Shown: positions 1-64,000 of the stretch, piece by piece
Layout of the letters: every line of letters begins with the position of its first letter
Position numbering within the stretch: position 1 is the stretch's first letter
NCBI GenBank assembly: GCA_017461475.1
Contig: JAFTXX010000044.1
Span: 85,263-149,262 of the forward strand
DNA length: 64,000 bases
Direction of reading: 5' to 3'
Origin: Clostridia bacterium
GTDB lineage: Bacteria > Bacillota > Clostridia > Oscillospirales > CAG-272
Program-made: the position numbers and the translations under genes
Notes under the pieces: model-generated
What the model saw: the letters and a program-made list of their open reading frames with translations, nothing else
What the model was told of the DNA's origin: nothing
Databases searched by the model: none

Positions 1-1
1 T

Positions 2-94
2 TCCAATCGGGACGGCAGCGGTTCCACCAACGATACCCTCACAGGTGTGAGCACATTTACCACAACCCGTTGGCCCTCTGTTGTACTTGACTGA
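2..94 (+). CDS. C-terminal end of an unidentified protein (cut by window edge)
   Basis: Only the last 30 codons are present, ending in a TGA that overlaps the ATG of the next gene (TGATG). Of the three forward frames, this one has a plausible Ser/Thr/Asp-rich tail and the coupled stop; frame 1 also stays open to a TGA at 88-90 but reads as an unlikely Arg/His/Cys-rich tail, and frame 3 stops early. I do not recognise the protein, and nothing about its function can be said from the tail. Confidence 0.5.
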   Translation, partial: SNRDGSGSTNDTLTGVSTFTTTRWPSVVLD

Positions 95-213
95 TGAAAA
101 AACTGATAATTATTTTAAGCCTTGCGCTCTGTCTTTGTTTCCTCACCGCCTGCGGCGGCGAAGAGACAGCCGAGACCACCGACGACGGCTGGTCGGATAT
201 CTACAGACCGTAA
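94..213 (+). CDS. 39-aa putative lipoprotein
   Basis: The protein begins MKKLIIILSLALCLCFLTAC, a textbook lipoprotein signal peptide with the lipobox FLTAC and the lipidated cysteine at residue 20. Only 19 residues follow (GGEETAETTD, then a short tail with Trp and Tyr), so the mature product would be a tiny acidic lipopeptide on the outer face of the membrane. Its ATG overlaps the stop of the upstream frame as TGATG and no separate Shine-Dalgarno is visible, which suggests translational coupling. A strong intrinsic terminator begins two bases after the stop. The function is unknown. It could be a small anchor or regulator working with the upstream gene, or the remnant of a longer lipoprotein. 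It is too short for routine gene callers. Confidence 0.6.
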   Translation: MKKLIIILSLALCLCFLTACGGEETAETTDDGWSDIYRP

Positions 214-214
214 C

Positions 215-244
215 AAAAAAGCGTTGCGAAAGCAACGCTTTTTT
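215..244 (+). terminator. Intrinsic terminator after the small lipoprotein
   Basis: The stem GCGTTGC/GCAACGC closes a GAAA tetraloop and is flanked by six A and six T residues. It directly follows the TAA of the 39-aa gene. Confidence 0.9.
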
Positions 245-282
245 GCTATGTGAAGTAAATTTATGGTTAGGGGAGTAACAAT

Positions 283-370
283 ACTAATCGCCCCTATGTT
301 GGTTGGATGACAGCCATATGCGCTGATTGAATATTTTATCTTTAGGGACGTCGAGGACGTCGTCCCCTAC
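283..370. repeat. Composite GTAGGGG-family repeat, copy 1
   Basis: It reads AATCGCCCCTATGTTGGTTG, then a middle part, then AGGGACGTCGAGGACGTCGTCCCCTAC in pieces. The same order of blocks is present in reverse complement at 57948-58045, and partial versions lie at 16985, 22203 and 50498. It sits in the gap between the terminator at 244 and the end of lrgB. No coding potential was seen. Confidence 0.75.
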
Positions 371-404
371 AGTGTTAGTGCATCGCCGTTACTCTCATAA
401 TTAA

Positions 405-1097
405 TTAAATAAAATTAGCAAACACAGGCGCGCCTATCACTGTAAGCAGCCCTGCCACGACTATCGAAAGGCTGCTCATTGCGCCTTCAATTTCTCCGAT
501 TTCAAGCGCTTTTGTGGTGCCTATTGCATGCGATGATGTACCGATAGCCACGCCTCTTGCAATGGGGTTGGTAATGCGAAAAATTTTGCAAAACGGAACG
601 GCAAAGATATTTCCTAAAATACCGCTCAGAATAATTGACGCAACCGTAATCGACTCATAACCGCCGAGTTCGTTTGAAATTCCTATACCTATCGCCGTGG
701 TTATCGACTTTGGCAGAAGGGTGACATATGTCGCATGGTCGAGGGAGAAGAGCAGGGCAAAGATAAGTACACTGCAAAGGCAGGTCAAAATGCCGCTTGC
801 GATGCCGCAGAGCACCGCGAGAGCATTCTTTTTAAGCAGTTCAAACTGCTCGTAAAGCGGAATGGCAAGGCAGACAGTTGCGGGTGTTAAGAGAAAACTT
901 ACAACCTCGGAATTTGCCTTGTATGTCTGATAGTCAAAGTCGAAAATGAGAAGCACCGCCGCTGTAATGATTATCGCAATCAGCAGGGGATTGAAAATGA
1001 TGTGTTTCAGTTTTTTCTGTACCGCAAGTCCTATGCAGTATGAAAACAGGGTGAGAAACACCGCAAAGAAAACCGAGCCTTCAAAAAACTCATGCAT
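405..1097 (-). CDS. lrgB: LrgB-family membrane protein
   Basis: This 230-aa, strongly hydrophobic protein has several membrane spans and the LrgB hallmark region around PKSITTAIGIGISNELGG, followed by SSHAIGTTKALEIGE. LrgB works with LrgA in the holin/antiholin-like system that modulates murein hydrolase export and cell lysis in Gram-positive bacteria, and related proteins act in pyruvate or glycolate transport. The start chosen is MHEFFEGS (1097). A start 12 codons further upstream exists, but the extra residues are hydrophilic and lie inside lrgA. The gene overlaps the 3' end of lrgA by 8 bp, so the two are co-translated. The family is confident; the physiological substrate in this organism is not known. 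Confidence 0.92.
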   Translation of the reverse strand: MHEFFEGSVFFAVFLTLFSYCIGLAVQKKLKHIIFNPLLIAIIITAAVLLIFDFDYQTYKANSEVVSFLLTPATVCLAIPLYEQFELLKKNALAVLCGIASGILTCLCSVLIFALLFSLDHATYVTLLPKSITTAIGIGISNELGGYESITVASIILSGILGNIFAVPFCKIFRITNPIARGVAIGTSSHAIGTTKALEIGEIEGAMSSLSIVVAGLLTVIGAPVFANFI

Positions 1098-1458
1098 TTT
1101 TCTTGTCCCCCTTTCCTTTAAGGAAAATGACAAGTTGTGTTGCCTTGCCCGATATGAACATTACAAGGAAAGTCGAAACTATGATTATAACCGTGTATGC
1201 TGCCCAGTTGGGCACAAACACATCCCATATGTCAATAAGTCCAACTGTCGCGGGGATAAACATTATCTGCATAATGCTGACGAGAAACTTACCCACGTCG
1301 CGCACCGCGTCAAGCGGAATGATTTTTGTTTCAAGGCAGATGAACATAATAACAACGCCGTAAATACTTGCGGGAATGGGGAGCGGGATAAGATGATTAA
1401 GACATTCACCGATAAGTGAAATGAATGTAATTATTGCAAATTGCTTTATGTATTTCAA
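1090..1458 (-). CDS. lrgA: LrgA/CidA-family holin-like protein
   Basis: This is a 122-aa protein with about four membrane spans and the family signature LIGECLNHLIPLPIPASIYG near the N terminus. It is the partner of LrgB. The start is a TTG at 1458 preceded by a GAGGT ribosome binding site seven bases away; no ATG fits. The frame stays open through the upstream tRNA-Gln, but that extension is a read-through artefact. The length matches the usual 120-150 aa of the family. It lies directly downstream of the tRNA-Gln terminator, so expression needs either read-through of that terminator or a weak promoter that I cannot see. No LytS/LytR regulator is adjacent. Confidence 0.9.
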   Translation of the reverse strand: MKYIKQFAIITFISLIGECLNHLIPLPIPASIYGVVIMFICLETKIIPLDAVRDVGKFLVSIMQIMFIPATVGLIDIWDVFVPNWAAYTVIIIVSTFLVMFISGKATQLVIFLKGKGDKKNA

Positions 1459-1484
1459 ATGTACGACCTCGCTGCAATTTAAGT

Positions 1485-1515
1485 AAAAAAACCACTTCGC
1501 AAGAAGTGGTTTTTT
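1485..1515 (-). terminator. Terminator between tRNA-Gln and lrgA
   Basis: The 8-bp stem ACCACTTC/GAAGTGGT has a 4-nt loop and is flanked by A and T runs. It ends the tRNA-Gln transcript on the minus strand immediately after the encoded CCA. Confidence 0.85.
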
Positions 1516-1588
1516 GGCTGGGGATGAAGGATTTGAACCCTCACAAACAGAGTCAGAGTCTGTCGTGCTGCCATTACACAAATCCCCA
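1515..1588 (-). tRNA. tRNA-Gln (anticodon CTG)
   Basis: On the minus strand the acceptor stem TGGGGAT pairs with ATCCCCA, the anticodon stem ACAGA/TCTGT encloses the loop CTCTGAC (anticodon CTG, codon CAG), and the T arm carries GGTTCAAATCC. The discriminator is G and CCA is encoded. The acceptor sequence and anticodon are typical of bacterial tRNA-Gln. It has its own promoter (1622-1650) and terminator. Confidence 0.95.
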
Positions 1589-1621
1589 ATATTCGGTTAT
1601 TCGCTCTCTGCGACGGTTATT

Positions 1622-1650
1622 ATTATAGCAAACAATAACTTGCTTGTCAA
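1622..1650 (-). promoter_or_regulatory. Sigma-A promoter of tRNA-Gln
   Basis: On the minus strand this is TTGACA (1645-1650), a 17-bp spacer and TATAAT (1622-1627), both perfect consensus hexamers, about 35 bp upstream of the tRNA 5' end. Confidence 0.92.
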
Positions 1651-1724
1651 GTATATTTTTACAAAAAATCGCGCAAATATACAACTTTTTTAAAAAAACT
1701 TTTTTTGGGGTGTTTTATTGATGT

Positions 1725-1974
1725 AAATTAATGTTTATGGGAATAAGCAAACATCTCCCCCGCGAGATCCTTCACTCCGCCCATACTCGCTTTGCGAGTA
1801 TGGCAGGAACCTTCGGTTCCTTGTGCTCCGTTCGAGGATGACAAGCGGGGGGGGGTGTTGCAATGCGATAAAATAAGGATTTTTTAGCGCTCTGCTAAAT
1901 CCCGCCCCTTGTCATCCTTGAGCGTTAGCGTTGCGATCTCGGGCGGAGATGTTAGTAATATAAACATTAATTTA
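1725..1974. repeat. Snap-back dispersed repeat, copy 1
   Basis: This roughly 250-bp element starts AAATTAATGTTTATG and ends with the inverse TATAAACATTAATTT. Inside are the paired blocks CATCTCCCCCGCGAGATCC and ATCTCGGGCGGAGATG, GAGGATGACAAGCGGG and CCTTGTCATCCTTGAG, and the sub-hairpins CATACTCGCTTTGCGAGTATG and GGAACCTTCGGTTCC. Eight more copies occur in the window. It fills most of the 1651-1988 gap; the remainder is an A/T-rich stretch with no gene. Confidence 0.9.
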
Positions 1975-1988
1975 CAACACTAATTCTC

Positions 1989-4025
1989 TCATTCTCCGTA
2001 AACTTTGCTGTAGTAATCGCTGTACAGCATCTCTGTGGAAAGTGTAAACTTATTTTTCACCTTTACAATGCGGCTGTCGAGGTATCCCTCGGGCAATTCG
2101 TCAGCGCCGTCGCGCAAGGTGGTCTCGCCGTTTGTGCAGTTGTACATCACCTTGTCGGTGACAAAACTGCGGTCGGCTAAGATTGCGATATGCTCGCCCT
2201 CGGAGAAGATGTCGGTGCCCATCATAAGGCGTGAGTCGTACTCGAGTCCAAGCAGGTTTGACAGCGTGGGCAAAATGTCCAGCGAGCAACACGGCACATC
2301 AACCGTGACAGACTTCTCCATTGACGCGCTCCACAAAATGAAGCATGAGCGGTATTTGTCAAACTCGCTGTTAAGCTCCTTGCCTGCAAGCTCTGATAAA
2401 CCCTCAAGACCGAGCGGGTAAGGGTAGTGGTCGTTTGTAATGGCGATAAGTGTGTTGTCGAGCACGCCCGCATTTTCAAGCTCGGAGAGCAGGTATCCGA
2501 GCGCATATTCGAGTTCCTGCTGCGCGGCGATATAGCTTTTTACCTTGCTTGAATAGCCGAGGTCGGCTGTGACGGCCTTATTTTTGTCCGCCATGGAGTT
2601 TGAACCAAAGGTGTAGGGCATATGTCCGCTGAATGTCAGAAAATACGCGTGGAAAGGCTTGATTTCGCCGCTTTCATCGGGCGTGAGCATAAGCGGGAGC
2701 GACTGCTCCATCATGCTTACATCGGATGTCGGCCAGTCGCTGTCATATTTCAGTCCGCGGTACATCGCCTTGAATTCATAACCCATATTCGGGTGGGTCT
2801 TATGCCTGCCGTAATAGTCGTAATAGTAGTTATGCACGGCGAAAGTTTGGTAACCGAGCGCGCTAAGCTGATTGCCGAGACAAAACGGGAAGGCGTTCTC
2901 CTGCGAAACGGTAAAACTGTTGTAGCTGTAAAAATTCTTCCACCCCTTGCCGAGCAGGGAAGTGTCGGGTAAAAGTCCCGTCAGGATTGCATATTCACCG
3001 TTAGATGTGTTGTCGCAGATTGTGTTGTAGTAATCGGTGAACCTGAAGCCTTCGCTTGCCATTTTGTACAGCGTCGGCGTGCGTTCTTCGTCGATGACGT
3101 AAGGCGAAAGCGACTCCGCGCAGATAAGTATAAGGTTGTACCCCTCAAACATGCCCGTGTATTCGTTTTGCTTTGTGCCGCTCTGCGTTGCAAAATATTC
3201 GTGCAGTGCGCGTGCATCTTCGTTTGTTTCGGCGGCCGCAAGCGCGGCAAAATCAATGTCGGTTATATTGTAGTCATATTCAATTACGGGAATTTCAATA
3301 TCGCTTGGCATCGCGGTGGTGGTGACGGCTTCGGTTTCTTCTGTAACTTCCGAAGTTATAAGTTCATTTTTTTCGGTTCCAAACACAAGTCCGCGCACCT
3401 CAAGGCGCAGGGAAGTCAAAACTCCGAAATATCGCTCGCTCATGCCGAGGACAAATGTGTCGTGGTATATGTCATACGGCGAGTAGAGCTGTGTACCTCC
3501 GAGCGGCAGACATGCCACCGCGCCGAAATGCAGGCAAATAAACAGCGCGATTTCAACAAAGAACATCTTCCACAAAGCCTTTTCGCCGTTTGCAATGCCT
3601 CTTGCGGAAAGCACAAGCAACACAAGGGCGGGCACAAGCAAAAGCATAATGCCGCCGAGACTTTCAATAATTTCAAACACCGCGGCTTCGCCGAAACGCG
3701 TGAGCGCGTCGCCGCCCATTGCAATTTGCACCACCGACATAAACGAGTCGCAGAAAGTGTGGTACACAAGCTGAACAATGTATATTATGAAAAGCAGAAT
3801 TGCAAATAAAAAGGAAACGGCAGTGCGAGCCTTTTTGCCGAGCACCGAGCATATCGCCGCCGTCAGCATGGAAGTTCCGATGGCGAAAAGCGGCATAAAT
3901 ATCGGAAATCCGCCGTCAAAACCCAGCGTGAAAAACCTCACGCAAAGTTCGGAAAACACAATGTCGGCAAAGAAAAAGCAGAAATAGAACAGCGTCGTTT
4001 TGAGCGACGCGAATTTTGTTTTCAT
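1989..4025 (-). CDS. LtaS-type membrane phosphoglycerol transferase / sulfatase-fold protein
   Basis: This 678-aa protein has five or so N-terminal membrane spans (about residues 1-190), a Thr/Glu-rich linker, and an extracellular alkaline-phosphatase-fold domain. Active-site features are AESLSPY (metal-binding Glu), DNTSNGEYAILTG (nucleophile Thr at about 340, matching the LtaS threonine), SGHMPYTFG, and TNDHYPYPLG (metal-binding Asp-His). LtaS enzymes polymerise glycerol phosphate from phosphatidylglycerol into lipoteichoic acid; relatives transfer phosphoglycerol or phosphoethanolamine to glycans. I favour a polymerase or transferase of this superfamily but cannot fix the substrate. The start is MKTKFASL, preceded by GGGGG. 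A longer start 18 codons upstream is unlikely because it would overlap the promoter. The gene is monocistronic with a clear promoter at 4051-4079. Confidence 0.85.
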   Translation of the reverse strand: MKTKFASLKTTLFYFCFFFADIVFSELCVRFFTLGFDGGFPIFMPLFAIGTSMLTAAICSVLGKKARTAVSFLFAILLFIIYIVQLVYHTFCDSFMSVVQIAMGGDALTRFGEAAVFEIIESLGGIMLLLVPALVLLVLSARGIANGEKALWKMFFVEIALFICLHFGAVACLPLGGTQLYSPYDIYHDTFVLGMSERYFGVLTSLRLEVRGLVFGTEKNELITSEVTEETEAVTTTAMPSDIEIPVIEYDYNITDIDFAALAAAETNEDARALHEYFATQSGTKQNEYTGMFEGYNLILICAESLSPYVIDEERTPTLYKMASEGFRFTDYYNTICDNTSNGEYAILTGLLPDTSLLGKGWKNFYSYNSFTVSQENAFPFCLGNQLSALGYQTFAVHNYYYDYYGRHKTHPNMGYEFKAMYRGLKYDSDWPTSDVSMMEQSLPLMLTPDESGEIKPFHAYFLTFSGHMPYTFGSNSMADKNKAVTADLGYSSKVKSYIAAQQELEYALGYLLSELENAGVLDNTLIAITNDHYPYPLGLEGLSELAGKELNSEFDKYRSCFILWSASMEKSVTVDVPCCSLDILPTLSNLLGLEYDSRLMMGTDIFSEGEHIAILADRSFVTDKVMYNCTNGETTLRDGADELPEGYLDSRIVKVKNKFTLSTEMLYSDYYSKVYGE

Positions 4026-4050
4026 CGAACAACCCCCATTCAACCTATAC

Positions 4051-4079
4051 AGTTTAGCACGGAGCACGAATTTTGTCAA
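4051..4079 (-). promoter_or_regulatory. Promoter of the LtaS-like gene
   Basis: The minus strand carries TTGACA (4074-4079), 17 bp, TAAACT (4051-4056). It lies back to back with the plus-strand promoter at 4102-4130, which has an identical -35 and an identical -10 hexamer. Confidence 0.85.
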
Positions 4080-4101
4080 ACGGTTTTAATTGCAATATTC
4101 C

Positions 4102-4130
4102 TTGACACGGTGCCGAAAATTTGTTAAACT
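4102..4130 (+). promoter_or_regulatory. Promoter of the structured RNA / lipoprotein leader
   Basis: TTGACA (4102-4107), a 17-bp spacer and TAAACT (4125-4130). Transcription should start at about 4136-4138, exactly at the first base of the long-range stem of the downstream RNA. Confidence 0.85.
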
Positions 4131-4136
4131 AGAATT

Positions 4137-4291
4137 GCGACACAACTGAATAAGCCGTGCCCTTTAGCGTGTATTTTTACTATTGGTAAAAATACGGGCT
4201 CTTTCTTTACACGCTTTAGGGTTTGTAACGGTTGTGTCGCAGCAATCGAGCCATGTATTTTTCGGTGCGCGGCTTCGGTCGCGCACTTTTT
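4137..4291 (+). ncRNA. Unidentified structured RNA with its own terminator
   Basis: From the predicted transcription start, GCGACACAAC (4137-4146) pairs perfectly with GTTGTGTCGC (4231-4240), closing a domain of about 104 nt. Inside it, AGCGTGTA (4166-4173) can pair with TACACGCT (4208-4215), extended by CCC/GGG (4160-4162 with 4219-4221), and GTATTTTTAC/GTAAAAATAC (4171-4180 with 4186-4195) forms a perfect 10-bp hairpin. A single-stranded GGGC (4196-4199) could pair with GCCC (4159-4162). After a linker comes a 9-bp UUCG-capped terminator, GTGCGCGGC/GTCGCGCAC, followed by five T (4265-4291). It could be a stand-alone small RNA or a termination-controlling leader (riboswitch-like) for the lipoprotein at 4313. 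I searched by eye for the conserved cores of common riboswitches, 6S RNA, SRP RNA and RNase P RNA and recognised none. Confidence 0.65.
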
Positions 4292-4312
4292 AATCTGTAA
4301 AGGGTATACATT

Positions 4313-4642
4313 ATGAAAAAAATCAGCTTTATCGCAATGATTCTATGCATACTTTTCCTTTTAAGCGGATGTGTCACATGCAACTGCAATTGCGGTTGCG
4401 AAAGCACGGCGGCAAATGAACCCGAAGGTACCTCACAGAAAATATACACGGCAAAAACAGCCGCGGAAACCACCGCGGAGATTTTTGCAGACGCAGAAAC
4501 CGAAGAAGAAACCGTGTGGATATCTCAAAACGGAAGCAAATACCATAAAAGTTCAAAATGCAGCAGTATGAAAAACGCCGCAAGCGTACCGCTTCCCACC
4601 GCGAAAAACTTAGGCTACACCGCTTGTTCAAGATGTTATTAA
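4313..4642 (+). CDS. Lipoprotein with a C-terminal Cys/His zinc-binding-like domain
   Basis: The 109-aa product has a lipobox LLSGC (Cys20), a Cys-rich stretch just after it (VTCNCNCGCES), a Thr/Ala/Glu-rich linker, and a C-terminal domain with the pattern YHKSSKCSSM, then ALGY-like GYTACSRCY. The YH-x4-C, GY-x2-C-x2-C arrangement resembles the small Ada-like metal-binding module often found at the end of ComEC, nuclease and metallo-beta-lactamase proteins in Clostridia. Here it stands alone on a lipid anchor. The ATG follows AAAGGG nine bases upstream. It is the first gene after the structured RNA and its terminator, so its expression may be set by read-through. The family resemblance is from memory of the motif; the function is unknown. 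Confidence 0.7.
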   Translation: MKKISFIAMILCILFLLSGCVTCNCNCGCESTAANEPEGTSQKIYTAKTAAETTAEIFADAETEEETVWISQNGSKYHKSSKCSSMKNAASVPLPTAKNLGYTACSRCY

Positions 4643-4645
4643 TAT

Positions 4646-4678
4646 AAAAAAAGACCGACGTTTGCACGTCGGTCTTTT
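4646..4678. terminator. Bidirectional terminator between the lipoprotein and tsf
   Basis: The perfect stem AAAAGACCGACG/CGTCGGTCTTTT serves the plus-strand lipoprotein gene and the minus-strand rpsB-tsf operon, which converge here. Confidence 0.9.
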
Positions 4679-4690
4679 GAATTTCGGTTA

Positions 4691-5617
4691 TTAGCCGTTA
4701 ACCATCTTGTTGATTTCTTCAGCGAAGTTTTCCTCACGCTTCTGAATGCCTTCGCCCTTTTCGTAGCGAATGAAGCCGGTAACGGTGATGTTGCCGCCGA
4801 ATTCCTTAGCGGAAGCGTCAACATACTTCTGTACGCTCATGCCGTCGTCCTTAACGTAAGCCTGGTCGAGGAGGCAGTTTGCTTCGTAGAACTTACCGAT
4901 CTTACCGTCAACCATCTTTTCCTTGATCTGCTCGGGCTTCTTTGCGTTCTTTTCATCATTGTTGATCTGAGACATGATGATTTCGCGCTCCTCTGCGATT
5001 CTGGAAGCGGGAACTGCTTCGCGGTTGAGGTACTCAACGGGGTATGCAGCAACCTGGAGAGCGATGTTCTTTGCGAACTCTGCAAAACCTGCGTTGTTCT
5101 TAGCAGCATCGTCAGCATCAAAGCTTACAACAACGCCGATAGAGCCGTTGCCGTGGATGTAGGTGCTGGTGGTACCGTTAACGATATCGAAACGGCGGAT
5201 GTCGATCTTCTCACCGATGGTGAATACCATCTCGTTGAGCTTTGCGTTAACATCCATGTCGGTGTCGAGATACTGGCAAGCGGAAAGAGCCGCAACGTCA
5301 GCGGGCTTCTTGTCAGCAATAGTGGTAAGGAGTCCGCGAACGAACTCACGGAAAGACTCGTTCTTAGCAACGAAGTCAGTCTCGGTGTTAACCTCAATAA
5401 TAGCGGTGATGTCGCCTACGGTAACAGTGTCTACAAGACCGTCAGCAGCGATTCTGTCAGCCTTTTTGCCTGCAGCAGCGAGACCCTTCTCACGAAGAAC
5501 CTTTACAGCCACATCCATATCACCGTCAGCTTCAACAAGTGCCTTTTTGCACTCCATCATGCCGCAACCGGTCTTTTTTCTCAGTTCAGCAACGTCTTTT
5601 GCGGTAATAGCAGCCAT
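4691..5617 (-). CDS. tsf: Elongation factor Ts
   Basis: The protein has 308 aa. The N-terminal UBA-like module MAAITAKDVAELRKKTGCGM (residues 1-20) and the TDFVAKNE motif, which contacts EF-Tu, are clear, followed by two core subdomains and the C-terminal module. EF-Ts catalyses GDP release from EF-Tu in the cytoplasm. It is slightly longer than the usual 290-300 aa. It lies 29 bp downstream of rpsB, the standard bacterial order, and shares its promoter. Codons are biased in the manner of highly expressed genes. Confidence 0.98.
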   Translation of the reverse strand: MAAITAKDVAELRKKTGCGMMECKKALVEADGDMDVAVKVLREKGLAAAGKKADRIAADGLVDTVTVGDITAIIEVNTETDFVAKNESFREFVRGLLTTIADKKPADVAALSACQYLDTDMDVNAKLNEMVFTIGEKIDIRRFDIVNGTTSTYIHGNGSIGVVVSFDADDAAKNNAGFAEFAKNIALQVAAYPVEYLNREAVPASRIAEEREIIMSQINNDEKNAKKPEQIKEKMVDGKIGKFYEANCLLDQAYVKDDGMSVQKYVDASAKEFGGNITVTGFIRYEKGEGIQKREENFAEEINKMVNG

Positions 5618-5646
5618 TGTATATACCTATCCTTTACTTAATTTTA

Positions 5647-6393
5647 TTATTCAGCGTCAGCAGTTTCTGCTGCTTCAGCGGGAGCCTCGGTAGCTTCGGG
5701 AGCGAAAGCTTCACCCTGTCTGCCCTCGATAACAGCGTCAGCGAGAACGGAAGAAATGAGCTTGATAGCGCGGATAGCGTCATCGTTACCGGGGATGATG
5801 TAGTCAGCGTCGTCAGGGTCGCAGTTGGTGTCAACGATAGCAACTACCGGGATACCGAGCTTCTTAGCTTCGAGAACTGCGATCTTTTCTTTGCGGGGGT
5901 CTACGATGAAAATAGCGTCGGGAAGCTTTTCCATGGTCTTGATACCGCCATAGTTCTTCTCGAGGTCGAAGATTTCCTTCTGGAGAGATGCAACTTCCTT
6001 CTTGGGGAGAAGGTCGAAAGTGCCGTCCTGAGCCATCTTCTCAAGCTGGTTGAGACGGTTGATGCTCTTGCGGATGGTCTTGAAGTTGGTAAGCATACCG
6101 CCGGGCCAACGTACGTTTACATAGTACTGACCTGCGCGCTCAGCCTCTTCCTTAATGGTATCTGCTGCCTGCTTCTTGGTACCAACGAAAAGAACGTTGC
6201 CGCCGTTTGCGGAAAGTTCGCGAACGAACATGTAAGCTTCCTCAAACTTCTTAACGGTCTTCTGAAGGTCGATGATGTAGATACCGTTTCTCTCGGTGAA
6301 GATGTATTCAGCCATCTTAGGGTTCCATCTTCTGGTGTGGTGTCCGAAATGAACACCTGCTTCAAGCAACTGCTTAATAGAAATTACAGACAT
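5647..6393 (-). CDS. rpsB: 30S ribosomal protein S2
   Basis: This is a 248-aa protein with the S2 signatures [19 protein letters not shown] at the N terminus and [19 protein letters not shown] plus [13 protein letters not shown] in the core. It ends in an Ala/Glu-rich tail, which is common in this family. The ATG follows a strong GGAGGAG site. It is the first gene of the rpsB-tsf operon and is preceded by a structured leader (6411-6468) and a clear promoter (6518-6546). Confidence 0.98.
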
Positions 6394-6410
6394 TTTATGT
6401 CTCCTCCGGT

Positions 6411-6468
6411 TTTCCCACCATACAGGCTGTCGCCGCCAGCCAAACGACGTTTGGCACCGAGCGGGAAA
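6411..6468 (-). promoter_or_regulatory. Structured rpsB leader (candidate autoregulatory element)
   Basis: In the minus-strand transcript, a TTTCCC (6463-6468) closes with GGGAAA (6411-6416). Inside are GCCAAACG/CGTTTGGC (6439-6455) and GGCTG/CAGCC (6425-6441). These two hairpins share three bases (6439-6441), so they compete in part. Ribosomal protein operons are often controlled by such leaders, and a role for S2 binding is an inference. Confidence 0.5.
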
Positions 6469-6517
6469 GTACCCGTATGTGTGTTATAAATTTACCTGCT
6501 TTATTACAGGCTGAATT

Positions 6518-6546
6518 ATTGTATCACAACATTTGATTTAATGCAA
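6518..6546 (-). promoter_or_regulatory. Promoter of rpsB-tsf
   Basis: Minus strand: TTGCAT (6541-6546), 17-bp spacer, TACAAT (6518-6523). The predicted leader is about 120 nt. Confidence 0.75.
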
Positions 6547-6572
6547 GAGTTTTTTGCAATTTTTTCATATAT

Positions 6573-6869
6573 TTATTTTAAAAAACCCTTTTTCTTCTTT
6601 TTGTCGTCATCGCGGCAACTGCAGCGGCATTCGTCAACTACTATTTCGACTAAAATCGTGTCCTCGCCGATACATTTTATCTTGCACCACGGCACGCGAA
6701 CCGATTCTCCTTTTGAAAAGCCGAGCGCCGAACAATCGCCAACGATAATCGCGGTTATTTTGCCGTCGCACATGTCAAACTCGATGTCGGTGACAAAGCC
6801 GATTATTGCACCGTCGCACACGTTTATGACCTGCTTTTTGCCTATTCCCGTTGTACTGCAGCATCCCAT
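6573..6869 (-). CDS. YlmC/YmxH-family PRC-barrel protein
   Basis: The 98-aa protein has the pattern of the YlmC/YmxH sporulation-associated family: a conserved VINVCDGAIIGFVTDIEFD, then KITAIIV, and a closing RVPWCKIKCIGEDTILVEI. Family members are small PRC-barrel proteins found in spore-forming Bacillota; one paralogue is sigma-E dependent in Bacillus. The unusual part is the many cysteines (N-terminal GCC, VCDG, MCDG, DCSA, WCKIKC, ECRCSC) and a C-terminal run of lysines, which may point to metal binding. The start ATG has GGAGT six bases upstream. No terminator is visible before the rpsB promoter. Confidence 0.8.
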   Translation of the reverse strand: MGCCSTTGIGKKQVINVCDGAIIGFVTDIEFDMCDGKITAIIVGDCSALGFSKGESVRVPWCKIKCIGEDTILVEIVVDECRCSCRDDDKKKKKGFLK

Positions 6870-6888
6870 AGTATCACTCCTTTTAATA

Positions 6889-6917
6889 TTGCGAATTATA
6901 AAAATATATGTTAGAAT
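6889..6917 (+). promoter_or_regulatory. Putative promoter of the C_GCAxxG-nnrD operon
   Basis: TTGCGA (6889-6894), 17-bp spacer, TAGAAT (6912-6917), 36 bp upstream of the ATG at 6953. Confidence 0.55.
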
Positions 6918-6952
6918 AAATTAAAAAAACACACTTGGAAGGGAAAAATATT

Positions 6953-7372
6953 ATGAATAAAAAAGAATACGCGGCAGAGCTTCATTCGAGAGGATGCAAC
7001 TGTGCACAGAGCGTGTTTTGCGCGTTTGCGGATGAGTGCGGTATGAGCGAGGATGTTATGATGAAGATAGCCGAAGGCTTCGGTCTTGGATGCGGCGGCA
7101 TGGAAGGTGTTTGCGGTGCGCTTTCGGGAGCGCTGATGGTCGCAGGTATGAAGCATGCCGACGGCAACATTGAAGCGCCGAAGTCGAAAAAGACCACTTA
7201 CGGCGTTGCAAAAAAGATGTGTGCCGATTTTAAAGCAAAATGCGGCTCGCTCATCTGCGCCCAGCTCAAAGGCATCGAAAGCAGCAAACCGCTCATGCCG
7301 TGTCCCGCTTGCATTGACACCGGTATAGAAATCGCCGAGGCAATGCTCGGAGGCAAATATGATAACGACTAA
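6953..7372 (+). CDS. C_GCAxxG_C_C family redox-type protein
   Basis: This 139-aa protein carries the signature of the C-GCAxxG-C-C family: GCNCAQSVF near the N terminus, then LGCGGMEGVCGALSGALMVAG, and near the C terminus CGSLICAQLKG and MPCPACIDT. The cysteines probably bind a metal or form a redox site; the biochemical role of the family is not established. The ATG at 6953 has the site GGAAGGG just upstream. A TTG six codons earlier would place the ribosome binding site inside the coding region, so I reject it. The gene overlaps nnrD by 14 bp and forms an operon with it. Confidence 0.88.
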   Translation: MNKKEYAAELHSRGCNCAQSVFCAFADECGMSEDVMMKIAEGFGLGCGGMEGVCGALSGALMVAGMKHADGNIEAPKSKKTTYGVAKKMCADFKAKCGSLICAQLKGIESSKPLMPCPACIDTGIEIAEAMLGGKYDND

Positions 7373-8189
7373 GGAATACGTTGCCGAAAAACTGCCAAAG
7401 CGCAGTGCGCTTTCCCACAAGGGCACCTACGGGCACGTTATGCTCGTATGCGGCAGTGAAAACATGCGCGGCGCGGCGGCGCTTGCGACTCTCGGCGCGC
7501 TCAGGTGCGGCGCGGGACTTGTAACGCTCGCGTCAACGCGCGAAGTCATTGACACCCTTTCGCCCACGATATACGAGGCGCTGTGGCTTGACACGGACAA
7601 GACCGACATGATATGCGCATCGGACAAAATGCAGGCGGTCGGGATCGGTTGCGGCTGCGGCGACGGCAAAAACACATACAAAAACGTGAAATGGCTGCTT
7701 GAGCGCGAAGGTTCGCCGCTTGTCATTGACGCGGACGGTCTCAATGTGCTCAGCGGCAAGGCAAATCTGCTGAAAAAGGCAAAACGCGATGTTATTCTGA
7801 CACCTCATCCGCGTGAGTTTTCGCGCATCAGCGGAATTGAGATAAAAGACATCCAGCAAAACCGCGAGGAGACAGCAAAGGTGTTTGCCGCCGAATACGG
7901 CGTTACCGTTTTGCTTAAAGGGCACGAAACCGTGATAACAAACGGTGCAGAGGTTTTTGTAAATCCTACGGGCAGCAGCGCACTTGCGAAAGGCGGCAGC
8001 GGCGATGTGCTGTGCGGCATGATTTGCGCATTTCTGGCGCAGGGTGCGACGCCGCTTGACGCGGCGGTTATCGGCGCTTATGTACACGGACTTGCGGGTG
8101 AGAGACTGGGCAAAAAAACATCCGAATACGGAGTGCTTGCGAGTGAAATCCCGCTTGAAGCGGCGAAGATACTCGGTGAGTTGGTATGA
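7359..8189 (+). CDS. nnrD: ADP-dependent NAD(P)H-hydrate dehydratase
   Basis: The 276-aa protein is the carbohydrate-kinase-like (YjeF C-terminal) domain alone, without the N-terminal epimerase. Motifs are HKGTYGHVMLVCGSENMRGA (N-terminal), VIDADGLN, LTPHPREFSR, LLKGHETVI, and the ATP/ADP-binding SALAKGGSGDVLCG near residue 210. It repairs the damaged cofactors S-NADHX and S-NADPHX by ADP-dependent dehydration. The start overlaps the upstream gene and has GGAGG nearby. The stop overlaps the next ATG (ATGA), extending the operon to a tiny secreted peptide. Confidence 0.95.
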   Translation: MITTKEYVAEKLPKRSALSHKGTYGHVMLVCGSENMRGAAALATLGALRCGAGLVTLASTREVIDTLSPTIYEALWLDTDKTDMICASDKMQAVGIGCGCGDGKNTYKNVKWLLEREGSPLVIDADGLNVLSGKANLLKKAKRDVILTPHPREFSRISGIEIKDIQQNREETAKVFAAEYGVTVLLKGHETVITNGAEVFVNPTGSSALAKGGSGDVLCGMICAFLAQGATPLDAAVIGAYVHGLAGERLGKKTSEYGVLASEIPLEAAKILGELV

Positions 8190-8299
8190 AAAAATCTTTC
8201 ATTATTTTATTATGCGTTTTGCTCGGTGCTTTGCTCTCTGTGGGCGTTTTAGCTGAAGAACAGGCTTTTATGTCTTGGGGTTCGGCAACACACCTTTGA
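8186..8299 (+). CDS. 37-aa putative secreted peptide
   Basis: The gene starts in an ATGA overlap with nnrD. It encodes MKKSFIILLCVLLGALLSVG, followed by VLAEEQAFMSWGSATHL. The first 24 residues form a good signal peptide ending in VLA, leaving only about 13 mature residues. Coupling to nnrD supports translation, but the protein may be the truncated start of a longer secreted protein whose remainder has been lost. No homologue is recognised and no terminator follows directly. Confidence 0.45.
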   Translation: MKKSFIILLCVLLGALLSVGVLAEEQAFMSWGSATHL

Positions 8300-8375
8300 C
8301 AGATGTACAAAAAATTCATATTTGTATAATAAATTCTTTCAGTTTAATATTATGTAAACCTTTTTTGTACGATCG

Positions 8376-8404
8376 TTGAAAAAAAGGTTCGGATATGATA
8401 TATT
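8376..8404 (+). promoter_or_regulatory. Promoter of the GH43-dockerin gene
   Basis: TTGAAA (8376-8381), 17-bp spacer, TATATT (8399-8404). The downstream site AGAGGGAAAAG precedes the ATG at 8442. Confidence 0.7.
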
Positions 8405-8441
8405 TTATATGTAAAATATATTAACTCAAAGAGGGAAAAGC

Positions 8442-11219
8442 ATGAAAAAAATCATAGTAATACTTGCGGTGCTTGTTACAGGACTGCTGCTTTGTGTGTC
8501 TGCTTTTGCGGTTGACCAACCGACGGTTTATGTTTCACCGTTCGGCAACGATTCTAACAGCGGTACGCTTGACGCGCCTCTCAAGTCGCTTTACGCGGCT
8601 TTCCGCGCTCTTCCCGACGGAGGTAAGGCAGTTGTTTGCGGTGCGATAACCGTTCCCGCTACTGAACTTCCCGCGTCAAACGGTCTTATCACCGTTTCTT
8701 CTCTTGACGCTGAGGACTACCGCGTCAGTGCCGGCGAAGGCGGCAGCGGTATCATTTACCTCAGCGGCAATGTTACCGTAACAAGCGCGGTGAAGTTTGA
8801 ATATGTCGACATTCTGACCACTTCCAAAAATCTTGTATTCCTCTGCAACGGCAACTATGCTTGTTTCGGAGAGGGTATCACGGTTACAACCTCGGGTGAG
8901 GATATTAACCATCCCAGCCTTGTTGCGGGGCGCACGGGCGCAACCCCTGCGGATGGCACATATCTTGAAGTCTGTAGCGGCACATGGTACCGTGTGCGCG
9001 GCGGCTCACGAGGCACATCTTCCGCGGCGCAGACGGGCGACACGTGTCTTGTCATACGCGGCGGTACGTTTACATCCACGGTTGACGGCGTAGGCGACTC
9101 AGCCACCGACGGTAACGTATACATGTACATCTACGGTGGCACGTTTGAGGCAAGCGTCAACGGTACTTCGGCGGCGGCGCTCGGCGGTAACCTCACAATG
9201 TCGATTTACGGCGGCACATTCAATTCAAGTCTCCGTGTAGGCCGCGGCGGCGCAGTCAGCGGCGATGTCACCGTTAATCTCTACACAAACCCGATAAAAA
9301 AGATTGCGCTCGGCACTTCCACCGTTGCAGGCTACATCAGCGCAAATGTTGACGGTTCGATAGATGTCAACACCGACCTTGCCGTTACTTATGTCAGCGG
9401 CAAAGCGCTTGAAGATCTCATTGCTGACGACACCGCGTTTATCAAAGCGGCGGCTGACGCAAAACTTCCCAAAGAAACGGGCGCTTCCCTCGGTAGCCGC
9501 GACATGAGTGCAAGCGGTACTGTGAAGAAAACCGAGGTCAACACGCTTGGGCAGTACGCGTCCGACATAAGCGGCGACGGCAAAGTTACTCTCCGTGATG
9601 CCATGACCGCGCTTAAATTGATTTTCTCTGCAGATTACAGCGAAAACGCCGACATCAACGCCGACGGGCGCATTAGTCTCACCGACGTTCAAAAACTTAT
9701 CGCATCGGCAATGGCAAACGATGCTTCTACCAAGCGTGAGAGCGGCACAAACATCATCTCCGACACGCTTTACCTCTACGGCGGAGCATCCGTCGCTGAC
9801 GGTAAGATTACAGAGGGGTATGCTTTCGGCACCGTAAGCGATAACGCATACACGCTTTCCTCCGACGTTGTACTCGGGGAAAATGCCGTTGTGGGCCTCT
9901 ATTTCGGTGCTACTGCCACCGACCCTGCCACCGCGGACGGCTACTACTTTGAAGTCAACACCGTAAAAGCGACTGTTACGCTTTACAGCGTAACAAGCGG
10001 TATTTACCGCGTCGTCGCCGAAGAAAACTTACATCTTCTTTCAAACCGCGCGACTATCCGCGTCACCTACGGCGCAAGCACAAATCCAGACGCGGCAACT
10101 CTCTATTTCGATGATAACGGACTTGTCGACGAGGCATATCCGAAATTTGACCTCTCCCTTGCAAAACTCGGTGACGCTGTCGGTCTGTATGTCCATAACG
10201 TAACCGCAACTCTCCCTGTTTGCGTCAGCGAGAAAGTTCCCGCAAATACCGACGGCTATTACCAAAACAATCTCTTCGAGCAGTTCACCGACCCCGAGGT
10301 ATTCTACGAAAACGGCGTCTACTATTTCTACGGTACACGGTCTTCTACCCAGAACAAGGGCGTTCAGTGCTACTCCACCACCGATTTTGTAACATGGAAA
10401 GATGAAGGCTTTGTCCTCGCCCATGGCGACGCGTTCGGCGACGGCGTTTACAAAGCGGCAAACATCGTTAAATACGGCGATTGGTACTACATGTTCTACA
10501 TGGCAAAATCCACCGCGCTTGACACATCCGTAACGGCATATGCGTCCGCGTCATCGCCTACTGGCCCGTTCAAGAACGCAGATAAGACTGCGCTCACGGG
10601 CGACTCAAACTTCATCGGCGGTCAGCCTTTTGTTGACGACGACGGCAAGTTTTACCTTATCTACGCGCGAACCACCGGCGGTAACAAACTTTACGGTTCC
10701 GAAATAACGCTCAATGGCGGCAAAGCAACCATTGACCTCTCAACCGAAAAACTCCTGCTCGAACCTACCGAGCCTTGGGAAAACGCGAAAGCGTCGGTAG
10801 TTGAATGCGGCTACCTTGTCAAACACGAGGGCACATATTACCTGCTCTATTCGGGCGGTAACTACAACTCGACCTACGGCACGGGTTACGCCACAGCCGA
10901 AAGTCCCCTCGGTCCGTACACTAAGTACGCATACAACCCGATACTCACTTCCAACGACCAGGCGTTCGGCGTAGGCGCTGCGACCATTTTCACCTCGCCC
11001 GACGGAAGCGAGCATTTCATCGCGTACCTGCGCAACTATTCGCCAACGGTAGTCCGTCCTCTTCTCACATGTATCGACCGCATCCGCTTTGCAGATAACC
11101 CAAACGGCGGCGCGGACATTCTTGAGATGTACGGCCCCACCGTCAACCCGCAGAAACTCCCCAGCGGCCTCGGCGAAAGCGTCCTCACAGATTATCAGGC
11201 TACACGTTTCCATTGGTAA
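8442..11219 (+). CDS. Secreted GH43-type glycoside hydrolase with an internal dockerin
   Basis: The protein has 925 aa. A signal peptide ending in VSAFA covers residues 1-23. Residues 25-345 open with YVSPFGNDSNSGTLDAPLKS and contain many repeated YGGTF-like turns, typical of a right-handed beta-helix. Residues about 373-427 form a type I dockerin: two calcium loops, DISGDGKVTLRDAMTALKLI and DINADGRISLTDVQKLIA. A beta-rich middle domain follows (about 438-600). Residues 612-925 form a five-bladed GH43 propeller with FTDPEVFYENGVYYFYGT (catalytic Asp), GQPFVDDDGKFYLIYA and VVECGYLVKHEGTYYLLYSGG (catalytic Glu region). GH43 enzymes cleave arabinan or xylan side chains. Dockerins are usually terminal, so an internal one is odd. 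No cohesin or scaffoldin is in the window. The gene is monocistronic. Confidence 0.88.
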   Translation: MKKIIVILAVLVTGLLLCVSAFAVDQPTVYVSPFGNDSNSGTLDAPLKSLYAAFRALPDGGKAVVCGAITVPATELPASNGLITVSSLDAEDYRVSAGEGGSGIIYLSGNVTVTSAVKFEYVDILTTSKNLVFLCNGNYACFGEGITVTTSGEDINHPSLVAGRTGATPADGTYLEVCSGTWYRVRGGSRGTSSAAQTGDTCLVIRGGTFTSTVDGVGDSATDGNVYMYIYGGTFEASVNGTSAAALGGNLTMSIYGGTFNSSLRVGRGGAVSGDVTVNLYTNPIKKIALGTSTVAGYISANVDGSIDVNTDLAVTYVSGKALEDLIADDTAFIKAAADAKLPKETGASLGSRDMSASGTVKKTEVNTLGQYASDISGDGKVTLRDAMTALKLIFSADYSENADINADGRISLTDVQKLIASAMANDASTKRESGTNIISDTLYLYGGASVADGKITEGYAFGTVSDNAYTLSSDVVLGENAVVGLYFGATATDPATADGYYFEVNTVKATVTLYSVTSGIYRVVAEENLHLLSNRATIRVTYGASTNPDAATLYFDDNGLVDEAYPKFDLSLAKLGDAVGLYVHNVTATLPVCVSEKVPANTDGYYQNNLFEQFTDPEVFYENGVYYFYGTRSSTQNKGVQCYSTTDFVTWKDEGFVLAHGDAFGDGVYKAANIVKYGDWYYMFYMAKSTALDTSVTAYASASSPTGPFKNADKTALTGDSNFIGGQPFVDDDGKFYLIYARTTGGNKLYGSEITLNGGKATIDLSTEKLLLEPTEPWENAKASVVECGYLVKHEGTYYLLYSGGNYNSTYGTGYATAESPLGPYTKYAYNPILTSNDQAFGVGAATIFTSPDGSEHFIAYLRNYSPTVVRPLLTCIDRIRFADNPNGGADILEMYGPTVNPQKLPSGLGESVLTDYQATRFHW

Positions 11220-11226
11220 AACCATC

Positions 11227-11253
11227 AAAAGCACCTCACGGGGAGGTGCTTTT
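11227..11253 (+). terminator. Terminator of the GH43-dockerin gene
   Basis: The stem AAAAGCACCTC/GAGGTGCTTTT begins eight bases after the stop codon. Confidence 0.85.
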
Positions 11254-11270
11254 GTGTTGATTGAGAAGAT

Positions 11271-11514
11271 AAATTGATGTTTATGTTACAAACATCTCCG
11301 CCCGAGATCGCAACGCTGACGCTCAAGGATAACAAGGGCGGGATTTAGCAAAGTGCTAAAAAAGCCTTATTTTGTCGCATTGTAACAACCCCCGCTTGTC
11401 ATCCTCGAACGGAGCACAAGGAACCGAAGGTTCCTGCCATACTCGCAAAGCGAGTATGGGCGGAGTGAAGGATCTCGCGGGGAGATGTTTGCTTATACGC
11501 TAAACATTAATTTA
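11271..11514. repeat. Snap-back dispersed repeat, copy 2
   Basis: It is bounded by AAATTGATGTTTATG and CTAAACATTAATTTA and carries the same internal blocks as copy 1 in the opposite orientation, including the GGAACCGAAGGTTCC and ACTCGCAAAGCGAGT hairpins. Confidence 0.92.
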
Positions 11515-11535
11515 TCTTATTTTTTCAAAAAATGC

Positions 11536-11564
11536 TTGACAAGCACCTGCTGAATATGTATAAT
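11536..11564 (+). promoter_or_regulatory. Promoter of tRNA-Ser(GCT)
   Basis: TTGACA (11536-11541), 17-bp spacer, TATAAT (11559-11564); both hexamers are perfect. Confidence 0.92.
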
Positions 11565-11601
11565 TAAATATACGTGTTACATCACCTAACACGCAAAGTA
11601 T

Positions 11602-11691
11602 GCAGAAGTACTCAAGTGGTGAAGAGGCGCCCCTGCTAAGGGTGTAGGTCGGGTAACCGGCGCGAGAGTTCAAATCTCTCCTTCTGCGCCA
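11602..11691 (+). tRNA. tRNA-Ser (anticodon GCT)
   Basis: This 90-nt type II tRNA has acceptor GCAGAAG/CTTCTGC, anticodon loop containing GCT (codons AGC/AGU), a long variable arm (GTAGGTCGGGTAACCGGC region), T arm GAGAGTTCAAATCTCTC, discriminator G and encoded CCA. Confidence 0.95.
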
Positions 11692-11694
11692 AGC

Positions 11695-11724
11695 AAAAAT
11701 ACCGGTCATTAGACCGGTATTTTT
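11695..11724 (+). terminator. Terminator after tRNA-Ser(GCT)
   Basis: The perfect stem ATACCGGTC/GACCGGTAT has flanking A and T runs and starts four bases after the CCA. Confidence 0.9.
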
Positions 11725-11737
11725 GTTTTGTACCGAT

Positions 11738-11834
11738 GGGGAGCACAGAGCAGAATGAACTAAGTTTGCGCAGCAAACTTAATAGGGCTCGCAGAGCGAG
11801 ACCTTGAGTGTCTCAAATCTCTCCTTCTGCGCCA
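11738..11834 (+). ncRNA. tRNA-like element downstream of tRNA-Ser(GCT), copy 1
   Basis: The last 26 nt repeat the 3' end of the preceding tRNA-Ser almost exactly (TCAAATCTCTCCTTCTGC, then GCCA) and the match continues seven bases past CCA. The 5' part starts GGGGAGCACAG and contains two strong hairpins, AAGTTTGC/GCAAACTT and GGGCTCGC/GCGAGACC, where a tRNA would have its anticodon and variable arms. A terminator follows four bases later. A homologous element of 99 nt lies behind tRNA-Ser(GGA) at 60459-60557. It may be a tRNA-derived small RNA, a tRNA pseudogene, or a small mobile element that duplicates tRNA 3' ends. Confidence 0.6.
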
Positions 11835-11837
11835 AGC

Positions 11838-11867
11838 AAAAAGCATCCCCAAACGGGGATGCTTTTT
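11838..11867 (+). terminator. Terminator of the tRNA-like element
   Basis: The stem AAAAAGCATCCCC/GGGGATGCTTTTT with a 4-nt loop directly follows the tRNA-like 3' end. Confidence 0.9.
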
Positions 11868-11909
11868 GTGTTTTGCGAGTAAAACAATAATGAAAGAGAA
11901 TAGCAACGA

Positions 11910-12434
11910 ATGAAAAAAACACAATTCAGTTTGAACAAGTACACTAACCATTCCGGTACGCTGATAAAAAAGTACAAAAATATATTCGGACAATATGTTT
12001 TTGTTTTGCGGGAAAATGATTCAAAGGTATATGTTAACGTCGGCAAGGCTCTGTTTGATTTCTACAACATAAATGACAGAATCACCGTGGGAAAAATCGG
12101 GAGACGGCTGATAAACATACGTCCCGGAGAATATTTTCACAAAAAGCGTATCTCCTCATGCAAAAATTGCAGAAATATTGAATTACGCAAAGCATGGTCT
12201 TCTTCCGACGACTACAGAGAGTTTATTAGCTATCTGAAAGAACTTGTCAACGAGAACAACTTTGAACTAACTGAAGCAACATGCAGTTTCGATAAAATAA
12301 TAAATGCGGACGGCTGGGCAAGCGATATTATCACGCATGTTATCTGTTGCAAAAAATGTGGACAAACTTTCCGCTGTCATGCCGACACTTATCACGGAAT
12401 CGGCGGATTTGATGCAGAAAATCAGGTAAAATGA
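11910..12434 (+). CDS. A+T-rich protein of unknown function with Cys-pair (zinc-ribbon-like) motifs
   Basis: The 174-aa product has an N-terminal beta-rich segment of about residues 15-72 (YVFVLRENDSKVYVNVGKAL, then YNINDRITVGKIGRRLINIRPG), resembling the small barrel domains of DUF7489-like proteins. A first Cys pair is SCKNCRN (about 82-88) and a second is CCKKCGQTF with CHADTYHGIGG near the C terminus, so zinc binding is likely. The gene is visibly more A+T-rich than its neighbours and lies alone between a tRNA-Ser/tRNA-like locus and a dispersed repeat, which suggests horizontal arrival. The ribosome binding site is weak (AAAGAG). I do not recognise the function. Confidence 0.7.
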   Translation: MKKTQFSLNKYTNHSGTLIKKYKNIFGQYVFVLRENDSKVYVNVGKALFDFYNINDRITVGKIGRRLINIRPGEYFHKKRISSCKNCRNIELRKAWSSSDDYREFISYLKELVNENNFELTEATCSFDKIINADGWASDIITHVICCKKCGQTFRCHADTYHGIGGFDAENQVK

Positions 12435-12488
12435 GCTTTATACATAGAAGTAACACGGGGTTGTATAGCGGCTTTATGCGTAAGCGGT

Positions 12489-12730
12489 AAATTGATGTTT
12501 ATGTTACAAACATCTCCGCCCGAGATCGCAACGCTAACGCTCAAGGATGACAAGGGCGGGATTTAGCAAAGTGCTAAAAAGTCTTGCTATATCGCATTGA
12601 GACAGCCCCCGCTTGTCATCCTCGAACGGAGCACAAGGAACCGAAGGTTCCTGCCATACTCGCAAAGCGAGTATGGGCGGAGTGAAGGATCTTGCGGGGA
12701 GATGTTTGCCCCGCTGCTAAACTTTAATTT
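12489..12730. repeat. Snap-back dispersed repeat, copy 3
   Basis: Same orientation and nearly the same sequence as copy 2, from AAATTGATGTTTATG to TAAACTTTAATTT. The 12435-12809 gap holds this repeat and the promoter of the ABC exporter. Confidence 0.92.
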
Positions 12731-12747
12731 ATCTTTCTATGCAAATA

Positions 12748-12776
12748 TTGATTTTGGCGGCGAACGGTGATACAAT
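12748..12776 (+). promoter_or_regulatory. Promoter of the ABC exporter operon
   Basis: TTGATT (12748-12753), 17-bp spacer, TACAAT (12771-12776). Confidence 0.75.
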
Positions 12777-12809
12777 ATATAAGATATCAATAAATTGGAG
12801 CGAATGACC

Positions 12810-14525
12810 TTGAAACGAATTTTACACTACTTGTCAAAGTACAAACTTGTGTCGGTGCTTGCGCCGCTTTTCAAAATGCTTGAGGCTACGTTTGAACTGC
12901 TTGTGCCTATCGTAGTCATGGACCTTGTGGACGTCGGAATTAAAAACGGCGACAAAGGGTACATCATCAGCCGCAGTCTTATCCTTGTGCTGTTTTGCGC
13001 GCTTGGATTCGGATTTGCCGTTACCGCGCAGTTCTTCTCAGCGAAGGCGGCTGTCGGAGTTGCAAAAGACCTTCGCCGCGACATGTACGAAAAAACACAG
13101 AAGTTCAACCACGCCGACCTTGACCGCGCGGGTATTTCCAACATTCTCACCCGCATGACTGGCGATGTTAATCAGGTGCAGACGGGCGTTAATATGACGC
13201 TCCGACTGCTCATGCGCTCGCCTATCGTGGTTTTCGGCGCGGTAATATGCGCGTTTCTCATTGACCCGGGTTCGGCGATTATTTTCACTGTCGCTGTGCC
13301 GCTTCTGCTTCTTGTGGTGTTTGCGATAATCCTTATCACCATTCCGCTGTTTAAAAAGGTGCAGAAAAAACTTGAACGCGTGCTGCGTGCAACGCGTCAG
13401 AACCTCACGGGTGCAAGAGTTATCCGTGCGTTCTGCGCAGAGAATGAAGAAGTTGAGGAGTTTGACAAGGGAAATAACGAACTTTTCGACATTCAAAAAT
13501 TTACCTCGGGCATTTCGGTTCTGTTAAATCCGCTCACTTACCTTATCATCAATTTTGCAACCATCGCCCTTATATACACGGGTGCTATCCGCATTGAAAC
13601 GGGCATCATCACGCAGGGCGCGTTGCTTGCGCTCTACGACTATATGTCGCAGATACTCATTGAGCTTATCAAATTTGCAAACTTCATCGTCACAATTACA
13701 AAGGCGATGGCAAGCGCAAACCGAATTGACGAGTTCTTCGGCGAGGGAACACCTATGGAGACGGTATCCGCAAAGCGTGACGCTAATGCTCCGTTTGTGG
13801 TGTTTGACAATGTTTCGTTTGCTTACCCGAGCGGCGGCAATGTATTGAAGAATATCTCCTTCACCGCAAAGCGCGGCGAAACCGTCGGCATTATCGGCGG
13901 TACGGGCAGCGGTAAATCCTCGCTCGTGTCGCTTATCCCGCGCTTTTACGACGCAGCCGAAGGAAAGGTTATGGTTGAAGGCCTTGACGTTCGCGCATAC
14001 GAGGGCGAAAGTCTCAAAGAGCGCGTCGGCGTTGTGCCGCAGAGAGCAGTGCTTTTCGCAGGAACTATCCGCGACAACATGAAGTGGGGCAAGAGTGACG
14101 CTACCGACGAAGAGATAATCAAAGCAATCAAGACCGCGCAGGGCGGCGACATCATCGGTGCAAAAGGCTCTCTTGATGCACCCGTTACCGAGGGCGGCAA
14201 AAACTTTTCGGGCGGTCAGCGTCAGCGCCTTACAATTGCGCGTGCGCTCGTGCGCAACCCCGAAATTCTTATCCTCGATGACAGCGCCAGCGCACTTGAC
14301 TACGCGACGGACGCGCGTCTGCGCATGGCTATCCGCGACCGCGAGAATCCGCCGACAACGTTTATTGTGTCACAGCGTACCGCGTCGGTAATGCACGCCG
14401 ACAAGATTATAGTGCTTGACGACGGTGAGGCGGTCGGCATTGGCACGCACGATGAGCTTCTCGAAAAGTGCGCTATATATAAGGAAATTTACGACTCGCA
14501 GTTCAAAGGGGGAGATGAAAAATGA
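12810..14525 (+). CDS. ABC exporter half-transporter with a degenerate ATP site (subunit A)
   Basis: The 571-aa protein has six N-terminal membrane spans and a C-terminal nucleotide-binding domain: Walker A GGTGSGKSS, Q-loop VPQRAVLF, signature FSGGQRQRL, Walker B ILILDDSASALD and the switch region VSQRTASV. The Walker B glutamate is Asp and the H-loop histidine is Gln, the changes that mark the catalytically weak subunit of heterodimeric exporters such as TM287/288, LmrCD and BmrCD. The start chosen is TTG at 12810 with GGAG nine bases upstream; the ATG at 12804 is too close to that site. The gene overlaps its partner by four bases. The substrate is unknown; drug or peptide export is typical. 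Confidence 0.9.
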   Translation: MKRILHYLSKYKLVSVLAPLFKMLEATFELLVPIVVMDLVDVGIKNGDKGYIISRSLILVLFCALGFGFAVTAQFFSAKAAVGVAKDLRRDMYEKTQKFNHADLDRAGISNILTRMTGDVNQVQTGVNMTLRLLMRSPIVVFGAVICAFLIDPGSAIIFTVAVPLLLLVVFAIILITIPLFKKVQKKLERVLRATRQNLTGARVIRAFCAENEEVEEFDKGNNELFDIQKFTSGISVLLNPLTYLIINFATIALIYTGAIRIETGIITQGALLALYDYMSQILIELIKFANFIVTITKAMASANRIDEFFGEGTPMETVSAKRDANAPFVVFDNVSFAYPSGGNVLKNISFTAKRGETVGIIGGTGSGKSSLVSLIPRFYDAAEGKVMVEGLDVRAYEGESLKERVGVVPQRAVLFAGTIRDNMKWGKSDATDEEIIKAIKTAQGGDIIGAKGSLDAPVTEGGKNFSGGQRQRLTIARALVRNPEILILDDSASALDYATDARLRMAIRDRENPPTTFIVSQRTASVMHADKIIVLDDGEAVGIGTHDELLEKCAIYKEIYDSQFKGGDEK

Positions 14526-16258
14526 ATAAAGGTACATTCTCCCGCGTGCTCGCGTATATAAAGAGCAGCCTCGGACTTCTGCTTGTCACTCTTGTTTTGG
14601 CGCTTGCCATTGTTGCAATGACGCTTTATGTGCCAAACCTTATCGGCGATGCCATTGACCTTTGCGTTGACGGTAATGTTCAGCTTGACGCTATAGTTTC
14701 TATCCTTATTAAATGCGGTGTGCTGATTGCACTTACGGCGGTTTTGCAGTGGATAATGAGCATTATCAATAACAACATCACCTACCGCATCGTGCGCGAC
14801 ATCCGCCGCGACGCTATCCGCAAGATTCAGCGTTTGCCGCTTTCCTATATCGACTCGCATCAGGCGGGCGAGACAGTAAACCGCGTTATCTCGGACGTTG
14901 ACCAGTTCTCGGACGGTCTTCTTATGGGCTTTACCCAGTTTTTCACGGGTATAATCACCATTGTTGGTACATTAGTTTTCCTCTGTATAATAGACTGGCG
15001 CATTGCGCTGTTTGTGTTTGCACTGACTCCGCTTTCGCTGTTTGTTGCAAAGTTTATTGCACAGCACACGCACGATTTCTTCCTTGCGCAGAGCAAGACC
15101 AAGGCTGAGCAGACGGCGTTTATCAACGAGACCGTCTCCGAGCAAAAAGTTTCAATTGCATTTTCGCACGGCGACGAAAATATCGAAAAGTTTGACGACA
15201 TCAATGACCGACTTTCAAAATGCTCGCTTAAAGCAACGTTCTATTCTTCGCTTACAAACCCCTCGACCCGCGTTGTAAACAACCTCGTTTACTTCGGCGT
15301 TGCGCTTCTCGGCGGTTTCTTCTGCATAGGTGCAAATCCTTCAATGACCGTCGGCTCGCTAGCGGTTTGCCTGCGTTATGCAAACCAGTACACAAAGCCT
15401 TTCAATGAGATTTCGGGCGTTATCACCGAACTTCAGAACGCGCTCGCGTGCGCGTCACGCATATTTGAACTGCTCGACGCAAAGGAGATCGAACCCGATA
15501 AGGCAGACGCTGCCGACCCCGAGAAAATCAACGGCAACATCACTTTTGAAAATGTTTGCTTCTCCTACACTCCCGAGAAAAAACTCATTGAAAACTTCAA
15601 CTTTGCCGCAAAGCACGGTCAGCGCATTGCAATTGTCGGTCCTACCGGCTGCGGCAAGACCACGCTTATCAATCTGCTTATGCGGTTCTACAATCCCACA
15701 AGCGGTGAGATCGATATTGACGGCATTTCCACCCGTGATTTGAAACGCTCCACGCTCCGCAAAAACTTCGGCATGGTTCTGCAGGACACATGGCTGAGAG
15801 AGGGAACCATTCGCGATAACATCACCATGGGTAAACCCGACGCAACCGACGAAGAGGTCGTTGCCGCGGCAAAGGCGGCGCACGCGCACGGATTTATCAA
15901 GAATCTGCCGAACGGCTACGACACCTACATCGGCGAGGACGGCGGTGCGCTTTCGGCGGGACAAAAACAGCTCCTCTGCATAACGCGCATCATGCTTTGT
16001 CTGCCGCCCATGCTTATCCTTGATGAAGCGACCTCGTCCATCGACACGCGCACCGAAATGCGCATCCAAAACGCATTTGCAACGCTTATGAAGGGCAGAA
16101 CCAGCTTCATCGTAGCTCACCGCCTTTCCACCATCCGCGAGGCTGACGTTATCCTCGTTATGAAAGACGGCAACATCATAGAGCAGGGTACACACGGCGA
16201 ACTGCTTGCAAAAGGCGGTTTCTACTCGGAACTCTGGAACGCACAGTTTGTCAATTAG
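14522..16258 (+). CDS. ABC exporter half-transporter with the active ATP site (subunit B)
   Basis: This 578-aa partner has six membrane spans, then Walker A GPTGCGKTT, Q-loop LQDTWLREG, signature LSAGQKQLL, Walker B LILDEATSSID with the catalytic Glu, and H-loop VAHRLST with the His. The signature has Ala in place of the first Gly, another feature of asymmetric heterodimers: this LSAGQ faces the partner's degenerate Walker site, while the partner's FSGGQ completes the active site here. The start overlaps the upstream stop as ATGA. The nucleosidase gene follows within 14 bp of its stop, so the operon continues. Confidence 0.92.
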   Translation: MNKGTFSRVLAYIKSSLGLLLVTLVLALAIVAMTLYVPNLIGDAIDLCVDGNVQLDAIVSILIKCGVLIALTAVLQWIMSIINNNITYRIVRDIRRDAIRKIQRLPLSYIDSHQAGETVNRVISDVDQFSDGLLMGFTQFFTGIITIVGTLVFLCIIDWRIALFVFALTPLSLFVAKFIAQHTHDFFLAQSKTKAEQTAFINETVSEQKVSIAFSHGDENIEKFDDINDRLSKCSLKATFYSSLTNPSTRVVNNLVYFGVALLGGFFCIGANPSMTVGSLAVCLRYANQYTKPFNEISGVITELQNALACASRIFELLDAKEIEPDKADAADPEKINGNITFENVCFSYTPEKKLIENFNFAAKHGQRIAIVGPTGCGKTTLINLLMRFYNPTSGEIDIDGISTRDLKRSTLRKNFGMVLQDTWLREGTIRDNITMGKPDATDEEVVAAAKAAHAHGFIKNLPNGYDTYIGEDGGALSAGQKQLLCITRIMLCLPPMLILDEATSSIDTRTEMRIQNAFATLMKGRTSFIVAHRLSTIREADVILVMKDGNIIEQGTHGELLAKGGFYSELWNAQFVN

Positions 16259-16271
16259 AAAGGAATTTGAC

Positions 16272-16958
16272 ATGATAGGAATTATTTGCGCAATGAAAAT
16301 CGAGGCTGACGCTATTCGCGCGTCCCTCGCAGATACAAAGACCGAGACCGTAAGCGGCGTTGAGTTTACAACTGGTACGCTGCATGGCAAGGAAATCGTT
16401 ATCGCTGTATGTGGCATCGGCAAGGTGTTTGCCGCTGTCTGCACCGAGGCGATGATCATAAAATATTCGCCCGAGCTTATCGTCAACAGTGGCGTTGCGG
16501 GTACGCTCACCGACGCTCTTTCCATAGGTGACATCGCCATTGCGAAAGACCTTGTCCAGCACGATATGGACACGAGTGCGCTCGGCGACCCCGTCGGACT
16601 TGTTTCGGGTATTAACAAAATCTATTTTGAAGCCGATGAAAATGCTGTCAAGGCGTTTGAAAATGCGGTAAAAGAGGTCGGCGCAAACAGCGTCGTCGGT
16701 ACTATCGCCTCGGGCGACCAATTTATGTCCGACACCGCAAAGAAAAACGCTATCCGCGACCGTTTCGACGCCATAGCGTGCGAAATGGAAGGTGCGGCTA
16801 TAGCACACGTGGCATATGTCAACGGCGTTCCTTTTGCGGTACTCCGCGCAATATCTGACAGCGCAAGCGGTGACGCACAGATGGAATATCCCAAGTTTGT
16901 GGCAATGGCATCCGCACGCTCGCACGCGATTATTGATGCATTTGTTAAGTTGTGGTAG
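16272..16958 (+). CDS. mtnN: 5'-methylthioadenosine/S-adenosylhomocysteine nucleosidase
   Basis: The 228-aa protein begins MIGIICAMKIEADAIR and carries the family motifs NSGVAGTL, GDIAIAKDLVQHDMD, VGTIASGDQF, CEMEGAAIAHVA (catalytic and substrate Glu) and AISDSA (catalytic Asp). It hydrolyses MTA and SAH to adenine plus the thio-sugar, recycling methyl-cycle by-products. The ATG at 16272 has AAAGGA seven bases upstream; an earlier in-frame start lies inside the ABC gene and is rejected. It is the last gene of the exporter operon. A palindromic GTAGGGG repeat follows and may act as terminator. Confidence 0.95.
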   Translation: MIGIICAMKIEADAIRASLADTKTETVSGVEFTTGTLHGKEIVIAVCGIGKVFAAVCTEAMIIKYSPELIVNSGVAGTLTDALSIGDIAIAKDLVQHDMDTSALGDPVGLVSGINKIYFEADENAVKAFENAVKEVGANSVVGTIASGDQFMSDTAKKNAIRDRFDAIACEMEGAAIAHVAYVNGVPFAVLRAISDSASGDAQMEYPKFVAMASARSHAIIDAFVKLW

Positions 16959-16984
16959 TGGACAAAACAACACTAATCTAATTC

Positions 16985-17017
16985 GTAGGGGACGACGCCT
17001 GTGACGTCGTCCCCTAC
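16985..17017. repeat. GTAGGGG palindrome (composite repeat family, short form)
   Basis: GTAGGGGACGACG and CGTCGTCCCCTAC form perfect 13-bp arms around a 7-nt loop. This is the end block of the composite repeat at 283 and 57948. It may stop transcription from mtnN but lacks a T run. Confidence 0.8.
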
Positions 17018-17159
17018 AATGTATTATGGAACTATGCTACTTTTTCTTTTGCAACTTTGCAACCTCGAAAAATGCAAATATAAACAAAATTCATGCCGTT
17101 TTATTGGCACAAACGGACAAGTTCTGCATTTAAAACGTCACAAAAATTTCAAAAAACTA

Positions 17160-17188
17160 TTGCAAAACATTTACAAATGGCGTATAAT
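17160..17188 (+). promoter_or_regulatory. Promoter of the liv operon
   Basis: TTGCAA (17160-17165), 17-bp spacer, TATAAT (17183-17188), 58 bp upstream of the livJ start. Confidence 0.8.
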
Positions 17189-17245
17189 CATAGCAATAAT
17201 TGTTTTTTCAAACAATTCAAAACATTTTTAACGGAGGAAACAACT

Positions 17246-18436
17246 ATGAAGAAAATAGTTGCTCTCGTTCTCGCTGCACTTATGCTCACAGTAATGTTTG
17301 CAGGCTGCGGCGACAACACAAACACAGACGACACAAACACAGACGAAAAGGTAATCACAATCGGCATTTACGAGCCCGCATCCGGTTCCAACGGTGCAGG
17401 CGGTAAGCAGGAGACCCTCGGCATCAAGTATGCTCACTCTGTATGCCCCACCGTTGAAATCGGCGGCGAGACCTACACTGTAAAGCTTGAAGCTGCTGAC
17501 AACCAGTCTTCCAACGACAAGGCTCCCACCGCTGCTGCTGAACTTATCAGCAAGGGCGCAAAGGTAGTTCTCGGTTCTTACGGTTCCGGCGTTTCCATTG
17601 CCGCTTCCGATACATTTAAGAACGCAGGCGTTCCTGTTATCGGCGTAACCTGCACCAACCCCCAGGTAACCGAGGGCAACGACCACTACTTCCGTATCTG
17701 CTTCCTTGACCCCTTCCAGGGCACCGTACTTGCTAACTATGCGTATGAGCTCGGTTACAGAACCGCTTACACTCTCGCAGAAAACGGCAACGACTACGAC
17801 GAAGGTCTTGCATACTACTTCACTCAGGCGTTCACTGCTCTCGGCGGTACTGTAGAAAATGCAAACTTCCCCGAAAACACCTCTGACTTCAACTCTTACA
17901 TCACCAATGCAGAGACCGCAGGCGCGGACGTTATCTTTGCTCCTACTTCCATCAACTACGCTCAGCTTATCGTTGAGCAGGCTGCTGCTAAGGGCGCTGA
18001 TATCGCGCTCATGGCTTCCGATACTTGGGACTCCAACCAGGTTCTCGCAGCAGCAGCAGGCAAGGACATCGACATTCAGGTAACTACCTTCTATCAGGAA
18101 GGCGGTAACGCAGAGTTTGACGAAGGCTTCAAGGCTTGGCTCAATTCTGACGCTCAGAACATCACCGACAACGGCGGTAACGATATGATCGCGGCAGTTT
18201 CCGCAATGGGTTACGACGCGTACTTTGTAGCACTTGAGGCTATCAAGGCTGCAGGCTCCACCGATTCCGCAGCTATCATGGAAGCTATCTGGGATGTTAA
18301 CTACACAGGCGTAACCGGTCCCATCACCTTTGAGGGCGATGTTAACGGCGACGCTGTAAGAACCACCGCTTACATCAAGAAGGCTAACACCGAGACTGTT
18401 GCTTGGGATTTCGTTAAGGAACAGGGCGTTAACTAA
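17246..18436 (+). CDS. livJ: Branched-chain amino-acid ABC transporter, substrate-binding lipoprotein
   Basis: The 396-aa protein has a lipoprotein signal (MKKIVALVLAALMLTVMFAG, Cys21), a short Asn/Thr/Asp linker, and a two-lobed periplasmic-binding fold of the Leu/Ile/Val type (ITIGIYEPASGSNGAGG at the start of the domain; GSYGSGVSIAAS and GVTCTNPQVT in the ligand cleft). It captures amino acids outside the membrane for LivHMGF. The start at 17246 has a strong GGAGG; a longer frame upstream runs through the promoter and is rejected. Codon use is strongly biased, as expected for an abundant binding protein. Confidence 0.95.
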   Translation: MKKIVALVLAALMLTVMFAGCGDNTNTDDTNTDEKVITIGIYEPASGSNGAGGKQETLGIKYAHSVCPTVEIGGETYTVKLEAADNQSSNDKAPTAAAELISKGAKVVLGSYGSGVSIAASDTFKNAGVPVIGVTCTNPQVTEGNDHYFRICFLDPFQGTVLANYAYELGYRTAYTLAENGNDYDEGLAYYFTQAFTALGGTVENANFPENTSDFNSYITNAETAGADVIFAPTSINYAQLIVEQAAAKGADIALMASDTWDSNQVLAAAAGKDIDIQVTTFYQEGGNAEFDEGFKAWLNSDAQNITDNGGNDMIAAVSAMGYDAYFVALEAIKAAGSTDSAAIMEAIWDVNYTGVTGPITFEGDVNGDAVRTTAYIKKANTETVAWDFVKEQGVN

Positions 18437-18460
18437 TTTCTATTCGCAGTAAAAAGAGTG

Positions 18461-18484
18461 AGGGCTTGGCATGTGTCAAGCCCT
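18461..18484 (+). terminator. Intra-operon hairpin between livJ and livH
   Basis: AGGGCTTG (18461-18468) pairs with CAAGCCCT (18477-18484), followed by a broken T-rich stretch. It may be a weak terminator or RNA-stabilising stem that lets livJ be made in excess over the membrane genes. Confidence 0.5.
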
Positions 18485-18584
18485 TGCCTTGATTTTTCGG
18501 GGCGATTTGCAAGGGCAAAAAGACGGCCTTTGTGCCCTTCCAAAACGGCCCGAAAGGACCAAATTCTAACAAAGAGGGATTCTT

Positions 18585-19463
18585 ATGAATTTAACCATAG
18601 ACCATATTCTGGCGGGAATTTCCGCCGGCGGTCAGTATGCGCTGATTGCTATAGGTTACACAATGGTATACGGCATCCTTCGCCTTATCAACTTTGCCCA
18701 CGGCGACGTTTTTATGGCATCGGGACTTATCATTGTATACCTCACCACCGCAATGCCGCTTCAGTATGCTATTCCCGTCGTAGTTATTGCAACCGTACTG
18801 CTCGGCTTCCTCATTGAGCGTGCGGCATATAAGCCGCTCCGTCAGGCACCGCGTATGTCGGTTATGATTTCGGCAATCGGTGTTTCCTACCTTATTCAGA
18901 ACCTCGCGCTTTACATCACAGGCGGTCTCCCGCAGACCTACCCCTCAATTCCGTGGGTATCCGATTCTGTTGAGATTTTCGGTGCTATCACAAAGCGCGT
19001 TACCGTAATCACACCTATACTTACTCTTATTCTTGTAGTTCTGCTCGTTGTGCTTATCCGTTACACCAAGATAGGTATGGCGATGCGTGCGGTCTCCAAG
19101 GATTTTGAAACCTCGCAGCTCATGGGTATCAAGATAAACAAGGTCATCAGCACCACGTTTATCATCGGCTCATTCCTTGCTTGTATCGGCTCGCTCCTTT
19201 ACTTCACAAGTTATCAGTCGGTTACACCTACATCGGGTGCAATGCCGGGTCTTAAAGCGTTCGTTGCTGCCGTTTTCGGCGGTATCGGCTCTATCCCCGG
19301 TGCGGTGGTAGGCGCGTTCGTTATCGGTATCTGCGAGAACATCATCAAGTCCAGCACCGATTTCTCCATCTTCTCCGATGCGTTCACATTTGCACTGCTT
19401 ATCATAGTTCTTTGCGTCAAGCCCACGGGTCTCTTCGGCGAAAAGACTACCGACAAGGTATAA
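18585..19463 (+). CDS. livH: Branched-chain amino-acid ABC permease LivH
   Basis: This 292-aa integral membrane protein has about eight spans. The family motifs GQYALIAIGYTMVYGILRLI at the N terminus and AMPGLKAFVAAVFGGIGSIP near residue 220 are clear. It forms half of the membrane channel with LivM. The ATG has AGAGGG upstream. It lies 148 bp downstream of livJ, separated by the hairpin, and 10 bp upstream of livM. Confidence 0.96.
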   Translation: MNLTIDHILAGISAGGQYALIAIGYTMVYGILRLINFAHGDVFMASGLIIVYLTTAMPLQYAIPVVVIATVLLGFLIERAAYKPLRQAPRMSVMISAIGVSYLIQNLALYITGGLPQTYPSIPWVSDSVEIFGAITKRVTVITPILTLILVVLLVVLIRYTKIGMAMRAVSKDFETSQLMGIKINKVISTTFIIGSFLACIGSLLYFTSYQSVTPTSGAMPGLKAFVAAVFGGIGSIPGAVVGAFVIGICENIIKSSTDFSIFSDAFTFALLIIVLCVKPTGLFGEKTTDKV

Positions 19464-19473
19464 GGAGGATGTC

Positions 19474-20571
19474 ATGAAAAACAAAAAGATAGTTTATAAG
19501 GCAATTGACATCGCTCTGATTGTTGTCCTTTTTGCACTTGTATTTCTCGCAGACCAATTTCTTCCCAGCTATGATATAAAGTTCAAGGTACTTCAAAAGG
19601 GTGCGGTCTTCGCGCTCGTTGCGGTTTCCATGAACCTGCTCAACGGCTTTACGGGTCTCTTTTCGCTCGGTCAGGCGGGATTTATGCTCCTCGGCGCATA
19701 TACATACGCTATTTTCACCATTCCAAATGAGTCGAGACTTGCAGTCTATAAGTATTACACCATGACAAACGCCGCAGGCGAGGAAGTCGGCGGTCTCGTT
19801 CAGACCGTTCTTCCCATGGGTATCGCAATTATTCTCGCAGGCGTTGTTGCCGCAGTGTTTGCATACTTTATCGGTCTGCCTGTACTCCGTCTCAAGAGTG
19901 ACTACCTTGCCATTGCTTCGCTCGGCTTTGCGGAAATTCTCCGCGCTATCTGCCAGTGGAAGGGTCTCGGTACACTCACCAACGGTTCAAACCAGCTTCG
20001 CATGTACCCTTATTTCAACTCGATTATGCCGTACTTCCTTATCGCGGGACTTTGCATTGCGATAATCGCTCTGCTCATCAAGTCCACATACGGACGCGCG
20101 TTCAAGGCTATACGCGACGATGAAATAGCGGCTGAGGCAATGGGTATCAACCTTGCAAAACATAAGATGATTTCCTTTGTGACCAGCTCATTCTTCGCAG
20201 GTGTCGGCGGCGCACTGTTCGCAATGTATCAGAACACCATCCAGGCAAAGCCTTTCACCACAACGCTCACATATGAAATCCTCCTTATCGTTGTTATCGG
20301 CGGTATCGGTTCCATCAGCGGTTCGGTTTTCGCAAGCTTCCTTTACATCGCATGCTCCGAGTGGTGGCTCCGTTTTCTCGACACCGACGGCGTTATCCCC
20401 GGCCTTACCCGTAACGGCTTCCGCCTTGTAGTATTCTCTGCGGCTATCATGGTAATCGTGCTTTTCTTCCGCCGCGGTATCATGGGCGACAAGGAGTTTT
20501 CCACCGAGCGCCTTGTTAAAGGCGCGAAAAATCTCGGCAGTCGCTTTTCAAAGAAAAAGGAGGTAAAGTAA
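19474..20571 (+). CDS. livM: Branched-chain amino-acid ABC permease LivM
   Basis: The 365-aa permease has about ten membrane spans and the LivM signatures NLLNGFTGLFSLGQAGFMLL (about residues 54-73), LRLKSDYLAIASLGFAEILR, and AIRDDEIAAEAMGIN, the last being the coupling loop that docks on the ATPases. It pairs with LivH. The ATG follows AAGGAGG, and the stop is one base before the livG start region. Confidence 0.96.
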   Translation: MKNKKIVYKAIDIALIVVLFALVFLADQFLPSYDIKFKVLQKGAVFALVAVSMNLLNGFTGLFSLGQAGFMLLGAYTYAIFTIPNESRLAVYKYYTMTNAAGEEVGGLVQTVLPMGIAIILAGVVAAVFAYFIGLPVLRLKSDYLAIASLGFAEILRAICQWKGLGTLTNGSNQLRMYPYFNSIMPYFLIAGLCIAIIALLIKSTYGRAFKAIRDDEIAAEAMGINLAKHKMISFVTSSFFAGVGGALFAMYQNTIQAKPFTTTLTYEILLIVVIGGIGSISGSVFASFLYIACSEWWLRFLDTDGVIPGLTRNGFRLVVFSAAIMVIVLFFRRGIMGDKEFSTERLVKGAKNLGSRFSKKKEVK

Positions 20572-20572
20572 G

Positions 20573-21412
20573 ATGAAAAACCTTCTTAAACTTGAAGATA
20601 TCACCATGCAGTTCGGCGGCGTTATCGCCGTCAACAACCTCTCCCTTGAGGTAAACGAGGGCGAGATAGTTTCGCTTATCGGACCCAACGGCGCTGGTAA
20701 AACTACCGCGTTCAACGTTGTTACCGGCGTTTACGAGCCCACCAACGGACGCGTAAGCTTTGACGGCAAGGCAATTGTCGAAAGCTGTCCGCACGGCAAG
20801 ATGAAGAGACTTTACGCGGGCGAAAACAAGGGCGTTTACAAAAAGCGCATTGTCAAAACTCCCGATAAGATCACCAAGCTCGGTATCGCACGTACATTCC
20901 AGAACATCCGCCTTTTCAAGTCAATGACCGTACTTGAAAACGTGCTTGTTGCAATGCACATGCGCAGAAAGAGCAACCTTTTCACCGCAACATTTATGCT
21001 CAATTGGAACGAGGAAAAGGCCAATAAGAAAAAGGCAGAGGCACTTCTTGAAAAGGTCGGACTTCTCGATGTTAAGGACGAACTTGCAACAAGCCTGCCT
21101 TACGGTAAACAGCGCCGCCTTGAAATTGCGCGTGCGCTCGCAACCGAACCCAAACTTCTTCTTCTCGACGAGCCTGCCGCAGGTATGAACCCGCAGGAAA
21201 CTGCCGAACTCACTCAGTTCATTTATCATATCCGCGACGAATTCGGTCTCACCATTTTTATGATTGAGCACCATATGGACCTTGTTATGGACATCTCCGA
21301 CAGAATTTACGTTATCGACTTCGGTAAGATGATTGCAAGCGGCGTTCCCGCCGAGATTCAGTCCAATGACCTTGTTATTAAAGCATATCTGGGGGTAAGC
21401 GAAGATGAGTAA
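20573..21412 (+). CDS. livG: Branched-chain amino-acid ABC ATPase LivG
   Basis: The 279-aa ATPase has Walker A GPNGAGKTT, a Q-loop in ARTFQNIRLF, signature PYGKQRRLEIARAL (a YGKQ variant usual for LivG), Walker B LLLLDEPAAGMNP and switch His in MIEHHMD. It energises import through LivHM together with LivF. The segment between Walker A and the Q-loop, about residues 64-95, is longer and more basic than in proteobacterial LivG, as often seen in Clostridia. It overlaps livF by 8 bp. Confidence 0.96.
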   Translation: MKNLLKLEDITMQFGGVIAVNNLSLEVNEGEIVSLIGPNGAGKTTAFNVVTGVYEPTNGRVSFDGKAIVESCPHGKMKRLYAGENKGVYKKRIVKTPDKITKLGIARTFQNIRLFKSMTVLENVLVAMHMRRKSNLFTATFMLNWNEEKANKKKAEALLEKVGLLDVKDELATSLPYGKQRRLEIARALATEPKLLLLDEPAAGMNPQETAELTQFIYHIRDEFGLTIFMIEHHMDLVMDISDRIYVIDFGKMIASGVPAEIQSNDLVIKAYLGVSEDE

Positions 21413-22121
21413 TATTCTTGAAATCAGAAACCTCAGTGTGTCTTACGGCGGTATCGAGGCTATCAAAAACATTTCGTTTGACGTTGAGGAAGGAAAGATA
21501 GTAACCCTTATCGGTTCCAACGGCGCGGGTAAGAGCTCCACTCTCCGTTCCATTGCCGGTATCGTTAAGGCAAAGCACGGCGAAGTTCTTTTCGAGGGCA
21601 AAAACATCCTCGGCATGTCGCCGGACCAGATAGTTAAGCACGGTATCACCCTCGTTCCCGAGGGACGCCATGTATTCCCCAACCTCACCGTTCTTGAAAA
21701 CCTCAAAATCGGCGCATATCTCCGCAAGGATAATATCAGCGAGGATATCGAGTATGTTTATTCGCTTTTCCCGAGACTCAAAGAGCGCTCCTGGCAGCTC
21801 GCAGGTACTCTTTCGGGCGGCGAACAGCAGATGCTCGCAGTTGGCCGCGCACTTATGGCGCGTCCTAAACTCGTTATGATGGATGAGCCCTCTTTAGGTC
21901 TTGCACCGCTCGTTGTTAAAGGTATCTTTGATATCATCGAGCAGATAAACAAGCAGGGAATTACCGTTCTCCTCATTGAGCAGAATGCAAACATGGCTCT
22001 CAAAGCGGCAGACCACGCGTTCGTAATGCAGACTGGTGAAATCACCATGAGCGGCACAGGCGCAGAACTGCTCGAAAACGAGGAAGTCAAAGAAGCTTAC
22101 CTAGGTAAAAAGAAACAGTAA
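21405..22121 (+). CDS. livF: Branched-chain amino-acid ABC ATPase LivF
   Basis: This 238-aa ATPase has Walker A GSNGAGKSS, Q-loop LVPEGRHVFPNLTV (the PEGR form typical of LivF), signature LSGGEQQMLAVGRALM, Walker B LVMMDEPSLGLAP and switch-region LIEQNA. It is the second ATPase of the Liv importer. The last gene of the operon, it is followed at once by a strong terminator. Confidence 0.96.
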   Translation: MSNILEIRNLSVSYGGIEAIKNISFDVEEGKIVTLIGSNGAGKSSTLRSIAGIVKAKHGEVLFEGKNILGMSPDQIVKHGITLVPEGRHVFPNLTVLENLKIGAYLRKDNISEDIEYVYSLFPRLKERSWQLAGTLSGGEQQMLAVGRALMARPKLVMMDEPSLGLAPLVVKGIFDIIEQINKQGITVLLIEQNANMALKAADHAFVMQTGEITMSGTGAELLENEEVKEAYLGKKKQ

Positions 22122-22125
22122 AAAG

Positions 22126-22156
22126 AAATGGACTATCGGTGTGATAGTCCATTTTT
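22126..22156 (+). terminator. Terminator of the liv operon
   Basis: The perfect 12-bp stem AAATGGACTATC/GATAGTCCATTT with a 5-nt loop ends in a T run. Confidence 0.92.
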
Positions 22157-22202
22157 GTATGTTGGTTGTTATTTTATAAGGCTACGGCTACGAACTGTCA
22201 TC

Positions 22203-22277
22203 GTAGGGGCGATTACTAATCGCCCGCTTGTAAAACATCTAATTCTTGCTAAACGGGCGATTGCTAATCGCCCCTAC
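22203..22277. repeat. GTAGGGGCGATT inverted repeat (composite family, other half)
   Basis: GTAGGGGCGATTACTAATCG runs into CCCG, and the mirror image CGGGCGATTGCTAATCGCCC, then CTAC, closes it after about 27 bp. It corresponds to the AATCGCCCCTA end of the composite repeat at 283 and 57948. Confidence 0.75.
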
Positions 22278-22311
22278 CGGTTTGTGGATTACAAAGGCTT
22301 GACGGAGATTA

Positions 22312-22725
22312 TCATATCCAAATGTTTACCTTGAAACTCTTGCCGCAACGAGGGCATTTTACGGAATTCTTGCCTTTTTTGATAGGCAGGCGCAACGCCG
22401 CATGGCAGTGCTTACACTTGCGGTAGCGGCATACCTTTCTGTCGCGGAACTTGTCGCCGAGGTATGCAAAAAAGTTTTTTATGCTTTGCCAGATGCCGAG
22501 AAATTTGCGGTTTTCCTGGCGGCGCTTGTATATGTTCCTTGAAAAGTAGCGGTAAACCGCCCAAATCAGCAACACATACTGCAAAATCCAAAGAAGATAT
22601 GAACCTATAAAAGTGTTGACAACACTGATAACAAAAAATATAATTATAAGTGCGAAGTAAAGTTGGTCGCCGCCGTATCTTCCGTACATGAACCGGCGCA
22701 GCGCATCGACAAATTTGCGAAACAT
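22312..22725 (-). CDS. Small membrane protein with a C-terminal zinc ribbon
   Basis: The 137-aa protein has a basic N terminus (MFRKFVDALRRFMYGRYGGD), two adjacent membrane spans (about residues 25-60), a basic linker and a zinc ribbon with CKHC and CPRCGKSFKV. The ribbon would lie in the cytoplasm. Similar two-span zinc-ribbon proteins are common in Clostridia and have no assigned role. The start MFRKF has AAAGGA nine bases upstream; six extra codons are possible. It is divergent from the flavin reductase-like gene across a 92-bp gap. Confidence 0.75.
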   Translation of the reverse strand: MFRKFVDALRRFMYGRYGGDQLYFALIIIFFVISVVNTFIGSYLLWILQYVLLIWAVYRYFSRNIYKRRQENRKFLGIWQSIKNFFAYLGDKFRDRKVCRYRKCKHCHAALRLPIKKGKNSVKCPRCGKSFKVNIWI

Positions 22726-22817
22726 TGTTGCACATCCTTTCACATTTTATGATAACACAAAATAATGGCGAATGTGCATATTTTTTCTGAAAAGTTTGTG
22801 AATTTACAGAGGTAGTT

Positions 22818-23390
22818 ATGGCAAAACAGGTCTGGAAGGGCGGGGCATTGCTCGCACCGCTCCCCGCGGTGCTTATTACATCGGGAGATATGGAAAACAG
22901 CAACATTGCAACCGTCGCGTGGACGGGTATAGTCAATACCATCCCGCCGAAAACATATATTTCGCTTCGCAAGAGCCGTTTCAGTTATGAAATCATTGAA
23001 AAAACGGGCGAGTTTGCGATAAATCTCACCACCGCCGAAATGGTAAAAAGCGTTGACTATTGCGGCATTTACACAGGAAGAAAAGTTGATAAATTCAAAA
23101 AGTGCAACTTTACAAAAGAGCAGGCGAGCCAGATTGGCGCGCCGATAATCGGCGAAAGCCCGCTTTCGCTCGAGTGCCGCGTGGTTGAAACGCATGACCT
23201 CGGCACGCACGTGATGATGCTCGCCGATATCCTCGCCACAAACGTCGATGAAAAACTGCTCGACAAAAACGGCAAAATGGATTTAGGCAAGGCAAACCTC
23301 ATGGCGTTCGCCCACGGTGAATATTTTGCCCTCGGCAAAAAACTCTCCGGTTTCGGAGACAGCGCAAGAAAGAAGAAAAAGAAGAAATAG
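22818..23390 (+). CDS. Flavin reductase-like (FMN-binding split-barrel) protein
   Basis: The 190-aa protein matches the flavoredoxin/flavin-reductase-like fold: PLPAVLITSGDMENSNIATV near the N terminus, the substrate-facing PPKTYISLRKSRFSYEIIEKT, FAINLTT, and SPLSLECRVVETHDLGTHVM. Such proteins bind FMN and pass electrons in flavin reduction or redox relay. The C terminus is a run of Lys. The ATG has GAGG upstream and a strong terminator follows two bases after the stop. The electron partner is unknown. Confidence 0.88.
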   Translation: MAKQVWKGGALLAPLPAVLITSGDMENSNIATVAWTGIVNTIPPKTYISLRKSRFSYEIIEKTGEFAINLTTAEMVKSVDYCGIYTGRKVDKFKKCNFTKEQASQIGAPIIGESPLSLECRVVETHDLGTHVMMLADILATNVDEKLLDKNGKMDLGKANLMAFAHGEYFALGKKLSGFGDSARKKKKKK

Positions 23391-23391
23391 T

Positions 23392-23415
23392 AAGGAGCGC
23401 ACCCGCGCTCCTTTT
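23392..23415 (+). terminator. Terminator of the flavin reductase-like gene
   Basis: The stem AAGGAGCGC/GCGCTCCTT with an ACCC loop is followed by five T. Confidence 0.88.
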
Positions 23416-23424
23416 TGCTTGTGT

Positions 23425-23626
23425 AAATTGGTGTTTATGAGAATAGACAAACATCTCCCCGCAAGATCCTTCACTTCGCTGCGCTCCGTTCGAGGATGAC
23501 AAGCGGGGGTTGTCGCAGTGCGATAAAATAAGCCTTTTTTCAGCACTTTGCTCAAACCCGCCCTTGTCATCCTTGAGCGTAAGCGTTGCGATCTCGGGCG
23601 GAGATGATAGTTCGTTAAACATCAAT
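23425..23626. repeat. Snap-back dispersed repeat, copy 4 (short form)
   Basis: This version runs from AAATTGGTGTTTATG to TTAAACATCAATC and lacks the GGAACC and ACTCGC sub-hairpins; CACTTCGCTGCGCTCCG stands in their place. The 23391-23791 gap holds the terminator, this repeat and about 165 bp in which I see no convincing gene. Confidence 0.9.
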
Positions 23627-23791
23627 CTGCTTTTCATCACCAAAATCTCCGCGCAAAAATACACTATTAAGGGAGCGGTATCAAAAAGTGTCATAAATTA
23701 CCTGACGAAAAAATCAACTGCATGATTAAAAAATGCGCTTCGCAGGGAAGAATATTGATACCTTAGAAAAACAAGTTGAAAGGGGATTTTT

Positions 23792-24148
23792 ATGAGCGTG
23801 AGGCGCGGAGATATTTTTTATGCGGATCTTAGCCCTGTCGTTGGCTCGGAGCAGGGCGGGCTGAGACCTGTTCTTATCGTGCAGAACGACGTTGGCAACA
23901 AATACAGCCCCACCGTGATAGCGGCGGCAATAACAAGCAAAATGGGAAAGACACATCTGCCTACACATATTGACATATATGCGGACAAGGTGGGACTGCA
24001 GAAGGATTCGGTGGTTCTGCTGGAACAAATACGTACGATAGACAAACAGCGGCTTAAAGAAAAAATGGGACATCTTGATGAAGGTGTGATGAGCGCGGTC
24101 GACAATGCGATATCAATAAGCTTCGGGCTTGGCAACACCGTAGGCTAA
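23792..24148 (+). CDS. ndoA: MazF/NdoA-type mRNA interferase
   Basis: The 118-aa toxin-fold protein begins [20 protein letters not shown], with the family block [20 protein letters not shown] and the conserved [10 protein letters not shown]. It belongs to the EndoA (MazF/PemK) endoribonucleases that cut mRNA at short motifs. In Bacillus the gene follows its antitoxin gene ndoAI. Here no antitoxin of 80-95 aa is visible upstream (a repeat and about 165 bp of non-coding sequence) or downstream (the fba promoter). The ATG has AAAGGGG upstream. It may be controlled from elsewhere or be a domesticated nuclease. Confidence 0.93.
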
Positions 24149-24187
24149 AGTGTAAAAACAAAATGAAATATTATGTAATAAATACAC

Positions 24188-24216
24188 TTGCAATTTGGTT
24201 TGAATTGTTGTAGAAT
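24188..24216 (+). promoter_or_regulatory. Promoter of fba
   Basis: TTGCAA (24188-24193), 17-bp spacer, TAGAAT (24211-24216), 43 bp before the ATG. Confidence 0.75.
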
Positions 24217-24258
24217 AATGTTAAATTAAAAACAATTTAAACTATAGGAGATAAAACT

Positions 24259-25218
24259 ATGGCACTTGTAACAACAAAGGAAATGTTCAAGAAGGCATAT
24301 GAGGGCGGCTACGCTATCGGTGCTTTCAACATCAACAACATGGAAATCATCCAGGCTATCGCCGAGGCTGCAGGTGAGGCTAAGTCCCCTGTTATCCTTC
24401 AGGTTTCCGCTGGCGCAAGAAAGTATGCAAAGCAGGAGTACCTCCTTGCACTTGCAAAGGCTGCTATCGCAGACTCCGGCATTGACCTTGCTCTTCACCT
24501 TGACCACGGTGCAGATTTTGAAATCTGCAAGGCTTGCATTGACGGCGGTTTCACTTCCGTTATGATCGACGGTTCTCACCACTCCTTCGAGGACAACATC
24601 GCAGTAACCAAGAAGGTTGTTGAATATGCACACGCTAACGGCGTAGTTGTAGAAGGCGAGCTCGGTGTTCTCGCAGGCGTTGAAGATGACGTTGTTGCTG
24701 AGCATTCCTCTTACACAAAGCCCGAGGAAGTTGAAGAGTTCGTAGGCCGCACCGGCGTTGACTCTCTTGCAATCTCTATCGGTACCTCTCACGGCGCATA
24801 CAAGTTCACTCCCGCACAGTGCACACGTAACGAAGAGGGCATTCTCGTTCCCCCTCCGCTCCGTTTTGACATTCTTGAAGAGGTTGGCAAGCGCCTTCCC
24901 GGCTTCCCGATTGTTCTTCACGGTGCATCTTCCGTTCCTCAGCACTATGTTAAGGAAATCAACGCTATCGGCGGCAAACTTCCGGACGCTGTCGGTATTC
25001 CCGAAGAGCAGCTCCGCAAGGCAGCTACCATGGCTGTATGTAAGATCAACATCGACTCCGATATCCGTCTTGCACTCACCGCAGGTATCCGCCGCGTAAT
25101 GCACGAGTCTCCCGAAGTATTTGACCCCCGCGGTTATCTCTCTGTTGCTCGTGAGGAAGTTAAGAAGACCGTTTACCACAAGATCATGAACGTTCTCGGC
25201 TCTGCAAACACACTCTAA
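24259..25218 (+). CDS. fba: Class II fructose-bisphosphate aldolase
   Basis: The 319-aa enzyme starts MALVTTKEMFKKAYEGGYAI and has GAFNINNMEI, the catalytic Asp and first zinc ligand in LALHLDHGAD (Asp82, His83), EGELGVLAGVED, SIGTSHGAYK with a further His, and VLHGASSVP with another. It cleaves fructose 1,6-bisphosphate to DHAP and glyceraldehyde 3-phosphate in glycolysis and gluconeogenesis; some relatives act on tagatose or ketose bisphosphates. Codon use is strongly biased, consistent with high expression from its own promoter. The site TAGGAG lies upstream. It is monocistronic. Confidence 0.95.
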   Translation: MALVTTKEMFKKAYEGGYAIGAFNINNMEIIQAIAEAAGEAKSPVILQVSAGARKYAKQEYLLALAKAAIADSGIDLALHLDHGADFEICKACIDGGFTSVMIDGSHHSFEDNIAVTKKVVEYAHANGVVVEGELGVLAGVEDDVVAEHSSYTKPEEVEEFVGRTGVDSLAISIGTSHGAYKFTPAQCTRNEEGILVPPPLRFDILEEVGKRLPGFPIVLHGASSVPQHYVKEINAIGGKLPDAVGIPEEQLRKAATMAVCKINIDSDIRLALTAGIRRVMHESPEVFDPRGYLSVAREEVKKTVYHKIMNVLGSANTL

Positions 25219-25227
25219 GAAAAAACA

Positions 25228-25252
25228 AAAGGGCTGCTTTTTGCAGCCCTTT
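25228..25252 (+). terminator. Terminator of fba
   Basis: The stem AAAGGGCTGC/GCAGCCCTTT has a T5 loop. It lies only 18 bp before the next start, so part of the thioesterase expression may be read-through. Confidence 0.85.
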
Positions 25253-25269
25253 GACTTTTGGAGAAGATA

Positions 25270-25992
25270 ATGAAATTCACCGAAAAAGTACAGATTTTTA
25301 ATTATGATGTAGATATGCACGGTAATCTGCGCCCTACAGCGCTTCTTGCAAAGCTAGAAGAGGTCGGGTCAAATCAGATGACAGCGTATCCTCCTAACAA
25401 TGACGATTTGCGCAAGATGGGGCTTGGCTTTATCCTCAGCCGCGTGGTAATGCGAGTGTACAAAAATCTTCGTACAAACGATGTTGCCGAGGGGCAGACT
25501 TGGGCGGCGACCACCAGCCGAGGACTTTCGTATAACCGTTGCTACCGCTTGGTCAAAGACGGCGAGCCTGTTGCCGATGTGTTTACCGTATGGGCATTGC
25601 TGAGTTTCAATGAGGGCAGGCTTATCCGACTTGAGGAGTGTAAGGATATGCACATAGGCGGAGAGCCGGAAGAGCCGTTTGAGCTTGACATCCCGCTTCG
25701 CGTCCGCATGCCTAAAGCGGAGGAATTTCGTGAGGTTGCAAAGCGCAAAGTGTATTACAGTGATACGGATATTAACGGTCATATGAATAACACAAAGTAC
25801 CTGAATATGCTCTGCGATTTCGTTCCCGAAATAGAGAAAAAGAGCCTCCGCGGCATTAACATCAACTATGTCAACGAGGCCCCTCTCGGTGACGAACTTA
25901 CCGTTTATTTAAAGGAAGATGACGGTATGTGCTATTTTAAAACCGTCCGCTCCGACGGCAAGACAAACTGTGAAGCAGTATTGTATTTTTAA
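25270..25992 (+). CDS. Acyl-ACP thioesterase (FatA/FatB-like, double hotdog)
   Basis: This 240-aa protein has two hotdog folds. The first has DVDMHGNLRPTALLAKLEEV and GLGFILSRVVMRV; the second has KVYYSDTDINGHMNNTKYLN, with the Asn/His of the active site. Bacterial members hydrolyse acyl-ACP to free fatty acids and are widespread in Clostridia and lactobacilli. The start MKFTEK has GGAGA six bases upstream. It converges with the GH2 gene across a shared terminator. Confidence 0.9.
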   Translation: MKFTEKVQIFNYDVDMHGNLRPTALLAKLEEVGSNQMTAYPPNNDDLRKMGLGFILSRVVMRVYKNLRTNDVAEGQTWAATTSRGLSYNRCYRLVKDGEPVADVFTVWALLSFNEGRLIRLEECKDMHIGGEPEEPFELDIPLRVRMPKAEEFREVAKRKVYYSDTDINGHMNNTKYLNMLCDFVPEIEKKSLRGININYVNEAPLGDELTVYLKEDDGMCYFKTVRSDGKTNCEAVLYF

Positions 25993-26000
25993 GTCAAATC

Positions 26001-26033
26001 AAAAGAACCAAGCTGTCAGCTTGGTTCTTTTTG
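26001..26033. terminator. Bidirectional terminator between thioesterase and GH2 genes
   Basis: AAAAGAACCAAGCTG pairs with CAGCTTGGTTCTTTT, flanked by A and T runs, serving both converging genes. Confidence 0.88.
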
Positions 26034-26041
26034 TATGATGT

Positions 26042-27754
26042 TTATTCTTCTTCGATTGCCGCTTTCTGTGTGTTTATCTCGCGGATAACTTCAACGGGGA
26101 ACTTGGGATGGCGGTCGTATGTATAGAGACCGTTTACTTCCTGCTCAACGTCGGTGAGCTGAGTATAGCAGAATGCGCTGATTCCTTTGTTTTCAAGCAT
26201 TGCGGTAACAAGTCCGCGATAACGCTCGATAAACTCTTCCTCGCTCTGCGGACGGCCTGCTACGCCACCGTAACCCCAGCCGCGGTCGGGATTTGAGGGG
26301 TCCCACCAAATGCCGCCGAACTCACTCATAAACGTGGGAAGTCCGCCCTGAGGATAACGGGTGAATACAACGGGTTCGCCCTTTTCGAGAGGCAGATAAT
26401 GCTCACGGAACTTCGCGGGGTCCTGCTCATAGTCATGGATGTCGAGAATGTCGGTGAGGTTGTCCTGATGTGTCCAGCCGGATGCGTCAATGTAGAGACG
26501 GTCGGGGTCGTAGGAACGGGTCATGTCTGCGAGCATCTTTACAAAGTCGCGGTTCTGATTCTGCTGTGTCTCGTTGAGCGGACACCAACCGATAATTGCG
26601 GGGTGGTTGAAGTCTCTTTCGATAATCTCCTGCCACTCGGGAATAAAGCCTCTCCATGACTCAAAACGTGCAATGTCAAGGCCCCAGTTTGCATGCTCGC
26701 CCCAAACGATGTAACCCATTTTATCGCAGTGATAGAGGAAACGGGGTTCAAACACCTTCTGGTGAAGTCTTGCGCCGTTAAAGCCCATGTCAATGGAACG
26801 CTGAATGTCATCAATCAGATCCTGCTCGGTGGGAGCAGTGTAGATACCGTCCGGATAGAAGCCCTGGTCAAGGATAAGGCGCTGGTAAACGGGCTTGCCG
26901 TTGATGTAGGTCTTGCCGTTCTTGTATTCAACCTTGCGCATGCCGAAGTATGAGTTTACAACGTCGCCCTCGAGGTCGAGCACGAGGTCATAAAGCTGAC
27001 CGTCGCCGACACTCCAGAGGTGCATCTCGGAAAGTTTAACTTCGAGCATTGCGGTCTTGTTTGTAATCTTGCTTGAAGCGGTTCCTACAACCTTGCCGCC
27101 GAACGTTGCGGTAGCAGTGAGGGTCTTGCCGTCTGCGTTTTCGCAAACTGCCTCAATAAAGAGAGACTCGTTTTCAAGCGAAGCGCGATACTTTGTGCGC
27201 TTGATGTAGTGGTCGGGTACATTTTCAAGCCAAACGGTCTGCCAGATACCCGTGGTGCGGGTGTATGAGCAACCCTTGGAGTAATACTGACGGCACTGCT
27301 TACCGCCCGGCTGTGTCTGCGAGCGGAGAAGGTCTACAGCAGAGATAACAATGGTGTTTTCACCTGCTTTAACAGCCTTTGTGATATCCATTGCAAAGGA
27401 AACATAGCCGCCGATGTGACGGTCGATGTACTTGCCGTTTACCCAAACTTCGGTCTCAAAGTCACAAGCGCCGATGTTGAGGATGGTGCGTCTGCCGCTC
27501 TTTGCCCACTCCTCGGAAATCTCTACGGTGCGCTTATACCAAACACACTCCATAAAGTCGACATGCGAAAGTCCCGAAAGTTTGCTCTCGGGGCAATAAG
27601 GAACTATTATTTTCTCTGAAAATTCACCGTTTTCATAAAGTTTTCTCTGTTTACCGCTGCGACCGTGGTCAATCTCAAAAAGCCACTCGCCGTTCAGATT
27701 CATCCAATTTTTGCGCTCAAACTGCGGGCGCGGATACTCAGGGCGTGCAATCAT
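26042..27754 (-). CDS. Glycoside hydrolase family 2 enzyme
   Basis: The 570-aa protein has the three GH2 core domains: a sugar-binding jelly roll (about 1-170; LNGEWLFEID, CDFETEVWVNGKYIDRHIGG), an immunoglobulin-like domain (about 175-270), and a TIM barrel (about 275-560) with GFNGARLHQKVFEPRFLYHC, the acid/base in GWCPLNETQQN, and the nucleophile Glu in TFMSEFGGIWWDPS. GH2 members act as beta-galactosidases, beta-glucuronidases or beta-mannosidases; I cannot choose. No signal peptide is present, so it works on imported oligosaccharides. The ATG (second codon of a GTG-ATG pair) has GGAG eight bases upstream. It is shorter than most GH2 enzymes because it lacks C-terminal accessory domains. 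Confidence 0.93.
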   Translation of the reverse strand: MIARPEYPRPQFERKNWMNLNGEWLFEIDHGRSGKQRKLYENGEFSEKIIVPYCPESKLSGLSHVDFMECVWYKRTVEISEEWAKSGRRTILNIGACDFETEVWVNGKYIDRHIGGYVSFAMDITKAVKAGENTIVISAVDLLRSQTQPGGKQCRQYYSKGCSYTRTTGIWQTVWLENVPDHYIKRTKYRASLENESLFIEAVCENADGKTLTATATFGGKVVGTASSKITNKTAMLEVKLSEMHLWSVGDGQLYDLVLDLEGDVVNSYFGMRKVEYKNGKTYINGKPVYQRLILDQGFYPDGIYTAPTEQDLIDDIQRSIDMGFNGARLHQKVFEPRFLYHCDKMGYIVWGEHANWGLDIARFESWRGFIPEWQEIIERDFNHPAIIGWCPLNETQQNQNRDFVKMLADMTRSYDPDRLYIDASGWTHQDNLTDILDIHDYEQDPAKFREHYLPLEKGEPVVFTRYPQGGLPTFMSEFGGIWWDPSNPDRGWGYGGVAGRPQSEEEFIERYRGLVTAMLENKGISAFCYTQLTDVEQEVNGLYTYDRHPKFPVEVIREINTQKAAIEEE

Positions 27755-27901
27755 CACTCTGTCTCCTTGTTGTCTGAAAGTATTTAGGTATGTCCTAACA
27801 ATTTTATTATATCTTTTGCTGTGAAAATAGTAAATACAAAAAAGTGAGCAATCTTTGCGATTTTTATACTTTTTGGTGCAATTATTTGCACCGGTGAAGT
27901 C

Positions 27902-28195
27902 AATTGATGTTTATGGGAATAGACAAACATCTCCCCGCGAGATCCTTCACTCCGCTGCGCTACGTTCGAGGATGACAAGGCGACTCTAACTATCATTTTG
28001 TCTGGCTTTTGGTTCCGTCGCCTTTTGACCGCGCCTTTGGCGGGTCGTTAAATATGTGCTATGGGAAACGCGGGGGGTTGTTGCAATGCAATAAAATAAG
28101 CTTTTTTAAGCACTTTGCTTAAACCCGCCCTTGTCATCCTTGAGCGTTAGCGTTGCGATCTCGGGCGGAGATGTTTGTAACATAAACATTTATTT
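27902..28195. repeat. Snap-back dispersed repeat, copy 5, with an internal insertion
   Basis: It has the usual ends (AATTGATGTTTATGGG and ACATAAACATTTATT) but carries about 85 extra bases at about 27980-28065 containing TTTTGGTTCCGTCGCC and CCGCGCCTTTGGCGGG. The 27755-28262 gap holds this repeat and A/T-rich promoter sequence; no gene is visible. Confidence 0.9.
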
Positions 28196-28262
28196 CCCTT
28201 TTCTCTTTACTTTTCATTATAAATATGTTAAAATCACCGAAGTACATTTTAGGAGAACTGTC

Positions 28263-28742
28263 ATGGCAATTGAAAAAGTAAGAGCTTATTTCAAAGAGCT
28301 CGGAATTGAAAACAAAATCAGAGAATTTGACGTATCAAGCGCAACTGTTGAACTTGCGGCGGCTGCTCTCGGCTGCGAGGGCGCGCGAATTGCAAAGACC
28401 ATGTCGTTTGCCCTGTCAGAGTGCGACATTCTTATCGTTGCGGCGGGCGATGTCAAAATAGACAACCATAAATTCAAGGAAACCTTTCATCAAAAGGCGA
28501 AGATGCTCCCGTTTGAGGAATGCGAATCGCGCATAGGTCATGCGGCGGGCGGCGTTTGTCCCTTTGCGGTAAACGACGGCGTTAAGGTGTATCTCGACGA
28601 GTCAATGAAGCGATTTGAGACGGTGTTCCCCGCGGCGGGTTCGTCAAACAGCGCTGTTGAACTCACTATTGCGGAACTTGAAAAATATTCAGGTTACACA
28701 GAGTGGGTGGACGTTTGCAAATCCCGTGAGGAGACCGTATGA
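28263..28742 (+). CDS. YbaK/ProX-type aminoacyl-tRNA deacylase
   Basis: The 159-aa protein has the YbaK/aminoacyl-tRNA editing fold: SSATVELAAAALGCEGARIAKTM, LIVAAGDVKIDNHKFKETFH with the conserved Lys, GHAAGGVCPFAV, and VFPAAGSSNSAVELT. These enzymes hydrolyse mischarged tRNAs (Cys or Ala on tRNA-Pro, and others). The exact specificity cannot be read from sequence alone. The start MAIEKV has AGGAGA six bases upstream; a longer frame reaching into the repeat is rejected. It overlaps the MATE gene by four bases. Confidence 0.92.
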   Translation: MAIEKVRAYFKELGIENKIREFDVSSATVELAAAALGCEGARIAKTMSFALSECDILIVAAGDVKIDNHKFKETFHQKAKMLPFEECESRIGHAAGGVCPFAVNDGVKVYLDESMKRFETVFPAAGSSNSAVELTIAELEKYSGYTEWVDVCKSREETV

Positions 28743-30130
28743 GCACGGTTAAAAAGTTTATAGGCGACAAAGCGTTTTATAAAATGCTTTTCGCCCTTGT
28801 GCTTCCGCTTATCGTTCAGCAGGGGGTAACACAGTTTGTCAGCCTGCTCGACAATATCATGGTCGGCAAGCTCGGCACTGAGGCTATAAACAGTGTAGCA
28901 ATTGTCAATCAGCTTATATTTGTATTCAACCTCGCCGTTTTCGGCGGAGTTTCGGGCGTGTCTATTTTCGGCGCGCAGTTTGCGGGTGTCGGCGATGACA
29001 AGGGACTTCGCCATACCTTCCGTTTTAAGATAATTCTCGGCGTAATACTTGCCGTGCTTGCCATAACGATATTTATTCTTTGGGGTGAGCCGCTCGCAAT
29101 GCTTTTTTTAGACAATGAAAGCAATGAGGGACTTGACCTATCCGTTATAACCGCGGGCGCGCGCGATTATCTTAGTATCATGCTGATCGGTCTTTTTCCT
29201 TTTATGATAGTGCAGGTTTATTCGAGCACGCTGCGTGAAATGGGCGATACCGTTGTCCCCATGATAGCAAGCGTTGCGGCAATTACCGTCAATGTTATTT
29301 TCAACTCATTGCTCATTTTCGGACTTTGCGGCTTTCCCCGCCTTGAGATAAAGGGAGCGGCTATAGCAACGGTGATGTCGCGATATGTTGAAATGCTTGT
29401 GGTCGTAATCTACACACATGTGCGAAAGTCGAAATTCAAATTTGCTGTCGGCGCTTACAAATCGCCCTATGTTCCGCTTGAACTTGTGAAAAAGATTGCA
29501 ATAACGGGTTCTCCGCTTATGCTCAATGAAATTCTTTGGTCGCTCGGAACCACGTTTATCAACCGTTGCTACTCCACAAAAGGCATTTTTGCCTACGCGG
29601 CAACGAATATCAATACTACCGCGTGGAACCTTTTCTGCATAATCATGTTTGCGATGGGTACCGCCATTTCCATTATCCTCGGGCGCGAGCTCGGCAAAGG
29701 CGAGAGGGAAAAGGCTATTGACTTAAACCGCAAACTGCAGTTTTTCAACGTGGCGGTGCATGTTGTGATAGGGTGCGCGCTTATCATTTCGTCAAGATAT
29801 ATTCCGCTTTTATACGATGTTGAGCCCGAAGTGCGCGATATAGCAACAAAACTGCTGGTGGTATCGGGTGCGGCGCTGCCTATGCACTCGCTTGTTCACG
29901 GAATGTATTTTGCAATCCGAAGCGGCGGAAAAACCTTTGTAACTTTCCTTTTTGACAGCGTATACACATGGGCAGTCCCCGCGGTGCTTGCGTTTTTCCT
30001 TGTAACATTTACAAGTCTTGATATCGTTTCGGTGTACCTTATCGTCCAGTTTTCGGACGCGCTGAAAATGACCATAGGTCTTGTGATGTTGAAGAGCGGT
30101 TTCTGGGCAAACACTGTTATTGATAAATAA
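28739..30130 (+). CDS. MATE family efflux transporter
   Basis: The 463-aa membrane protein has about twelve spans and the MATE pattern: LPLIVQQGVTQFVSLLDNIM in helix 1-2, VFGGVSGVSIFGAQFAGVGD, and the internal repeat SPLMLNEILWSLGTTFINRC. MATE proteins export cationic drugs or metabolites against Na+ or H+ gradients. It is translationally coupled to the deacylase gene through ATGA and ends at a strong bidirectional terminator. Confidence 0.93.
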   Translation: MSTVKKFIGDKAFYKMLFALVLPLIVQQGVTQFVSLLDNIMVGKLGTEAINSVAIVNQLIFVFNLAVFGGVSGVSIFGAQFAGVGDDKGLRHTFRFKIILGVILAVLAITIFILWGEPLAMLFLDNESNEGLDLSVITAGARDYLSIMLIGLFPFMIVQVYSSTLREMGDTVVPMIASVAAITVNVIFNSLLIFGLCGFPRLEIKGAAIATVMSRYVEMLVVVIYTHVRKSKFKFAVGAYKSPYVPLELVKKIAITGSPLMLNEILWSLGTTFINRCYSTKGIFAYAATNINTTAWNLFCIIMFAMGTAISIILGRELGKGEREKAIDLNRKLQFFNVAVHVVIGCALIISSRYIPLLYDVEPEVRDIATKLLVVSGAALPMHSLVHGMYFAIRSGGKTFVTFLFDSVYTWAVPAVLAFFLVTFTSLDIVSVYLIVQFSDALKMTIGLVMLKSGFWANTVIDK

Positions 30131-30131
30131 T

Positions 30132-30159
30132 AAAAACGTCCTCAGACCGAGGACGTTTT
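30132..30159. terminator. Bidirectional terminator between the MATE gene and the small membrane protein gene
   Basis: AAAAACGTCCTC pairs with GAGGACGTTTTT around a short loop. Confidence 0.9.
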
Positions 30160-30164
30160 TGCTG

Positions 30165-30404
30165 TTAAAATAAGTTTTTTATGGCTTTTACCGTTTTGCA
30201 AACCGCGGCAACGGTAACAAGCGCGCCGATTACTGAGAGGAAAAGCAACAGCTTTTTTGAAATCTCGCCTCTCAGACTTACGGTAAGGACGGGATTTTCG
30301 GGGTCTTTTTTGCGGCGCAGGGCAAAAGTGATGTCAAAAGGACGGCTGATAGCCTCTTCCGCTTTGTTTATAAAACGCTTGATTTTTTCAACTTTTTCTT
30401 TCAT
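30165..30404 (-). CDS. Small single-span membrane protein (DUF4342-like?)
   Basis: The 79-aa protein has an amphipathic basic N terminus (MKEKVEKIKRFINKAEEAIS), a beta-rich middle (DITFALRRKKDPENPVLTVS), and one hydrophobic span near the C terminus (KKLLLFLSVIGALVTVAAVC). The layout is reminiscent of DUF4342 proteins but the match is not certain. It has its own promoter (30434-30462), and GGAGCG lies upstream of the start. Confidence 0.6.
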   Translation of the reverse strand: MKEKVEKIKRFINKAEEAISRPFDITFALRRKKDPENPVLTVSLRGEISKKLLLFLSVIGALVTVAAVCKTVKAIKNLF

Positions 30405-30433
30405 GCGCCCACGCTCCTTTTCATTGTAATTCT

Positions 30434-30462
30434 ATTATATACGTTTGTTTCAAAAAATTCAA
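30434..30462 (-). promoter_or_regulatory. Promoter of the small membrane protein gene
   Basis: Minus strand: TTGAAT (30457-30462), 17-bp spacer, TATAAT (30434-30439). Confidence 0.75.
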
Positions 30463-30567
30463 CACCCCGAGGGGAAAAAGATGAAAAACTCTTTTATTTT
30501 CGGAGGTATTCATGTATAATATTATTAATATATATTGTACAGTTAAGTTGATAAGGAGAACCTTTCG

Positions 30568-31818
30568 ATGACACTGTACTCACCTGTGTTTATTCTTGCG
30601 TTTCTGCCGACATCGGCGGTGATTTACCGCACGGTGCCGAAGAACTTCCGTCCGCAGGCGCTCGCGGCGATGAGCCTTGCGTTTTACATTCTTGCCGCGG
30701 GCGAGCATTTTTACCTTTTGCCGATTTTGGCAATTTTAGTATATCTGCTTTCTTTCGCGGGCAAAAAGGGATTTTTTGTTTGCCTTTTTATGTTTGTACC
30801 TCTGCGGCTCTTTGGGATATCCGCGCTCGGCGTGTCGTTCTTTATTCTTCGCGCCGCCGCGTATATTTATGACGGCAAGCGGGAAAGAAATTTTTTCAAG
30901 GTTTTTGCGCATCTGCTGTTTTTCCCCTGCGTTCACGCGGGGCCGCTTGCGTCTTACAAAGATTTTGAAAGCGGACTTTCACGCTACGCGGACTTTGCGC
31001 AGATGTCACGCGGAATATGCATGGCGCTGTACGGCGCATTTAAAAAACTGTTTTTTGCCGATGCGCTCTATGTGACTTTTGATAAATTCTTTGTTGGCGG
31101 CACGTCGCTTTCGGCTTTTCTTGCGCTTATTGCTTACGCACTGTACATATATTTCGACTTTTCGGGATGCAGTGACATGGCGGTGGGCATTGCCTCGGTG
31201 CTTGGGTTTGACCTGCCGAAAAATTTTGATTTTCCGTATATGTCCCGCTCGGTAAGCGAGTTTTTCCGCCGCTGGCACATCACGCTCGGACGCTGGCTGT
31301 TTAAATATATCTACATTCCGCTCGGCGGCAGTAAAAAGGGAAGTGTACGCGCTGTTTTGTCGCTCGGCGCGGTGTGGCTTGCAAGCGCGCTCTGGCACGG
31401 AACGCGGCTTTCCTATCTCGTTTGGGGAATGTACTTTTTTGTCATAGCCATAGCCGAAAAACTTATTTTGCCGAAAGGTTTTAAAATCGGCAGACTTTGC
31501 ACATTTTGTCTGGTACTCTTCGGTTGGGTGTTCTTCTTTTCCGACACGCCCGCCGCGGCTTTTGCATTTTTCACACGGCTGTTTTGCCTCGGCGAAACAC
31601 TGCTTTACTGCCGCGCCGATATATATAACGCTATCCGCAATGTACCGTTTATTTTGCTTGCGGCGCTGTTTGCAACCCCTTTGCCGCGCCGCCTGCTAAA
31701 CATGCTTTACAGCCGCGCAAGAGTAGCTTTGTACATTTTGGCTTTGCCGCTGTTTTGCCTGATACTTTCATGTCTTGTTTCAAGCGGGCATATACCTTTT
31801 CTGTATGCGTCTTTTTGA
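30568..31818 (+). CDS. MBOAT-family O-acyltransferase (AlgI/PatA-like), module 1
   Basis: The 416-aa polytopic protein has the MBOAT signatures ALYIYFDFSGCSDMAVGIAS, SVSEFFRRWHITLGRWLFKY, IYIPLGGSKKGS and the catalytic His in LASALWHGTRLSYLVWG. Such proteins pass acyl groups, usually acetyl, across the membrane for O-acetylation of exported polysaccharide or peptidoglycan. The second gene of the module (SGNH type) follows eight bases after the stop. AAGGAG lies upstream of the ATG. It is a shorter, diverged paralogue of the 47765-49168 gene. Confidence 0.92.
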   Translation: MTLYSPVFILAFLPTSAVIYRTVPKNFRPQALAAMSLAFYILAAGEHFYLLPILAILVYLLSFAGKKGFFVCLFMFVPLRLFGISALGVSFFILRAAAYIYDGKRERNFFKVFAHLLFFPCVHAGPLASYKDFESGLSRYADFAQMSRGICMALYGAFKKLFFADALYVTFDKFFVGGTSLSAFLALIAYALYIYFDFSGCSDMAVGIASVLGFDLPKNFDFPYMSRSVSEFFRRWHITLGRWLFKYIYIPLGGSKKGSVRAVLSLGAVWLASALWHGTRLSYLVWGMYFFVIAIAEKLILPKGFKIGRLCTFCLVLFGWVFFFSDTPAAAFAFFTRLFCLGETLLYCRADIYNAIRNVPFILLAALFATPLPRRLLNMLYSRARVALYILALPLFCLILSCLVSSGHIPFLYASF

Positions 31819-31825
31819 GGTGGCT

Positions 31826-32872
31826 ATGGAAAAGATATTTGTTAAATCAGCGTTTGCGCTTTGCTTTATTCTGTTTGTCTGCGTTTTACTTTGCCCCGCC
31901 GACACATGGCTTGAAAGCGAGAACCGATACATCGGCAAACTTGAACTCAGCGATAAAAGTTTTTCCGATCGTTTGCCTTTTCGAACTTCGCTTATGCACG
32001 TTAACCGCGACATCTCGCTTGCGCTCGGCAAAAATGAGTTTGCGGGTGCGTTCTTTGGCGAAAACGGATATATTTTTTCAAATGAGGAAGTTTCTTTAGC
32101 TGTGCTTGAAAAAAATCTGGCATTTGCCGACGAGCTTTCATCCGTAATAGAAACGCATCTATGCGTTATCCCGTCCAAAACCGACGCGCTGGTAAGCTAT
32201 CTGCCGAAGTTTTATGACAGCATGCGCGGCGAGCTGTGGCAGGTTTCAGCGAAAAACAAAAACAATGTTTCCGATGTTCTTCCCATAATTTTGCTTGCGG
32301 CAAATAACGGAAAGTACGTCTATTACCGCGGTGACCATCACTTGACGGCGCTTGGCTCATATTACGTTTACAAATCGCTTGCAACCTCACTCGGTTTTGC
32401 GGCATACGGCTCCGATGCTTTCTCTGTAGGCATAGTAAAGACAAACTTTTCGGGCAGTGACGCGCGGAAGATGCTCACCGAAACGGGCGATAAGATCGCG
32501 CTGTTCCGCTACAGCGGCGACAGCCGTCTCATCACCGAAAACCTTGACAGCGGCGAGAAGTATGACGGTCTTTATGACTTTGACAAGCTGATTTCAAATG
32601 ACCCCTACGGCATTTTCCCCGCACCCGATTGCGGCAGGGTAAAAATAACTCTCGGAGAGGGACGTGAAAATTTGCTCCTTGTCTGCGACAGTTACGGCGA
32701 TTCGCTTGCCCCGTTCCTCGCGCGGCACTATGACCTTGACATAATAGACCCCCGCTACTACGGCGGCTCGGTAAAAGACCTCATAAAAGAAAATAACTAC
32801 ACCACCGCACTCCTCTGCTTCGGCATGGACACCCTCGCAGGAAAAGAGATACTGTATAAACTGATGTTTTAA
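31826..32872 (+). CDS. DHHW/AlgX-like SGNH acetyltransferase partner, module 1
   Basis: The 348-aa protein has an N-terminal signal anchor (FVKSAFALCFILFVCVLLC) and an extracytoplasmic domain with RLPFRTSLMHVNRD, a YYRGDHHLTALGSYYVY block matching the DHHW motif (here Asp-His-His-Leu), and LLLVCDSYGDSLAPFL, where the Ser follows Asp as in GDSL-type esterases. It would receive the acyl group from the MBOAT protein and place it on the glycan. The start MEKIFVK is preceded by GAGGTGG, which overlaps the stop of the MBOAT gene. Confidence 0.8.
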   Translation: MEKIFVKSAFALCFILFVCVLLCPADTWLESENRYIGKLELSDKSFSDRLPFRTSLMHVNRDISLALGKNEFAGAFFGENGYIFSNEEVSLAVLEKNLAFADELSSVIETHLCVIPSKTDALVSYLPKFYDSMRGELWQVSAKNKNNVSDVLPIILLAANNGKYVYYRGDHHLTALGSYYVYKSLATSLGFAAYGSDAFSVGIVKTNFSGSDARKMLTETGDKIALFRYSGDSRLITENLDSGEKYDGLYDFDKLISNDPYGIFPAPDCGRVKITLGEGRENLLLVCDSYGDSLAPFLARHYDLDIIDPRYYGGSVKDLIKENNYTTALLCFGMDTLAGKEILYKLMF

Positions 32873-32884
32873 ATAAAAATCCCC

Positions 32885-33041
32885 GCAATTTGCCAAAGGC
32901 AAATTGCTACCTAAACCTGCCGCTAAAGAGGCAGATTTCACCGACGCTGCGCGTCGATTTCATCCGCCCGCAGGCGGATTTCACAAATCCCGCAGGGATT
33001 TATTTCACTGTAACATTAAGCGGTGAAACCGCTTAATGTTA
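32885..33041. repeat. Modular hairpin array 1
   Basis: A run of at least six short palindromes separated by ATTTCA-type linkers: GCAATTTGCC/GGCAAATTGC, CTGCC/GGCAG, CGACGC/GCGTCG, ATCCGCC/GGCGGAT, AAATCCC/GGGATTT, and a final 13-bp pair TAACATTAAGCGG/CCGCTTAATGTTA. The same style recurs at 60263-60422. It lies between the SGNH gene and recG. Confidence 0.85.
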
Positions 33042-33063
33042 CTTCACGGAAGGATGTGGAAAA

Positions 33064-35187
33064 ATGGCAAATCTGGATATGCCCGTGTCAAAACTTGACG
33101 GTATAGGCAAAGTCAAGGACGCAGCTTTTGAAAAACTCGGCATACGCACACTGCGCGACCTCATTTACCATTTTCCGACGCGCTACGAAAACCGCGGCGT
33201 AGTTACCCCGCTCGCCGAGGGCAAAGCGGGCATGACGCAGTCGTATATCCTCACTGTTTCCACCGAGCCGAAAATGGCGCGGCTACGCGGGTCGATGACC
33301 GTGGTGAAATTCCGCGCGTTTGACGACAGCGGCAGCGTTGAGATAGTCTACTTCAATCAGCCGTATATGCGCGATAAATTCCACGTCGGCGAGACCTACC
33401 GCTTTTACGGCAAACTCACCGAGAAACTCGGCAGATACTCGCTTGCAAGTCCCGTCGCGGAACTTTATAAAGAGGGCGAGCCTCTCCCTGATTTGTATGC
33501 GGTGTATCGCCTTTCTCCACCTCTGAATAAGCGTGTGCTTCGCGAGTGCGTCTCGCAGGCACTCGCACTTTGCAAGAGCGAACTTTACGACACTGTCCCA
33601 AGCGACATCCGCTCAAAATATTCGCTTGCATCGCTTTCTTTTGCGCTCGAAAATATTCATATCCCAGAAACGCTTGACGCGCTTGACCGCGCGGCTCGCC
33701 GTCTCGCCTTTGACGAACTGTTTGAAACCGCGCTTGCCGTGCGCCTTATGCGAAAAAAGCAAACTAAAGCGTTTGCAACCCGCATGGTAAATACGGATAT
33801 TTCGCCGTTTATAAAAACCGTACCGTTTGAACTCACAGGCGCGCAAAAACGCGCTGTAAACGATATCGTCACCGACCTTAGCGCAGGCGAGGGAAGTGAC
33901 GCACCGAGAATGTCGCGCATACTTGTCGGCGACGTCGGTTGCGGCAAGACGGTCTGCGCCGCGGCTGCTGTTTTTATGGCGGTCAACAACGGCACGCAGG
34001 CGCTTATAATGGCACCCACCGAAATTCTTGCATCCCAGCACCACGCCGACCTTGCACCGCAGTTCGTCGTGCTCGGTTACAGGGTAGAAAAACTCACGGG
34101 CAGCACTACCGCCGCTGAAAAGCGCCGCATAAAAGCGGGACTTTCCGACGGCAGTATCGACATAGTTATCGGCACTCATGCGCTTATTGAGGACGATGTC
34201 ACGTTCCGCGCGCTCGGACTTTGCGTGTGCGACGAGCAACACCGTTTCGGTATTGCACAGCGCGCAAAACTGCTAGAAAAAAGTCCGCGCGCACACATGC
34301 TTGTAATGAGCGCGACACCAATACCGCGCACGCTTTCACTTGTCCTTTACGGCGACCTTGCGATTTCGCGCATTGACGAAATGCCTGCGGGCAGACAAAA
34401 GGTTGACACCGTTTATGTAAACGAAAATTACCGCACGCGGCTAAACGGATTTATCGACAAGCAACTCGCTGAGGGGGGACAAATATATGTCGTTTGTCCT
34501 GCGGTCGAGCAGGTGGAGGACGATGCCGACGATGGCGCTGCAACGGTAAGCGTGTTTGACATTGGTGCACAGCCGCCGCTCAAAAGCGCGGTTGAGTTCT
34601 CAGCGGAACTTGCAGAGCGCTTTCCGCGCGCCAACGTCGCATATATCCACGGCAAAATGCGCCCCGCCGAAAAGAATGATATTATGTCCCGATTTGTTTC
34701 GGGCGATATAAAACTCCTCGTTTCCACCACGGTTATCGAGGTCGGTATAAACGTACCTAACGCGTCGCTGATGATAGTTGAAAATGCAGAACGGTTCGGT
34801 CTGTCGCAACTTCACCAACTCAGAGGGCGCGTCGGACGCGGCACACGCAAGTCTTACTGCGTGCTTGTTTCCGACACCGAGGGCGAGGTTGCAAGACAGC
34901 GGCTTAAACTTATGACAAAGACAAACGACGGATTTGTAATCGCCGAGGAAGACCTAAAAATGCGAGGCCCCGGTGACTTTCTCGGAACGGACGGCGCACG
35001 TCAGAGCGGTGTCGGCGGCAATTACCGCATGGCGGCGCTCTGCCAGGATCCCGCCATTCCAGAAGCGGCGGGAGAAGCCGCGGCGGCTGTGCTTGAGCGC
35101 GACCCAACGCTTTCTTCGCCTGAATTTGCACCGCTCCGCGCACGTCTTTCTCGTGCAATGAGCGCAAGCGAAACTACAATGAATTGA
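33064..35187 (+). CDS. recG: ATP-dependent DNA helicase RecG
   Basis: The 707-aa helicase has the N-terminal wedge domain (LDGIGKVKDAAFEKLGIRTL, then DLIYHFPTRYENRG; residues 1-150) and SF2 motifs GDVGCGKTV (Walker A, with Cys where Ser or Gly is usual), CDEQHRFGIAQR (DEQH box), MSATPIPRTLSLVLYGDL, EMPAGRQ, and LSQLHQLRGRVGRG near residue 580. RecG remodels stalled replication forks and Holliday junctions. The length fits the family. GGAAGG lies upstream of the ATG. It is followed 10 bp later by rarA. Confidence 0.97.
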   Translation: MANLDMPVSKLDGIGKVKDAAFEKLGIRTLRDLIYHFPTRYENRGVVTPLAEGKAGMTQSYILTVSTEPKMARLRGSMTVVKFRAFDDSGSVEIVYFNQPYMRDKFHVGETYRFYGKLTEKLGRYSLASPVAELYKEGEPLPDLYAVYRLSPPLNKRVLRECVSQALALCKSELYDTVPSDIRSKYSLASLSFALENIHIPETLDALDRAARRLAFDELFETALAVRLMRKKQTKAFATRMVNTDISPFIKTVPFELTGAQKRAVNDIVTDLSAGEGSDAPRMSRILVGDVGCGKTVCAAAAVFMAVNNGTQALIMAPTEILASQHHADLAPQFVVLGYRVEKLTGSTTAAEKRRIKAGLSDGSIDIVIGTHALIEDDVTFRALGLCVCDEQHRFGIAQRAKLLEKSPRAHMLVMSATPIPRTLSLVLYGDLAISRIDEMPAGRQKVDTVYVNENYRTRLNGFIDKQLAEGGQIYVVCPAVEQVEDDADDGAATVSVFDIGAQPPLKSAVEFSAELAERFPRANVAYIHGKMRPAEKNDIMSRFVSGDIKLLVSTTVIEVGINVPNASLMIVENAERFGLSQLHQLRGRVGRGTRKSYCVLVSDTEGEVARQRLKLMTKTNDGFVIAEEDLKMRGPGDFLGTDGARQSGVGGNYRMAALCQDPAIPEAAGEAAAAVLERDPTLSSPEFAPLRARLSRAMSASETTMN

Positions 35188-35197
35188 GGAAAAATAA

Positions 35198-36424
35198 ATG
35201 TTAAATCAACCTCTTGCCGACAGGCTTCGCCCTGACAGTTTAGACGATATGGTGGGGCAGGCGCACCTCTTCGGCAAAAACGGTGTCGTCCGCAAAATGC
35301 TTGAGGGCGGCAGAGTTACAAATATGATATTTTTCGGCCCGCCCGGCACGGGCAAGACCACGGCGGCAAACATCGTCGCAAAGCAGTCGGGTATGACGCT
35401 CTATAAACTCAATGCCACCACCGCGTCGCTCTCCGATGTAAAGGACGTTATTTCACAATCGCAGAATATGTTCGGCGCGGGCGGCACGTTGCTTTATCTC
35501 GACGAGATACAGTATTTTAACCGCAAGCAACAGCAGTCTCTGCTTGAATTTATCGAGGACGGCAGAGTGACCCTTATCGCGTCGACCACGGACAACCCAT
35601 ATTTCTGTATTTATAACGCTATTTTGTCGCGTTGCGCCGTATTTGAGTTTAAACCCGTCGGCGCAAATGATATCAAAAAGGCTCTCGTCCGCGGTCTTGA
35701 TTCGCTCAACCGCGAGAGCGGCAAAGATGTCACAATTGAAGACGGCGCGCTCGACTTTATCGCGGGTGTTGCGGGAGGTGACGTGCGCTCCTCTCTCGGC
35801 GTGCTTGAAAATGTTTATTCGATTGCAAAAAACAGCATTACCGAAGCCGATGCAAAGGAGTTCACCCCGACTTTCACGGGTAATTTCGACCGTCAGGGCG
35901 ACGTGCATTATAATCTTTTGTCATGCCTGCAAAAATCCATCCGCGGTTCCGACCCAGATGCGGCGGTATTCTACCTTGCGCGCATTTTAGAGGGCGGAGA
36001 TCTGCTTTCCGCTTGCCGCAGACTGCTTGTGATAGCGTCCGAAGACGTTGGACTTGCATACCCACAGGCGGCAATAATGGCAAAAGCGTGCACCGACGCT
36101 GCAAAAGAGCTCGGACTCCCCGAGGGCGCAATTCCGCTTGCAAACCTCACCGTCGCACTCGCCACAGCACCCAAGTCCAACAGCGCATACATGGCGTATA
36201 ACTCAGCGAAAAACGACTTCCTTTCCGGCATGGGGCAGGACATCCCCACGCATCTTCAGTCCCCGCTTTTCAAAGGCTACAAATACCCGCACGATTACCC
36301 CGACCACTATGTAAAACAGCAGTATCTGCCCGATGATTTAAAAGGCAAAAAATACTACGAGTTCGGAGAAAATAAAACCGAACAAGCCGCAAAAGCATAC
36401 TGGGAGAAGATAAAGAGTAAATAA
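35198..36424 (+). CDS. rarA: Replication-associated recombination protein RarA (MgsA) AAA+ ATPase
   Basis: The 408-aa protein has the RarA opening MLNQPLADRLRPDSLDDMVG, Walker A FFGPPGTGKTTAAN, Walker B LLYLDEIQYFNRKQQQSLL, sensor 1 STTDNPYF, the conserved GGDVRSSLGVLENV, and the RarA-specific SEDVGLAYPQA and YKYPHDYP blocks. It acts at stalled forks. It follows recG by ten bases, so the two repair genes form an operon. The family is usually 420-440 aa, so this copy is slightly compact. Confidence 0.95.
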   Translation: MLNQPLADRLRPDSLDDMVGQAHLFGKNGVVRKMLEGGRVTNMIFFGPPGTGKTTAANIVAKQSGMTLYKLNATTASLSDVKDVISQSQNMFGAGGTLLYLDEIQYFNRKQQQSLLEFIEDGRVTLIASTTDNPYFCIYNAILSRCAVFEFKPVGANDIKKALVRGLDSLNRESGKDVTIEDGALDFIAGVAGGDVRSSLGVLENVYSIAKNSITEADAKEFTPTFTGNFDRQGDVHYNLLSCLQKSIRGSDPDAAVFYLARILEGGDLLSACRRLLVIASEDVGLAYPQAAIMAKACTDAAKELGLPEGAIPLANLTVALATAPKSNSAYMAYNSAKNDFLSGMGQDIPTHLQSPLFKGYKYPHDYPDHYVKQQYLPDDLKGKKYYEFGENKTEQAAKAYWEKIKSK

Positions 36425-36435
36425 GCAAGAAAGAT

Positions 36436-36635
36436 AAATTGATGTTTATGTTGCAAACATCTCCGCCCGAGATCCTTCGCTTCGCTCAAGGATGACAAGG
36501 GCGGGATTTAGCATGGTGCTAAAAAAACCTTTGTTTACGCATTGCAACAACCCCCGCTTGTCATCCTCGAACGGAGCGTAGCGAAGTGAAGGATCTCGCG
36601 GGGAGATGTTTGTCTGCTTCACTAAACATCAATTT
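36436..36635. repeat. Snap-back dispersed repeat, copy 6 (short form)
   Basis: From AAATTGATGTTTATG to CTAAACATCAATT, lacking the long sub-hairpins. The rest of the 36425-36803 gap is A/T-rich, with TATAAT at about 36721 as a possible -10; no gene is visible. Confidence 0.92.
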
Positions 36636-36803
36636 ATCTTCGGTTTAGAACAAACTTTTTTAACACATACTAACCCATGCTTGCCAAAGCGTTATGGGAA
36701 AATTATTTTTACAAGGATTTATAATAGGGCTTTGCGCGGCGATAATTTTAATGGTAATATTTATCGCTTGCGTCAGCCGAATGTTTTTGATAATATAGGA
36801 CTT

Positions 36804-37505
36804 ATGAGAATAGACAAATTTCTTTCAGAATGTAAAATAGCAACGCGGTCGGAGACGGGGAAAGCCGTGCGGCGGGGAGAGGTACTGCTCGACGGCGTAC
36901 CCGTTAAGCGTGCGGACACGCAAGTTGACCCAGACAAAAACGTTGTCACTTACTGCGGCGAGGTGGTACACTATCGCCGCAATACATATGTTTTGCTCAA
37001 CAAACCTGACGGTTATGTATCTGCTACCGAGGATAAAAAAGACAAGACCGTGCTTGACCTGCTCCCCGAGGAAGTGACAAAATTCGGCGTGTTCCCATGC
37101 GGCAGACTTGACAAAAACACTCTCGGACTTATGCTGCTTACCGACAACGGCCCGCTTGCGCACGCACTGCTCTCGCCAAAACGCCATGTCGAAAAAGTTT
37201 ACCGCTTTGAATGTGCGCACAAACCGAGCGATGACGATATTGCCGCGCTCGAGAGCGGCGTTGACATCGGCGGCTATGTGACAAAACCCTGCACAGTGAA
37301 AATGACGGGTGACACCTCGGGCGAAATCACTCTCGCCGAGGGCAAATACCACCAGATAAAACTGATGTTTGACGCGGTGAATAACCGCATACTCTACCTT
37401 GAGCGTATCCGCTTTGCGTTTCTGACGCTTGACGGGCTCGCGCGCGGCGAGTGGCGTTATCTAACCGACGATGAAATAAAAAAACTTGAAAGTTTGGGAA
37501 TTTAA
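36804..37505 (+). CDS. RsuA-family 16S rRNA pseudouridine synthase
   Basis: The 233-aa protein has an N-terminal S4 domain (MRIDKFLSECKIATRSETGK), the KPDGYVSA block, and the catalytic motif PCGRLDKNTLGLMLLTDNG with Asp103, plus EGKYHQIKLMF near the end. The length (RsuA is 231 aa) and the KYHQIK motif favour RsuA, which makes pseudouridine 516 in 16S rRNA, over the larger RluB. The frame extends 66 codons upstream, but those residues cross the repeat edge; the ATG at 36804 begins the S4 domain. The tex start follows one base after the stop. Confidence 0.9.
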   Translation: MRIDKFLSECKIATRSETGKAVRRGEVLLDGVPVKRADTQVDPDKNVVTYCGEVVHYRRNTYVLLNKPDGYVSATEDKKDKTVLDLLPEEVTKFGVFPCGRLDKNTLGLMLLTDNGPLAHALLSPKRHVEKVYRFECAHKPSDDDIAALESGVDIGGYVTKPCTVKMTGDTSGEITLAEGKYHQIKLMFDAVNNRILYLERIRFAFLTLDGLARGEWRYLTDDEIKKLESLGI

Positions 37506-37506
37506 A

Positions 37507-39666
37507 ATGGACATTATTAAGAAACTGACAGAAGAACTCGGAATAAAACAGTGGCAGACCGAAAAGGCTGTCGAACTTATCGACGAGGGCAACACCATCC
37601 CCTTTATCGCACGTTACCGTAAGGAAGTTACGGGCAGTCTTGATGACGTACAGCTCCGCGACCTCTACGAGCGACTTGACTATCTTCGCCGCTTCGAGGA
37701 GCGCAAAGAGGCTATCCGCTCGGCGATTGAGGAGCAGGGCAAACTCACCGACGAAATAGTTGCCGCGCTTGAAGCCGCTGAAACTCTCAACGAACTTGAG
37801 GATATCTACCTTCCTTATAAGCAAAAGCGCAAGACCCGTGCGTCAGTCGCGCGTGAACGCGGACTTGAACCGCTCGCCATGACTATCTTTGCCTGCGAGG
37901 CGGCATACGACCCCTCGATAACGAAAGCGGCGGAAGAATTTGTCGATGCCGAAAAGGAAGTACCCGACGTCGAAGCCGCGCTTGCGGGCGCGTGCGACAT
38001 TATCGCAGAGGAAATTGCGCAGAACGCGACATACCGCAAGGTTATCCGCGAGGGAAGCGCGCGTCTCGGCATGCTTACCACCACCGCGGCAAAGGACGAG
38101 GACTCGGTTTACTCGATGTATTACACCTATTCCGAGCCGATAAACAAGGTCCGCCCGCATCGCTATCTCGCCATTGCACGCGGCGAGCGCGAGGAATTTC
38201 TCAAAGTTTCGGTGGATGTCCCTGAGGAAACTGTATACGCATACCTCGAACGTGAAATAATTACAAATAAGGATAGCGAAGCCGCACCCTACCTCCGCGC
38301 GACTATCGTTGACGCGTACAAGCGTCTTATCGCTCCCGCCATTGAGCGCGAGATTCGCTCCGACCTCTTTGAAACCGCGTCCGACGGCGCTATAGACGTG
38401 TTTGCAAGCAATCTGCGCGGTCTGCTCATGCAGCCTCCCGTTCGCGGCAAGGTCGTTATGGGTTACGACCCGGGCTACCGAACGGGCTGTAAACTCGCGG
38501 TCGTAGACGAGACGGGTAAGGTGCTCGAAACTGCCGTTATCTATCCCACCAAGCCGTATGAGAAGGTAGAGGAGAGCCGCCGCAAGGTTGTCGACCTCAT
38601 CCGCCGTCACGGCGTTGATGTTATTTCAATTGGCAACGGAACGGCATCCCGCGAGAGCGAGCAGTTTATCGCCGATACTATAAAGACAATTCCGCAGGAT
38701 GTAAAATATGTTATTACCAGCGAGGCGGGCGCGTCTGTTTACTCCGCGTCAAAACTCGCGCAGGACGAATTTCCCGACTTTGACGTTACCGAGAGAAGCG
38801 CAGTTTCAATTGCCCGCCGACTCATTGACCCGCTCGCAGAGCTTGTAAAAATCGAGCCTAAGGCTATCGGCGTCGGTCAGTATCAGCACGATATGCAGCC
38901 TAAAAAACTTGACTTTGCCCTCGGAGGCGTTGTCGAGGACTGCGTAAACGGCGTAGGCGTTGAACTCAATACCGCGTCGCACTCACTGCTTTCATATGTC
39001 GCGGGTATCAGCGCGGCGTGCGCAAAGAATATTGTAAAATACCGTGAGGAAAAAGGCGCGTTCAAGAACCGCGAGGAACTTAAAAAGGTTTCCCGCCTCG
39101 GCGACAAGGTGTTTGAACAGTGCGCAGGCTTTCTTCGCGTCAGCGGCGGCGAGGAGATACTCGACTGCACGGGCGTTCACCCCGAGTCATACACCGCGGC
39201 GCGAGGCCTGCTCAAAATGTTTGATTATACCGAGGACGACGTTCGCGCAATGCGTCTCGGTGGTCTTTCGGGCAAGGTCAAAAAAGAGGGAACAGCCAAA
39301 GTTGCCGAAAAACTCGGTATTGGCGAGCCTACCCTCATAGATATCTGTACCGAGCTTGAAAAGCCGGGCAGAGACATCCGTGACGGTCTTCCTGCGCCCG
39401 TGCTCCGCGCGGACGTAATGACCTTTGAGGACCTCAAAGAGGGCATGGAACTCAAAGGAACCGTCAGAAACGTCGTCGACTTCGGCGCGTTTGTCGACAT
39501 CGGCGTGCACCATGACGGCCTGCTTCACATCTCCGAAATTGCCGACAAATTTGTCAAGCACCCGAGCGATGTTCTGACCGTCGGCGATGTGGTCACCGTA
39601 AAGGTGAAAAGTATTGATAAAGTCAAGCACCGCATAGGCCTTACAATGCGTTCGGACAAAAACTGA
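37507..39666 (+). CDS. tex: Tex-family RNA-binding transcription accessory protein
   Basis: The 719-aa protein shows the Tex order of domains: helical N terminus with ELIDEGNTIPFIARYRKEVT (about 24-43), a YqgF/RuvC-like domain (VVMGYDPGYRTGCKLAVVDE, about 318-440), helix-hairpin-helix repeats (SRLGDKVFEQCAGFLRV), and a C-terminal S1 domain (GTVRNVVDFGAFVDIGVHHD, about 650-719). Tex proteins bind nucleic acid and associate with RNA polymerase. It forms an operon with the pseudouridine synthase. Confidence 0.97.
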   Translation: MDIIKKLTEELGIKQWQTEKAVELIDEGNTIPFIARYRKEVTGSLDDVQLRDLYERLDYLRRFEERKEAIRSAIEEQGKLTDEIVAALEAAETLNELEDIYLPYKQKRKTRASVARERGLEPLAMTIFACEAAYDPSITKAAEEFVDAEKEVPDVEAALAGACDIIAEEIAQNATYRKVIREGSARLGMLTTTAAKDEDSVYSMYYTYSEPINKVRPHRYLAIARGEREEFLKVSVDVPEETVYAYLEREIITNKDSEAAPYLRATIVDAYKRLIAPAIEREIRSDLFETASDGAIDVFASNLRGLLMQPPVRGKVVMGYDPGYRTGCKLAVVDETGKVLETAVIYPTKPYEKVEESRRKVVDLIRRHGVDVISIGNGTASRESEQFIADTIKTIPQDVKYVITSEAGASVYSASKLAQDEFPDFDVTERSAVSIARRLIDPLAELVKIEPKAIGVGQYQHDMQPKKLDFALGGVVEDCVNGVGVELNTASHSLLSYVAGISAACAKNIVKYREEKGAFKNREELKKVSRLGDKVFEQCAGFLRVSGGEEILDCTGVHPESYTAARGLLKMFDYTEDDVRAMRLGGLSGKVKKEGTAKVAEKLGIGEPTLIDICTELEKPGRDIRDGLPAPVLRADVMTFEDLKEGMELKGTVRNVVDFGAFVDIGVHHDGLLHISEIADKFVKHPSDVLTVGDVVTVKVKSIDKVKHRIGLTMRSDKN

Positions 39667-39802
39667 TTTTCTAATAAATTAGAGATTGTGCGACAAAAAA
39701 GTGATTAAAAACATACGCTGTAAAACTTTATTGTGCAATTCTTACAAAGCATAAACTTAAAGTTTGGGGATTTCCCCACTATATTTTCGGGCAAAACTTT
39801 GA

Positions 39803-39808
39803 TATAAT
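39803..39808 (+). promoter_or_regulatory. Extended -10 element upstream of the sugar ABC ATPase gene
   Basis: TGATATAAT gives a TGn-extended TATAAT; no good -35 is present. The 39667-39865 gap otherwise contains a weak hairpin TGGGGA/TCCCCA (about 39764-39779) that may terminate tex. Confidence 0.55.
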
Positions 39809-39865
39809 ACTATATGTAAAATTCCGCCTTAAAAAGGCATATATAAAACGGAGGATGCTAATAAT

Positions 39866-40978
39866 ATGGCAAGCTTATCCCTTAGACACATTTATAAGAA
39901 GTATCCCGGCGGCGTTACCGCTGTATCCGATTTTAACCTTGAAATTAAGGACAAAGAGTTCCTTATCTTCGTAGGTCCTTCCGGATGCGGTAAGTCCACC
40001 ACACTTCGTATGATTGCAGGCCTTGAGGAAATTTCCGAGGGTGAACTCTTTATCGAGGACAGACTCGTTAACGACGTTGCTCCTAAGGACAGAGATATCG
40101 CGATGGTTTTCCAGAACTACGCACTTTATCCTCACATGTCCGTGTTTGAAAACATGGCATTCGGCCTTAAGCTCCGCAAAACTCCCAAGGAAGAAATCAA
40201 GCGCAGAGTTGAGGAAGCTGCACGCATCCTCGGCATCGACCACCTTCTTGACAGAAAGCCGAAGGCTCTCTCCGGCGGTCAGAAGCAGCGTGTTGCGCTC
40301 GGTCGTGCTATCGTTCGTTATCCTAAAGTATTCCTTCTCGACGAGCCTCTTTCCAACCTCGATGCTAAGCTCCGTGCACAGATGAGAACCGAGCTTACCA
40401 AGATTCACAAGAAGGTTGGTACCACCTTTATCTACGTTACTCACGACCAGGTCGAGGCTATGACCATGGCTTCCCGTATCGTAGTTATGAAGGACGGTCT
40501 CATTCAGCAGGTTGATACTCCTCAAAACCTTTACGACAAGCCCTGCAACGTATTCGTAGCAGGATTTATCGGAACTCCTCAGATGAACTTCCTTGACGGT
40601 ACTCTCGTTAAGAAGGGCGAAGATATATTCTTCAACTTTGAGGAAAATATGATCAAGCTTCCTGCAGAGAAGACCGCTGACGGCGTTCTCAACGATTACA
40701 TCGGTAAGGAAGTTATCGTTGGTATCCGTCCCGAGTGTCTCCACGATGAGCCTATGTACCTCTCCAGCCTTGCTGAGAGCGTAATCGACACCGATGTTGA
40801 GGTTACCGAGCTTATGGGCGCTGAAATCTATCTCTACCTCACCGTTGGCGAGCAGAGAATGATAGCCCGCGTTTCCTCCCGCAGCCAGGCAAGAGCAGGC
40901 GACAAGATCAAGATTGCTCTTGAGGCTTCCAGAATTCACATTTTCGACAAGGAAACCGAGCGCGCAATCGTTCACTAA
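39866..40978 (+). CDS. msmX: Multi-sugar ABC importer ATPase (UgpC/MsmK/MsmX type)
   Basis: The 370-aa ATPase has Walker A GPSGCGKSTT, Q-loop MVFQNYALYPHMSV, signature LSGGQKQRVALGRAI, Walker B VFLLDEPLSNLDAKLR, switch YVTHDQVEAMTMA, and a C-terminal MalK-type regulatory domain (about 240-370) with EVIVGIRPECL. ATPases of this type energise several different carbohydrate importers encoded elsewhere, and this one indeed stands alone with no permease nearby. Codon use is biased as in highly expressed genes. GGAGG lies upstream of the start. Confidence 0.95.
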   Translation: MASLSLRHIYKKYPGGVTAVSDFNLEIKDKEFLIFVGPSGCGKSTTLRMIAGLEEISEGELFIEDRLVNDVAPKDRDIAMVFQNYALYPHMSVFENMAFGLKLRKTPKEEIKRRVEEAARILGIDHLLDRKPKALSGGQKQRVALGRAIVRYPKVFLLDEPLSNLDAKLRAQMRTELTKIHKKVGTTFIYVTHDQVEAMTMASRIVVMKDGLIQQVDTPQNLYDKPCNVFVAGFIGTPQMNFLDGTLVKKGEDIFFNFEENMIKLPAEKTADGVLNDYIGKEVIVGIRPECLHDEPMYLSSLAESVIDTDVEVTELMGAEIYLYLTVGEQRMIARVSSRSQARAGDKIKIALEASRIHIFDKETERAIVH

Positions 40979-40984
40979 TCCTAT

Positions 40985-41016
40985 TTCAGCCGTCCTTCGG
41001 ACGGCTGAATTTTTTT
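40985..41016 (+). terminator. Terminator of the sugar ABC ATPase gene
   Basis: The 11-bp stem TTCAGCCGTCC/GGACGGCTGAA is followed by seven T. Confidence 0.92.
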
Positions 41017-41033
41017 ATCAAAGTTATAAAGGT

Positions 41034-41278
41034 GAATTGGTGTTTATACGTTCAAGCACACATCTCCCCGCAAGATCCTTCACTCCGCCCATACTCGCTT
41101 TGCGAGTATGGCAGGAACCTTCGGTTCCTTGTGCTCCGTTCGAGGATGACAAGCGGGGGTTGTCGCAGTGCGATAAAATAAGCCTTTTTCAGCACTTTGC
41201 TCAAACCCGCCCTTGTCATCCTTGAGCGTCAGCGTTGCGATCTCGGGCGGAGATGATAGTTACATAAACATTAATTTA
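41034..41278. repeat. Snap-back dispersed repeat, copy 7
   Basis: Long form with the GGAACCTTCGGTTCC and ACTCGCTTTGCGAGT hairpins, in the same orientation as copy 1. It ends ACATAAACATTAATTTA, ten bases before the CPBP gene. Confidence 0.92.
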
Positions 41279-41288
41279 TAGGTACATT

Positions 41289-42080
41289 ATGCAAAAACTA
41301 AAATCAGGCGACATTGCGGCGCTTATGATGCTTTTGTGGCTTGCGGTGCATGCCGCGGTGACAACTTTTCTTCCGCAGTGGTCGAGTTTTGTTACCATAG
41401 CCGCGTGTACGTTGCCGATGGTGCTGTTCAAGCATAAGCACCGCGGCGAGACTTTCGGCTCGCGCGACTGCAACACCGCTAAATATAAGAAGAAAGAATA
41501 CATACCGTTTTTTATCCTCACGATATCGGGGTGCGCACTCGTTTCGGCGGTTACATTTCTTGTATACAAGGCGGCGGGATATACTGCAGCCGCGGCTGCG
41601 CTTGAAAAGGATTTCTTGTTTTTGCTTGTGTTTTCGTGCATGATTCCCGCATTTTTCGAGGAATGGCTTGTGCGCGGCGGCGTGCTTGGCGCGCTTAGCA
41701 AATACGGTTCCCACGCAATATGGTTGTGCGCAATATTTTTTGCTTTAATGCACGGCATTTCAAAATTGCCGTACACCTTGTTCGCGGGACTGTTCATAAC
41801 CGCGTTTGTGTATGTCACCGAGTGTATCTATCTCGGTATGCTGCTGCATTTTCTCAATAATTTCACTTCACTGATTTTGTCATACCTTTCGGGGACGGCG
41901 GAGTATATTGCGCTTGTACTTATTGCTGTGACATTTGCGGTAAGTTTTGTGTTGCTAAGACACAGCAATTTATTCGCCGACGTAAAAAAAGCGATGTTTA
42001 CACCCAAAGAGCAAAGCAGGGAGCATGTGTATACGCCGCTTGCCGCGGTGTTTGCCGCTTTGTCAATTGTGATTTTGTAA
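41289..42080 (+). CDS. CPBP-family intramembrane metalloprotease
   Basis: The 263-aa protein has about seven membrane spans and the CPBP (CAAX/Abi) motifs: FFEEWLVRGGVLGAL (EE-x3-R), FFALMHGISKLPYTLFAGL with the second-motif His, and LGMLLHFLNN with His and Asn. Such proteases are implicated in prenyl-protein cleavage, bacteriocin self-protection and surface-protein processing in Gram-positive bacteria. No partner is apparent. A hydrophilic tail with Lys and Glu precedes a last span. tadA follows eight bases later. Confidence 0.9.
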   Translation: MQKLKSGDIAALMMLLWLAVHAAVTTFLPQWSSFVTIAACTLPMVLFKHKHRGETFGSRDCNTAKYKKKEYIPFFILTISGCALVSAVTFLVYKAAGYTAAAAALEKDFLFLLVFSCMIPAFFEEWLVRGGVLGALSKYGSHAIWLCAIFFALMHGISKLPYTLFAGLFITAFVYVTECIYLGMLLHFLNNFTSLILSYLSGTAEYIALVLIAVTFAVSFVLLRHSNLFADVKKAMFTPKEQSREHVYTPLAAVFAALSIVIL

Positions 42081-42088
42081 GGAATAAT

Positions 42089-42532
42089 ATGGATGATTTG
42101 TATTATATGAGCGAGGCGCTTGCCGAGGCGCGCCTTGCGGCAGAGATAGATGAAGTTCCCGTCGGTGCGGTCATAGTGCGCGACGGTGAGATAATCGCGC
42201 GTGCGCATAACCTCCGCGAGACCGAGAAAAACGCGCTTTGCCATGCGGAAACCATGGCGGTAAACGCGGCTTGCCGCGCGCTCGGCGGTTGGAGACTTCC
42301 GCGCTGTACGCTGTATGTAACTCTCGAACCCTGCCCGATGTGCGCGGGCGCAATAGTAAACAGCCGCATAGAGCGCGTGGTGTTCGGCGCATACGACCGC
42401 CGCGCGGGCGCGTTCGGTAGCGTGCTCGACCTCAACGCATACCCGCTCAATCATAAGCCCGAAATAGTCGGCGGTGTTATGGAAGAAGAGTGCAGAACGC
42501 TGTTGCAGGAGTTCTTTAAGCGAAAAAGGTGA
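42089..42532 (+). CDS. tadA: tRNA-specific adenosine deaminase
   Basis: The 147-aa enzyme has the deaminase zinc motifs CHAETMAV (His52, Glu54) and PCPMCAGAI (Cys82, Cys85), and the TadA-specific GAYDRRAGAFGS. It converts the wobble adenosine of tRNA-Arg(ACG) to inosine. The ATG has AAGGA six bases upstream. It forms an operon with the CPBP gene. Confidence 0.96.
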   Translation: MDDLYYMSEALAEARLAAEIDEVPVGAVIVRDGEIIARAHNLRETEKNALCHAETMAVNAACRALGGWRLPRCTLYVTLEPCPMCAGAIVNSRIERVVFGAYDRRAGAFGSVLDLNAYPLNHKPEIVGGVMEEECRTLLQEFFKRKR

Positions 42533-42558
42533 AATGTTTAGCAGAGAGTATGGCTATC

Positions 42559-42714
42559 TCCCTCATCCGTCGGCTACGCCGCCACCTTCCCCCAACGACA
42601 AACATTATAGCCATGGCTTACATGGTTGGGGGAAGGCTTATGGTTAGTTTATTGTCGGATAAACTATCTTAGCCTTCCCTCGGGGGAAGGTGGCGCGTAG
42701 CGACGGATGAGGGA
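42559..42714. repeat. TCCCTCATCCGTCG imperfect palindrome (third repeat family)
   Basis: The left arm TCCCTCATCCGTCGGCTACG, continuing with CCGCCACCTTCCCC, is mirrored by GGGGAAGGTGGCGCGTAGCG and ACGGATGAGGGA at the right end. The middle holds CAACCATGTAAGC-like complementary parts around the GGTTGGGGGAAGG block. It is MITE-like, and only one copy is present here. It occupies most of the 42533-42775 gap. Confidence 0.8.
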
Positions 42715-42775
42715 CTTTCGTTGTCAAACTAACGATTATGTGCTAAACATCAATTTTCAAAAGGCAGGTGAGTGT

Positions 42776-43972
42776 ATGGACAGAACAATACTTCATTCGG
42801 ACTTGAACGGATTTTTTGCGTCGGTGGAGACGGTGTTAAATCCATCGCTTGCCGAATATCCTATGGCGGTGTGTGGCGACCCCGATAAGCGTCACGGAAT
42901 TATACTTGCAAAAAACGAAAAAGCAAAGGCGTTCGGCGTTGTAACTGCCGAAACAATATGGGCGGCGAAGCAGAAATGTCCTAACCTTGTGCTTGTGCCG
43001 CCGCACCATGACGTGTATGAGAAATTTTCACGCGAGGTCAACGCCATTTACCGCGAATACACCGACCTTGTCGAGCCGTTCGGCATTGACGAGTCATGGC
43101 TTGACGTAAGCGCGTCGGAAAAACTGTTCGGTGACGGTGTCACCATAGCCGAGACTTTGCGCGAGCGAGTAAAGCGTGAGACGGGTCTTACTGTTTCCGT
43201 CGGTGTATCTTTTAACAAGACATTTGCAAAACTCGGCAGTGACCTCAAAAAGCCGGACGCGGTAAGCGTCATTGACCGTGCACATTTTAAGGAAATAGTG
43301 TGGAAACTTCCCGCGCGCGACCTGCTTTACGTCGGCAAAAGCGCGGCGAAAACACTTGCCGACATGCGTATAAAAACTATTGGCGAACTTGCAAACGCAA
43401 GTCCCGATTTTCTCGAATACAAACTCGGCAAACTTGGCAGAATGCTCCACGCGTGCGCAAACGGCGAGGACAACGAACCCGTGCGCAGTGTGTACGATAA
43501 GCGTCAGGTGAAAAGCGTAGGCAACGGCATGACATTTTCGCACGACCTGCACGGTATGGAAGAACTGGTGCAGGGACTTGACGCGGTGTGCGACCTCGCT
43601 GCCGCGCGTATGCGCGAAAAGCACGTCAAATGTACCACTGTGCAACTTTCTATAAAGGATGAAAATTTTGTTACGGTACAGCGTCAGGCACCGCTTGCGG
43701 CACCCACGCAACTTGCGCGTGAGTTGCGAGAAGCGGCGGCTAAACTTCTGCGCACGGAATGGAATCCGCGTCTCGGAATCCGTGCGCTCACCGTTACGGG
43801 AATTGGACTTATCCCCGAGGACACCGCCGAGCAGATAGGTTTTTTTGACGACGAAAAGGCGGACGAAAAAATCGAAAAACGCGAGCGGGTCATGGACGAT
43901 ATCCGCAAAAAGTTCGGTCATGGCTCAATCAAAAGCGCAGGAACAATTGCGGGTAATATTGAAGAAGAATAG
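42776..43972 (+). CDS. dinB: DNA polymerase IV (Y family)
   Basis: The 398-aa protein begins MDRTILHSDLNGFFASVETV, with the metal-binding Asp and steric-gate Phe, then AVCGDPDKRHGIILAKNEKA, and FGIDESWLDVS with the second catalytic Asp-Glu. SVGVSFNKTFAKLGSDLKKP and the little-finger domain follow. It performs translesion synthesis. No beta-clamp motif of the classical QLSLF type is obvious; EQIGFFDDE near 370 may serve. The ATG has AGGTG upstream; a longer frame would cross the repeat and is rejected. Confidence 0.95.
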   Translation: MDRTILHSDLNGFFASVETVLNPSLAEYPMAVCGDPDKRHGIILAKNEKAKAFGVVTAETIWAAKQKCPNLVLVPPHHDVYEKFSREVNAIYREYTDLVEPFGIDESWLDVSASEKLFGDGVTIAETLRERVKRETGLTVSVGVSFNKTFAKLGSDLKKPDAVSVIDRAHFKEIVWKLPARDLLYVGKSAAKTLADMRIKTIGELANASPDFLEYKLGKLGRMLHACANGEDNEPVRSVYDKRQVKSVGNGMTFSHDLHGMEELVQGLDAVCDLAAARMREKHVKCTTVQLSIKDENFVTVQRQAPLAAPTQLARELREAAAKLLRTEWNPRLGIRALTVTGIGLIPEDTAEQIGFFDDEKADEKIEKRERVMDDIRKKFGHGSIKSAGTIAGNIEEE

Positions 43973-43974
43973 AA

Positions 43975-44171
43975 TAAAGGTTTATGTTACAAACATCTCC
44001 GCCCGAGATCCTTCGCTTGCGCTCAAGGATGACAAGGGCGGGTTTAAGCAGAGTTCTAAAAAGACTTATTTTAACGCGTTGCAACAACCCCCGCTTGTCA
44101 TCCTCGAACGGAGCGTAGCGAAGTGAAGGATCTTGCGGGGAGATGTTTGCTTGAACTCTAACCATTATTTT
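43975..44171. repeat. Snap-back dispersed repeat, copy 8 (short form)
   Basis: It starts within two bases of the dinB stop (AAAGGTTTATGTTAC) and ends CTAACCATTATTTT. It lacks the long sub-hairpins. The rest of the 43973-44277 gap contains TTGACA (44203) and TATAAT (44238), but their spacing is too long for one promoter. Confidence 0.9.
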
Positions 44172-44277
44172 CTCACTCCGTCTAAAAATTTCATTTATTA
44201 AATTTGACAAAAAGACTTCCTTTTCTGCATCATATGTTGTATAATAAGTCTGTATGTTGCTCTGAGGGAGGTATTGT

Positions 44278-44946
44278 ATGAAAAAGATTATAAAAGTCGC
44301 TTCGTGTGTGATTTTGGCGGCGGCGCTTGGGCTTATGGCTATATGCGTTTATGCTGCTACATATTCAAGTGAGGACGACCCGCTTATCTCGCTTAGTTAC
44401 GTTAACGAAGTTTTGCTTCCGCAGATTAAAGAAATGATCAATGACGCGGTTTCGGGCAAGGATATCGGCGATGCCGAGATTACAAATCCCGCCGAAACTA
44501 CCGAGGAGCCTGCAAAGACTACCGAAGAACCTGCTAAAACCACTGAGAAACCTGTGGAGACTACAGCAGAGCCTGAGGATATTTTCCCCGACGGCACCGT
44601 CAATACGGGGGCAAGATACGAGGTTGTTAACCTTAAAGCGGGACAGACCATTTATGCATCGGTTTACTCATGCGAGGTAATTGTGCGCTCGGGTTCGACA
44701 AAGGTTGTCTCTCCCTACACCGTAAAATGGGAAGAGCAGGGCGTGTCCGACACTACCGACGGCGTTGAAATTTACAACGACGGCGCGGTTCCTACCAACC
44801 ATACGATAATCATCCCGCGCGACGACGGACGCGGCATCACCGCACTTGATGGCGGCGCGTGGATAATGGTTCGCGGCGATTATATCATTAAGGATGCCGT
44901 AAATACTGCAGCAGAAACGACCGCAGCCGAAACGGAGGCAAAATAA
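44278..44946 (+). CDS. Secreted protein with Thr/Glu/Pro repeats, unknown function
   Basis: The 222-aa protein has a signal peptide ending in VYA (about residue 26), a short helical region, a low-complexity linker built on TTEEPAK units (about 72-100), and a C-terminal domain of about 110 aa with YEVVNLKAGQTIYASVYSCE, VIVRSGSTKVV, VPTNHTIIIPRDDGRGITA and WIMVRGDYIIKD. Similar C-terminal domains occur in secreted proteins of Clostridia, but I know of no function. Gly-rich turns suggest a beta fold. The stop overlaps the next start (TAATG), so it is the first gene of a three-gene envelope operon ending with a SpoIID paralogue. Confidence 0.75.
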   Translation: MKKIIKVASCVILAAALGLMAICVYAATYSSEDDPLISLSYVNEVLLPQIKEMINDAVSGKDIGDAEITNPAETTEEPAKTTEEPAKTTEKPVETTAEPEDIFPDGTVNTGARYEVVNLKAGQTIYASVYSCEVIVRSGSTKVVSPYTVKWEEQGVSDTTDGVEIYNDGAVPTNHTIIIPRDDGRGITALDGGAWIMVRGDYIIKDAVNTAAETTAAETEAK

Positions 44947-45095
44947 TGAGTTTGGGTATCATAGGCGGAGCAGATGGACCTACCGCGGTTTTGGTAGCGT
45001 CATCGCCCGTGCCGCTTTGGTTTGTCGCCTTAGGTGCTGCTGCGGCTGTAGCAATTGTTGCGGCGCTCATAATTATACTTGTAAAGAAAAAATAA
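44946..45095 (+). CDS. 49-aa membrane peptide with the OadB GGADGPT motif
   Basis: The peptide starts MSLGIIGGADGPTAVLVASS, then PVPLW and one membrane span rich in Ala, Val and Ile, ending in KKK. GIIGGADGPTA is the signature around the Na+-binding Asp of the beta subunit of sodium-pumping decarboxylases (OadB, GcdB, MmdB), which are proteins of about 370 aa; here it is the N terminus of a complete 49-aa gene. It overlaps the previous stop as TAATG and lies 34 bp before the SpoIID-like gene. A decarboxylase role is unlikely at this size. The motif match is certain by eye; the function is unknown. Confidence 0.75.
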   Translation: MSLGIIGGADGPTAVLVASSPVPLWFVALGAAAAVAIVAALIIILVKKK

Positions 45096-45129
45096 AAACC
45101 ATATATCTTTTTGAAAGGAGGACTCTGTG

Positions 45130-47046
45130 ATGAAAAATAAGCAGTTTTGGGTAAAAGTTATGGTATGGATCCTCGCAGTGCTGATGATTGGCAGCTGCGC
45201 ACTTGTTCTGTTCCAGGCTTGCGCACTCTCTACCGCGGCGGCGGAAGTTGAGACCGTAGCGGAGGAGGCTCCCGAGTACATCACTGTCGGACTTATGTAC
45301 GGCAGTGATGTCACCGTTGGGTTTGAAACTGTGACTACGGTCGGGTTCAGCGTTTACGCGGTGACGGCAACGAGGACAGAGCGTTCCTTTGAGGAAATAT
45401 ATACGGTTGATATTCCTAAAATTTCTGTGGTGTGCGACGGCAATCTTTCACAAACGGCGTACACCTATTCTATTTATGACGGTACAAAGTCCTGCGTGGT
45501 CGGCGGCTACCACCTTGAGGTTGCAGAAGATTTTGAAAAGCGCGAGGACGCAGATGCCATGCTTTCTACTGTAAAAGAGTGGCTTAACAAAGAGGGAAGC
45601 AACATGCACCCTTTTATTGCGTATATAAATGGTGTGTACAAGGTGCGCGTCAGCGACTGCTCGGATGCCGCGAGAGCTGAAAACAAGCTAGCTACGGTGC
45701 CGAACATGGCGGCGGAAATAGAGTTTGATGTTGTCGAGCCGTCAAAGACCGCGCTTACCATTGTTGACCCCGAGACAAACGTTATCTACTTTGAATACGA
45801 TGACGGCGGCAACCGTGCACTGGGACTTTCGGCTATGGACAAAGAAGGCAAAAAGCAGTATCTTAAAACTCCCGCAAACCGCCTTTATGACGGAATTTTT
45901 ATGTATGAGCGCTACATTGCCGACACTGTAAGCGGCGTTGCGCTCACAAATATGCTCCCGCTGGAAGACTATATTGCGGGCGTTGTGCCTTACGAAATCA
46001 GTCCTTCATGGCCTTACGAGGCGCTCCGAGCGTTCGCAATTACCGTCCGCAGCTACACCGTGCAGAATAAGAACCGTCATTATACCTCATACGGTTTTGA
46101 CATCTGCAACACCACACACTGTCAGGTTTATCGCGGCATAGGAAGCGCAAATGACAATGTTTACAAGGCGGTTGAAAGCACGAAAGGACTTGTGCTTTCG
46201 GACGGCAAGAGTATAGTTACTACCTACTATTCGTCCTCAACGGGCGGCTACACATCATCCGCAAAAGACACCTGGGGCGGGGATGACTCGCCGTACCTTG
46301 TTCCCACTTACACTCCGTGGGAACGCTATTCCGAGCACGCAAGCGGACTTTGGGTCAGTGAGGTCAGCGGAACTGAGCTCGCCGCGTATCTGCAGTCTAA
46401 GGGCTACAATATCGGCAGTGAGATAGTTGATATAAAGATAAACGAGTTTTCGGGTGACAGTCCGTATGTTTATTCCATAACCTACACCGACGCGGGCGGA
46501 AAACAGCTTACCATCACCCGTTGCGACAAGGTGCGCACATCTATTTCAAAGTATGTCAACAGTGCAAATTTCGTCGTCGGCAAAGGCACGCTTACCTATG
46601 AGTACGATGATGTCGTTGACATTGATATAAACGGCACTTACAGTTCCACCACGGGCAATTATTCGACAGTCAGCGAAGAGGAAGAAACCGTGAAAGTCCT
46701 CACGGCAAACGGCATAGAAGAGGTAAAACCCACGAAGAATGTCTATGTTCAAAAGTCGGACGATGTCGCGCGCATATCGCTTGACACGCTTCAGATTGCC
46801 ACGGGTATGAGCGGATATTACTATAATTTAAATTCGACTCCGGGCGTAATTCTCCATCGAATTACGGAGACTGTCGAAGCGGCTGATGAAAACAACTTCA
46901 TCTTCGCCGGTAAGGGATGGGGGCACGGAGTAGGTCTCAGCCAGTACGGCATATACGACCTTGCAGTGGCAGGAGCCACAGCCGAGCAGATACTTTTGCT
47001 TTATTTTCCGTCTCTTTCGCTTCTCGATTACCATGAGGTAAAATAA
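45130..47046 (+). CDS. SpoIID/LytB-domain protein (lytic transglycosylase-like)
   Basis: The 638-aa protein has an N-terminal signal anchor (VKVMVWILAVLMIGSCALVL), a region of about 115-200 that resembles a SPOR-type module (MHPFIAYINGVYKVRVSDCS), and a SpoIID domain from about 260: LPLEDYIAGVVPYEISPSWP with the likely catalytic Glu289, ALRAFAITVRSYT, THCQVYRG, TTYYSSSTGGYTSSAKDTWG, and GKGWGHGVGLSQYG near 590. SpoIID cleaves denuded glycan strands in peptidoglycan during engulfment. This one is almost twice the size of sporulation SpoIID and carries a SPOR-like domain, so it is better seen as a SpoIID paralogue acting in the vegetative or spore wall. AGGAGG lies upstream of ATG 45130; GTG at 45127 is an alternative. 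Confidence 0.88.
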   Translation: MKNKQFWVKVMVWILAVLMIGSCALVLFQACALSTAAAEVETVAEEAPEYITVGLMYGSDVTVGFETVTTVGFSVYAVTATRTERSFEEIYTVDIPKISVVCDGNLSQTAYTYSIYDGTKSCVVGGYHLEVAEDFEKREDADAMLSTVKEWLNKEGSNMHPFIAYINGVYKVRVSDCSDAARAENKLATVPNMAAEIEFDVVEPSKTALTIVDPETNVIYFEYDDGGNRALGLSAMDKEGKKQYLKTPANRLYDGIFMYERYIADTVSGVALTNMLPLEDYIAGVVPYEISPSWPYEALRAFAITVRSYTVQNKNRHYTSYGFDICNTTHCQVYRGIGSANDNVYKAVESTKGLVLSDGKSIVTTYYSSSTGGYTSSAKDTWGGDDSPYLVPTYTPWERYSEHASGLWVSEVSGTELAAYLQSKGYNIGSEIVDIKINEFSGDSPYVYSITYTDAGGKQLTITRCDKVRTSISKYVNSANFVVGKGTLTYEYDDVVDIDINGTYSSTTGNYSTVSEEEETVKVLTANGIEEVKPTKNVYVQKSDDVARISLDTLQIATGMSGYYYNLNSTPGVILHRITETVEAADENNFIFAGKGWGHGVGLSQYGIYDLAVAGATAEQILLLYFPSLSLLDYHEVK

Positions 47047-47119
47047 TTTTGATTTTTCGTGAGGAGTTTTCAAAATTCCTTCGACAAATAAAAGAATAAA
47101 CAAGAAAGGTATTAAAAAA

Positions 47120-47695
47120 ATGAAAAAAATTCTTATCGCACTTTTAGCACTTACCCTTTGCTTAGGCCTTGCCGCTTGCGGCAATAATGATGTGGCGGAG
47201 ACCACAGAAGAGACTACAGTTGAAACCACTGTTGAGACTACCGTTGAGGAAAACCTCACCGTAGGTCAGATTCATGCAAACGCATTTGCTGAAATTTTGG
47301 CTGAAAATGCTGACAGCACCGCAGAAGAAATTGCAAATGCACTTGTTTCTCTCGAAATCAACCAGTTCGCTCCCATGGTAATGCCTATGGATGCCGCGTC
47401 CGAGTATTTCCCCGGCTTTGACAACTATGTTCCCGCAGGTTACAAGTCCTGCGCAACTTTCCTTCCCATGATTGGTTCAATTGCATACGTTGGCTACGTC
47501 TTTGAACTCACTGACGACGCTGATGCAGAGGCTTTCGTTGCCGAACTCAAGGCAAACGCCAACCCCCGTTGGAACATCTGCGTTGAGGCTGACGAGGTAA
47601 TTACCGAAACCGTAGGCAACAAGGTGCTCTTCCTCATGTGCCCCGCAACATATGATATGCCCACCGAAGGCGGCGACATGGGCATGGCGCTCTGA
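47120..47695 (+). CDS. Lipoprotein of unknown function
   Basis: The 191-aa lipoprotein has lipobox GLAAC (Cys20), a Thr/Glu-rich linker made of VETT units (about 24-45), and a compact domain of about 145 aa with two runs resembling FAEILAENADSTAEEIANAL and AYVGYVFELTDDADAEAFVA. The pattern of Met, Phe and Val near VMPMDAASEYFPGF suggests a ligand-binding surface. No family is recognised with confidence. GAAAGG precedes the ATG. It may be cotranscribed with the SpoIID-like gene 73 bp upstream. Confidence 0.75.
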   Translation: MKKILIALLALTLCLGLAACGNNDVAETTEETTVETTVETTVEENLTVGQIHANAFAEILAENADSTAEEIANALVSLEINQFAPMVMPMDAASEYFPGFDNYVPAGYKSCATFLPMIGSIAYVGYVFELTDDADAEAFVAELKANANPRWNICVEADEVITETVGNKVLFLMCPATYDMPTEGGDMGMAL

Positions 47696-47722
47696 TTTAC
47701 TTAAGCGTACTTCTAAAAAACT

Positions 47723-47751
47723 AAAAGGCATGGTTAACCCCATGCCTTTTT
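47723..47751 (+). terminator. Terminator after the lipoprotein gene
   Basis: AAAAGGCATGG pairs with CCATGCCTTTT. It ends 14 bp before the second MBOAT start, and its T run touches the AAAGGAAA ribosome binding site. Confidence 0.85.
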
Positions 47752-47764
47752 GAAAGGAAATTTA

Positions 47765-49168
47765 ATGCTATTTTCTTCGATTCCGTTTTTGTATTATTTT
47801 TTGCCGATAGTAATCGGACTCTACTTCATAGTGCCGTTTAAGTTCAAAAACCTTATACTGCTTGTGACCAGCTTGTTTTTCTACTTTTACGGTGAGCCCG
47901 TGTATGTCATTTTAATGCTTGTGTCATCGTTTTCGAGTTATGTACACGGATTGCTTATCGACAAGTACCGCGGCACAAAATGGGCGAAGGTATTGCTTGT
48001 CTCGTCGGTGGTTACAAGTCTTGCAATGCTCGGATTTTTCAAGTATTCCGATTTCTTTATCGAAAATGTCAACTCGATTTTCAAAACCGACATCGCATTG
48101 CTCGGCATAGCGCTCCCCATAGGTATCAGCTTTTACACTTTTCAGACGCTCAGTTACACTATCGACGTGTACCGCGGTGATGCAAAGGTGCAAAGGAGCT
48201 TCATACGTCTTGCCACCTACGTTTTGCTGTTTCCACAGCTTATCGCGGGACCTATCGTGCGTTACACCACGGTTGAGGAAGACCTCACCGAGCGTAAGCA
48301 CACGCTTGAAAACTTTGCTTCGGGTGCGACGCGTTTTGTGATTGGACTTGGCAAAAAGGTACTCATAGCCGATGTGTTTTATGAGTTTTGCGATGCGTTC
48401 CGCGCGTCCGACGACAAGTCTGTTGTGTTCTACTGGCTGTATGCGCTCGCGTTTTCTCTGCACATCTATTTTGACTTTTCCGGTTACAGCGATATGGCTA
48501 TAGGCCTTGGAAGAATCTTCGGTTTCCGTTTTCTCGAAAACTTTGACTACCCCTATATTTCAAAAAGCGTTGCCGAGTTCTGGCGCAGATGGCATATGTC
48601 GCTCGGAACATGGTTCCGCGACTATGTTTATATTCCCCTTGGAGGAAACCGCGTGCCGAAACTACGTTGGCTGTTCAATACCCTTGTAGTGTGGCTTCTC
48701 ACGGGACTGTGGCACGGCGCGGCATGGACATTTGTAATCTGGGGACTGTATTTTGCCCTTTTCCTTGTGCTTGAAAAGTTCGTTCTTAACAAATTCTTTG
48801 AGAGAATCCCGCGCGTATTCTCGCACATCTATGTGATTGTCGCGGTTATGATAAGTTTTGTTGTGTTCAATGCCGCTGACCTTGCCGAGGCGGTGAGCGA
48901 CATCGGCGGCATGTTCGGTGCGCTTGACATTCCTCTTTGGTCAAAGGAAACAGCGTACTACCTTTCGGCTTACGGATTGCTTTTTGCGGTAAGCATGATA
49001 GGTGCAACTCCGATTGTCAAAAACACGGTGCTGAAACTTAAAGAAACTAAGGTCGTCGGCACAGTTATTAATGTGCTTGAACCCGTTACGGTTGCGGTAA
49101 TTCTGTTGCTTGTGACCGCCTGCTTTGTGAATGGTTCGTTCAGTCCGTTCTTGTATTTCAGATTTTAA
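47765..49168 (+). CDS. MBOAT-family O-acyltransferase (AlgI-like), module 2
   Basis: The 467-aa protein matches AlgI closely: MLFSSIPFLYYFLPIVIGLY at the start, IGISFYTFQTLSYTIDVYRG, FPQLIAGPIVRY, IYFDFSGYSDMAIGLGRIFG, FWRRWHMSLGTWFRDYVYIP and the catalytic His in LLTGLWHGAAWTFVIWG. It moves acyl groups across the membrane for polysaccharide O-acetylation. It is the full-length counterpart of the shorter 30568-31818 protein. The ATG at 47765 follows AAAGGAAA; an earlier TTG is rejected. The SGNH-type partner follows 11 bp downstream. Confidence 0.95.
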   Translation: MLFSSIPFLYYFLPIVIGLYFIVPFKFKNLILLVTSLFFYFYGEPVYVILMLVSSFSSYVHGLLIDKYRGTKWAKVLLVSSVVTSLAMLGFFKYSDFFIENVNSIFKTDIALLGIALPIGISFYTFQTLSYTIDVYRGDAKVQRSFIRLATYVLLFPQLIAGPIVRYTTVEEDLTERKHTLENFASGATRFVIGLGKKVLIADVFYEFCDAFRASDDKSVVFYWLYALAFSLHIYFDFSGYSDMAIGLGRIFGFRFLENFDYPYISKSVAEFWRRWHMSLGTWFRDYVYIPLGGNRVPKLRWLFNTLVVWLLTGLWHGAAWTFVIWGLYFALFLVLEKFVLNKFFERIPRVFSHIYVIVAVMISFVVFNAADLAEAVSDIGGMFGALDIPLWSKETAYYLSAYGLLFAVSMIGATPIVKNTVLKLKETKVVGTVINVLEPVTVAVILLLVTACFVNGSFSPFLYFRF

Positions 49169-49179
49169 GGAGGAGAGAT

Positions 49180-50277
49180 ATGAAAGTTAAAAATATAGCG
49201 ACAACAGTAGTATTCCTGCTCTTTATTTTCGGATTTTTCTTCGTTTGTATTTTCCGCACACCGAGCGACTATTCCGACAGTGAGCGCCGTGAGCTTGCGC
49301 AGTTCCCTGAACTGTCACTTGACAGCGTAATCAGCGGCGAAGCCATCAGCGGTTTTGACGACTATACCGTTGACCAATTTCCTCTGCGTGACAACTTCCG
49401 CGGACTTTACTCATGGTACCGCCTGAATGTAATGCAGTTAAAGGAAACCAACGGTCTTGCCGTAAAGGACGGTTACATTGCAAAGGTAGAAACCGAGCTT
49501 TACGAAAACTCGGTAAATAACGCCGTATCAAAGTTTAACGGCATTTACGAAGCTTACCTGAAAGACAACGGCGGCAAAACCTATTTTTGCATCGTTCCCG
49601 ATAAAAACTATTATTTTTCCGATGAATACGGATATCCCGCCATGGACTATGACCGCCTTCGTGAAATGATGCAAAGCGGGCTCGGCGAAATGGAGTTTAT
49701 CGACATATTCGGCGAACTTGAGCTTGCCGACTATTACAAAACCGATACCCATTGGAGCCAGGATAAAATCACGGATGTTGCGGAACTTATCGCCGAAAAA
49801 CTCGGCGTTGCAGAGTATATCAGCGGAGAGTATGCGACAAAGGAACTCTATCCGTTCTACGGCGTGTACCACGCGCAAACCGCGCTTGATTTGCCTGCCG
49901 ATACCATCCGCTATCTTACAAATGAAACACTGGATGCCTGCACGGTTTACGACTATGAAACAGGCAAAACCACGGGCATTTACGACCTTGAAAAGTTTAA
50001 TTCCAAAGAACCGTATGATGTCTTTCTCTCGGGAACAAAGGCGCTCTTACGCATAGACAACCCGAACGCCGCGAGTGAAAAAGAACTGGTGGTATTCCGC
50101 GACTCGTTCGGCTCAAGCCTTATCCCGCTCCTCGCCGAATGCTACAGCAGTATCTATATCGTAGATATCCGCTATGTAGCATCCTCGTTTGTAGGCAACT
50201 TCATAGACTTTAGCGGCAAAGACACACTGTTCCTCTACAGCACACTTGTACTCAACAGTTCCACTTCACTGAAGTGA
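49180..50277 (+). CDS. DHHW/AlgJ-like SGNH acetyltransferase partner, module 2
   Basis: The 365-aa protein has one N-terminal span (TTVVFLLFIFGFFFVCIF), then the extracellular AlgX/AlgJ-type domain: DYTVDQFPLRDNFRGLYSWY, CIVPDKNYYFSDEYGYP, the DHHW-family motif YYKTDTHWSQDK, and VVFRDSFGSSLIPLL, where the Ser is the likely nucleophile. It should accept the acyl group from the upstream MBOAT protein. GGAGGAG lies before the ATG. Confidence 0.9.
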   Translation: MKVKNIATTVVFLLFIFGFFFVCIFRTPSDYSDSERRELAQFPELSLDSVISGEAISGFDDYTVDQFPLRDNFRGLYSWYRLNVMQLKETNGLAVKDGYIAKVETELYENSVNNAVSKFNGIYEAYLKDNGGKTYFCIVPDKNYYFSDEYGYPAMDYDRLREMMQSGLGEMEFIDIFGELELADYYKTDTHWSQDKITDVAELIAEKLGVAEYISGEYATKELYPFYGVYHAQTALDLPADTIRYLTNETLDACTVYDYETGKTTGIYDLEKFNSKEPYDVFLSGTKALLRIDNPNAASEKELVVFRDSFGSSLIPLLAECYSSIYIVDIRYVASSFVGNFIDFSGKDTLFLYSTLVLNSSTSLK

Positions 50278-50286
50278 TGGTGAAGT

Positions 50287-50487
50287 AGTGTTTATGTTAC
50301 AAACATCTCCCCGCAAGATCCTTCACTGCGCCTGCGGCTCCGTTCGAGGATGACAAGCGGGGGTTGCCGCAATGCTATAATATAAGCTTTTTATAGCACT
50401 TTGCAAAATCCCGCCCTTGTCATCCTTGAGCGTTAGCGAAGGATCTCGGGCGGAGATGTTTGTTTACTTCGCTAAACATCCATTTTA
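50287..50487. repeat. Snap-back dispersed repeat, copy 9 (short form)
   Basis: From GTGTTTATGTTAC to CTAAACATCCATTTT, starting nine bases after the stop of the SGNH gene. The 50278-50638 gap holds this repeat, the degenerate element at 50498 and a terminator. Confidence 0.92.
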
Positions 50488-50497
50488 TATGTTGCTT

Positions 50498-50570
50498 TTA
50501 GGGTCGTCGAGGACGTTAGGAACCGCAGGTTCCTTACCCCCACGTGGTTGGTGCGTCGCCATTACTCTGC
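50498..50570. repeat. Degenerate composite repeat with an inserted GGAACC hairpin
   Basis: TTAGGGTCGTCGAGGACGTT matches the composite repeat, then AGGAACCGCAGGTTCCTT intrudes, followed by CCCCCACGTGGTTGGTGCGT and CGCCATTACT, which also occurs near copies at 283 and 57948. Confidence 0.55.
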
Positions 50571-50600
50571 TAAACAGCAATTTACCGAGTTACTTACAAC

Positions 50601-50636
50601 AAAAAGCAGGCAAGTTTAAAACTTGTCTGCTTTTAA
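50601..50636. terminator. Terminator of the htrA-side two-component operon
   Basis: AAAAGCAGGCAAGTTT pairs with AAACTTGTCTGCTTTT with one wobble. It stops the minus-strand kinase transcript and could also stop plus-strand read-through. Confidence 0.85.
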
Positions 50637-50638
50637 AT

Positions 50639-52099
50639 TTACAGTTCAAAGTAGAATACACTGCCTTCGCCGAGTTCGCTTTGGACGCCGTAAACGGCAC
50701 CGTGCTTTTCAAGAATACCTTTTACGATTGAAAGTCCAAGTCCCGTGCCGGTGACGGCGCGTCTGTGAACCTTGTCTACCTTGTAGTAGCGGTCAAATAT
50801 CAGCGGCAGGTCTTCTTTGGCAATGCCCGCGCCGTGGTCTATGACCTCAACGCGCACCTTGCCTTCAGCGGTCGTTGAAAGTTTGATAATGACAGTCTTA
50901 TCGTCACCGCAGTAGTTTATAGCGTTGTTGATAAGGTTGTAGATGACCTGAAGGATTCGCTTCTTGTCACACATCGCAAAGGTGGGGCCCACGCTTTCGT
51001 ATACGAAGGTGTAGTCCTTGCCCTGCATCAGCTTTTGGTATCGATCCACGGTTTCAATCAGGAGATAGTCTATGTCAACGCTTTCTTTTTCAAACTTTTC
51101 ACTGCCGTTTTGATACTTGGAAAGGTCAATAAGGTCGTTGACAAGAGAAGAAAGTCTCGCCGTTTCGTCGAGGACTACCTGCATGTTTTCAGGTGTGTTC
51201 TCGCCCTCGATGTCACGCATCATTTCGCAATAACCCGTGATAAGAGTAAGCGGTGTGCGCAGGTCGTGGGAGATGTTGGCGATAAGCTCCTTTTGCATCA
51301 TGTCCGTCTTTTTCAGCTCTTTTGCAGTTTGATTGAGCGTGTCGGACAACTCGTATATCTCGCGGTAGCTTTCGCCTGTGAATTTGACGTCATATTCGCC
51401 CTCGGTAAGCTTTCTCGCTGCGCGGTTAACCTCTGCTATCGGGCGCGAAAGCTTCTTTGCAAGCCAGTTTGAAATTGACGCGGCGACAAGAGTCATTATT
51501 ATCGAGGTTATCAAAAGTTGTACGATAAGCACACTTTTGACGATGATGATAGGGTCGGTTGCGGCATCAAGAATGATTATAAGTGTGCCGCGCGTGGTTT
51601 CTTTTACGGCCGCATATAATATTCTGTCGCGCAGACGGTAGTGTTTGTGGGTGACAGCCTTTTCGGCTTCTCTGCTGCCTTTAAATTCCGAAAGGGTAGC
51701 GGTCTCAAAACATTCGCCCCCGTTTTCCACCGCGGTATGGTACAGCTTGGTCAGCGCTTCACCGTTTATGACATGAATGATACAGCCGTTATCAGAGTGA
51801 ATTTTTGCAACGGAATTACCGTTTTCATTGAAAACATAAATGCAGAAATCGTTGTTAAGGCTTATTGCGGACAGATTGTCGGTAAAGGTATGGGTGTCCG
51901 TTTCGTACAGCTCCTCAATCTGAGCCGCCGCACCTGTCATTCTGCTTTTGGTCAGGCGCGAGTAAAACGAGTCGAGCATGAATACCTGAAATCCCCAAAG
52001 CAAAATCAGCGCAAACACCACAAAAATTATAAGCACAGTGAAGAGCTTTGAGCGCATCGTCTGCGGATGGCGGCGGAATTTCAGCTTATCAGTCATCAT
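50639..52099 (-). CDS. Two-component sensor histidine kinase
   Basis: The 486-aa kinase has a first membrane span (about 18-40), an extracellular sensor loop of about 145 aa, a second span (about 185-208), a HAMP domain (about 209-262), HisKA with the phospho-accepting His278 in ANISHDLRTPLTLITGY, and the HATPase domain with NLINNAINYCG, DHGAGIAKED and GTGLGLSIVKGILEKHG. It overlaps the response regulator by 11 bp. The gene lies downstream of htrA in the same direction, so, as with CssS in Bacillus, misfolded exported proteins are a possible stimulus. The signal itself is not readable from the sequence. Confidence 0.95.
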   Translation of the reverse strand: MMTDKLKFRRHPQTMRSKLFTVLIIFVVFALILLWGFQVFMLDSFYSRLTKSRMTGAAAQIEELYETDTHTFTDNLSAISLNNDFCIYVFNENGNSVAKIHSDNGCIIHVINGEALTKLYHTAVENGGECFETATLSEFKGSREAEKAVTHKHYRLRDRILYAAVKETTRGTLIIILDAATDPIIIVKSVLIVQLLITSIIMTLVAASISNWLAKKLSRPIAEVNRAARKLTEGEYDVKFTGESYREIYELSDTLNQTAKELKKTDMMQKELIANISHDLRTPLTLITGYCEMMRDIEGENTPENMQVVLDETARLSSLVNDLIDLSKYQNGSEKFEKESVDIDYLLIETVDRYQKLMQGKDYTFVYESVGPTFAMCDKKRILQVIYNLINNAINYCGDDKTVIIKLSTTAEGKVRVEVIDHGAGIAKEDLPLIFDRYYKVDKVHRRAVTGTGLGLSIVKGILEKHGAVYGVQSELGEGSVFYFEL

Positions 52100-52766
52100 T
52101 GTATCTGTAACCTACCCCACGCAGAGTTGCGATGTATGAGGCATAGGGGCCGAGGCTCTTGCGAAGCAGCTTGATGTGTGTGTCAAGTGTGCGGTCGCCA
52201 CCGAAAAAGTCGTAACCCCATACTTTGTTTATAAGTTTTTCGCGCGTAAGCGCGATGTCCTTGTTTTTTATCATGTAAAAGAGAAGGTCATATTCTTTGG
52301 GAGAAAGATTTACCTCGGTGCCGTCAACGTAAACTCGTCTTGCGGTGAAGTTTACTTCAAGACCGCGGCTTTTGTAAATGTCCGCGTCCGGAACGTTTTC
52401 GGACTTTTGCGAGCGCTTCATAATCGCTTCAACTCTGAGCATTAGCTCCTTCGGCGAAAAAGGCTTTACAACATAGTCGTCAACACCGAGTTCAAAGCCG
52501 TTGATTTTGTCATATTCCTCGCCGCGCGCGGAAAGCATAAGTATCGGCACGTCCGATTTCTTGCGAATCTCGCGGCAGGCGGAAAATCCGTCAAGGTTGG
52601 GCATCATTATGTCCATGATAATAACATCGTAGGTGTTCACACGGCATTTTTCAACCGCTTCCATGCCGTCAGTGGCAAATTCTACAGAGTGACCCTCAAA
52701 TTTTGCATATTTGCCGATAAGTTCTCGGATTCTTTCCTCGTCGTCTACTACTAAAATTTTATACAT
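52089..52766 (-). CDS. OmpR/PhoB-family response regulator
   Basis: The 225-aa regulator has a receiver domain (MYKILVVDDEERIRELIGKY; acidic pocket Asp9/Asp10; phospho-acceptor Asp52 in DVIIMDIMMPNLDG; Lys in DDYVVKPFSPKEL) and a C-terminal winged helix (about 130-225) with VNLSPKEYDLLFYMIKN, REKLINKVWGYDFFG, RTLDTHIKLLRKSLG and IATLRGVGYRYNDD. It is paired with the overlapping kinase. Confidence 0.97.
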   Translation of the reverse strand: MYKILVVDDEERIRELIGKYAKFEGHSVEFATDGMEAVEKCRVNTYDVIIMDIMMPNLDGFSACREIRKKSDVPILMLSARGEEYDKINGFELGVDDYVVKPFSPKELMLRVEAIMKRSQKSENVPDADIYKSRGLEVNFTARRVYVDGTEVNLSPKEYDLLFYMIKNKDIALTREKLINKVWGYDFFGGDRTLDTHIKLLRKSLGPYASYIATLRGVGYRYNDD

Positions 52767-52792
52767 GTCTTTCTCCTTATCTGTTGAGTTAT

Positions 52793-52817
52793 AAAAAGCC
52801 CCTTGTAAGGGGCTTTT
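52793..52817 (-). terminator. Terminator of htrA
   Basis: AAAAGCCCCTT and AAGGGGCTTTT form a stem with a 2-nt centre in the 56-bp gap between htrA and the response regulator. The kinase pair may still receive read-through. Confidence 0.85.
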
Positions 52818-52822
52818 GTTTG

Positions 52823-54124
52823 TTACTCGGGTTTGCTTTCGATAAGTGTAACGTTAACTTTTACAAAACGTCCGTTACGTGCAACAGTAACTTCAACGGT
52901 GTCGCCCACATTGTAGTTTTGAATAGCAGCTTTCAGTGAAGCGGAATACTGAATTTCGTAGTCGCCGATACTTACTATTCTGTCGCCGTTTTCAAGAGGT
53001 GTGTCGCCGCCGTCATATACATAAATACCGTAGGCGTTTACACCGTAGCTCATAAGGTCCCAATAACTTGCAATTTCAATGTAGGAAATGCCCATTGCGG
53101 GTCTGCCGCTGACATAGCCGTTGGAAAGAAGTTCAGATGCTATTTCATATGCGTAGTTTATCGGAATTGCAAATCCGAGACCTTCAATGCCGGTGCCCGA
53201 GGACTTTGCGTTGACAATTGCAATAAGTTCGCCTTTCATGTTAAACAGGCCACCGCCCGAGTTGCCGGGGTTAATTGCCGCGTTGGTCTGCAGCAGTCTC
53301 ATGGTTTGACCGTCAATGGTGAGTTCGCGGTCAAGTGCGCTGATTATGCCGTTGGTAACCGTGCCGCCGAGCTCGCCGAGGGGGTTGCCTACTGCGATTA
53401 CCTCTTCGCCTACAACAAGGGTTGAACTGTCGCCGATAACCGCGTAAACGAGGCTTTCAGCTTCGATTTTTAGCACCGCGATGTCCGCCTGCGAGTCCGT
53501 TCCGATAAGTTCTGCGACATATTCGGAACCGTTTGTGAGACGCACGGTTATCTTGGACGCGCCTTCGATAACGTGGTTGTTTGTTATAATGTAGCCGTCT
53601 TCGCTGATGATAACGCCGCTTCCCGCGCCGCTTTCAACAAACTGCTGGAAGTAGGAGTTGCCGGCTGCCATTTCTGTGGTTATCTCAACTACCGAGTCTT
53701 TTACCGCCGCCGCAACTGCCGCGTATGTGCTTGCCGCGGGGTCAGCGGTGGATGCGAGAAAGTCGGTATGGGCAGCATTTTGCGAATTGTTTATGGAGTC
53801 GAGCGGGGAAGTGGTTTCGTCCGCTATATCGAGGTTAACTACGTTTGTCTGTGCCGTGGTGTCCTCAAGATACGAATCAACGATGTAGCTTGCGGCAAAA
53901 ATACCGCTGCCTGCCGCAACGCCCAGTGTGAGCACGACAGCACCGACGGTAAGGAGCACTTTGCCGGCACGGCTCTTTTTCTTAGGGGTCTTCGGCGGCT
54001 CATAAAAATTAGGTTCGCTTTCGATTTCACTGCCGTCTTTAAAAGATACGGTGATGGGAGCGTCAGCGTTGCGCTCTCCGCCGTCTGAGAAATTGTTTTC
54101 GGAATTGAATTTGTATTCTTCCAT
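52823..54124 (-). CDS. htrA: HtrA/DegP-like membrane-anchored serine protease
   Basis: The 433-aa protein has an acidic cytoplasmic N terminus, one span (about 56-80), a Thr/Ser-rich linker, a trypsin-like domain with the triad His184 (TNNHVIEG), Asp214 (SQADIAVLKI) and Ser289 (INPGNSGGGLF), and one PDZ domain (about 335-430; ENGDRIVSIGDYEI). It degrades or refolds misfolded exported proteins at the outer face of the membrane. CGGAGG lies upstream of the ATG. Its neighbours are a two-component pair, an arrangement seen with CssRS-type quality control. Confidence 0.95.
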   Translation of the reverse strand: MEEYKFNSENNFSDGGERNADAPITVSFKDGSEIESEPNFYEPPKTPKKKSRAGKVLLTVGAVVLTLGVAAGSGIFAASYIVDSYLEDTTAQTNVVNLDIADETTSPLDSINNSQNAAHTDFLASTADPAASTYAAVAAAVKDSVVEITTEMAAGNSYFQQFVESGAGSGVIISEDGYIITNNHVIEGASKITVRLTNGSEYVAELIGTDSQADIAVLKIEAESLVYAVIGDSSTLVVGEEVIAVGNPLGELGGTVTNGIISALDRELTIDGQTMRLLQTNAAINPGNSGGGLFNMKGELIAIVNAKSSGTGIEGLGFAIPINYAYEIASELLSNGYVSGRPAMGISYIEIASYWDLMSYGVNAYGIYVYDGGDTPLENGDRIVSIGDYEIQYSASLKAAIQNYNVGDTVEVTVARNGRFVKVNVTLIESKPE

Positions 54125-54203
54125 GATTACAGCCTCCGTTTCAAAACCTTTATGCTACCAGTATAAATTTTAAATGTGATGTTTGTATGAATTAAAACGG
54201 TAT

Positions 54204-54620
54204 TTATACTGAATTTTTGTCAAGAAAATTCTGCAGAATTATCTCGGCGGAAAGCGTGTCGACAACGCTCTTGCGTTTTGCGCCGCGCGTGTCCGTGATG
54301 TTAAGTATTTTGTGAGCCGCCATCGTGGAAACGCGCTCGTCCAAAAACTCGATTTTCGCGTCGGTAAGACCGCCGAGAAGCTCTGCAAAAGCGCGTATCT
54401 TGTCCGCGCTTGCGCCTTCGCTCCCGTCCATATTTTTAGGCAGACCGATAACAATTATTCCGACATCGTGCTCAGCCGCAAGGGATGCAACTTTTTTTGC
54501 CGTTGCGCGCATACCGCCCTCGCTTATTGTATAAAGTCCGCTTGCAAGAAAGCGGTTCGGGTCGGACAGCGCAATCCCCGTGCGCACGTCGCCGTAGTCA
54601 ACGCCCATTACTCTTTGCAT
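54204..54620 (-). CDS. ruvX: Putative pre-16S rRNA nuclease / Holliday junction resolvase-like YqgF
   Basis: The 138-aa protein has the RNase H-like fold motifs of YqgF: RVMGVDYGDVRTGIALSDPN with the catalytic Asp, IVIGLPKNMDGSEG, FLDERVST and SVVDTLSAEIILQNFL. It matures the 5' end of 16S rRNA in Escherichia coli. AGGAGT lies before the ATG. Length 138 is standard. It is 79 bp upstream of htrA in the same direction. Confidence 0.95.
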   Translation of the reverse strand: MQRVMGVDYGDVRTGIALSDPNRFLASGLYTISEGGMRATAKKVASLAAEHDVGIIVIGLPKNMDGSEGASADKIRAFAELLGGLTDAKIEFLDERVSTMAAHKILNITDTRGAKRKSVVDTLSAEIILQNFLDKNSV

Positions 54621-54686
54621 TTTTAACTCCTATTTTATAAACATAGCATCGCCGAAGCTTACCGGTTATAGGATGTATAAAATCTT

Positions 54687-55121
54687 TTATTTTTGTGCAA
54701 TGCCGTATTCACGCTTCATAGCATCTATGGAAACGACCCATTGCTTGCCAAATTTACAAACATCCACTCCGTTTACAAGTTTGCCGTAAGTTATTGCTTT
54801 TCTGAGGGTGCTTTCGTTAAGCCCCCAAAGCTCTGTTGCATCGCTGAACGCCATGAGCCCGTCAAAAGGAGTTTCGACTTGCACTCCGTTTTCCCAAAGC
54901 TCGTCGCAGGAAAGGTCAAGGTCATCGTTCCATATGATGCCGTATCCGCCTATATCTACCGAACAAGAGGCGAACTCTTCTGGATTTTCGAGCAAAGATT
55001 TGAAAACCGGTAACTTTTCAAATAAAGGCTTTACATCATATAGTTTTGTCACACCCTCGGAAAACTGTACGCTGAGCCTGTAGTCGGGTAATGCAGATAC
55101 ATTTTTTATTTTGTGAAACAT
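54687..55121 (-). CDS. DUF2442 protein with a C-terminal helix-turn-helix (antitoxin-like)
   Basis: The 144-aa protein has an N-terminal DUF2442 domain (about 1-80; VSALPDYRLSVQFSEGVTKL, YDVKPLFEKLPVFKSLL, YGIIWNDDLDLSCDELW) and a C-terminal DNA-binding segment (about 90-140; SDATELWGLNESTLRKAITY, VCKFGKQWVVSIDAM) similar to excisionase or Arc-like helix-turn-helix domains. DUF2442 and DUF4160 genes commonly occur as pairs that look like toxin-antitoxin operons. It lies 12 bp downstream of the DUF4160 gene. The HTH would bind the palindrome at 55422-55441. Confidence 0.85.
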   Translation of the reverse strand: MFHKIKNVSALPDYRLSVQFSEGVTKLYDVKPLFEKLPVFKSLLENPEEFASCSVDIGGYGIIWNDDLDLSCDELWENGVQVETPFDGLMAFSDATELWGLNESTLRKAITYGKLVNGVDVCKFGKQWVVSIDAMKREYGIAQK

Positions 55122-55133
55122 ATTTCTGCCTCC

Positions 55134-55388
55134 TTATTCAAGAGGGGGAAGAGCTTTAAACTCTTGTGTCTCCCAAATTTCTTTTAAGGTATCTTTGTGA
55201 ATGGAGAGCCATTCCTTGACCATGTTCATCGCTTTAGGCGGCAAATGTCCTTCCAAAACATCACCGGTCATGAAATCTATAGCCGCAACATCATCATTAT
55301 AAATTGCATGAATATGCGGCGGGTTATGCTCACTTTGAAGAAAATACATTCGGATAATGATTCCATAAAATCTTGCAAGTACAGGCAT
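55134..55388 (-). CDS. DUF4160 protein (toxin-like partner)
   Basis: The 84-aa protein starts MPVLARFYGIIIRMYFLQSE and has HNPPHIHAIYNDDVAAIDFM and GHLPPKAMNMVKEWLSIH, the DUF4160 pattern. In other genomes it is paired with DUF2442 as here. The ATG at 55388 has GGAGT seven bases upstream; a start ten codons earlier is rejected because it overlaps the promoter. Toxicity is not shown for the family in general; the pairing is the argument. Confidence 0.88.
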   Translation of the reverse strand: MPVLARFYGIIIRMYFLQSEHNPPHIHAIYNDDVAAIDFMTGDVLEGHLPPKAMNMVKEWLSIHKDTLKEIWETQEFKALPPLE

Positions 55389-55418
55389 GACAAAACTCCT
55401 TTCTATCACTCTATACAT

Positions 55419-55447
55419 ATCATATCACGATAACGTGATATTGTCAA
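55419..55447 (-). promoter_or_regulatory. Promoter with embedded operator for the DUF4160/DUF2442 pair
   Basis: Minus strand: TTGACA (55442-55447), 17-bp spacer, TATGAT (55419-55424). The palindrome ATATCACG/CGTGATAT (55422-55441, 4-nt centre) fills the spacer and overlaps the -10 box, an ideal place for repression by the HTH-bearing DUF2442 protein. Confidence 0.85.
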
Positions 55448-55455
55448 TGGCATTG

Positions 55456-55665
55456 TTAGTGCAAATTGTCCCAGTCGATGTCTGCTTTGTCAATAAAGCC
55501 GCTGTTTTTTGCTTCATCGATACTTTTTGCCTCATCCGGAGTAACTTTTGTAAAATCAGGATCCCATTTCAGTACGAGATTTTTTATAAACTCATAGGCG
55601 ATAGCTTTTTCTTCTTCAGGTAACATTTCCATAAGTTTCATAGCTTTTATCGTTATATCGGTCAT
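55456..55665 (-). CDS. Small antitoxin-like protein
   Basis: The 69-aa acidic protein, with MTDITIKAMKLMEMLPEEEK, IAYEFIKNLVLKWDPDFTKV and ADIDWDNL, looks like the short addiction-module components annotated as antitoxins in Firmicutes. It precedes the DUF4160 promoter. AAGGA lies upstream of the ATG and a TATAAT at about 55703 could be its -10. No toxin partner of its own is adjacent unless it belongs with DUF4160. The family assignment is tentative. Confidence 0.65.
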   Translation of the reverse strand: MTDITIKAMKLMEMLPEEEKAIAYEFIKNLVLKWDPDFTKVTPDEAKSIDEAKNSGFIDKADIDWDNLH

Positions 55666-55726
55666 ATTAAGTATCCTTGTTGTAAAACTGAAAATCTATA
55701 AAAATTATACATACGAAAAGTACCGT

Positions 55727-55760
55727 CTTTCATCAGCATCGGGTAGTAAGTTGATGAAAG
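55727..55760. repeat. Inverted repeat in the 55666-55847 spacer
   Basis: CTTTCATCA (55727-55735) and TGATGAAAG (55752-55760) are perfect inverses. The remainder of the spacer is extremely A/T-rich (TATATATAATAAAATG-like) with no gene. Confidence 0.5.
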
Positions 55761-55847
55761 AAGCAGCATGATTTTCCATAAAAAAGGAAGGTTGTTATAC
55801 ATTATATATAATAAAATGTTATATATAATTATAATATATATGCATTT

Positions 55848-56909
55848 TCAACAAATAAACATCGCATCGCCGAAGCTGAAGAATCTATAGCGCTCGTCAA
55901 CGGCGGTTTTGTACGCATCCAGCATCTTTTCGCGGTCGTATAGCGCGCTCACCAGCATCAGCAGGGTGCTTTCGGGCAGGTGGAAGTTTGTTATCAGCGC
56001 ATCTACCGCTTTGAACTTGTAACCGGGGTAGATGAAAATAGAGGTGTCGTCAGCCATTTCGCGCAGATTGCCGTTCTCGTCTGCGACGCTTTCAAGCACG
56101 CGGCAGGATGTGGTGCCGACGCAGATTACTCTGCCGCCGTTTTCACGTCGGCGATTGATTTCGTCCGCGCTCTCCTGCGTTATCGAAAAATACTCACTGT
56201 GCATAACGTGGTCGTTAACGCTTGTTTCCTTGACGGGGCGGAAGGTTCCCAGCCCCACATGGAGCATTACTGGAACGACGGCAATGCCTTTTGCTTTGAT
56301 TTTTTCGAGCAGCTCCTCGGTAAAATGCAGACCAGCGGTGGGAGCGGCGGCACTGCCTTCGGTCTTAGCGTAAACCGTCTGGTAACGGCTGTTGTCTTCA
56401 AGCTTCTTTGTGATATACGGGGGCAGGGGCATGTTGCCGATTTTTTCAAGCACCTGATAGATTTCCGCGCCGCCGACAGAAAATGTGATAAGGCGGTTGC
56501 CCTCTTCCACAATGTCGGTTATTTCGCCCTCAAGTATACCGTCGCCGAAGATAAATTTTTTGCCGATTTTTGCCTTTTTGCCGGGGCGAACAAGCGTTTC
56601 CCATACGCGGTCGCCGTGGCGGCGGAGAAGCAGAAATTCAACCACACGGTCGCCTTTTTCGGCATCGGTGCCGAAAATTCGCGCGGGTATAACTTTAGAG
56701 TTGTTGACGACAAGCACATCTTTTTCATCGAGGTAGTCGATGATGTCGTAGAAATGCTTGTGTTCGATATTACCGCTTTCGCGGTCAATGACCATAAGCC
56801 GGGAGCAGTCGCGTTTTTCCGCGGGAGACTGCGCAATAAGCTCCTCGGGCAGGTCATAGAAAAAGTCATCTTTTTTAAGCTCTGTTTTAATTCTTTCGTT
56901 TGTTATCAT
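55848..56909 (-). CDS. queA: S-adenosylmethionine:tRNA ribosyltransferase-isomerase
   Basis: The 353-aa enzyme has [55 protein letters not shown] and [13 protein letters not shown], the standard QueA blocks, and ends SFGDAMFIC. It converts preQ1 in tRNA to epoxyqueuosine using SAM. The start MITNERIK at 56909 is favoured over a GTG five codons upstream. Its promoter shares the -10 region with dapA on the other strand. Confidence 0.96.
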
Positions 56910-56926
56910 TGTCCGTCCACACACTT

Positions 56927-56955
56927 TTTACATACTTTATTATTAGTACTATTAT
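56927..56955 (+). promoter_or_regulatory. Promoter of dapA
   Basis: TTTACA (56927-56932), 17-bp spacer, TATTAT (56950-56955), on the opposite strand from the queA promoter. Confidence 0.75.
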
Positions 56956-56979
56956 AGTACCGATTTAAGAAAATTTCAA
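56951..56979 (-). promoter_or_regulatory. Promoter of queA
   Basis: Minus strand: TTGAAA (56974-56979), 17-bp spacer, TATAAT (56951-56956). The -10 overlaps the opposing dapA -10 by five bases. Confidence 0.8.
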
Positions 56980-56988
56980 GGGGGCACT

Positions 56989-57885
56989 ATGGATACATAT
57001 ATTTCAAAGAAAATTCCTTTTTTGGGAACGGCAACCGCGCTCGCAACTCCCTTTTCGGACGGCAAGGTAGATTTTGACACATTTGAACGGCTTTGCGAGT
57101 GGCAGATTGATATGGGCGTTGACGCGCTGTGCGTTGCGGGAACCACGGGCGAGGCGGCAACACTTACCAAGGCGGAGCGGCACACGCTTTCGGCGGCGGC
57201 AAAGAATATTTGTAAAGGAAATATTCCGCTTCTTATCGGTTGCGGCTCGTCGGACACCGCTACCGCGTGCCTCTATGCCAAGGACGCTGTAAGCGTCGGC
57301 GCGGACGCTTTGCTCGTAATCACACCTTACTGCAACAAAGGCACCGCTTTGGGACTGCTTGAGCATTTCAAGCGGGTTGCGGACGCGGCGGACGGCATCC
57401 CGATAATTCTTTACAACGTACCGTCGCGCACCGGCGTTGACCTTTCGTTTGCTCAATACAGTGAGCTTTCAAGTATAGAAAACATAGTAGCTGTAAAAGA
57501 AGCGGCGGTCAACCTCACAAAGATAACGCGGTTGGCGGGGGAAACGCCGCTTGCTGTCTACAGCGGCAATGACGATATGGTTTTGCCGGTAGTTTCGGTC
57601 GGTGGAAAGGGTGTAATATCCGTACTTTCCAACATTGCTCCCGCCGCCACGGCGGCAATGACAAAATACGCCCTTGACGGCGACTTCAAGAGCGCATCCG
57701 CACTCGCTCACAGATACGCGCATCTCATTGAACTTTTGTTCGTCGAAACCAATCCCGCTCCGCTTAAATACGCAATGAGCCTTCTTGAGCTTTGCACCTC
57801 CGAAATGCGTGCTCCGATGGGAGACATCAGCGACACTCTCAAGCACAGAATAAAAAATGAAATGACAAGGCTTGAAATGATATAA
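56989..57885 (+). CDS. dapA: 4-hydroxy-tetrahydrodipicolinate synthase
   Basis: The 298-aa aldolase-fold enzyme has GTATALATPF, GTTGEAATL (Thr52/Thr53), YNVPSRTG (Tyr142, Arg147) and the Schiff-base Lys170 in NIVAVKEAAVN, plus GVISVLSNIAP. It condenses pyruvate and aspartate semialdehyde, the first step of the lysine/diaminopimelate branch. Presence of Tyr, Arg and the GTTGE motif favours dapA over NanA-like paralogues. AGGGGG lies upstream of the ATG. The gene is monocistronic with a strong terminator. Confidence 0.95.
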   Translation: MDTYISKKIPFLGTATALATPFSDGKVDFDTFERLCEWQIDMGVDALCVAGTTGEAATLTKAERHTLSAAAKNICKGNIPLLIGCGSSDTATACLYAKDAVSVGADALLVITPYCNKGTALGLLEHFKRVADAADGIPIILYNVPSRTGVDLSFAQYSELSSIENIVAVKEAAVNLTKITRLAGETPLAVYSGNDDMVLPVVSVGGKGVISVLSNIAPAATAAMTKYALDGDFKSASALAHRYAHLIELLFVETNPAPLKYAMSLLELCTSEMRAPMGDISDTLKHRIKNEMTRLEMI

Positions 57886-57889
57886 AGAT

Positions 57890-57934
57890 AAACCCTTGCA
57901 AATGCCGAAAAAATGGGCATTTGCAAGGGTTTTG
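57890..57934 (+). terminator. Terminator of dapA
   Basis: A 17-bp perfect stem, AAACCCTTGCAAATGCC with GGCATTTGCAAGGGTTT, starts five bases after the stop. Confidence 0.92.
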
Positions 57935-57947
57935 TATTAATTAATCT

Positions 57948-58045
57948 GTAGGGGACGACGTCCTCAACGTCCCTGAATGAAAAATATTAAATCAGCACAT
58001 GTGGCTGTAATCCAACCAACGTAGGGGGATTAGCAATCGCCCGTA
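57948..58045. repeat. Composite GTAGGGG-family repeat, copy 2
   Basis: Reverse complement of the element at 283-370, with the same block order: GTAGGGGACGACGTCCTCAA, a middle ATTAAATCAGCACATGTGGC, CCAACCAACGTAGGGGGATT and AATCGCCC. It lies between the dapA terminator and the EamA gene. Confidence 0.8.
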
Positions 58046-58080
58046 CAGAGTTTGTACGTCGCCATTACTTACCTAAACAT

Positions 58081-59016
58081 TCAAGCTTTCTTTTTAAATA
58101 TCTTCGCCTGTGAGAGCAGTATACCTACAAAAATCAGCGCGCAGCCGAAGTAACCCGAGAGGGGCAGGGGAGAGGGCTTGGTAATTCCGCCGCCGAAACC
58201 GAGTGCCGCCATGAGGTAGTACACGGGCATTTCGCCGATTGCGGCAAAAATAGACTCGGTGCAGAGAATTATCGAAGCGAGCGCAGGCTCGGTGCCGCGC
58301 TGACCGATAACCTGGCAGGTGTACGCAACGCCTACCGAACCGATACCGCAGTAAAGCACGGGTATGATGAGGTTTTTAACAGCCTCTCCGTCAAGCACAA
58401 GCGCGCCCTCAGCGAAAGGTGCGACCGCTAGGTTGAAGATACCGCACGCAATAAACTGAAAAAGCGAGAACTTGAGCGAGGGGCAGTCGCTTGCGAACTT
58501 GTCTATGCAGACGATGTGCGCTGTCCATACAAACGCGCCGAGGAGCGTTACCATGTCGCCGACGCTTGCGTTTTCAAATCCGTTTGCAAAACATACAAAG
58601 TACAGACCGACGACCGCCGCTGCCGCGCCTATCCATGCTTCGGTGCGTATCTTCTTTCCCATGAAAATTCCGCAAAACGGAACGAAAACCATGTAAAGTC
58701 CCGTGATAAACGCCGCTTTTGCGGAGCTGCCCGAGATGCTGATTCCCACCTGTTGAAGCGCGGACGCGGCAAAGAGCAATATGCCGCAGGCAGAGCTTGA
58801 AATAATAAGCTTTTTCCACTGTGTCTTTGTCAGCTTTTCGCGCTCGAAAATGAGCACGACGGGGATGAGCGAGATTGCGCCGATGATAAAGCGGATGCCG
58901 TTGAACCAAAATGTGCTTATGTAGTCAGCGGCGATGTCCTGGAACGGGAATGCAAAGCCCCAGACTATTGCCGTTACAAACAAAACTAAAATTGATACGA
59001 TGCTGTTTTTTTTCAT
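58081..59016 (-). CDS. EamA-family (DMT) permease
   Basis: The 311-aa protein has ten membrane spans in two EamA repeats (VLFVTAIVWGFAFPFQDIAA at the start; FVWTAHIVCIDKFASDCPSL in the second half). Members export amino acids, purines or other metabolites. GIGSVGVAYTCQVIGQRGTE and PALASIILCTESIFAAIGEM are the closing signatures. It is monocistronic; substrate unknown. Confidence 0.93.
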   Translation of the reverse strand: MKKNSIVSILVLFVTAIVWGFAFPFQDIAADYISTFWFNGIRFIIGAISLIPVVLIFEREKLTKTQWKKLIISSSACGILLFAASALQQVGISISGSSAKAAFITGLYMVFVPFCGIFMGKKIRTEAWIGAAAAVVGLYFVCFANGFENASVGDMVTLLGAFVWTAHIVCIDKFASDCPSLKFSLFQFIACGIFNLAVAPFAEGALVLDGEAVKNLIIPVLYCGIGSVGVAYTCQVIGQRGTEPALASIILCTESIFAAIGEMPVYYLMAALGFGGGITKPSPLPLSGYFGCALIFVGILLSQAKIFKKKA

Positions 59017-59126
59017 ATGGTTTGCCTTCTGTAAAAATATTTCTATAATATTCTAATACTCGCTCGCGGCAATGTCAAGAACTAATTTTATAGCAGAATA
59101 GTTGCGGTTTTGTACATTATTTTGTA

Positions 59127-59155
59127 TTGTAAAGCGAGTAAAAAAATATTATAGT
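59127..59155 (+). promoter_or_regulatory. Promoter of the MDR dehydrogenase gene
   Basis: TTGTAA (59127-59132), 17-bp spacer, TATAGT (59150-59155). Confidence 0.7.
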
Positions 59156-59195
59156 GATGTCAGAATAAATTTTAATTTTTCTTTTGGAGGACATT

Positions 59196-60203
59196 ATGAC
59201 TAATAAGGCTATGTATTTAATGGCTCCCGGCGTTGTCGAACTTCGTGAAATCGAACTTCCCGAGATCAAGGCGGATGAAGTTTTGGTAAAAACCGAGTTT
59301 TCCGCTATCAGCGCAGGAACCGAACTTGCAAACTTCAACGACCTTCCCAATACCGTTCGCAAGTACCCCAGAAACTTCGGTTACAACGCTGTAGGTATCG
59401 TTACCGAGGTGGGCGCAAACGTTAAGAACTATGCCGTAGGCGACCGTGTACTTTGCTTCTTCGCAGGCGGTCACAGACTTTATTCGGTATGCAAACAGCA
59501 TATGCTTTGTAAGATTTCCGCAGGTGTTGACCCCCGTGACGCGGCGCTTGTTATCATCGGCGGCTTCGGTCTCGAAGGCGCACGTATGACCAAGTGTGAA
59601 ATAGGCGAAAGTGCGCTCGTTGTAGGCTGCGGCCTGCTTGGTCAGTTCGCTCTCCAGTCGCTCCGTTGCATGGGTGCGACCCCCGTTATCGCAATCGATT
59701 TTAACGAGGACAGACTTGCAATCGCCAAGGAGTGCGGCGCGGACTATGCGTTCCGCCCCGACGACCCCGACCTCAAGGCAAAGGTTATGGAGGCCACCGA
59801 CGGCCGCGGCATCAACTGCGCGGTTGAAGTAACAGGTTCGGCAAAGGCACTCGTTACTGCTCTTGAACTCATGGCTCGCCGCGGCAGAGTTGCCCTCACC
59901 GGATGCACCAGAGTTTCGGACGTTCCGATTGACTTCTACAAACTCGTACATTGCCCCGGTATCCAGCTTCTCGGCGCGCACACTTCCGTTCGCCCGAACG
60001 GTGATAACATCCCCGGTTATTGGGTTCCCCACAGCGACCACCGCACCCTTCTCCGCCACATCGCAAAGGGTAACATGCACATCAAGCCCCTTCGTAACGA
60101 GGAGTTCAACCCCGCTGACTGCACCAAGGTTTATAAAGACCTCGCAGAAAACAAAAATCCCCCCCTCGGCAACCTCTTTGACTGGAGTTTGCTCGGCGAG
60201 TAA
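59196..60203 (+). CDS. Zinc-type alcohol dehydrogenase-like (MDR superfamily) oxidoreductase
   Basis: The 335-aa protein has the GroES-like N-terminal domain (ELREIELPEIKADEVLVKTE, NFGYNAVGIVTEVGANVKNY, VGDRVLCFFAGGH) and a Rossmann domain with SALVVGCGLLGQFALQSLRC and VIAIDFNEDRLAIAKECGAD. The four-Cys structural zinc loop is absent, as in the bacterial sugar-related MDR dehydrogenases that act on cyclitols or in antibiotic sugar pathways. GGAGG lies before ATG 59196; four codons of a longer frame are rejected. Codon bias suggests good expression. The substrate is unknown. Confidence 0.9.
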   Translation: MTNKAMYLMAPGVVELREIELPEIKADEVLVKTEFSAISAGTELANFNDLPNTVRKYPRNFGYNAVGIVTEVGANVKNYAVGDRVLCFFAGGHRLYSVCKQHMLCKISAGVDPRDAALVIIGGFGLEGARMTKCEIGESALVVGCGLLGQFALQSLRCMGATPVIAIDFNEDRLAIAKECGADYAFRPDDPDLKAKVMEATDGRGINCAVEVTGSAKALVTALELMARRGRVALTGCTRVSDVPIDFYKLVHCPGIQLLGAHTSVRPNGDNIPGYWVPHSDHRTLLRHIAKGNMHIKPLRNEEFNPADCTKVYKDLAENKNPPLGNLFDWSLLGE

Positions 60204-60216
60204 AAGAATATTAATC

Positions 60217-60246
60217 AAAAACAGCCGCCCTCGGGCGGCTGTTTTT
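60217..60246 (+). terminator. Terminator of the MDR dehydrogenase gene
   Basis: AAAAACAGCCGCCC and GGGCGGCTGTTTTT form a perfect stem with a 3-nt loop. Confidence 0.92.
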
Positions 60247-60262
60247 GTGTGGGTATTTAATG

Positions 60263-60422
60263 AAATCGTGGCTTTTCCACGATGAAATCTTCGCTATGCT
60301 CAGATAAAATCCAAGTTAAAACTTGGATGAAATTAAATCCACCAATCGCCGCAGCGATTTCATCCGAACGAAGTGAGGATTTCATCTGCGTAGCAGATTT
60401 ATTCCACCGTTAAGGTGGATTT
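60263..60422. repeat. Modular hairpin array 2
   Basis: A run of short palindromes joined by GATTTCATC-like linkers: ATCGTGG/CCACGAT, ATCCAAGTT/AACTTGGAT, AATCGC/GCGATT, AATCTGC/GCAGATT, and TCCACC/GGTGGA. It has the same design as the array at 32885-33041, but the stem sequences are different. It is part of the long 60204-60857 gap, which also holds two terminators, the tRNA-like element and tRNA-Ser. Confidence 0.85.
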
Positions 60423-60427
60423 AGTTG

Positions 60428-60457
60428 AAAAAAGCACCGCTTTTGCGGTGCTTTTTT
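60428..60457 (-). terminator. Terminator of the second tRNA-like element
   Basis: AAAAAAGCACCGC/GCGGTGCTTTTTT with a T4 loop begins directly after the tRNA-like 3' end on the minus strand. Confidence 0.9.
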
Positions 60458-60458
60458 C

Positions 60459-60557
60459 TGGCGGAGAAGGAGAGATTCGAGACTCTCAAGGTCTCGCGGA
60501 GCGAGACCTAATCAGTTTGCTTCGCAAACTGAGCGAGCGTTCTTGCTGTACTCCCCT
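60459..60557 (-). ncRNA. tRNA-like element downstream of tRNA-Ser(GGA), copy 2
   Basis: On the minus strand it starts GGGGAGTACAGCAAGAACGC and ends TCGAATCTCTCCTTCTCC plus GCCA, repeating the 3' end of the adjacent tRNA-Ser. Its internal hairpins are CAGTTTGC/GCAAACTG and AGGTCTCGC/GCGAGACCT, and GGGGAG can pair with the CTTCTCC acceptor strand. Compared with copy 1 the outer pair of the first hairpin changes from A-T to C-G, preserving pairing. Confidence 0.6.
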
Positions 60558-60573
60558 TGCTCAAACAAAATAA

Positions 60574-60601
60574 AACAGCATCCCGAATGGGATGCTGTTT
60601 A
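60574..60601 (-). terminator. Terminator between tRNA-Ser(GGA) and the tRNA-like element
   Basis: AAACAGCATCCC/GGGATGCTGTTT with a 4-nt loop. Confidence 0.9.
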
Positions 60602-60605
60602 ATTT

Positions 60606-60695
60606 GGCGGAGAAGGAGAGATTCGAACTCTCGAACCGTGTTACCGGTTACGCGATTTCCAGTCGCGCGCCCTCGACCAACTAGGCGACTTCTCC
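60606..60695 (-). tRNA. tRNA-Ser (anticodon GGA)
   Basis: This 90-nt type II tRNA has acceptor GGAGAAG/CTTCTCC, anticodon stem CGCGA/TCGCG enclosing CTGGAAA (anticodon GGA), a long variable arm (AACCGGTAACACGGTT), T arm GAGAGTTCGAATCTCTC, discriminator G and encoded CCA. Confidence 0.95.
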
Positions 60696-60719
60696 TTGTT
60701 GCTCATTGCAAGCTTTTAT

Positions 60720-60748
60720 ATATTACCACAGACAAAAGCAAAAATCAA
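60720..60748 (-). promoter_or_regulatory. Promoter of tRNA-Ser(GGA)
   Basis: Minus strand: TTGATT (60743-60748), 17-bp spacer, TAATAT (60720-60725). Confidence 0.7.
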
Positions 60749-60803
60749 GTACTTCGGTGAAAAAAGTTGAAAATTATTTTTTATTTTGCCAAAATTTACG
60801 AAA

Positions 60804-60832
60804 TTGACATTTATACTGCTTAATGCTACAAT
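60804..60832 (+). promoter_or_regulatory. Promoter of the AraC-family gene
   Basis: TTGACA (60804-60809), 17-bp spacer, TACAAT (60827-60832). Confidence 0.85.
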
Positions 60833-60857
60833 AAAATAAACAAGTGAGGTGAGGTAA

Positions 60858-61667
60858 ATGACGCGCACTATAAAAGCAAAGGAATTTTGCCTGTCCGATT
60901 TCGGCGTGCAGAAGGTGCATTACAGCGGCGGTACTACGTACGATTCCACCCGCGGTAAGCAGCAGACCAACATCGGCTTTATGAAAGCGGGCAAGTGCAT
61001 ATTTTCATCGTCGTTTGTCACTGTTGAGTGCAGTGCAGGGGACCTTATCTACATTCCCGAAGGCACCCGTTACATATCGCAGAGCCAAGGCGACCCCGAT
61101 GTTGAGTATTACTGTGTCCACCTCACGTTTCGAACAGACAAGGACGGCAAGCGGTTTGACCAGAGCTTTGGTATGCAAAAGGTAGAGGGACTTGACAGTG
61201 CCGATATTGGAAATGAAATACCCGCCATGTATGAACTGCTTGAAAGCGGCGACGAACTTTCGCGCATTGTCGCGCTTGAAAAATTCTACCGACTTTTCTC
61301 AAATGTGTTGCTAAGTCTTAAACCCGCAGCCGCGCCCGATTGCAGCCCGTGCGTGTTGACAGCGCTTGACTATATCCAAAAACACCTCGCCGAGGAATAC
61401 TCCATTGCCGCCCTAGCTAAAGAATGTTTCGTCAGTGAGTCGCGCCTGTATCATCTCTTCCGCGAGGAAATGCATACCACACCCGTCGCATACAAAAACG
61501 AATTGCGGATTTTGCGCTCCATAGAGTATATAAAAAGCGGCTACAAGACCGTCGAGGAAATCAGCGAGGAACTCGGCTTTCGCTCAGCGTCCTATTTCCG
61601 CCGCGTTTTCAAAGATATCACGGGCATGACTCCGATGGAGTATAGGAAAAAGTATTCGCTCCTTTAA
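60858..61667 (+). CDS. AraC-family transcriptional regulator
   Basis: The 269-aa protein has an N-terminal cupin-like sensor domain (about 20-130; VTVECSAGDLIYIPEGTRYI) and a C-terminal double helix-turn-helix (about 165-269) with ALDYIQKHLAEEYSIAALAK, CFVSESRLYHLFREEMHTTP, VEEISEELGFRSASYFRRVF and GMTPMEYRKKYS. Such regulators usually control sugar-uptake or hydrolase genes, but no target is adjacent. AGGTGAGG lies upstream of the ATG. It converges with the MerR gene at a shared terminator. Confidence 0.95.
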   Translation: MTRTIKAKEFCLSDFGVQKVHYSGGTTYDSTRGKQQTNIGFMKAGKCIFSSSFVTVECSAGDLIYIPEGTRYISQSQGDPDVEYYCVHLTFRTDKDGKRFDQSFGMQKVEGLDSADIGNEIPAMYELLESGDELSRIVALEKFYRLFSNVLLSLKPAAAPDCSPCVLTALDYIQKHLAEEYSIAALAKECFVSESRLYHLFREEMHTTPVAYKNELRILRSIEYIKSGYKTVEEISEELGFRSASYFRRVFKDITGMTPMEYRKKYSLL

Positions 61668-61701
61668 AAAACAAGCCAAGTTTTAACTTGGCTTGTTTTT
61701 T
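61665..61701. terminator. Bidirectional terminator between AraC and MerR genes
   Basis: AAAAAACAAGCCAAGTT pairs with AACTTGGCTTGTTTTTT. Confidence 0.92.
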
Positions 61702-62420
61702 CATCCTTTATAATATGTTTCCACGCAAAATCCCTTGTGTCCGCAATTTGTGCAGGTCAACTTTCTCGTGGTTGGTGTGTGCCGCGCGAAAAATGCTTCT
61801 TTGCCGTTCGGTTTAAATACGGCATGACATTCAGGACAGATGTATGCAACTTTTTTGAAATAGTAAACACTTATCCATGTGCACATCGCAATGACAATCG
61901 GCATTCCAACGGCAAACGGCTGCCATATTCCGTGCACTATCCATATGGCTATTGTTGATATTTCGATGATTTCGGCAATAAGTCCGACTGCAAGCATAGT
62001 CCAGCGAAGTTTTCTTAGATTCTTTTTGTTTTCCATGACGTTTGCTATGTCACCTATGGATTCGACAGAGAAGGTGTCGAGTTTTTTTATCTCGCGCGAA
62101 AGCTCGTTCAGTTTGTCGAGCTGTGACTGCCTTTCGCTGATTTCTTCCGAAAGCAGTTTCTTTTGCTCGTCGAGAAGCAGAGAAATGACGCTCGCAGGCT
62201 CGCTCTCGCTCAAAAGTTCGCCGATACTGCCGAGCGGCATACCCACCTCGCGCAGAAAGCAGATAATCTTCATCTTGCCGAGGTCGCCGTCGGAGTACAA
62301 CCGTCTGCCGCCTTCGCTGAGCTCGCTCGGTGAAAGTATGCCCCGGTTGTCATAGTATTGAACAGTGCGTACAGACACGCCGCACAGCTTTGCAACTTCT
62401 CCCGTCGTGTATTTTGACAT
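61701..62420 (-). CDS. MerR-family regulator fused to a membrane and zinc-ribbon tail
   Basis: The 239-aa protein has a MerR winged helix at the N terminus (YTTGEVAKLCGVSVRTVQYY, DNRGILSPSELSEGGRRLYS), a coiled coil (about 85-125), two hydrophobic segments (about 140-190; LAVGLIAEIIEISTIAIWIV and VGMPIVIAMCTWISVYYFKK), and a C-terminal zinc ribbon (CPECHAVFKP and CTNCGHKGFC). Membrane-bound one-component MerR proteins of this layout occur in Clostridia. GGAGG lies before the ATG. Confidence 0.9.
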   Translation of the reverse strand: MSKYTTGEVAKLCGVSVRTVQYYDNRGILSPSELSEGGRRLYSDGDLGKMKIICFLREVGMPLGSIGELLSESEPASVISLLLDEQKKLLSEEISERQSQLDKLNELSREIKKLDTFSVESIGDIANVMENKKNLRKLRWTMLAVGLIAEIIEISTIAIWIVHGIWQPFAVGMPIVIAMCTWISVYYFKKVAYICPECHAVFKPNGKEAFFARHTPTTRKLTCTNCGHKGFCVETYYKG

Positions 62421-62443
62421 AGCTTTCGCCTCCTTTCAGCGAC

Positions 62444-62491
62444 ATTGTAGCATATTACGCCGCGTCACAAGCAATACCTTACGCAAGGGTA
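62444..62491 (-). promoter_or_regulatory. MerR gene promoter with a nearby dyad
   Basis: Minus strand: TTGCTT (62469-62474), a 19-bp spacer typical of MerR-controlled promoters, and TACAAT (62444-62449). The spacer holds ACGCCGCGT, and just upstream lies the imperfect dyad TACCCTTGCGTAAGGTA (62475-62491). Autoregulation is inferred. Confidence 0.5.
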
Positions 62492-62517
62492 TTTTTATTA
62501 TTATAACATAATGTTAT

Positions 62518-62545
62518 CAAAAAAGCGAGCAAAAAGCCCGCTTCA
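62518..62545 (-). terminator. Terminator of the DUF421-DUF4363 operon
   Basis: On the minus strand GCGGGC pairs with GCTCGC (one wobble) around a T-rich loop, followed by six T. It overlaps the last codons of the DUF4363 gene. Confidence 0.7.
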
Positions 62546-62920
62546 CAGCACATTATCCGCGCTCAGTTCTATCAGTCCGCGTATATGGCGCAATTCTTCT
62601 TCGAGCACCATTTTTGCGTCCTGCCATTCGGCAAATTCGTCGGTGTCTGCATATGCTGTAAGTGTAACCAACTTTTCCTTGACGTCGTCAAGATGTCCGT
62701 GCGGCAGAAACATGCTTATTAAAAATGAACGCTTATCCCATATTTTCCGCACTTGGTCGCAGGCATCGGGGGCATCTTGCGGTACGTTTTCGTCAATTGC
62801 GTCTGCGCTGCTCAGAATTTTGAGCATTGAATCTATCGTCCCGGTAACCGATACAAAGCCGAATATGCAAAAAACGGCTATCAATGCAAGCGTAATCAGC
62901 GATATTATAAACGGCTTCAT
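62543..62920 (-). CDS. DUF4363-family protein
   Basis: The 125-aa protein has one N-terminal membrane span (KPFIISLITLALIAVFCIFG) and an extracytoplasmic helical domain with KIWDKRSFLISMFLPHGHLD and MVLEEELRHIRGLIELS, the DUF4363 pattern. DUF4363 genes regularly follow DUF421 genes, as here with an ATGA overlap, so the two proteins probably act together. The biochemical role is unknown. Confidence 0.85.
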   Translation of the reverse strand: MKPFIISLITLALIAVFCIFGFVSVTGTIDSMLKILSSADAIDENVPQDAPDACDQVRKIWDKRSFLISMFLPHGHLDDVKEKLVTLTAYADTDEFAEWQDAKMVLEEELRHIRGLIELSADNVL

Positions 62921-63594
62921 GAAAAACTCTTCCTTTTTATTATATATACATGGTTTGCGTCGTCCACCGACATCAGGAAAATATCTTTGAGATTTAACCC
63001 TGATTTGCGGATTTCGCCGTCAAGCCACGCGCGGGTTTTGCCGGAACCGTCAAGAGCTTCTTTTTTTATCACTCCGTCAATCACTACCGCGTGTGCTATT
63101 CCGACTTCCTTTACATCAAGCGCAAGGTCGGCGGGTGTGACACTTTTTGCAGACGCTTTTGGAATCACCGACAGCATACCGTCGCTTTCGAGAATTGCAT
63201 AGTTGACATCTTCGATTGTGTTCATTCCGTTTTCGCGCAGTTGGCAGAGCAGTTCTTCAAGTGAAATGCGTGCTTTTGCTAGTTCTTTTGGTTGTATCTC
63301 CCCTCGGCGTATCAAAACCGACGGAGAGCCGACAAAAATTTTTTTCATTATATTAGAGCGTGTTGCGAGAAACGAAATTATCACTTCAAGCGAAATTATC
63401 AGCATTATCGGGATTACCGCAAATGAAAGCGGGGTCTCGTGATTGGCTATGGGGTTAGATGCAATTTCTGAAATTATTATCGTAGATACCAGTTCGGATA
63501 TCTCAAGTTCGCCAATCTGCCGCTTGCCAGTGAGTCTCATTGCAAGAACGAGCAGTATGTATATGATTAGTGTGCGGACAACACATGTGGTCAT
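62917..63594 (-). CDS. DUF421 (YetF/YrbG)-family membrane protein
   Basis: The 225-aa protein has three N-terminal spans (TLIIYILLVLAMRLTGKRQI, GELEISELVSTIIISEIASN, IPIMLIISLEVIISFLATRS) and a C-terminal soluble DUF421 domain with ILESDGMLSVIPKA. Relatives contribute to spore coat or membrane properties in Bacillus; the function is not settled. The start MTTCVVRT has GGAGA seven bases upstream; an earlier frame of eight codons is rejected. Confidence 0.9.
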   Translation of the reverse strand: MTTCVVRTLIIYILLVLAMRLTGKRQIGELEISELVSTIIISEIASNPIANHETPLSFAVIPIMLIISLEVIISFLATRSNIMKKIFVGSPSVLIRRGEIQPKELAKARISLEELLCQLRENGMNTIEDVNYAILESDGMLSVIPKASAKSVTPADLALDVKEVGIAHAVVIDGVIKKEALDGSGKTRAWLDGEIRKSGLNLKDIFLMSVDDANHVYIIKRKSFS

Positions 63595-63695
63595 ATAGGC
63601 TCTCCTTTTTTTGGTCATTTTATCGGTAGAATTGTTGCCATTTCGTTTTGCTTTTATGCGTTTTTAATGAAGTGCAAAAAAATGCGAAAAAAGTG

Positions 63696-63724
63696 TTGAC
63701 AAAAGTCGCGCGCGGCGATATAAT
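63696..63724 (+). promoter_or_regulatory. rRNA operon promoter P1
   Basis: TTGACA (63696-63701), 17-bp spacer and TATAAT (63719-63724), both perfect, with an A-rich upstream stretch (63675-63692) that could serve as an UP element. Confidence 0.93.
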
Positions 63725-63794
63725 GTAAAAGCTGTCACGGAGAACGTGGCAAGCGGTTCGAAAAAAACTTTTTTAAAAAAGTTTAAAAAACCTC

Positions 63795-63823
63795 TTGACA
63801 AACGAGTTCAAAAGTGATATCAT
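63795..63823 (+). promoter_or_regulatory. rRNA operon promoter P2
   Basis: TTGACA (63795-63800), 17-bp spacer, TATCAT (63818-63823), 99 bp downstream of P1, the tandem arrangement usual for rRNA operons. Confidence 0.88.
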
Positions 63824-64000
63824 AACAAAGTCGCCGCGGGGAGCACCCGAGAGGCTGACGAAAGATTCGGTCATTGAAAATTGAACAACAAAGAGAAAGA
63901 AAACACGAACAAAGTAGTGTAGAGATCTCGAACAATTCTTTAGAGAAACCAAGTAAAAAACTTATGCGAAAAAGCAAGCGATTGCTTGAGTAGAGATACA
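63824..64000 (+). other. rRNA operon leader (16S gene lies beyond the window)
   Basis: The leader contains the boxA-like antitermination site TCATTGAAAATTGAACAAC (63871-63889), which matches the CTTTGAAAACTGAACA-type sequences ahead of Firmicutes 16S genes, then an A/G-rich region typical of the processing stalk. The window stops before the first base of 16S rRNA, whose start I would expect within about 100 bp. Confidence 0.85.

Follow-up and report, generated by a model that had tools for sequence, protein, structure and literature searches.

Four published sources describe the closest known systems. Genomic islands with a tyrosine integrase that target tRNA genes insert in the gene, restore it and leave a displaced 3' or 5' fragment of it; T-stem and anticodon sublocations are described, and tandem arrays are known (PMC4383910). 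Integrated elements yield partial tRNA copies, which bound a whole island (PMC9897764). Phage Ms6 uses the T-loops of tRNA-Ala genes, where the 7-bp T-loop is a possible strand-exchange site and changes in it redirect integration (PMC1762012). Integron attC sites, 57 to 141 bp long, are imperfect hairpins in which some bases are extrahelical and the terminal structure varies and is at times branched; structure rather than sequence is conserved among them, and they form arrays (PMC5371416).

Here, we report hairpin-bearing units (u1 and u2) behind the two tRNA-Ser genes of a 64,000-nucleotide stretch of a Clostridia bacterium genome (NCBI GenBank assembly GCA_017461475.1, contig JAFTXX010000044.1, positions 85,263 to 149,262 of the forward strand), together with like units behind other tRNAs of the genus and family. 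The whole stretch is called the window, and its genome (76% complete) is called G000. As in tRNA-targeting islands, each unit lies between an intact tRNA and a displaced piece of that same tRNA, and relatives have likely empty sites (three loci); unlike in such islands, no integrase was found inside the units, and those of the window have no gene. They share partial tRNA copies with integrated elements, whose copies, by contrast, bound a whole island (PMC9897764). The T-loop is the target, as it is for Ms6, which differs in being a phage integration with a 26-base attP core, and the available part of that article mentions no hairpin body of this kind (PMC1762012). The predicted imperfect hairpin with extrahelical bases (seen in about half of the folds on visual reading), its variable terminal structure and the arrays recall integron cassettes and their attC sites (PMC5371416), as does one place at a tRNA-Met gene (genome G001) where an open reading frame (ORF) and a terminator precede a unit. 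The units differ from integron cassettes in their base stem, which is a tRNA T-arm, in their tRNA target and in the absence of a gene from the window units. Short, non-autonomous, palindromic repeats of the MITE, REP-BIME and RUP types occur in many copies per genome; to our knowledge, none of them rebuilds a tRNA end. Among the papers that literature searches returned, we recognized none on such units, which does not prove that none exists.

Results

The features of the two loci, with two others of the window, were as follows (window positions; hp1 and hp2 are the two hairpins of a unit, and A' is the arm before them, scored for complementarity to the T-arm of the unit's own tRNA).

11536-11564, plus strand: promoter of tRNA-Ser(GCT), TTGACA-17-TATAAT (promoter scan)
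11602-11691, plus strand: tRNA-Ser(GCT), intact (ARAGORN)
11695-11724, plus strand: first terminator hairpin of u1, insert-borne under the insertion reading (sequence)
11738-11760, plus strand: arm A' of u1, a degenerate inverted copy of the T-arm, score 6 (sequence, by the rule from other units)
11761-11781, plus strand: hp1 of u1, TAAGTTTGC(GCA)GCAAACTTA (hairpin comparison)
11784-11804, plus strand: hp2 of u1, AGGGCTCGC(AGA)GCGAGACCT, type I motif with one G.A mismatch (hp2 pattern, hairpin comparison)
11812, plus strand: extra C in the T-loop of u1 (sequence against tRNA)
11813-11834, plus strand: tRNA tail copied in u1, exact over 22 nt from the T-loop to CCA (tail scan)
11838-11867, plus strand: second terminator hairpin of u1 (sequence)
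11910-12434: 174-amino-acid (aa) ORF behind u1, no Pfam or PADLOC match
32930-33010, minus strand: Gut-1 RNA (RF01706), 55.6 bits
60428-60457, minus strand: probable native terminator of tRNA-Ser(GGA), whose homologue stands directly behind the tRNA in genome G005 (comparison with relatives)
60459-60480, minus strand: tRNA tail copied in u2, exact over 22 nt from the T-loop to CCA (tail scan)
60459-60604, minus strand: extent of u2 when read as an insertion of 146 bp that separates tRNA-Ser(GGA) from its probable native terminator (likely empty site in G005)
60489-60509, minus strand: hp2 of u2, AGGTCTCGC(TCC)GCGAGACCT, type I motif (hp2 pattern, hairpin comparison)
60512-60532, minus strand: hp1 of u2, TCAGTTTGC(GAA)GCAAACTGA (hairpin comparison)
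60533-60556, minus strand: arm A' of u2, degenerate, score 6.5 (sequence)
60573-60600, minus strand: terminator of u2 within the insert (terminator scan)
60605-60695, minus strand: tRNA-Ser(GGA), intact (ARAGORN)

At both loci, the order is tRNA, terminator hairpin, two hairpins, copy of the tRNA's own tail and second terminator hairpin. ARAGORN and the sequence confirmed the intact tRNA-Ser with its terminator, the hairpin unit and the second terminator that a preliminary description of this DNA had reported, and the homologous unit that it placed behind the other tRNA-Ser of the window is u2, behind tRNA-Ser(GGA). Its statement that the unit ends in the same T arm as the tRNA was refuted: in u1 and u2 the T-loop reads GTCTC where the tRNA has GTTC, with one extra C. 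The two strong hairpins that it described are both present, with the correction that hp2 of u1 is not perfect (G.A mismatch).

The promoter of tRNA-Ser(GCT) is perfect and was the sole sense-strand promoter reported near u1, the promoter scan finding none on that strand between the tRNA and the unit. Around u2, the scan gave no minus-strand promoter, a weak negative because it also missed that of tRNA-Ser(GGA) itself. Simple terminator scans reported only the first u2 terminator of the four terminator hairpins; the other stems extend into their T tracts. Neither ARAGORN nor Rfam (at gathering score) detected a tRNA in u1 or u2, no other Rfam family matched them at gathering score, permissive scans returned weak matches below every family's threshold, and neither unit has room for a gene. 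On visual inspection, a riboswitch or attenuator was dismissed; the gene that follows u2 seems to be read from the opposite strand.

Folded alone, u1 exceeded its shuffles in stability only to a moderate degree (z, -1.5), and u2 did better (z, -2.9). The base stem of both is degenerate, being absent in DNA folds and closed as a 6-bp stem in RNA folds. In u1, GGGGAG of A' (11738-11743) can pair with CTCTCC (11819-11824), a pairing present in the RNA fold, where the 5' strand pairs with the T-stem strand and not with the acceptor strand. A DNA similarity search within G000 returned two close copies only, u1 and u2.

Other repeats were seen in the same surroundings. Copies of a repeat (AAATTGATGTTTATGTTACAAACATCTCC...) lie at 11260-11500, before the promoter of tRNA-Ser(GCT), and at 12490-12720, after the 174-aa ORF. 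Short hairpins joined by a repeated linker form star-like arrays at 60262-60430 of the window and at places L093, L109, L116, L051 and L263; the linkers are GATGAAATC, GTGAAAT/ATTTCAC and TATATCATC, inverted in the second half of some arrays, and the arrays often start directly after a terminator, several of them after tRNA genes (GCTTTTTTCAACTAAATCC...).

The phenomenon is far wider than the two window loci. Six genomes of the genus were scanned with the last 26 nt of their tRNAs (350-nt range, other tRNAs masked), and a copy of the own 3' tail was found at most 350 nt downstream of 29 of 189 tRNAs, against 2 of 945 mismatched controls; whole second tRNAs are uncounted because intact second tRNAs were masked. 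The copy started 1 to 4 nt into the T-loop in 26 of the 29 cases, reached the last tRNA base in 22 and lay 115 to 152 nt behind the tRNA in 23. Judged by eye, three matches are due to chance or decay, namely Ser-GGA in G005 (counted in the 26) and in G004 and Pro-GGG in G003; partial remnants stand at Ser-GCT of G001 and Pro-GGG of G003, and at Met of G004 a hairpin array of a different kind separates tRNA and copy. In G000, 5 of 41 tRNAs had copies (units or remnants at Ser-GCT, Ser-GGA, His, Leu-CAG and Pro-GGG), and the hairpin pattern added units or remnants at Arg-ACG and Val-GAC, decayed units that the tail scan missed and the hp2 pattern recovered. Behind the tRNA-Ser genes of relatives, where the preliminary description had proposed to search, the GCT and GGA loci bore units in only two of the six genus genomes; a third had a remnant, and G004 was unreadable at one locus. 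Absences inside the genus are weak evidence because its genomes are 53 to 84% complete.

A mirror class, copies of tRNA 5' halves upstream, was counted at 12 of 189 tRNAs against 3 of 945 controls, a count to which related neighboring tRNAs may add background. The 5' half of tRNA-Asn, tRNA-Ser(CGA) or tRNA-Pro(CGG) forms mirror units at L061, L066, L046, L129, L138 and L142, upstream of an intact tRNA or inside a broken one, some with a type I hairpin near the anticodon loop; L129 holds three tandem 115-bp mirror copies.

Between tRNA and copy, three body types recur. Type I, that of the window units, has a variable hp1 followed by ATCAGGGCTTGCnnnGCAAGACCTTG; in type II, the hairpin after hp1 has a variable loop of some 30 bases; type III reads AAGGGTCGGTAGTGAATGACTGCCGGTGGCAGTCAGAGCC.... 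When 19 type I units were compared, the sequence of hp1 varied by locus with its pairing kept, and hp1 and hp2 often had one purine-purine mismatch each, at the same height. A Ser-specific tRNA mimic was rejected because tRNAs for Trp, Pro, Val, Met and Arg also have type I bodies behind them; the units are not Ser-specific tRNA-like RNAs.

About half of the bodies start with arm A', an inverted copy of the T-arm. For 26 of the 29 copies (Ser-GGA of G004, Ser-GGA of G005 and Met of G004 were omitted by eye as not unit-like), A' was scored against the own T-arm: 14 of 26 units reached a score of at least 9, against 60 of 592 mismatched pairs, and 9 of 26 reached at least 11, against 10 of 592 (median complementarity, 9 versus 5.5). 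The 12 of 26 units below 9 include u1 and u2. DNA folds of 25 units (the same omissions and the second Met of G001 left out; the non-folding Pro-GGG of G003 kept) had a mean z of -3.8. The recurrent fold is a three-way junction, a base stem formed by A' and the displaced T-arm and then two hairpins, and in types I and II the base stem has 1 to 3 bulged bases at the T-loop. On visual reading, about half of the 25 folds have this bulged base stem, and u1 and u2 are without it; they are type I members with a degenerate base stem and have perhaps lost mobility. The sense fold was the more stable in 15 of 25 units and the antisense fold in 9 of 25 (mean z, -3.8 versus -3.5), and because these stabilities are similar, folding separates neither the strands nor DNA from RNA action.

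Likely empty sites were found at three loci, where a homologue of the sequence past the unit in one species directly adjoins the tRNA in another. G000 has the unit and G005 lacks it at Ser-GGA, the reverse holds at Trp, and at Leu-CAG the unit is present in G000 but absent from G003; the comparison covered the sequence next to the tRNA. In G005, GAAAAAAGCAC...GTGCTTTTTTCAACTAAATCCACC stands directly behind tRNA-Ser(GGA), and in G000 the homologous sequence begins past the unit; 60459-60604 would therefore be a 146-bp insert with its own terminator. The flank at the Ser-GGA and Trp sites (GAAAAAAGC..GCTTTTTTCAACTAAATCC or similar) is a repeat that G000 and G005 also have downstream of tRNAs for Gln, Glu and Thr. 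The Leu-CAG site is free of repetitive flank and is the clear case. At seven loci (His of G000, Arg of G001, Gln-CTG of G004, Gln-TTG of G003, Ser-TGA of G001, Trp of G003 and Ser-GGA of G003), the proximal and distal terminators are near-identical, so tandem duplication fits there too and the site is ambiguous.

One tRNA can carry differing types, or none, across species. The body at Leu-CAG is type II in G000 and type III in G001, that at Trp is type II in G001 and type I in G003 and G005, and that at Arg-ACG is type I-like in G000 and type III in G001 and G002. G001 has tandem units at Arg, Met and Thr, G047 has them at Gln, and G145 has them at Leu, where one array mixes two hairpin variants.

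Two further places were recorded. Behind tRNA-Ser(TGA) of G005 (L219), the unit's tail does not match the tail of its tRNA (TCGAATCCCACACTCTCCACCA), and the sequence after it resembles that downstream of tRNA-Met of G003, which suggests an exchange at the unit. Behind tRNA-Arg(ACG) of G001 (L333), the A' of a type III unit is closer to a tRNA-Ala tail than to that of tRNA-Arg, which suggests a move between tRNAs.

Outside the genus, 15 of 389 further family genomes matched the type I tail pattern (at most 2 mismatches); no match lay near a tRNA in the fetched stretch, and the 8 that were inspected resemble coding sequence. In a collection of 84,980 species, from which records of the window's own genome were possibly left out, this pattern matched only a goat-caecum Clostridia metagenome-assembled genome (RGIG1718), whose two units have the same sequence as those of G003. 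Of 395 genomes, 5 had the type I hairpin pattern, namely four of the genus and G057, where it belongs to an unrelated repeat. Among 146 family genomes (a sample that omits G001 and G004, genus members with type III), 4 had type III, and these belong to three other genera; its sites are behind tRNA-Gln of G047, tRNA-Leu of G145 and an orphan T-arm of G107. In the fourth, G120, the type III hairpin lies away from tRNAs, at five places (L338, L342, L344, L345 and L346) with no tRNA in the fetched stretch.

The tail scan of six genomes from five other genera, covering tRNAs on fetched stretches, found copies at 11 of 101 tRNAs against 0 of 505 controls (G107, 5 of 14; G008, 2 of 19; G047, 2 of 20; G145, 2 of 20; G045, 0 of 18; G012, 0 of 10), where a type III match had been the ground for including G047, G107 (98% complete) and G145, and where the 11 include a weak Cys match in G047 that is probably due to chance and, in G107, the interrupted second tRNA-Thr. 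At the latter place (L352, tRNA-Thr GGT), a nearly whole second tRNA-Thr stands behind the first, broken near the anticodon by a hairpin-rich insert. Pattern scans of IMG/VR returned no match, 14 coding-like matches without a tRNA in the fetched stretch, and one type III unit, which adjoins a prophage-like end; phage or plasmid records gave no match for the one type III query tried. With that single type III unit as the yield, a phage origin of the unit was rejected.

No recombinase tied to the units was found. There were 26 PF00589 integrase matches in six genomes, several beside tRNAs and none shown to be part of a unit. The 7 of these 26 that were scanned (genus genomes, 53 to 84% complete) all fell far below the TIGR02249 integron-integrase cut-off; none of these 7 is an integron integrase. 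A small armless tyrosine recombinase, present in 5 of 12 genomes tested, was rejected as the engine because its presence does not track the units: it is missing from G107 and G145, which have them, and present in G012, where they stand at 0 of 10 tRNAs.

Genes accompany units at two places. Behind tRNA-Met of G001 there are two tandem units, a 199-aa ORF (no Pfam match), a terminator hairpin, a third unit and then a barstar-domain protein; in G003, a unit with a tRNA-Met tail lies behind matches to Pycsar effector and cyclase models, on a contig other than that of the tRNA. At both places, either cargo-bearing cassettes or separate insertions could account for this. Just upstream of a unit, G003:C7 and viral contig L337 each have a prophage- or island-like end (an integrase and an intact orphan T-arm), and the unit is separable from the integrase element because that element ends in its own orphan T-arm.

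Discussion

Comparison of the sequences supports the view that insertion at the T-loop has recurred and has regenerated the tRNA end each time. The insertion element rebuilding tRNA 3' ends that the preliminary description had offered as one option is right in outline and is supported by the likely empty sites, the three bodies at many tRNAs and the exact copies; its argument that two loci of the same order speak against chance decay was right, repeated insertion being the better reason. By analogy with tRNA islands and T-loop phages, we infer that site-specific recombination is at work. We see an even chance that the units are miniature insertion cassettes at tRNA T-loops, with folded single-stranded DNA and a tyrosine recombinase in trans as the likely mechanism.

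Such a cassette, about 134 to 172 bp from tRNA end to copy end (some in tandem, a few perhaps with cargo genes), would insert at the T-loop, and the copy would bring or regenerate the T-loop-to-CCA segment and usually a terminator. Because the copy supplies these, the tRNA would stay intact and its displaced 3' end would come to lie downstream. The body would fold as single-stranded DNA into the three-way junction, whose base stem (A' and the displaced T-arm, bulged at the T-loop) would mimic a double-stranded T-arm, and a tyrosine recombinase supplied in trans would join the folded body to the tRNA T-loop, much as IntI acts with a folded attC. Action on a folded single strand is proposed because attC sites are recognized by extrahelical bases and a variable terminal structure (PMC5371416); the term "attC-like" would denote resemblance, not identity.

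A route without any recombinase is possible, if on balance unlikely: slippage or template switching at tRNA terminators would duplicate the 3' end with its terminator and add palindromes, and unequal crossing-over would expand the product. The near-identical terminators and tandem copies at several loci fit it, as do the inverted copy A' and a lineage that looks rich in short hairpins, with hairpin arrays at several of the places read. It accounts poorly for three bodies common to unrelated tRNAs and species (types II and III also to genera), for likely empty sites where the terminator of the insert differs from the one behind it, and for a copy start fixed in the T-loop. It is improbable that the units are the right ends of tRNA-targeting phages or islands that lost their middle by deletion. 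Both share the T-loop target and the tRNA-restoring logic, integrases with orphan T-arms lie beside some units (G003:C7 and L337), and cargo genes occur at two places; however, the unit is separable from the integrase element in both of those cases, and deletions would hardly leave like bodies at many tRNAs with 23 of 29 copies at 115 to 152 nt.

We regard as highly improbable the tRNA-derived small RNA of the preliminary description, that is, a putative tRNA-like RNA made by terminator read-through and serving as a Ser-tRNA mimic or decoy. SerRS ignores the anticodon, u2 can be modeled as a five-arm cloverleaf, and the pairing of hp1 and hp2 is kept despite sequence change between units. Against such an RNA stand the lack of a reported promoter between tRNA and unit, the broken T-loop, the missing anticodon, the pairing of the u1 5' strand with the T-stem strand, the patchy presence at the GCT and GGA loci of the genus, the type I bodies behind five other kinds of tRNA and the absence of an Rfam match at gathering score. 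That the units are decayed tandem duplicates of tRNA genes is scarcely credible: the T-loop-to-CCA end is copied, partial remnants exist (Ser-GCT of G001 and Pro-GGG of G003) and the copy at tRNA-Thr(GGT) of G107 is a nearly whole interrupted second tRNA, but pseudogenes would not explain the T-loop start in 26 of 29 copies or the replacement of the missing part by recurring structured bodies.

Under the insertion-cassette reading, Islander-type searches may have missed a class of miniature tRNA-linked inserts, because the Islander search skips candidates below 2 kb or without an integrase (PMC4383910). The units may also break assemblies at tRNA 3' ends; contig C44 of G003 ends at the end of tRNA-Pro(TGG), and units with a Pro(TGG) tail stand on two other contigs. 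It is a doubtful, rather unlikely extension that they form a second integron-like capture system on tRNA T-arms, with putative single-strand cassettes, a recombinase in trans, arrays and defense or immunity cargo, in several genera of one Clostridia family. If the units do move as folded DNA, the attC principle would operate outside integrons, and this would explain the stacking of genes behind essential tRNAs.
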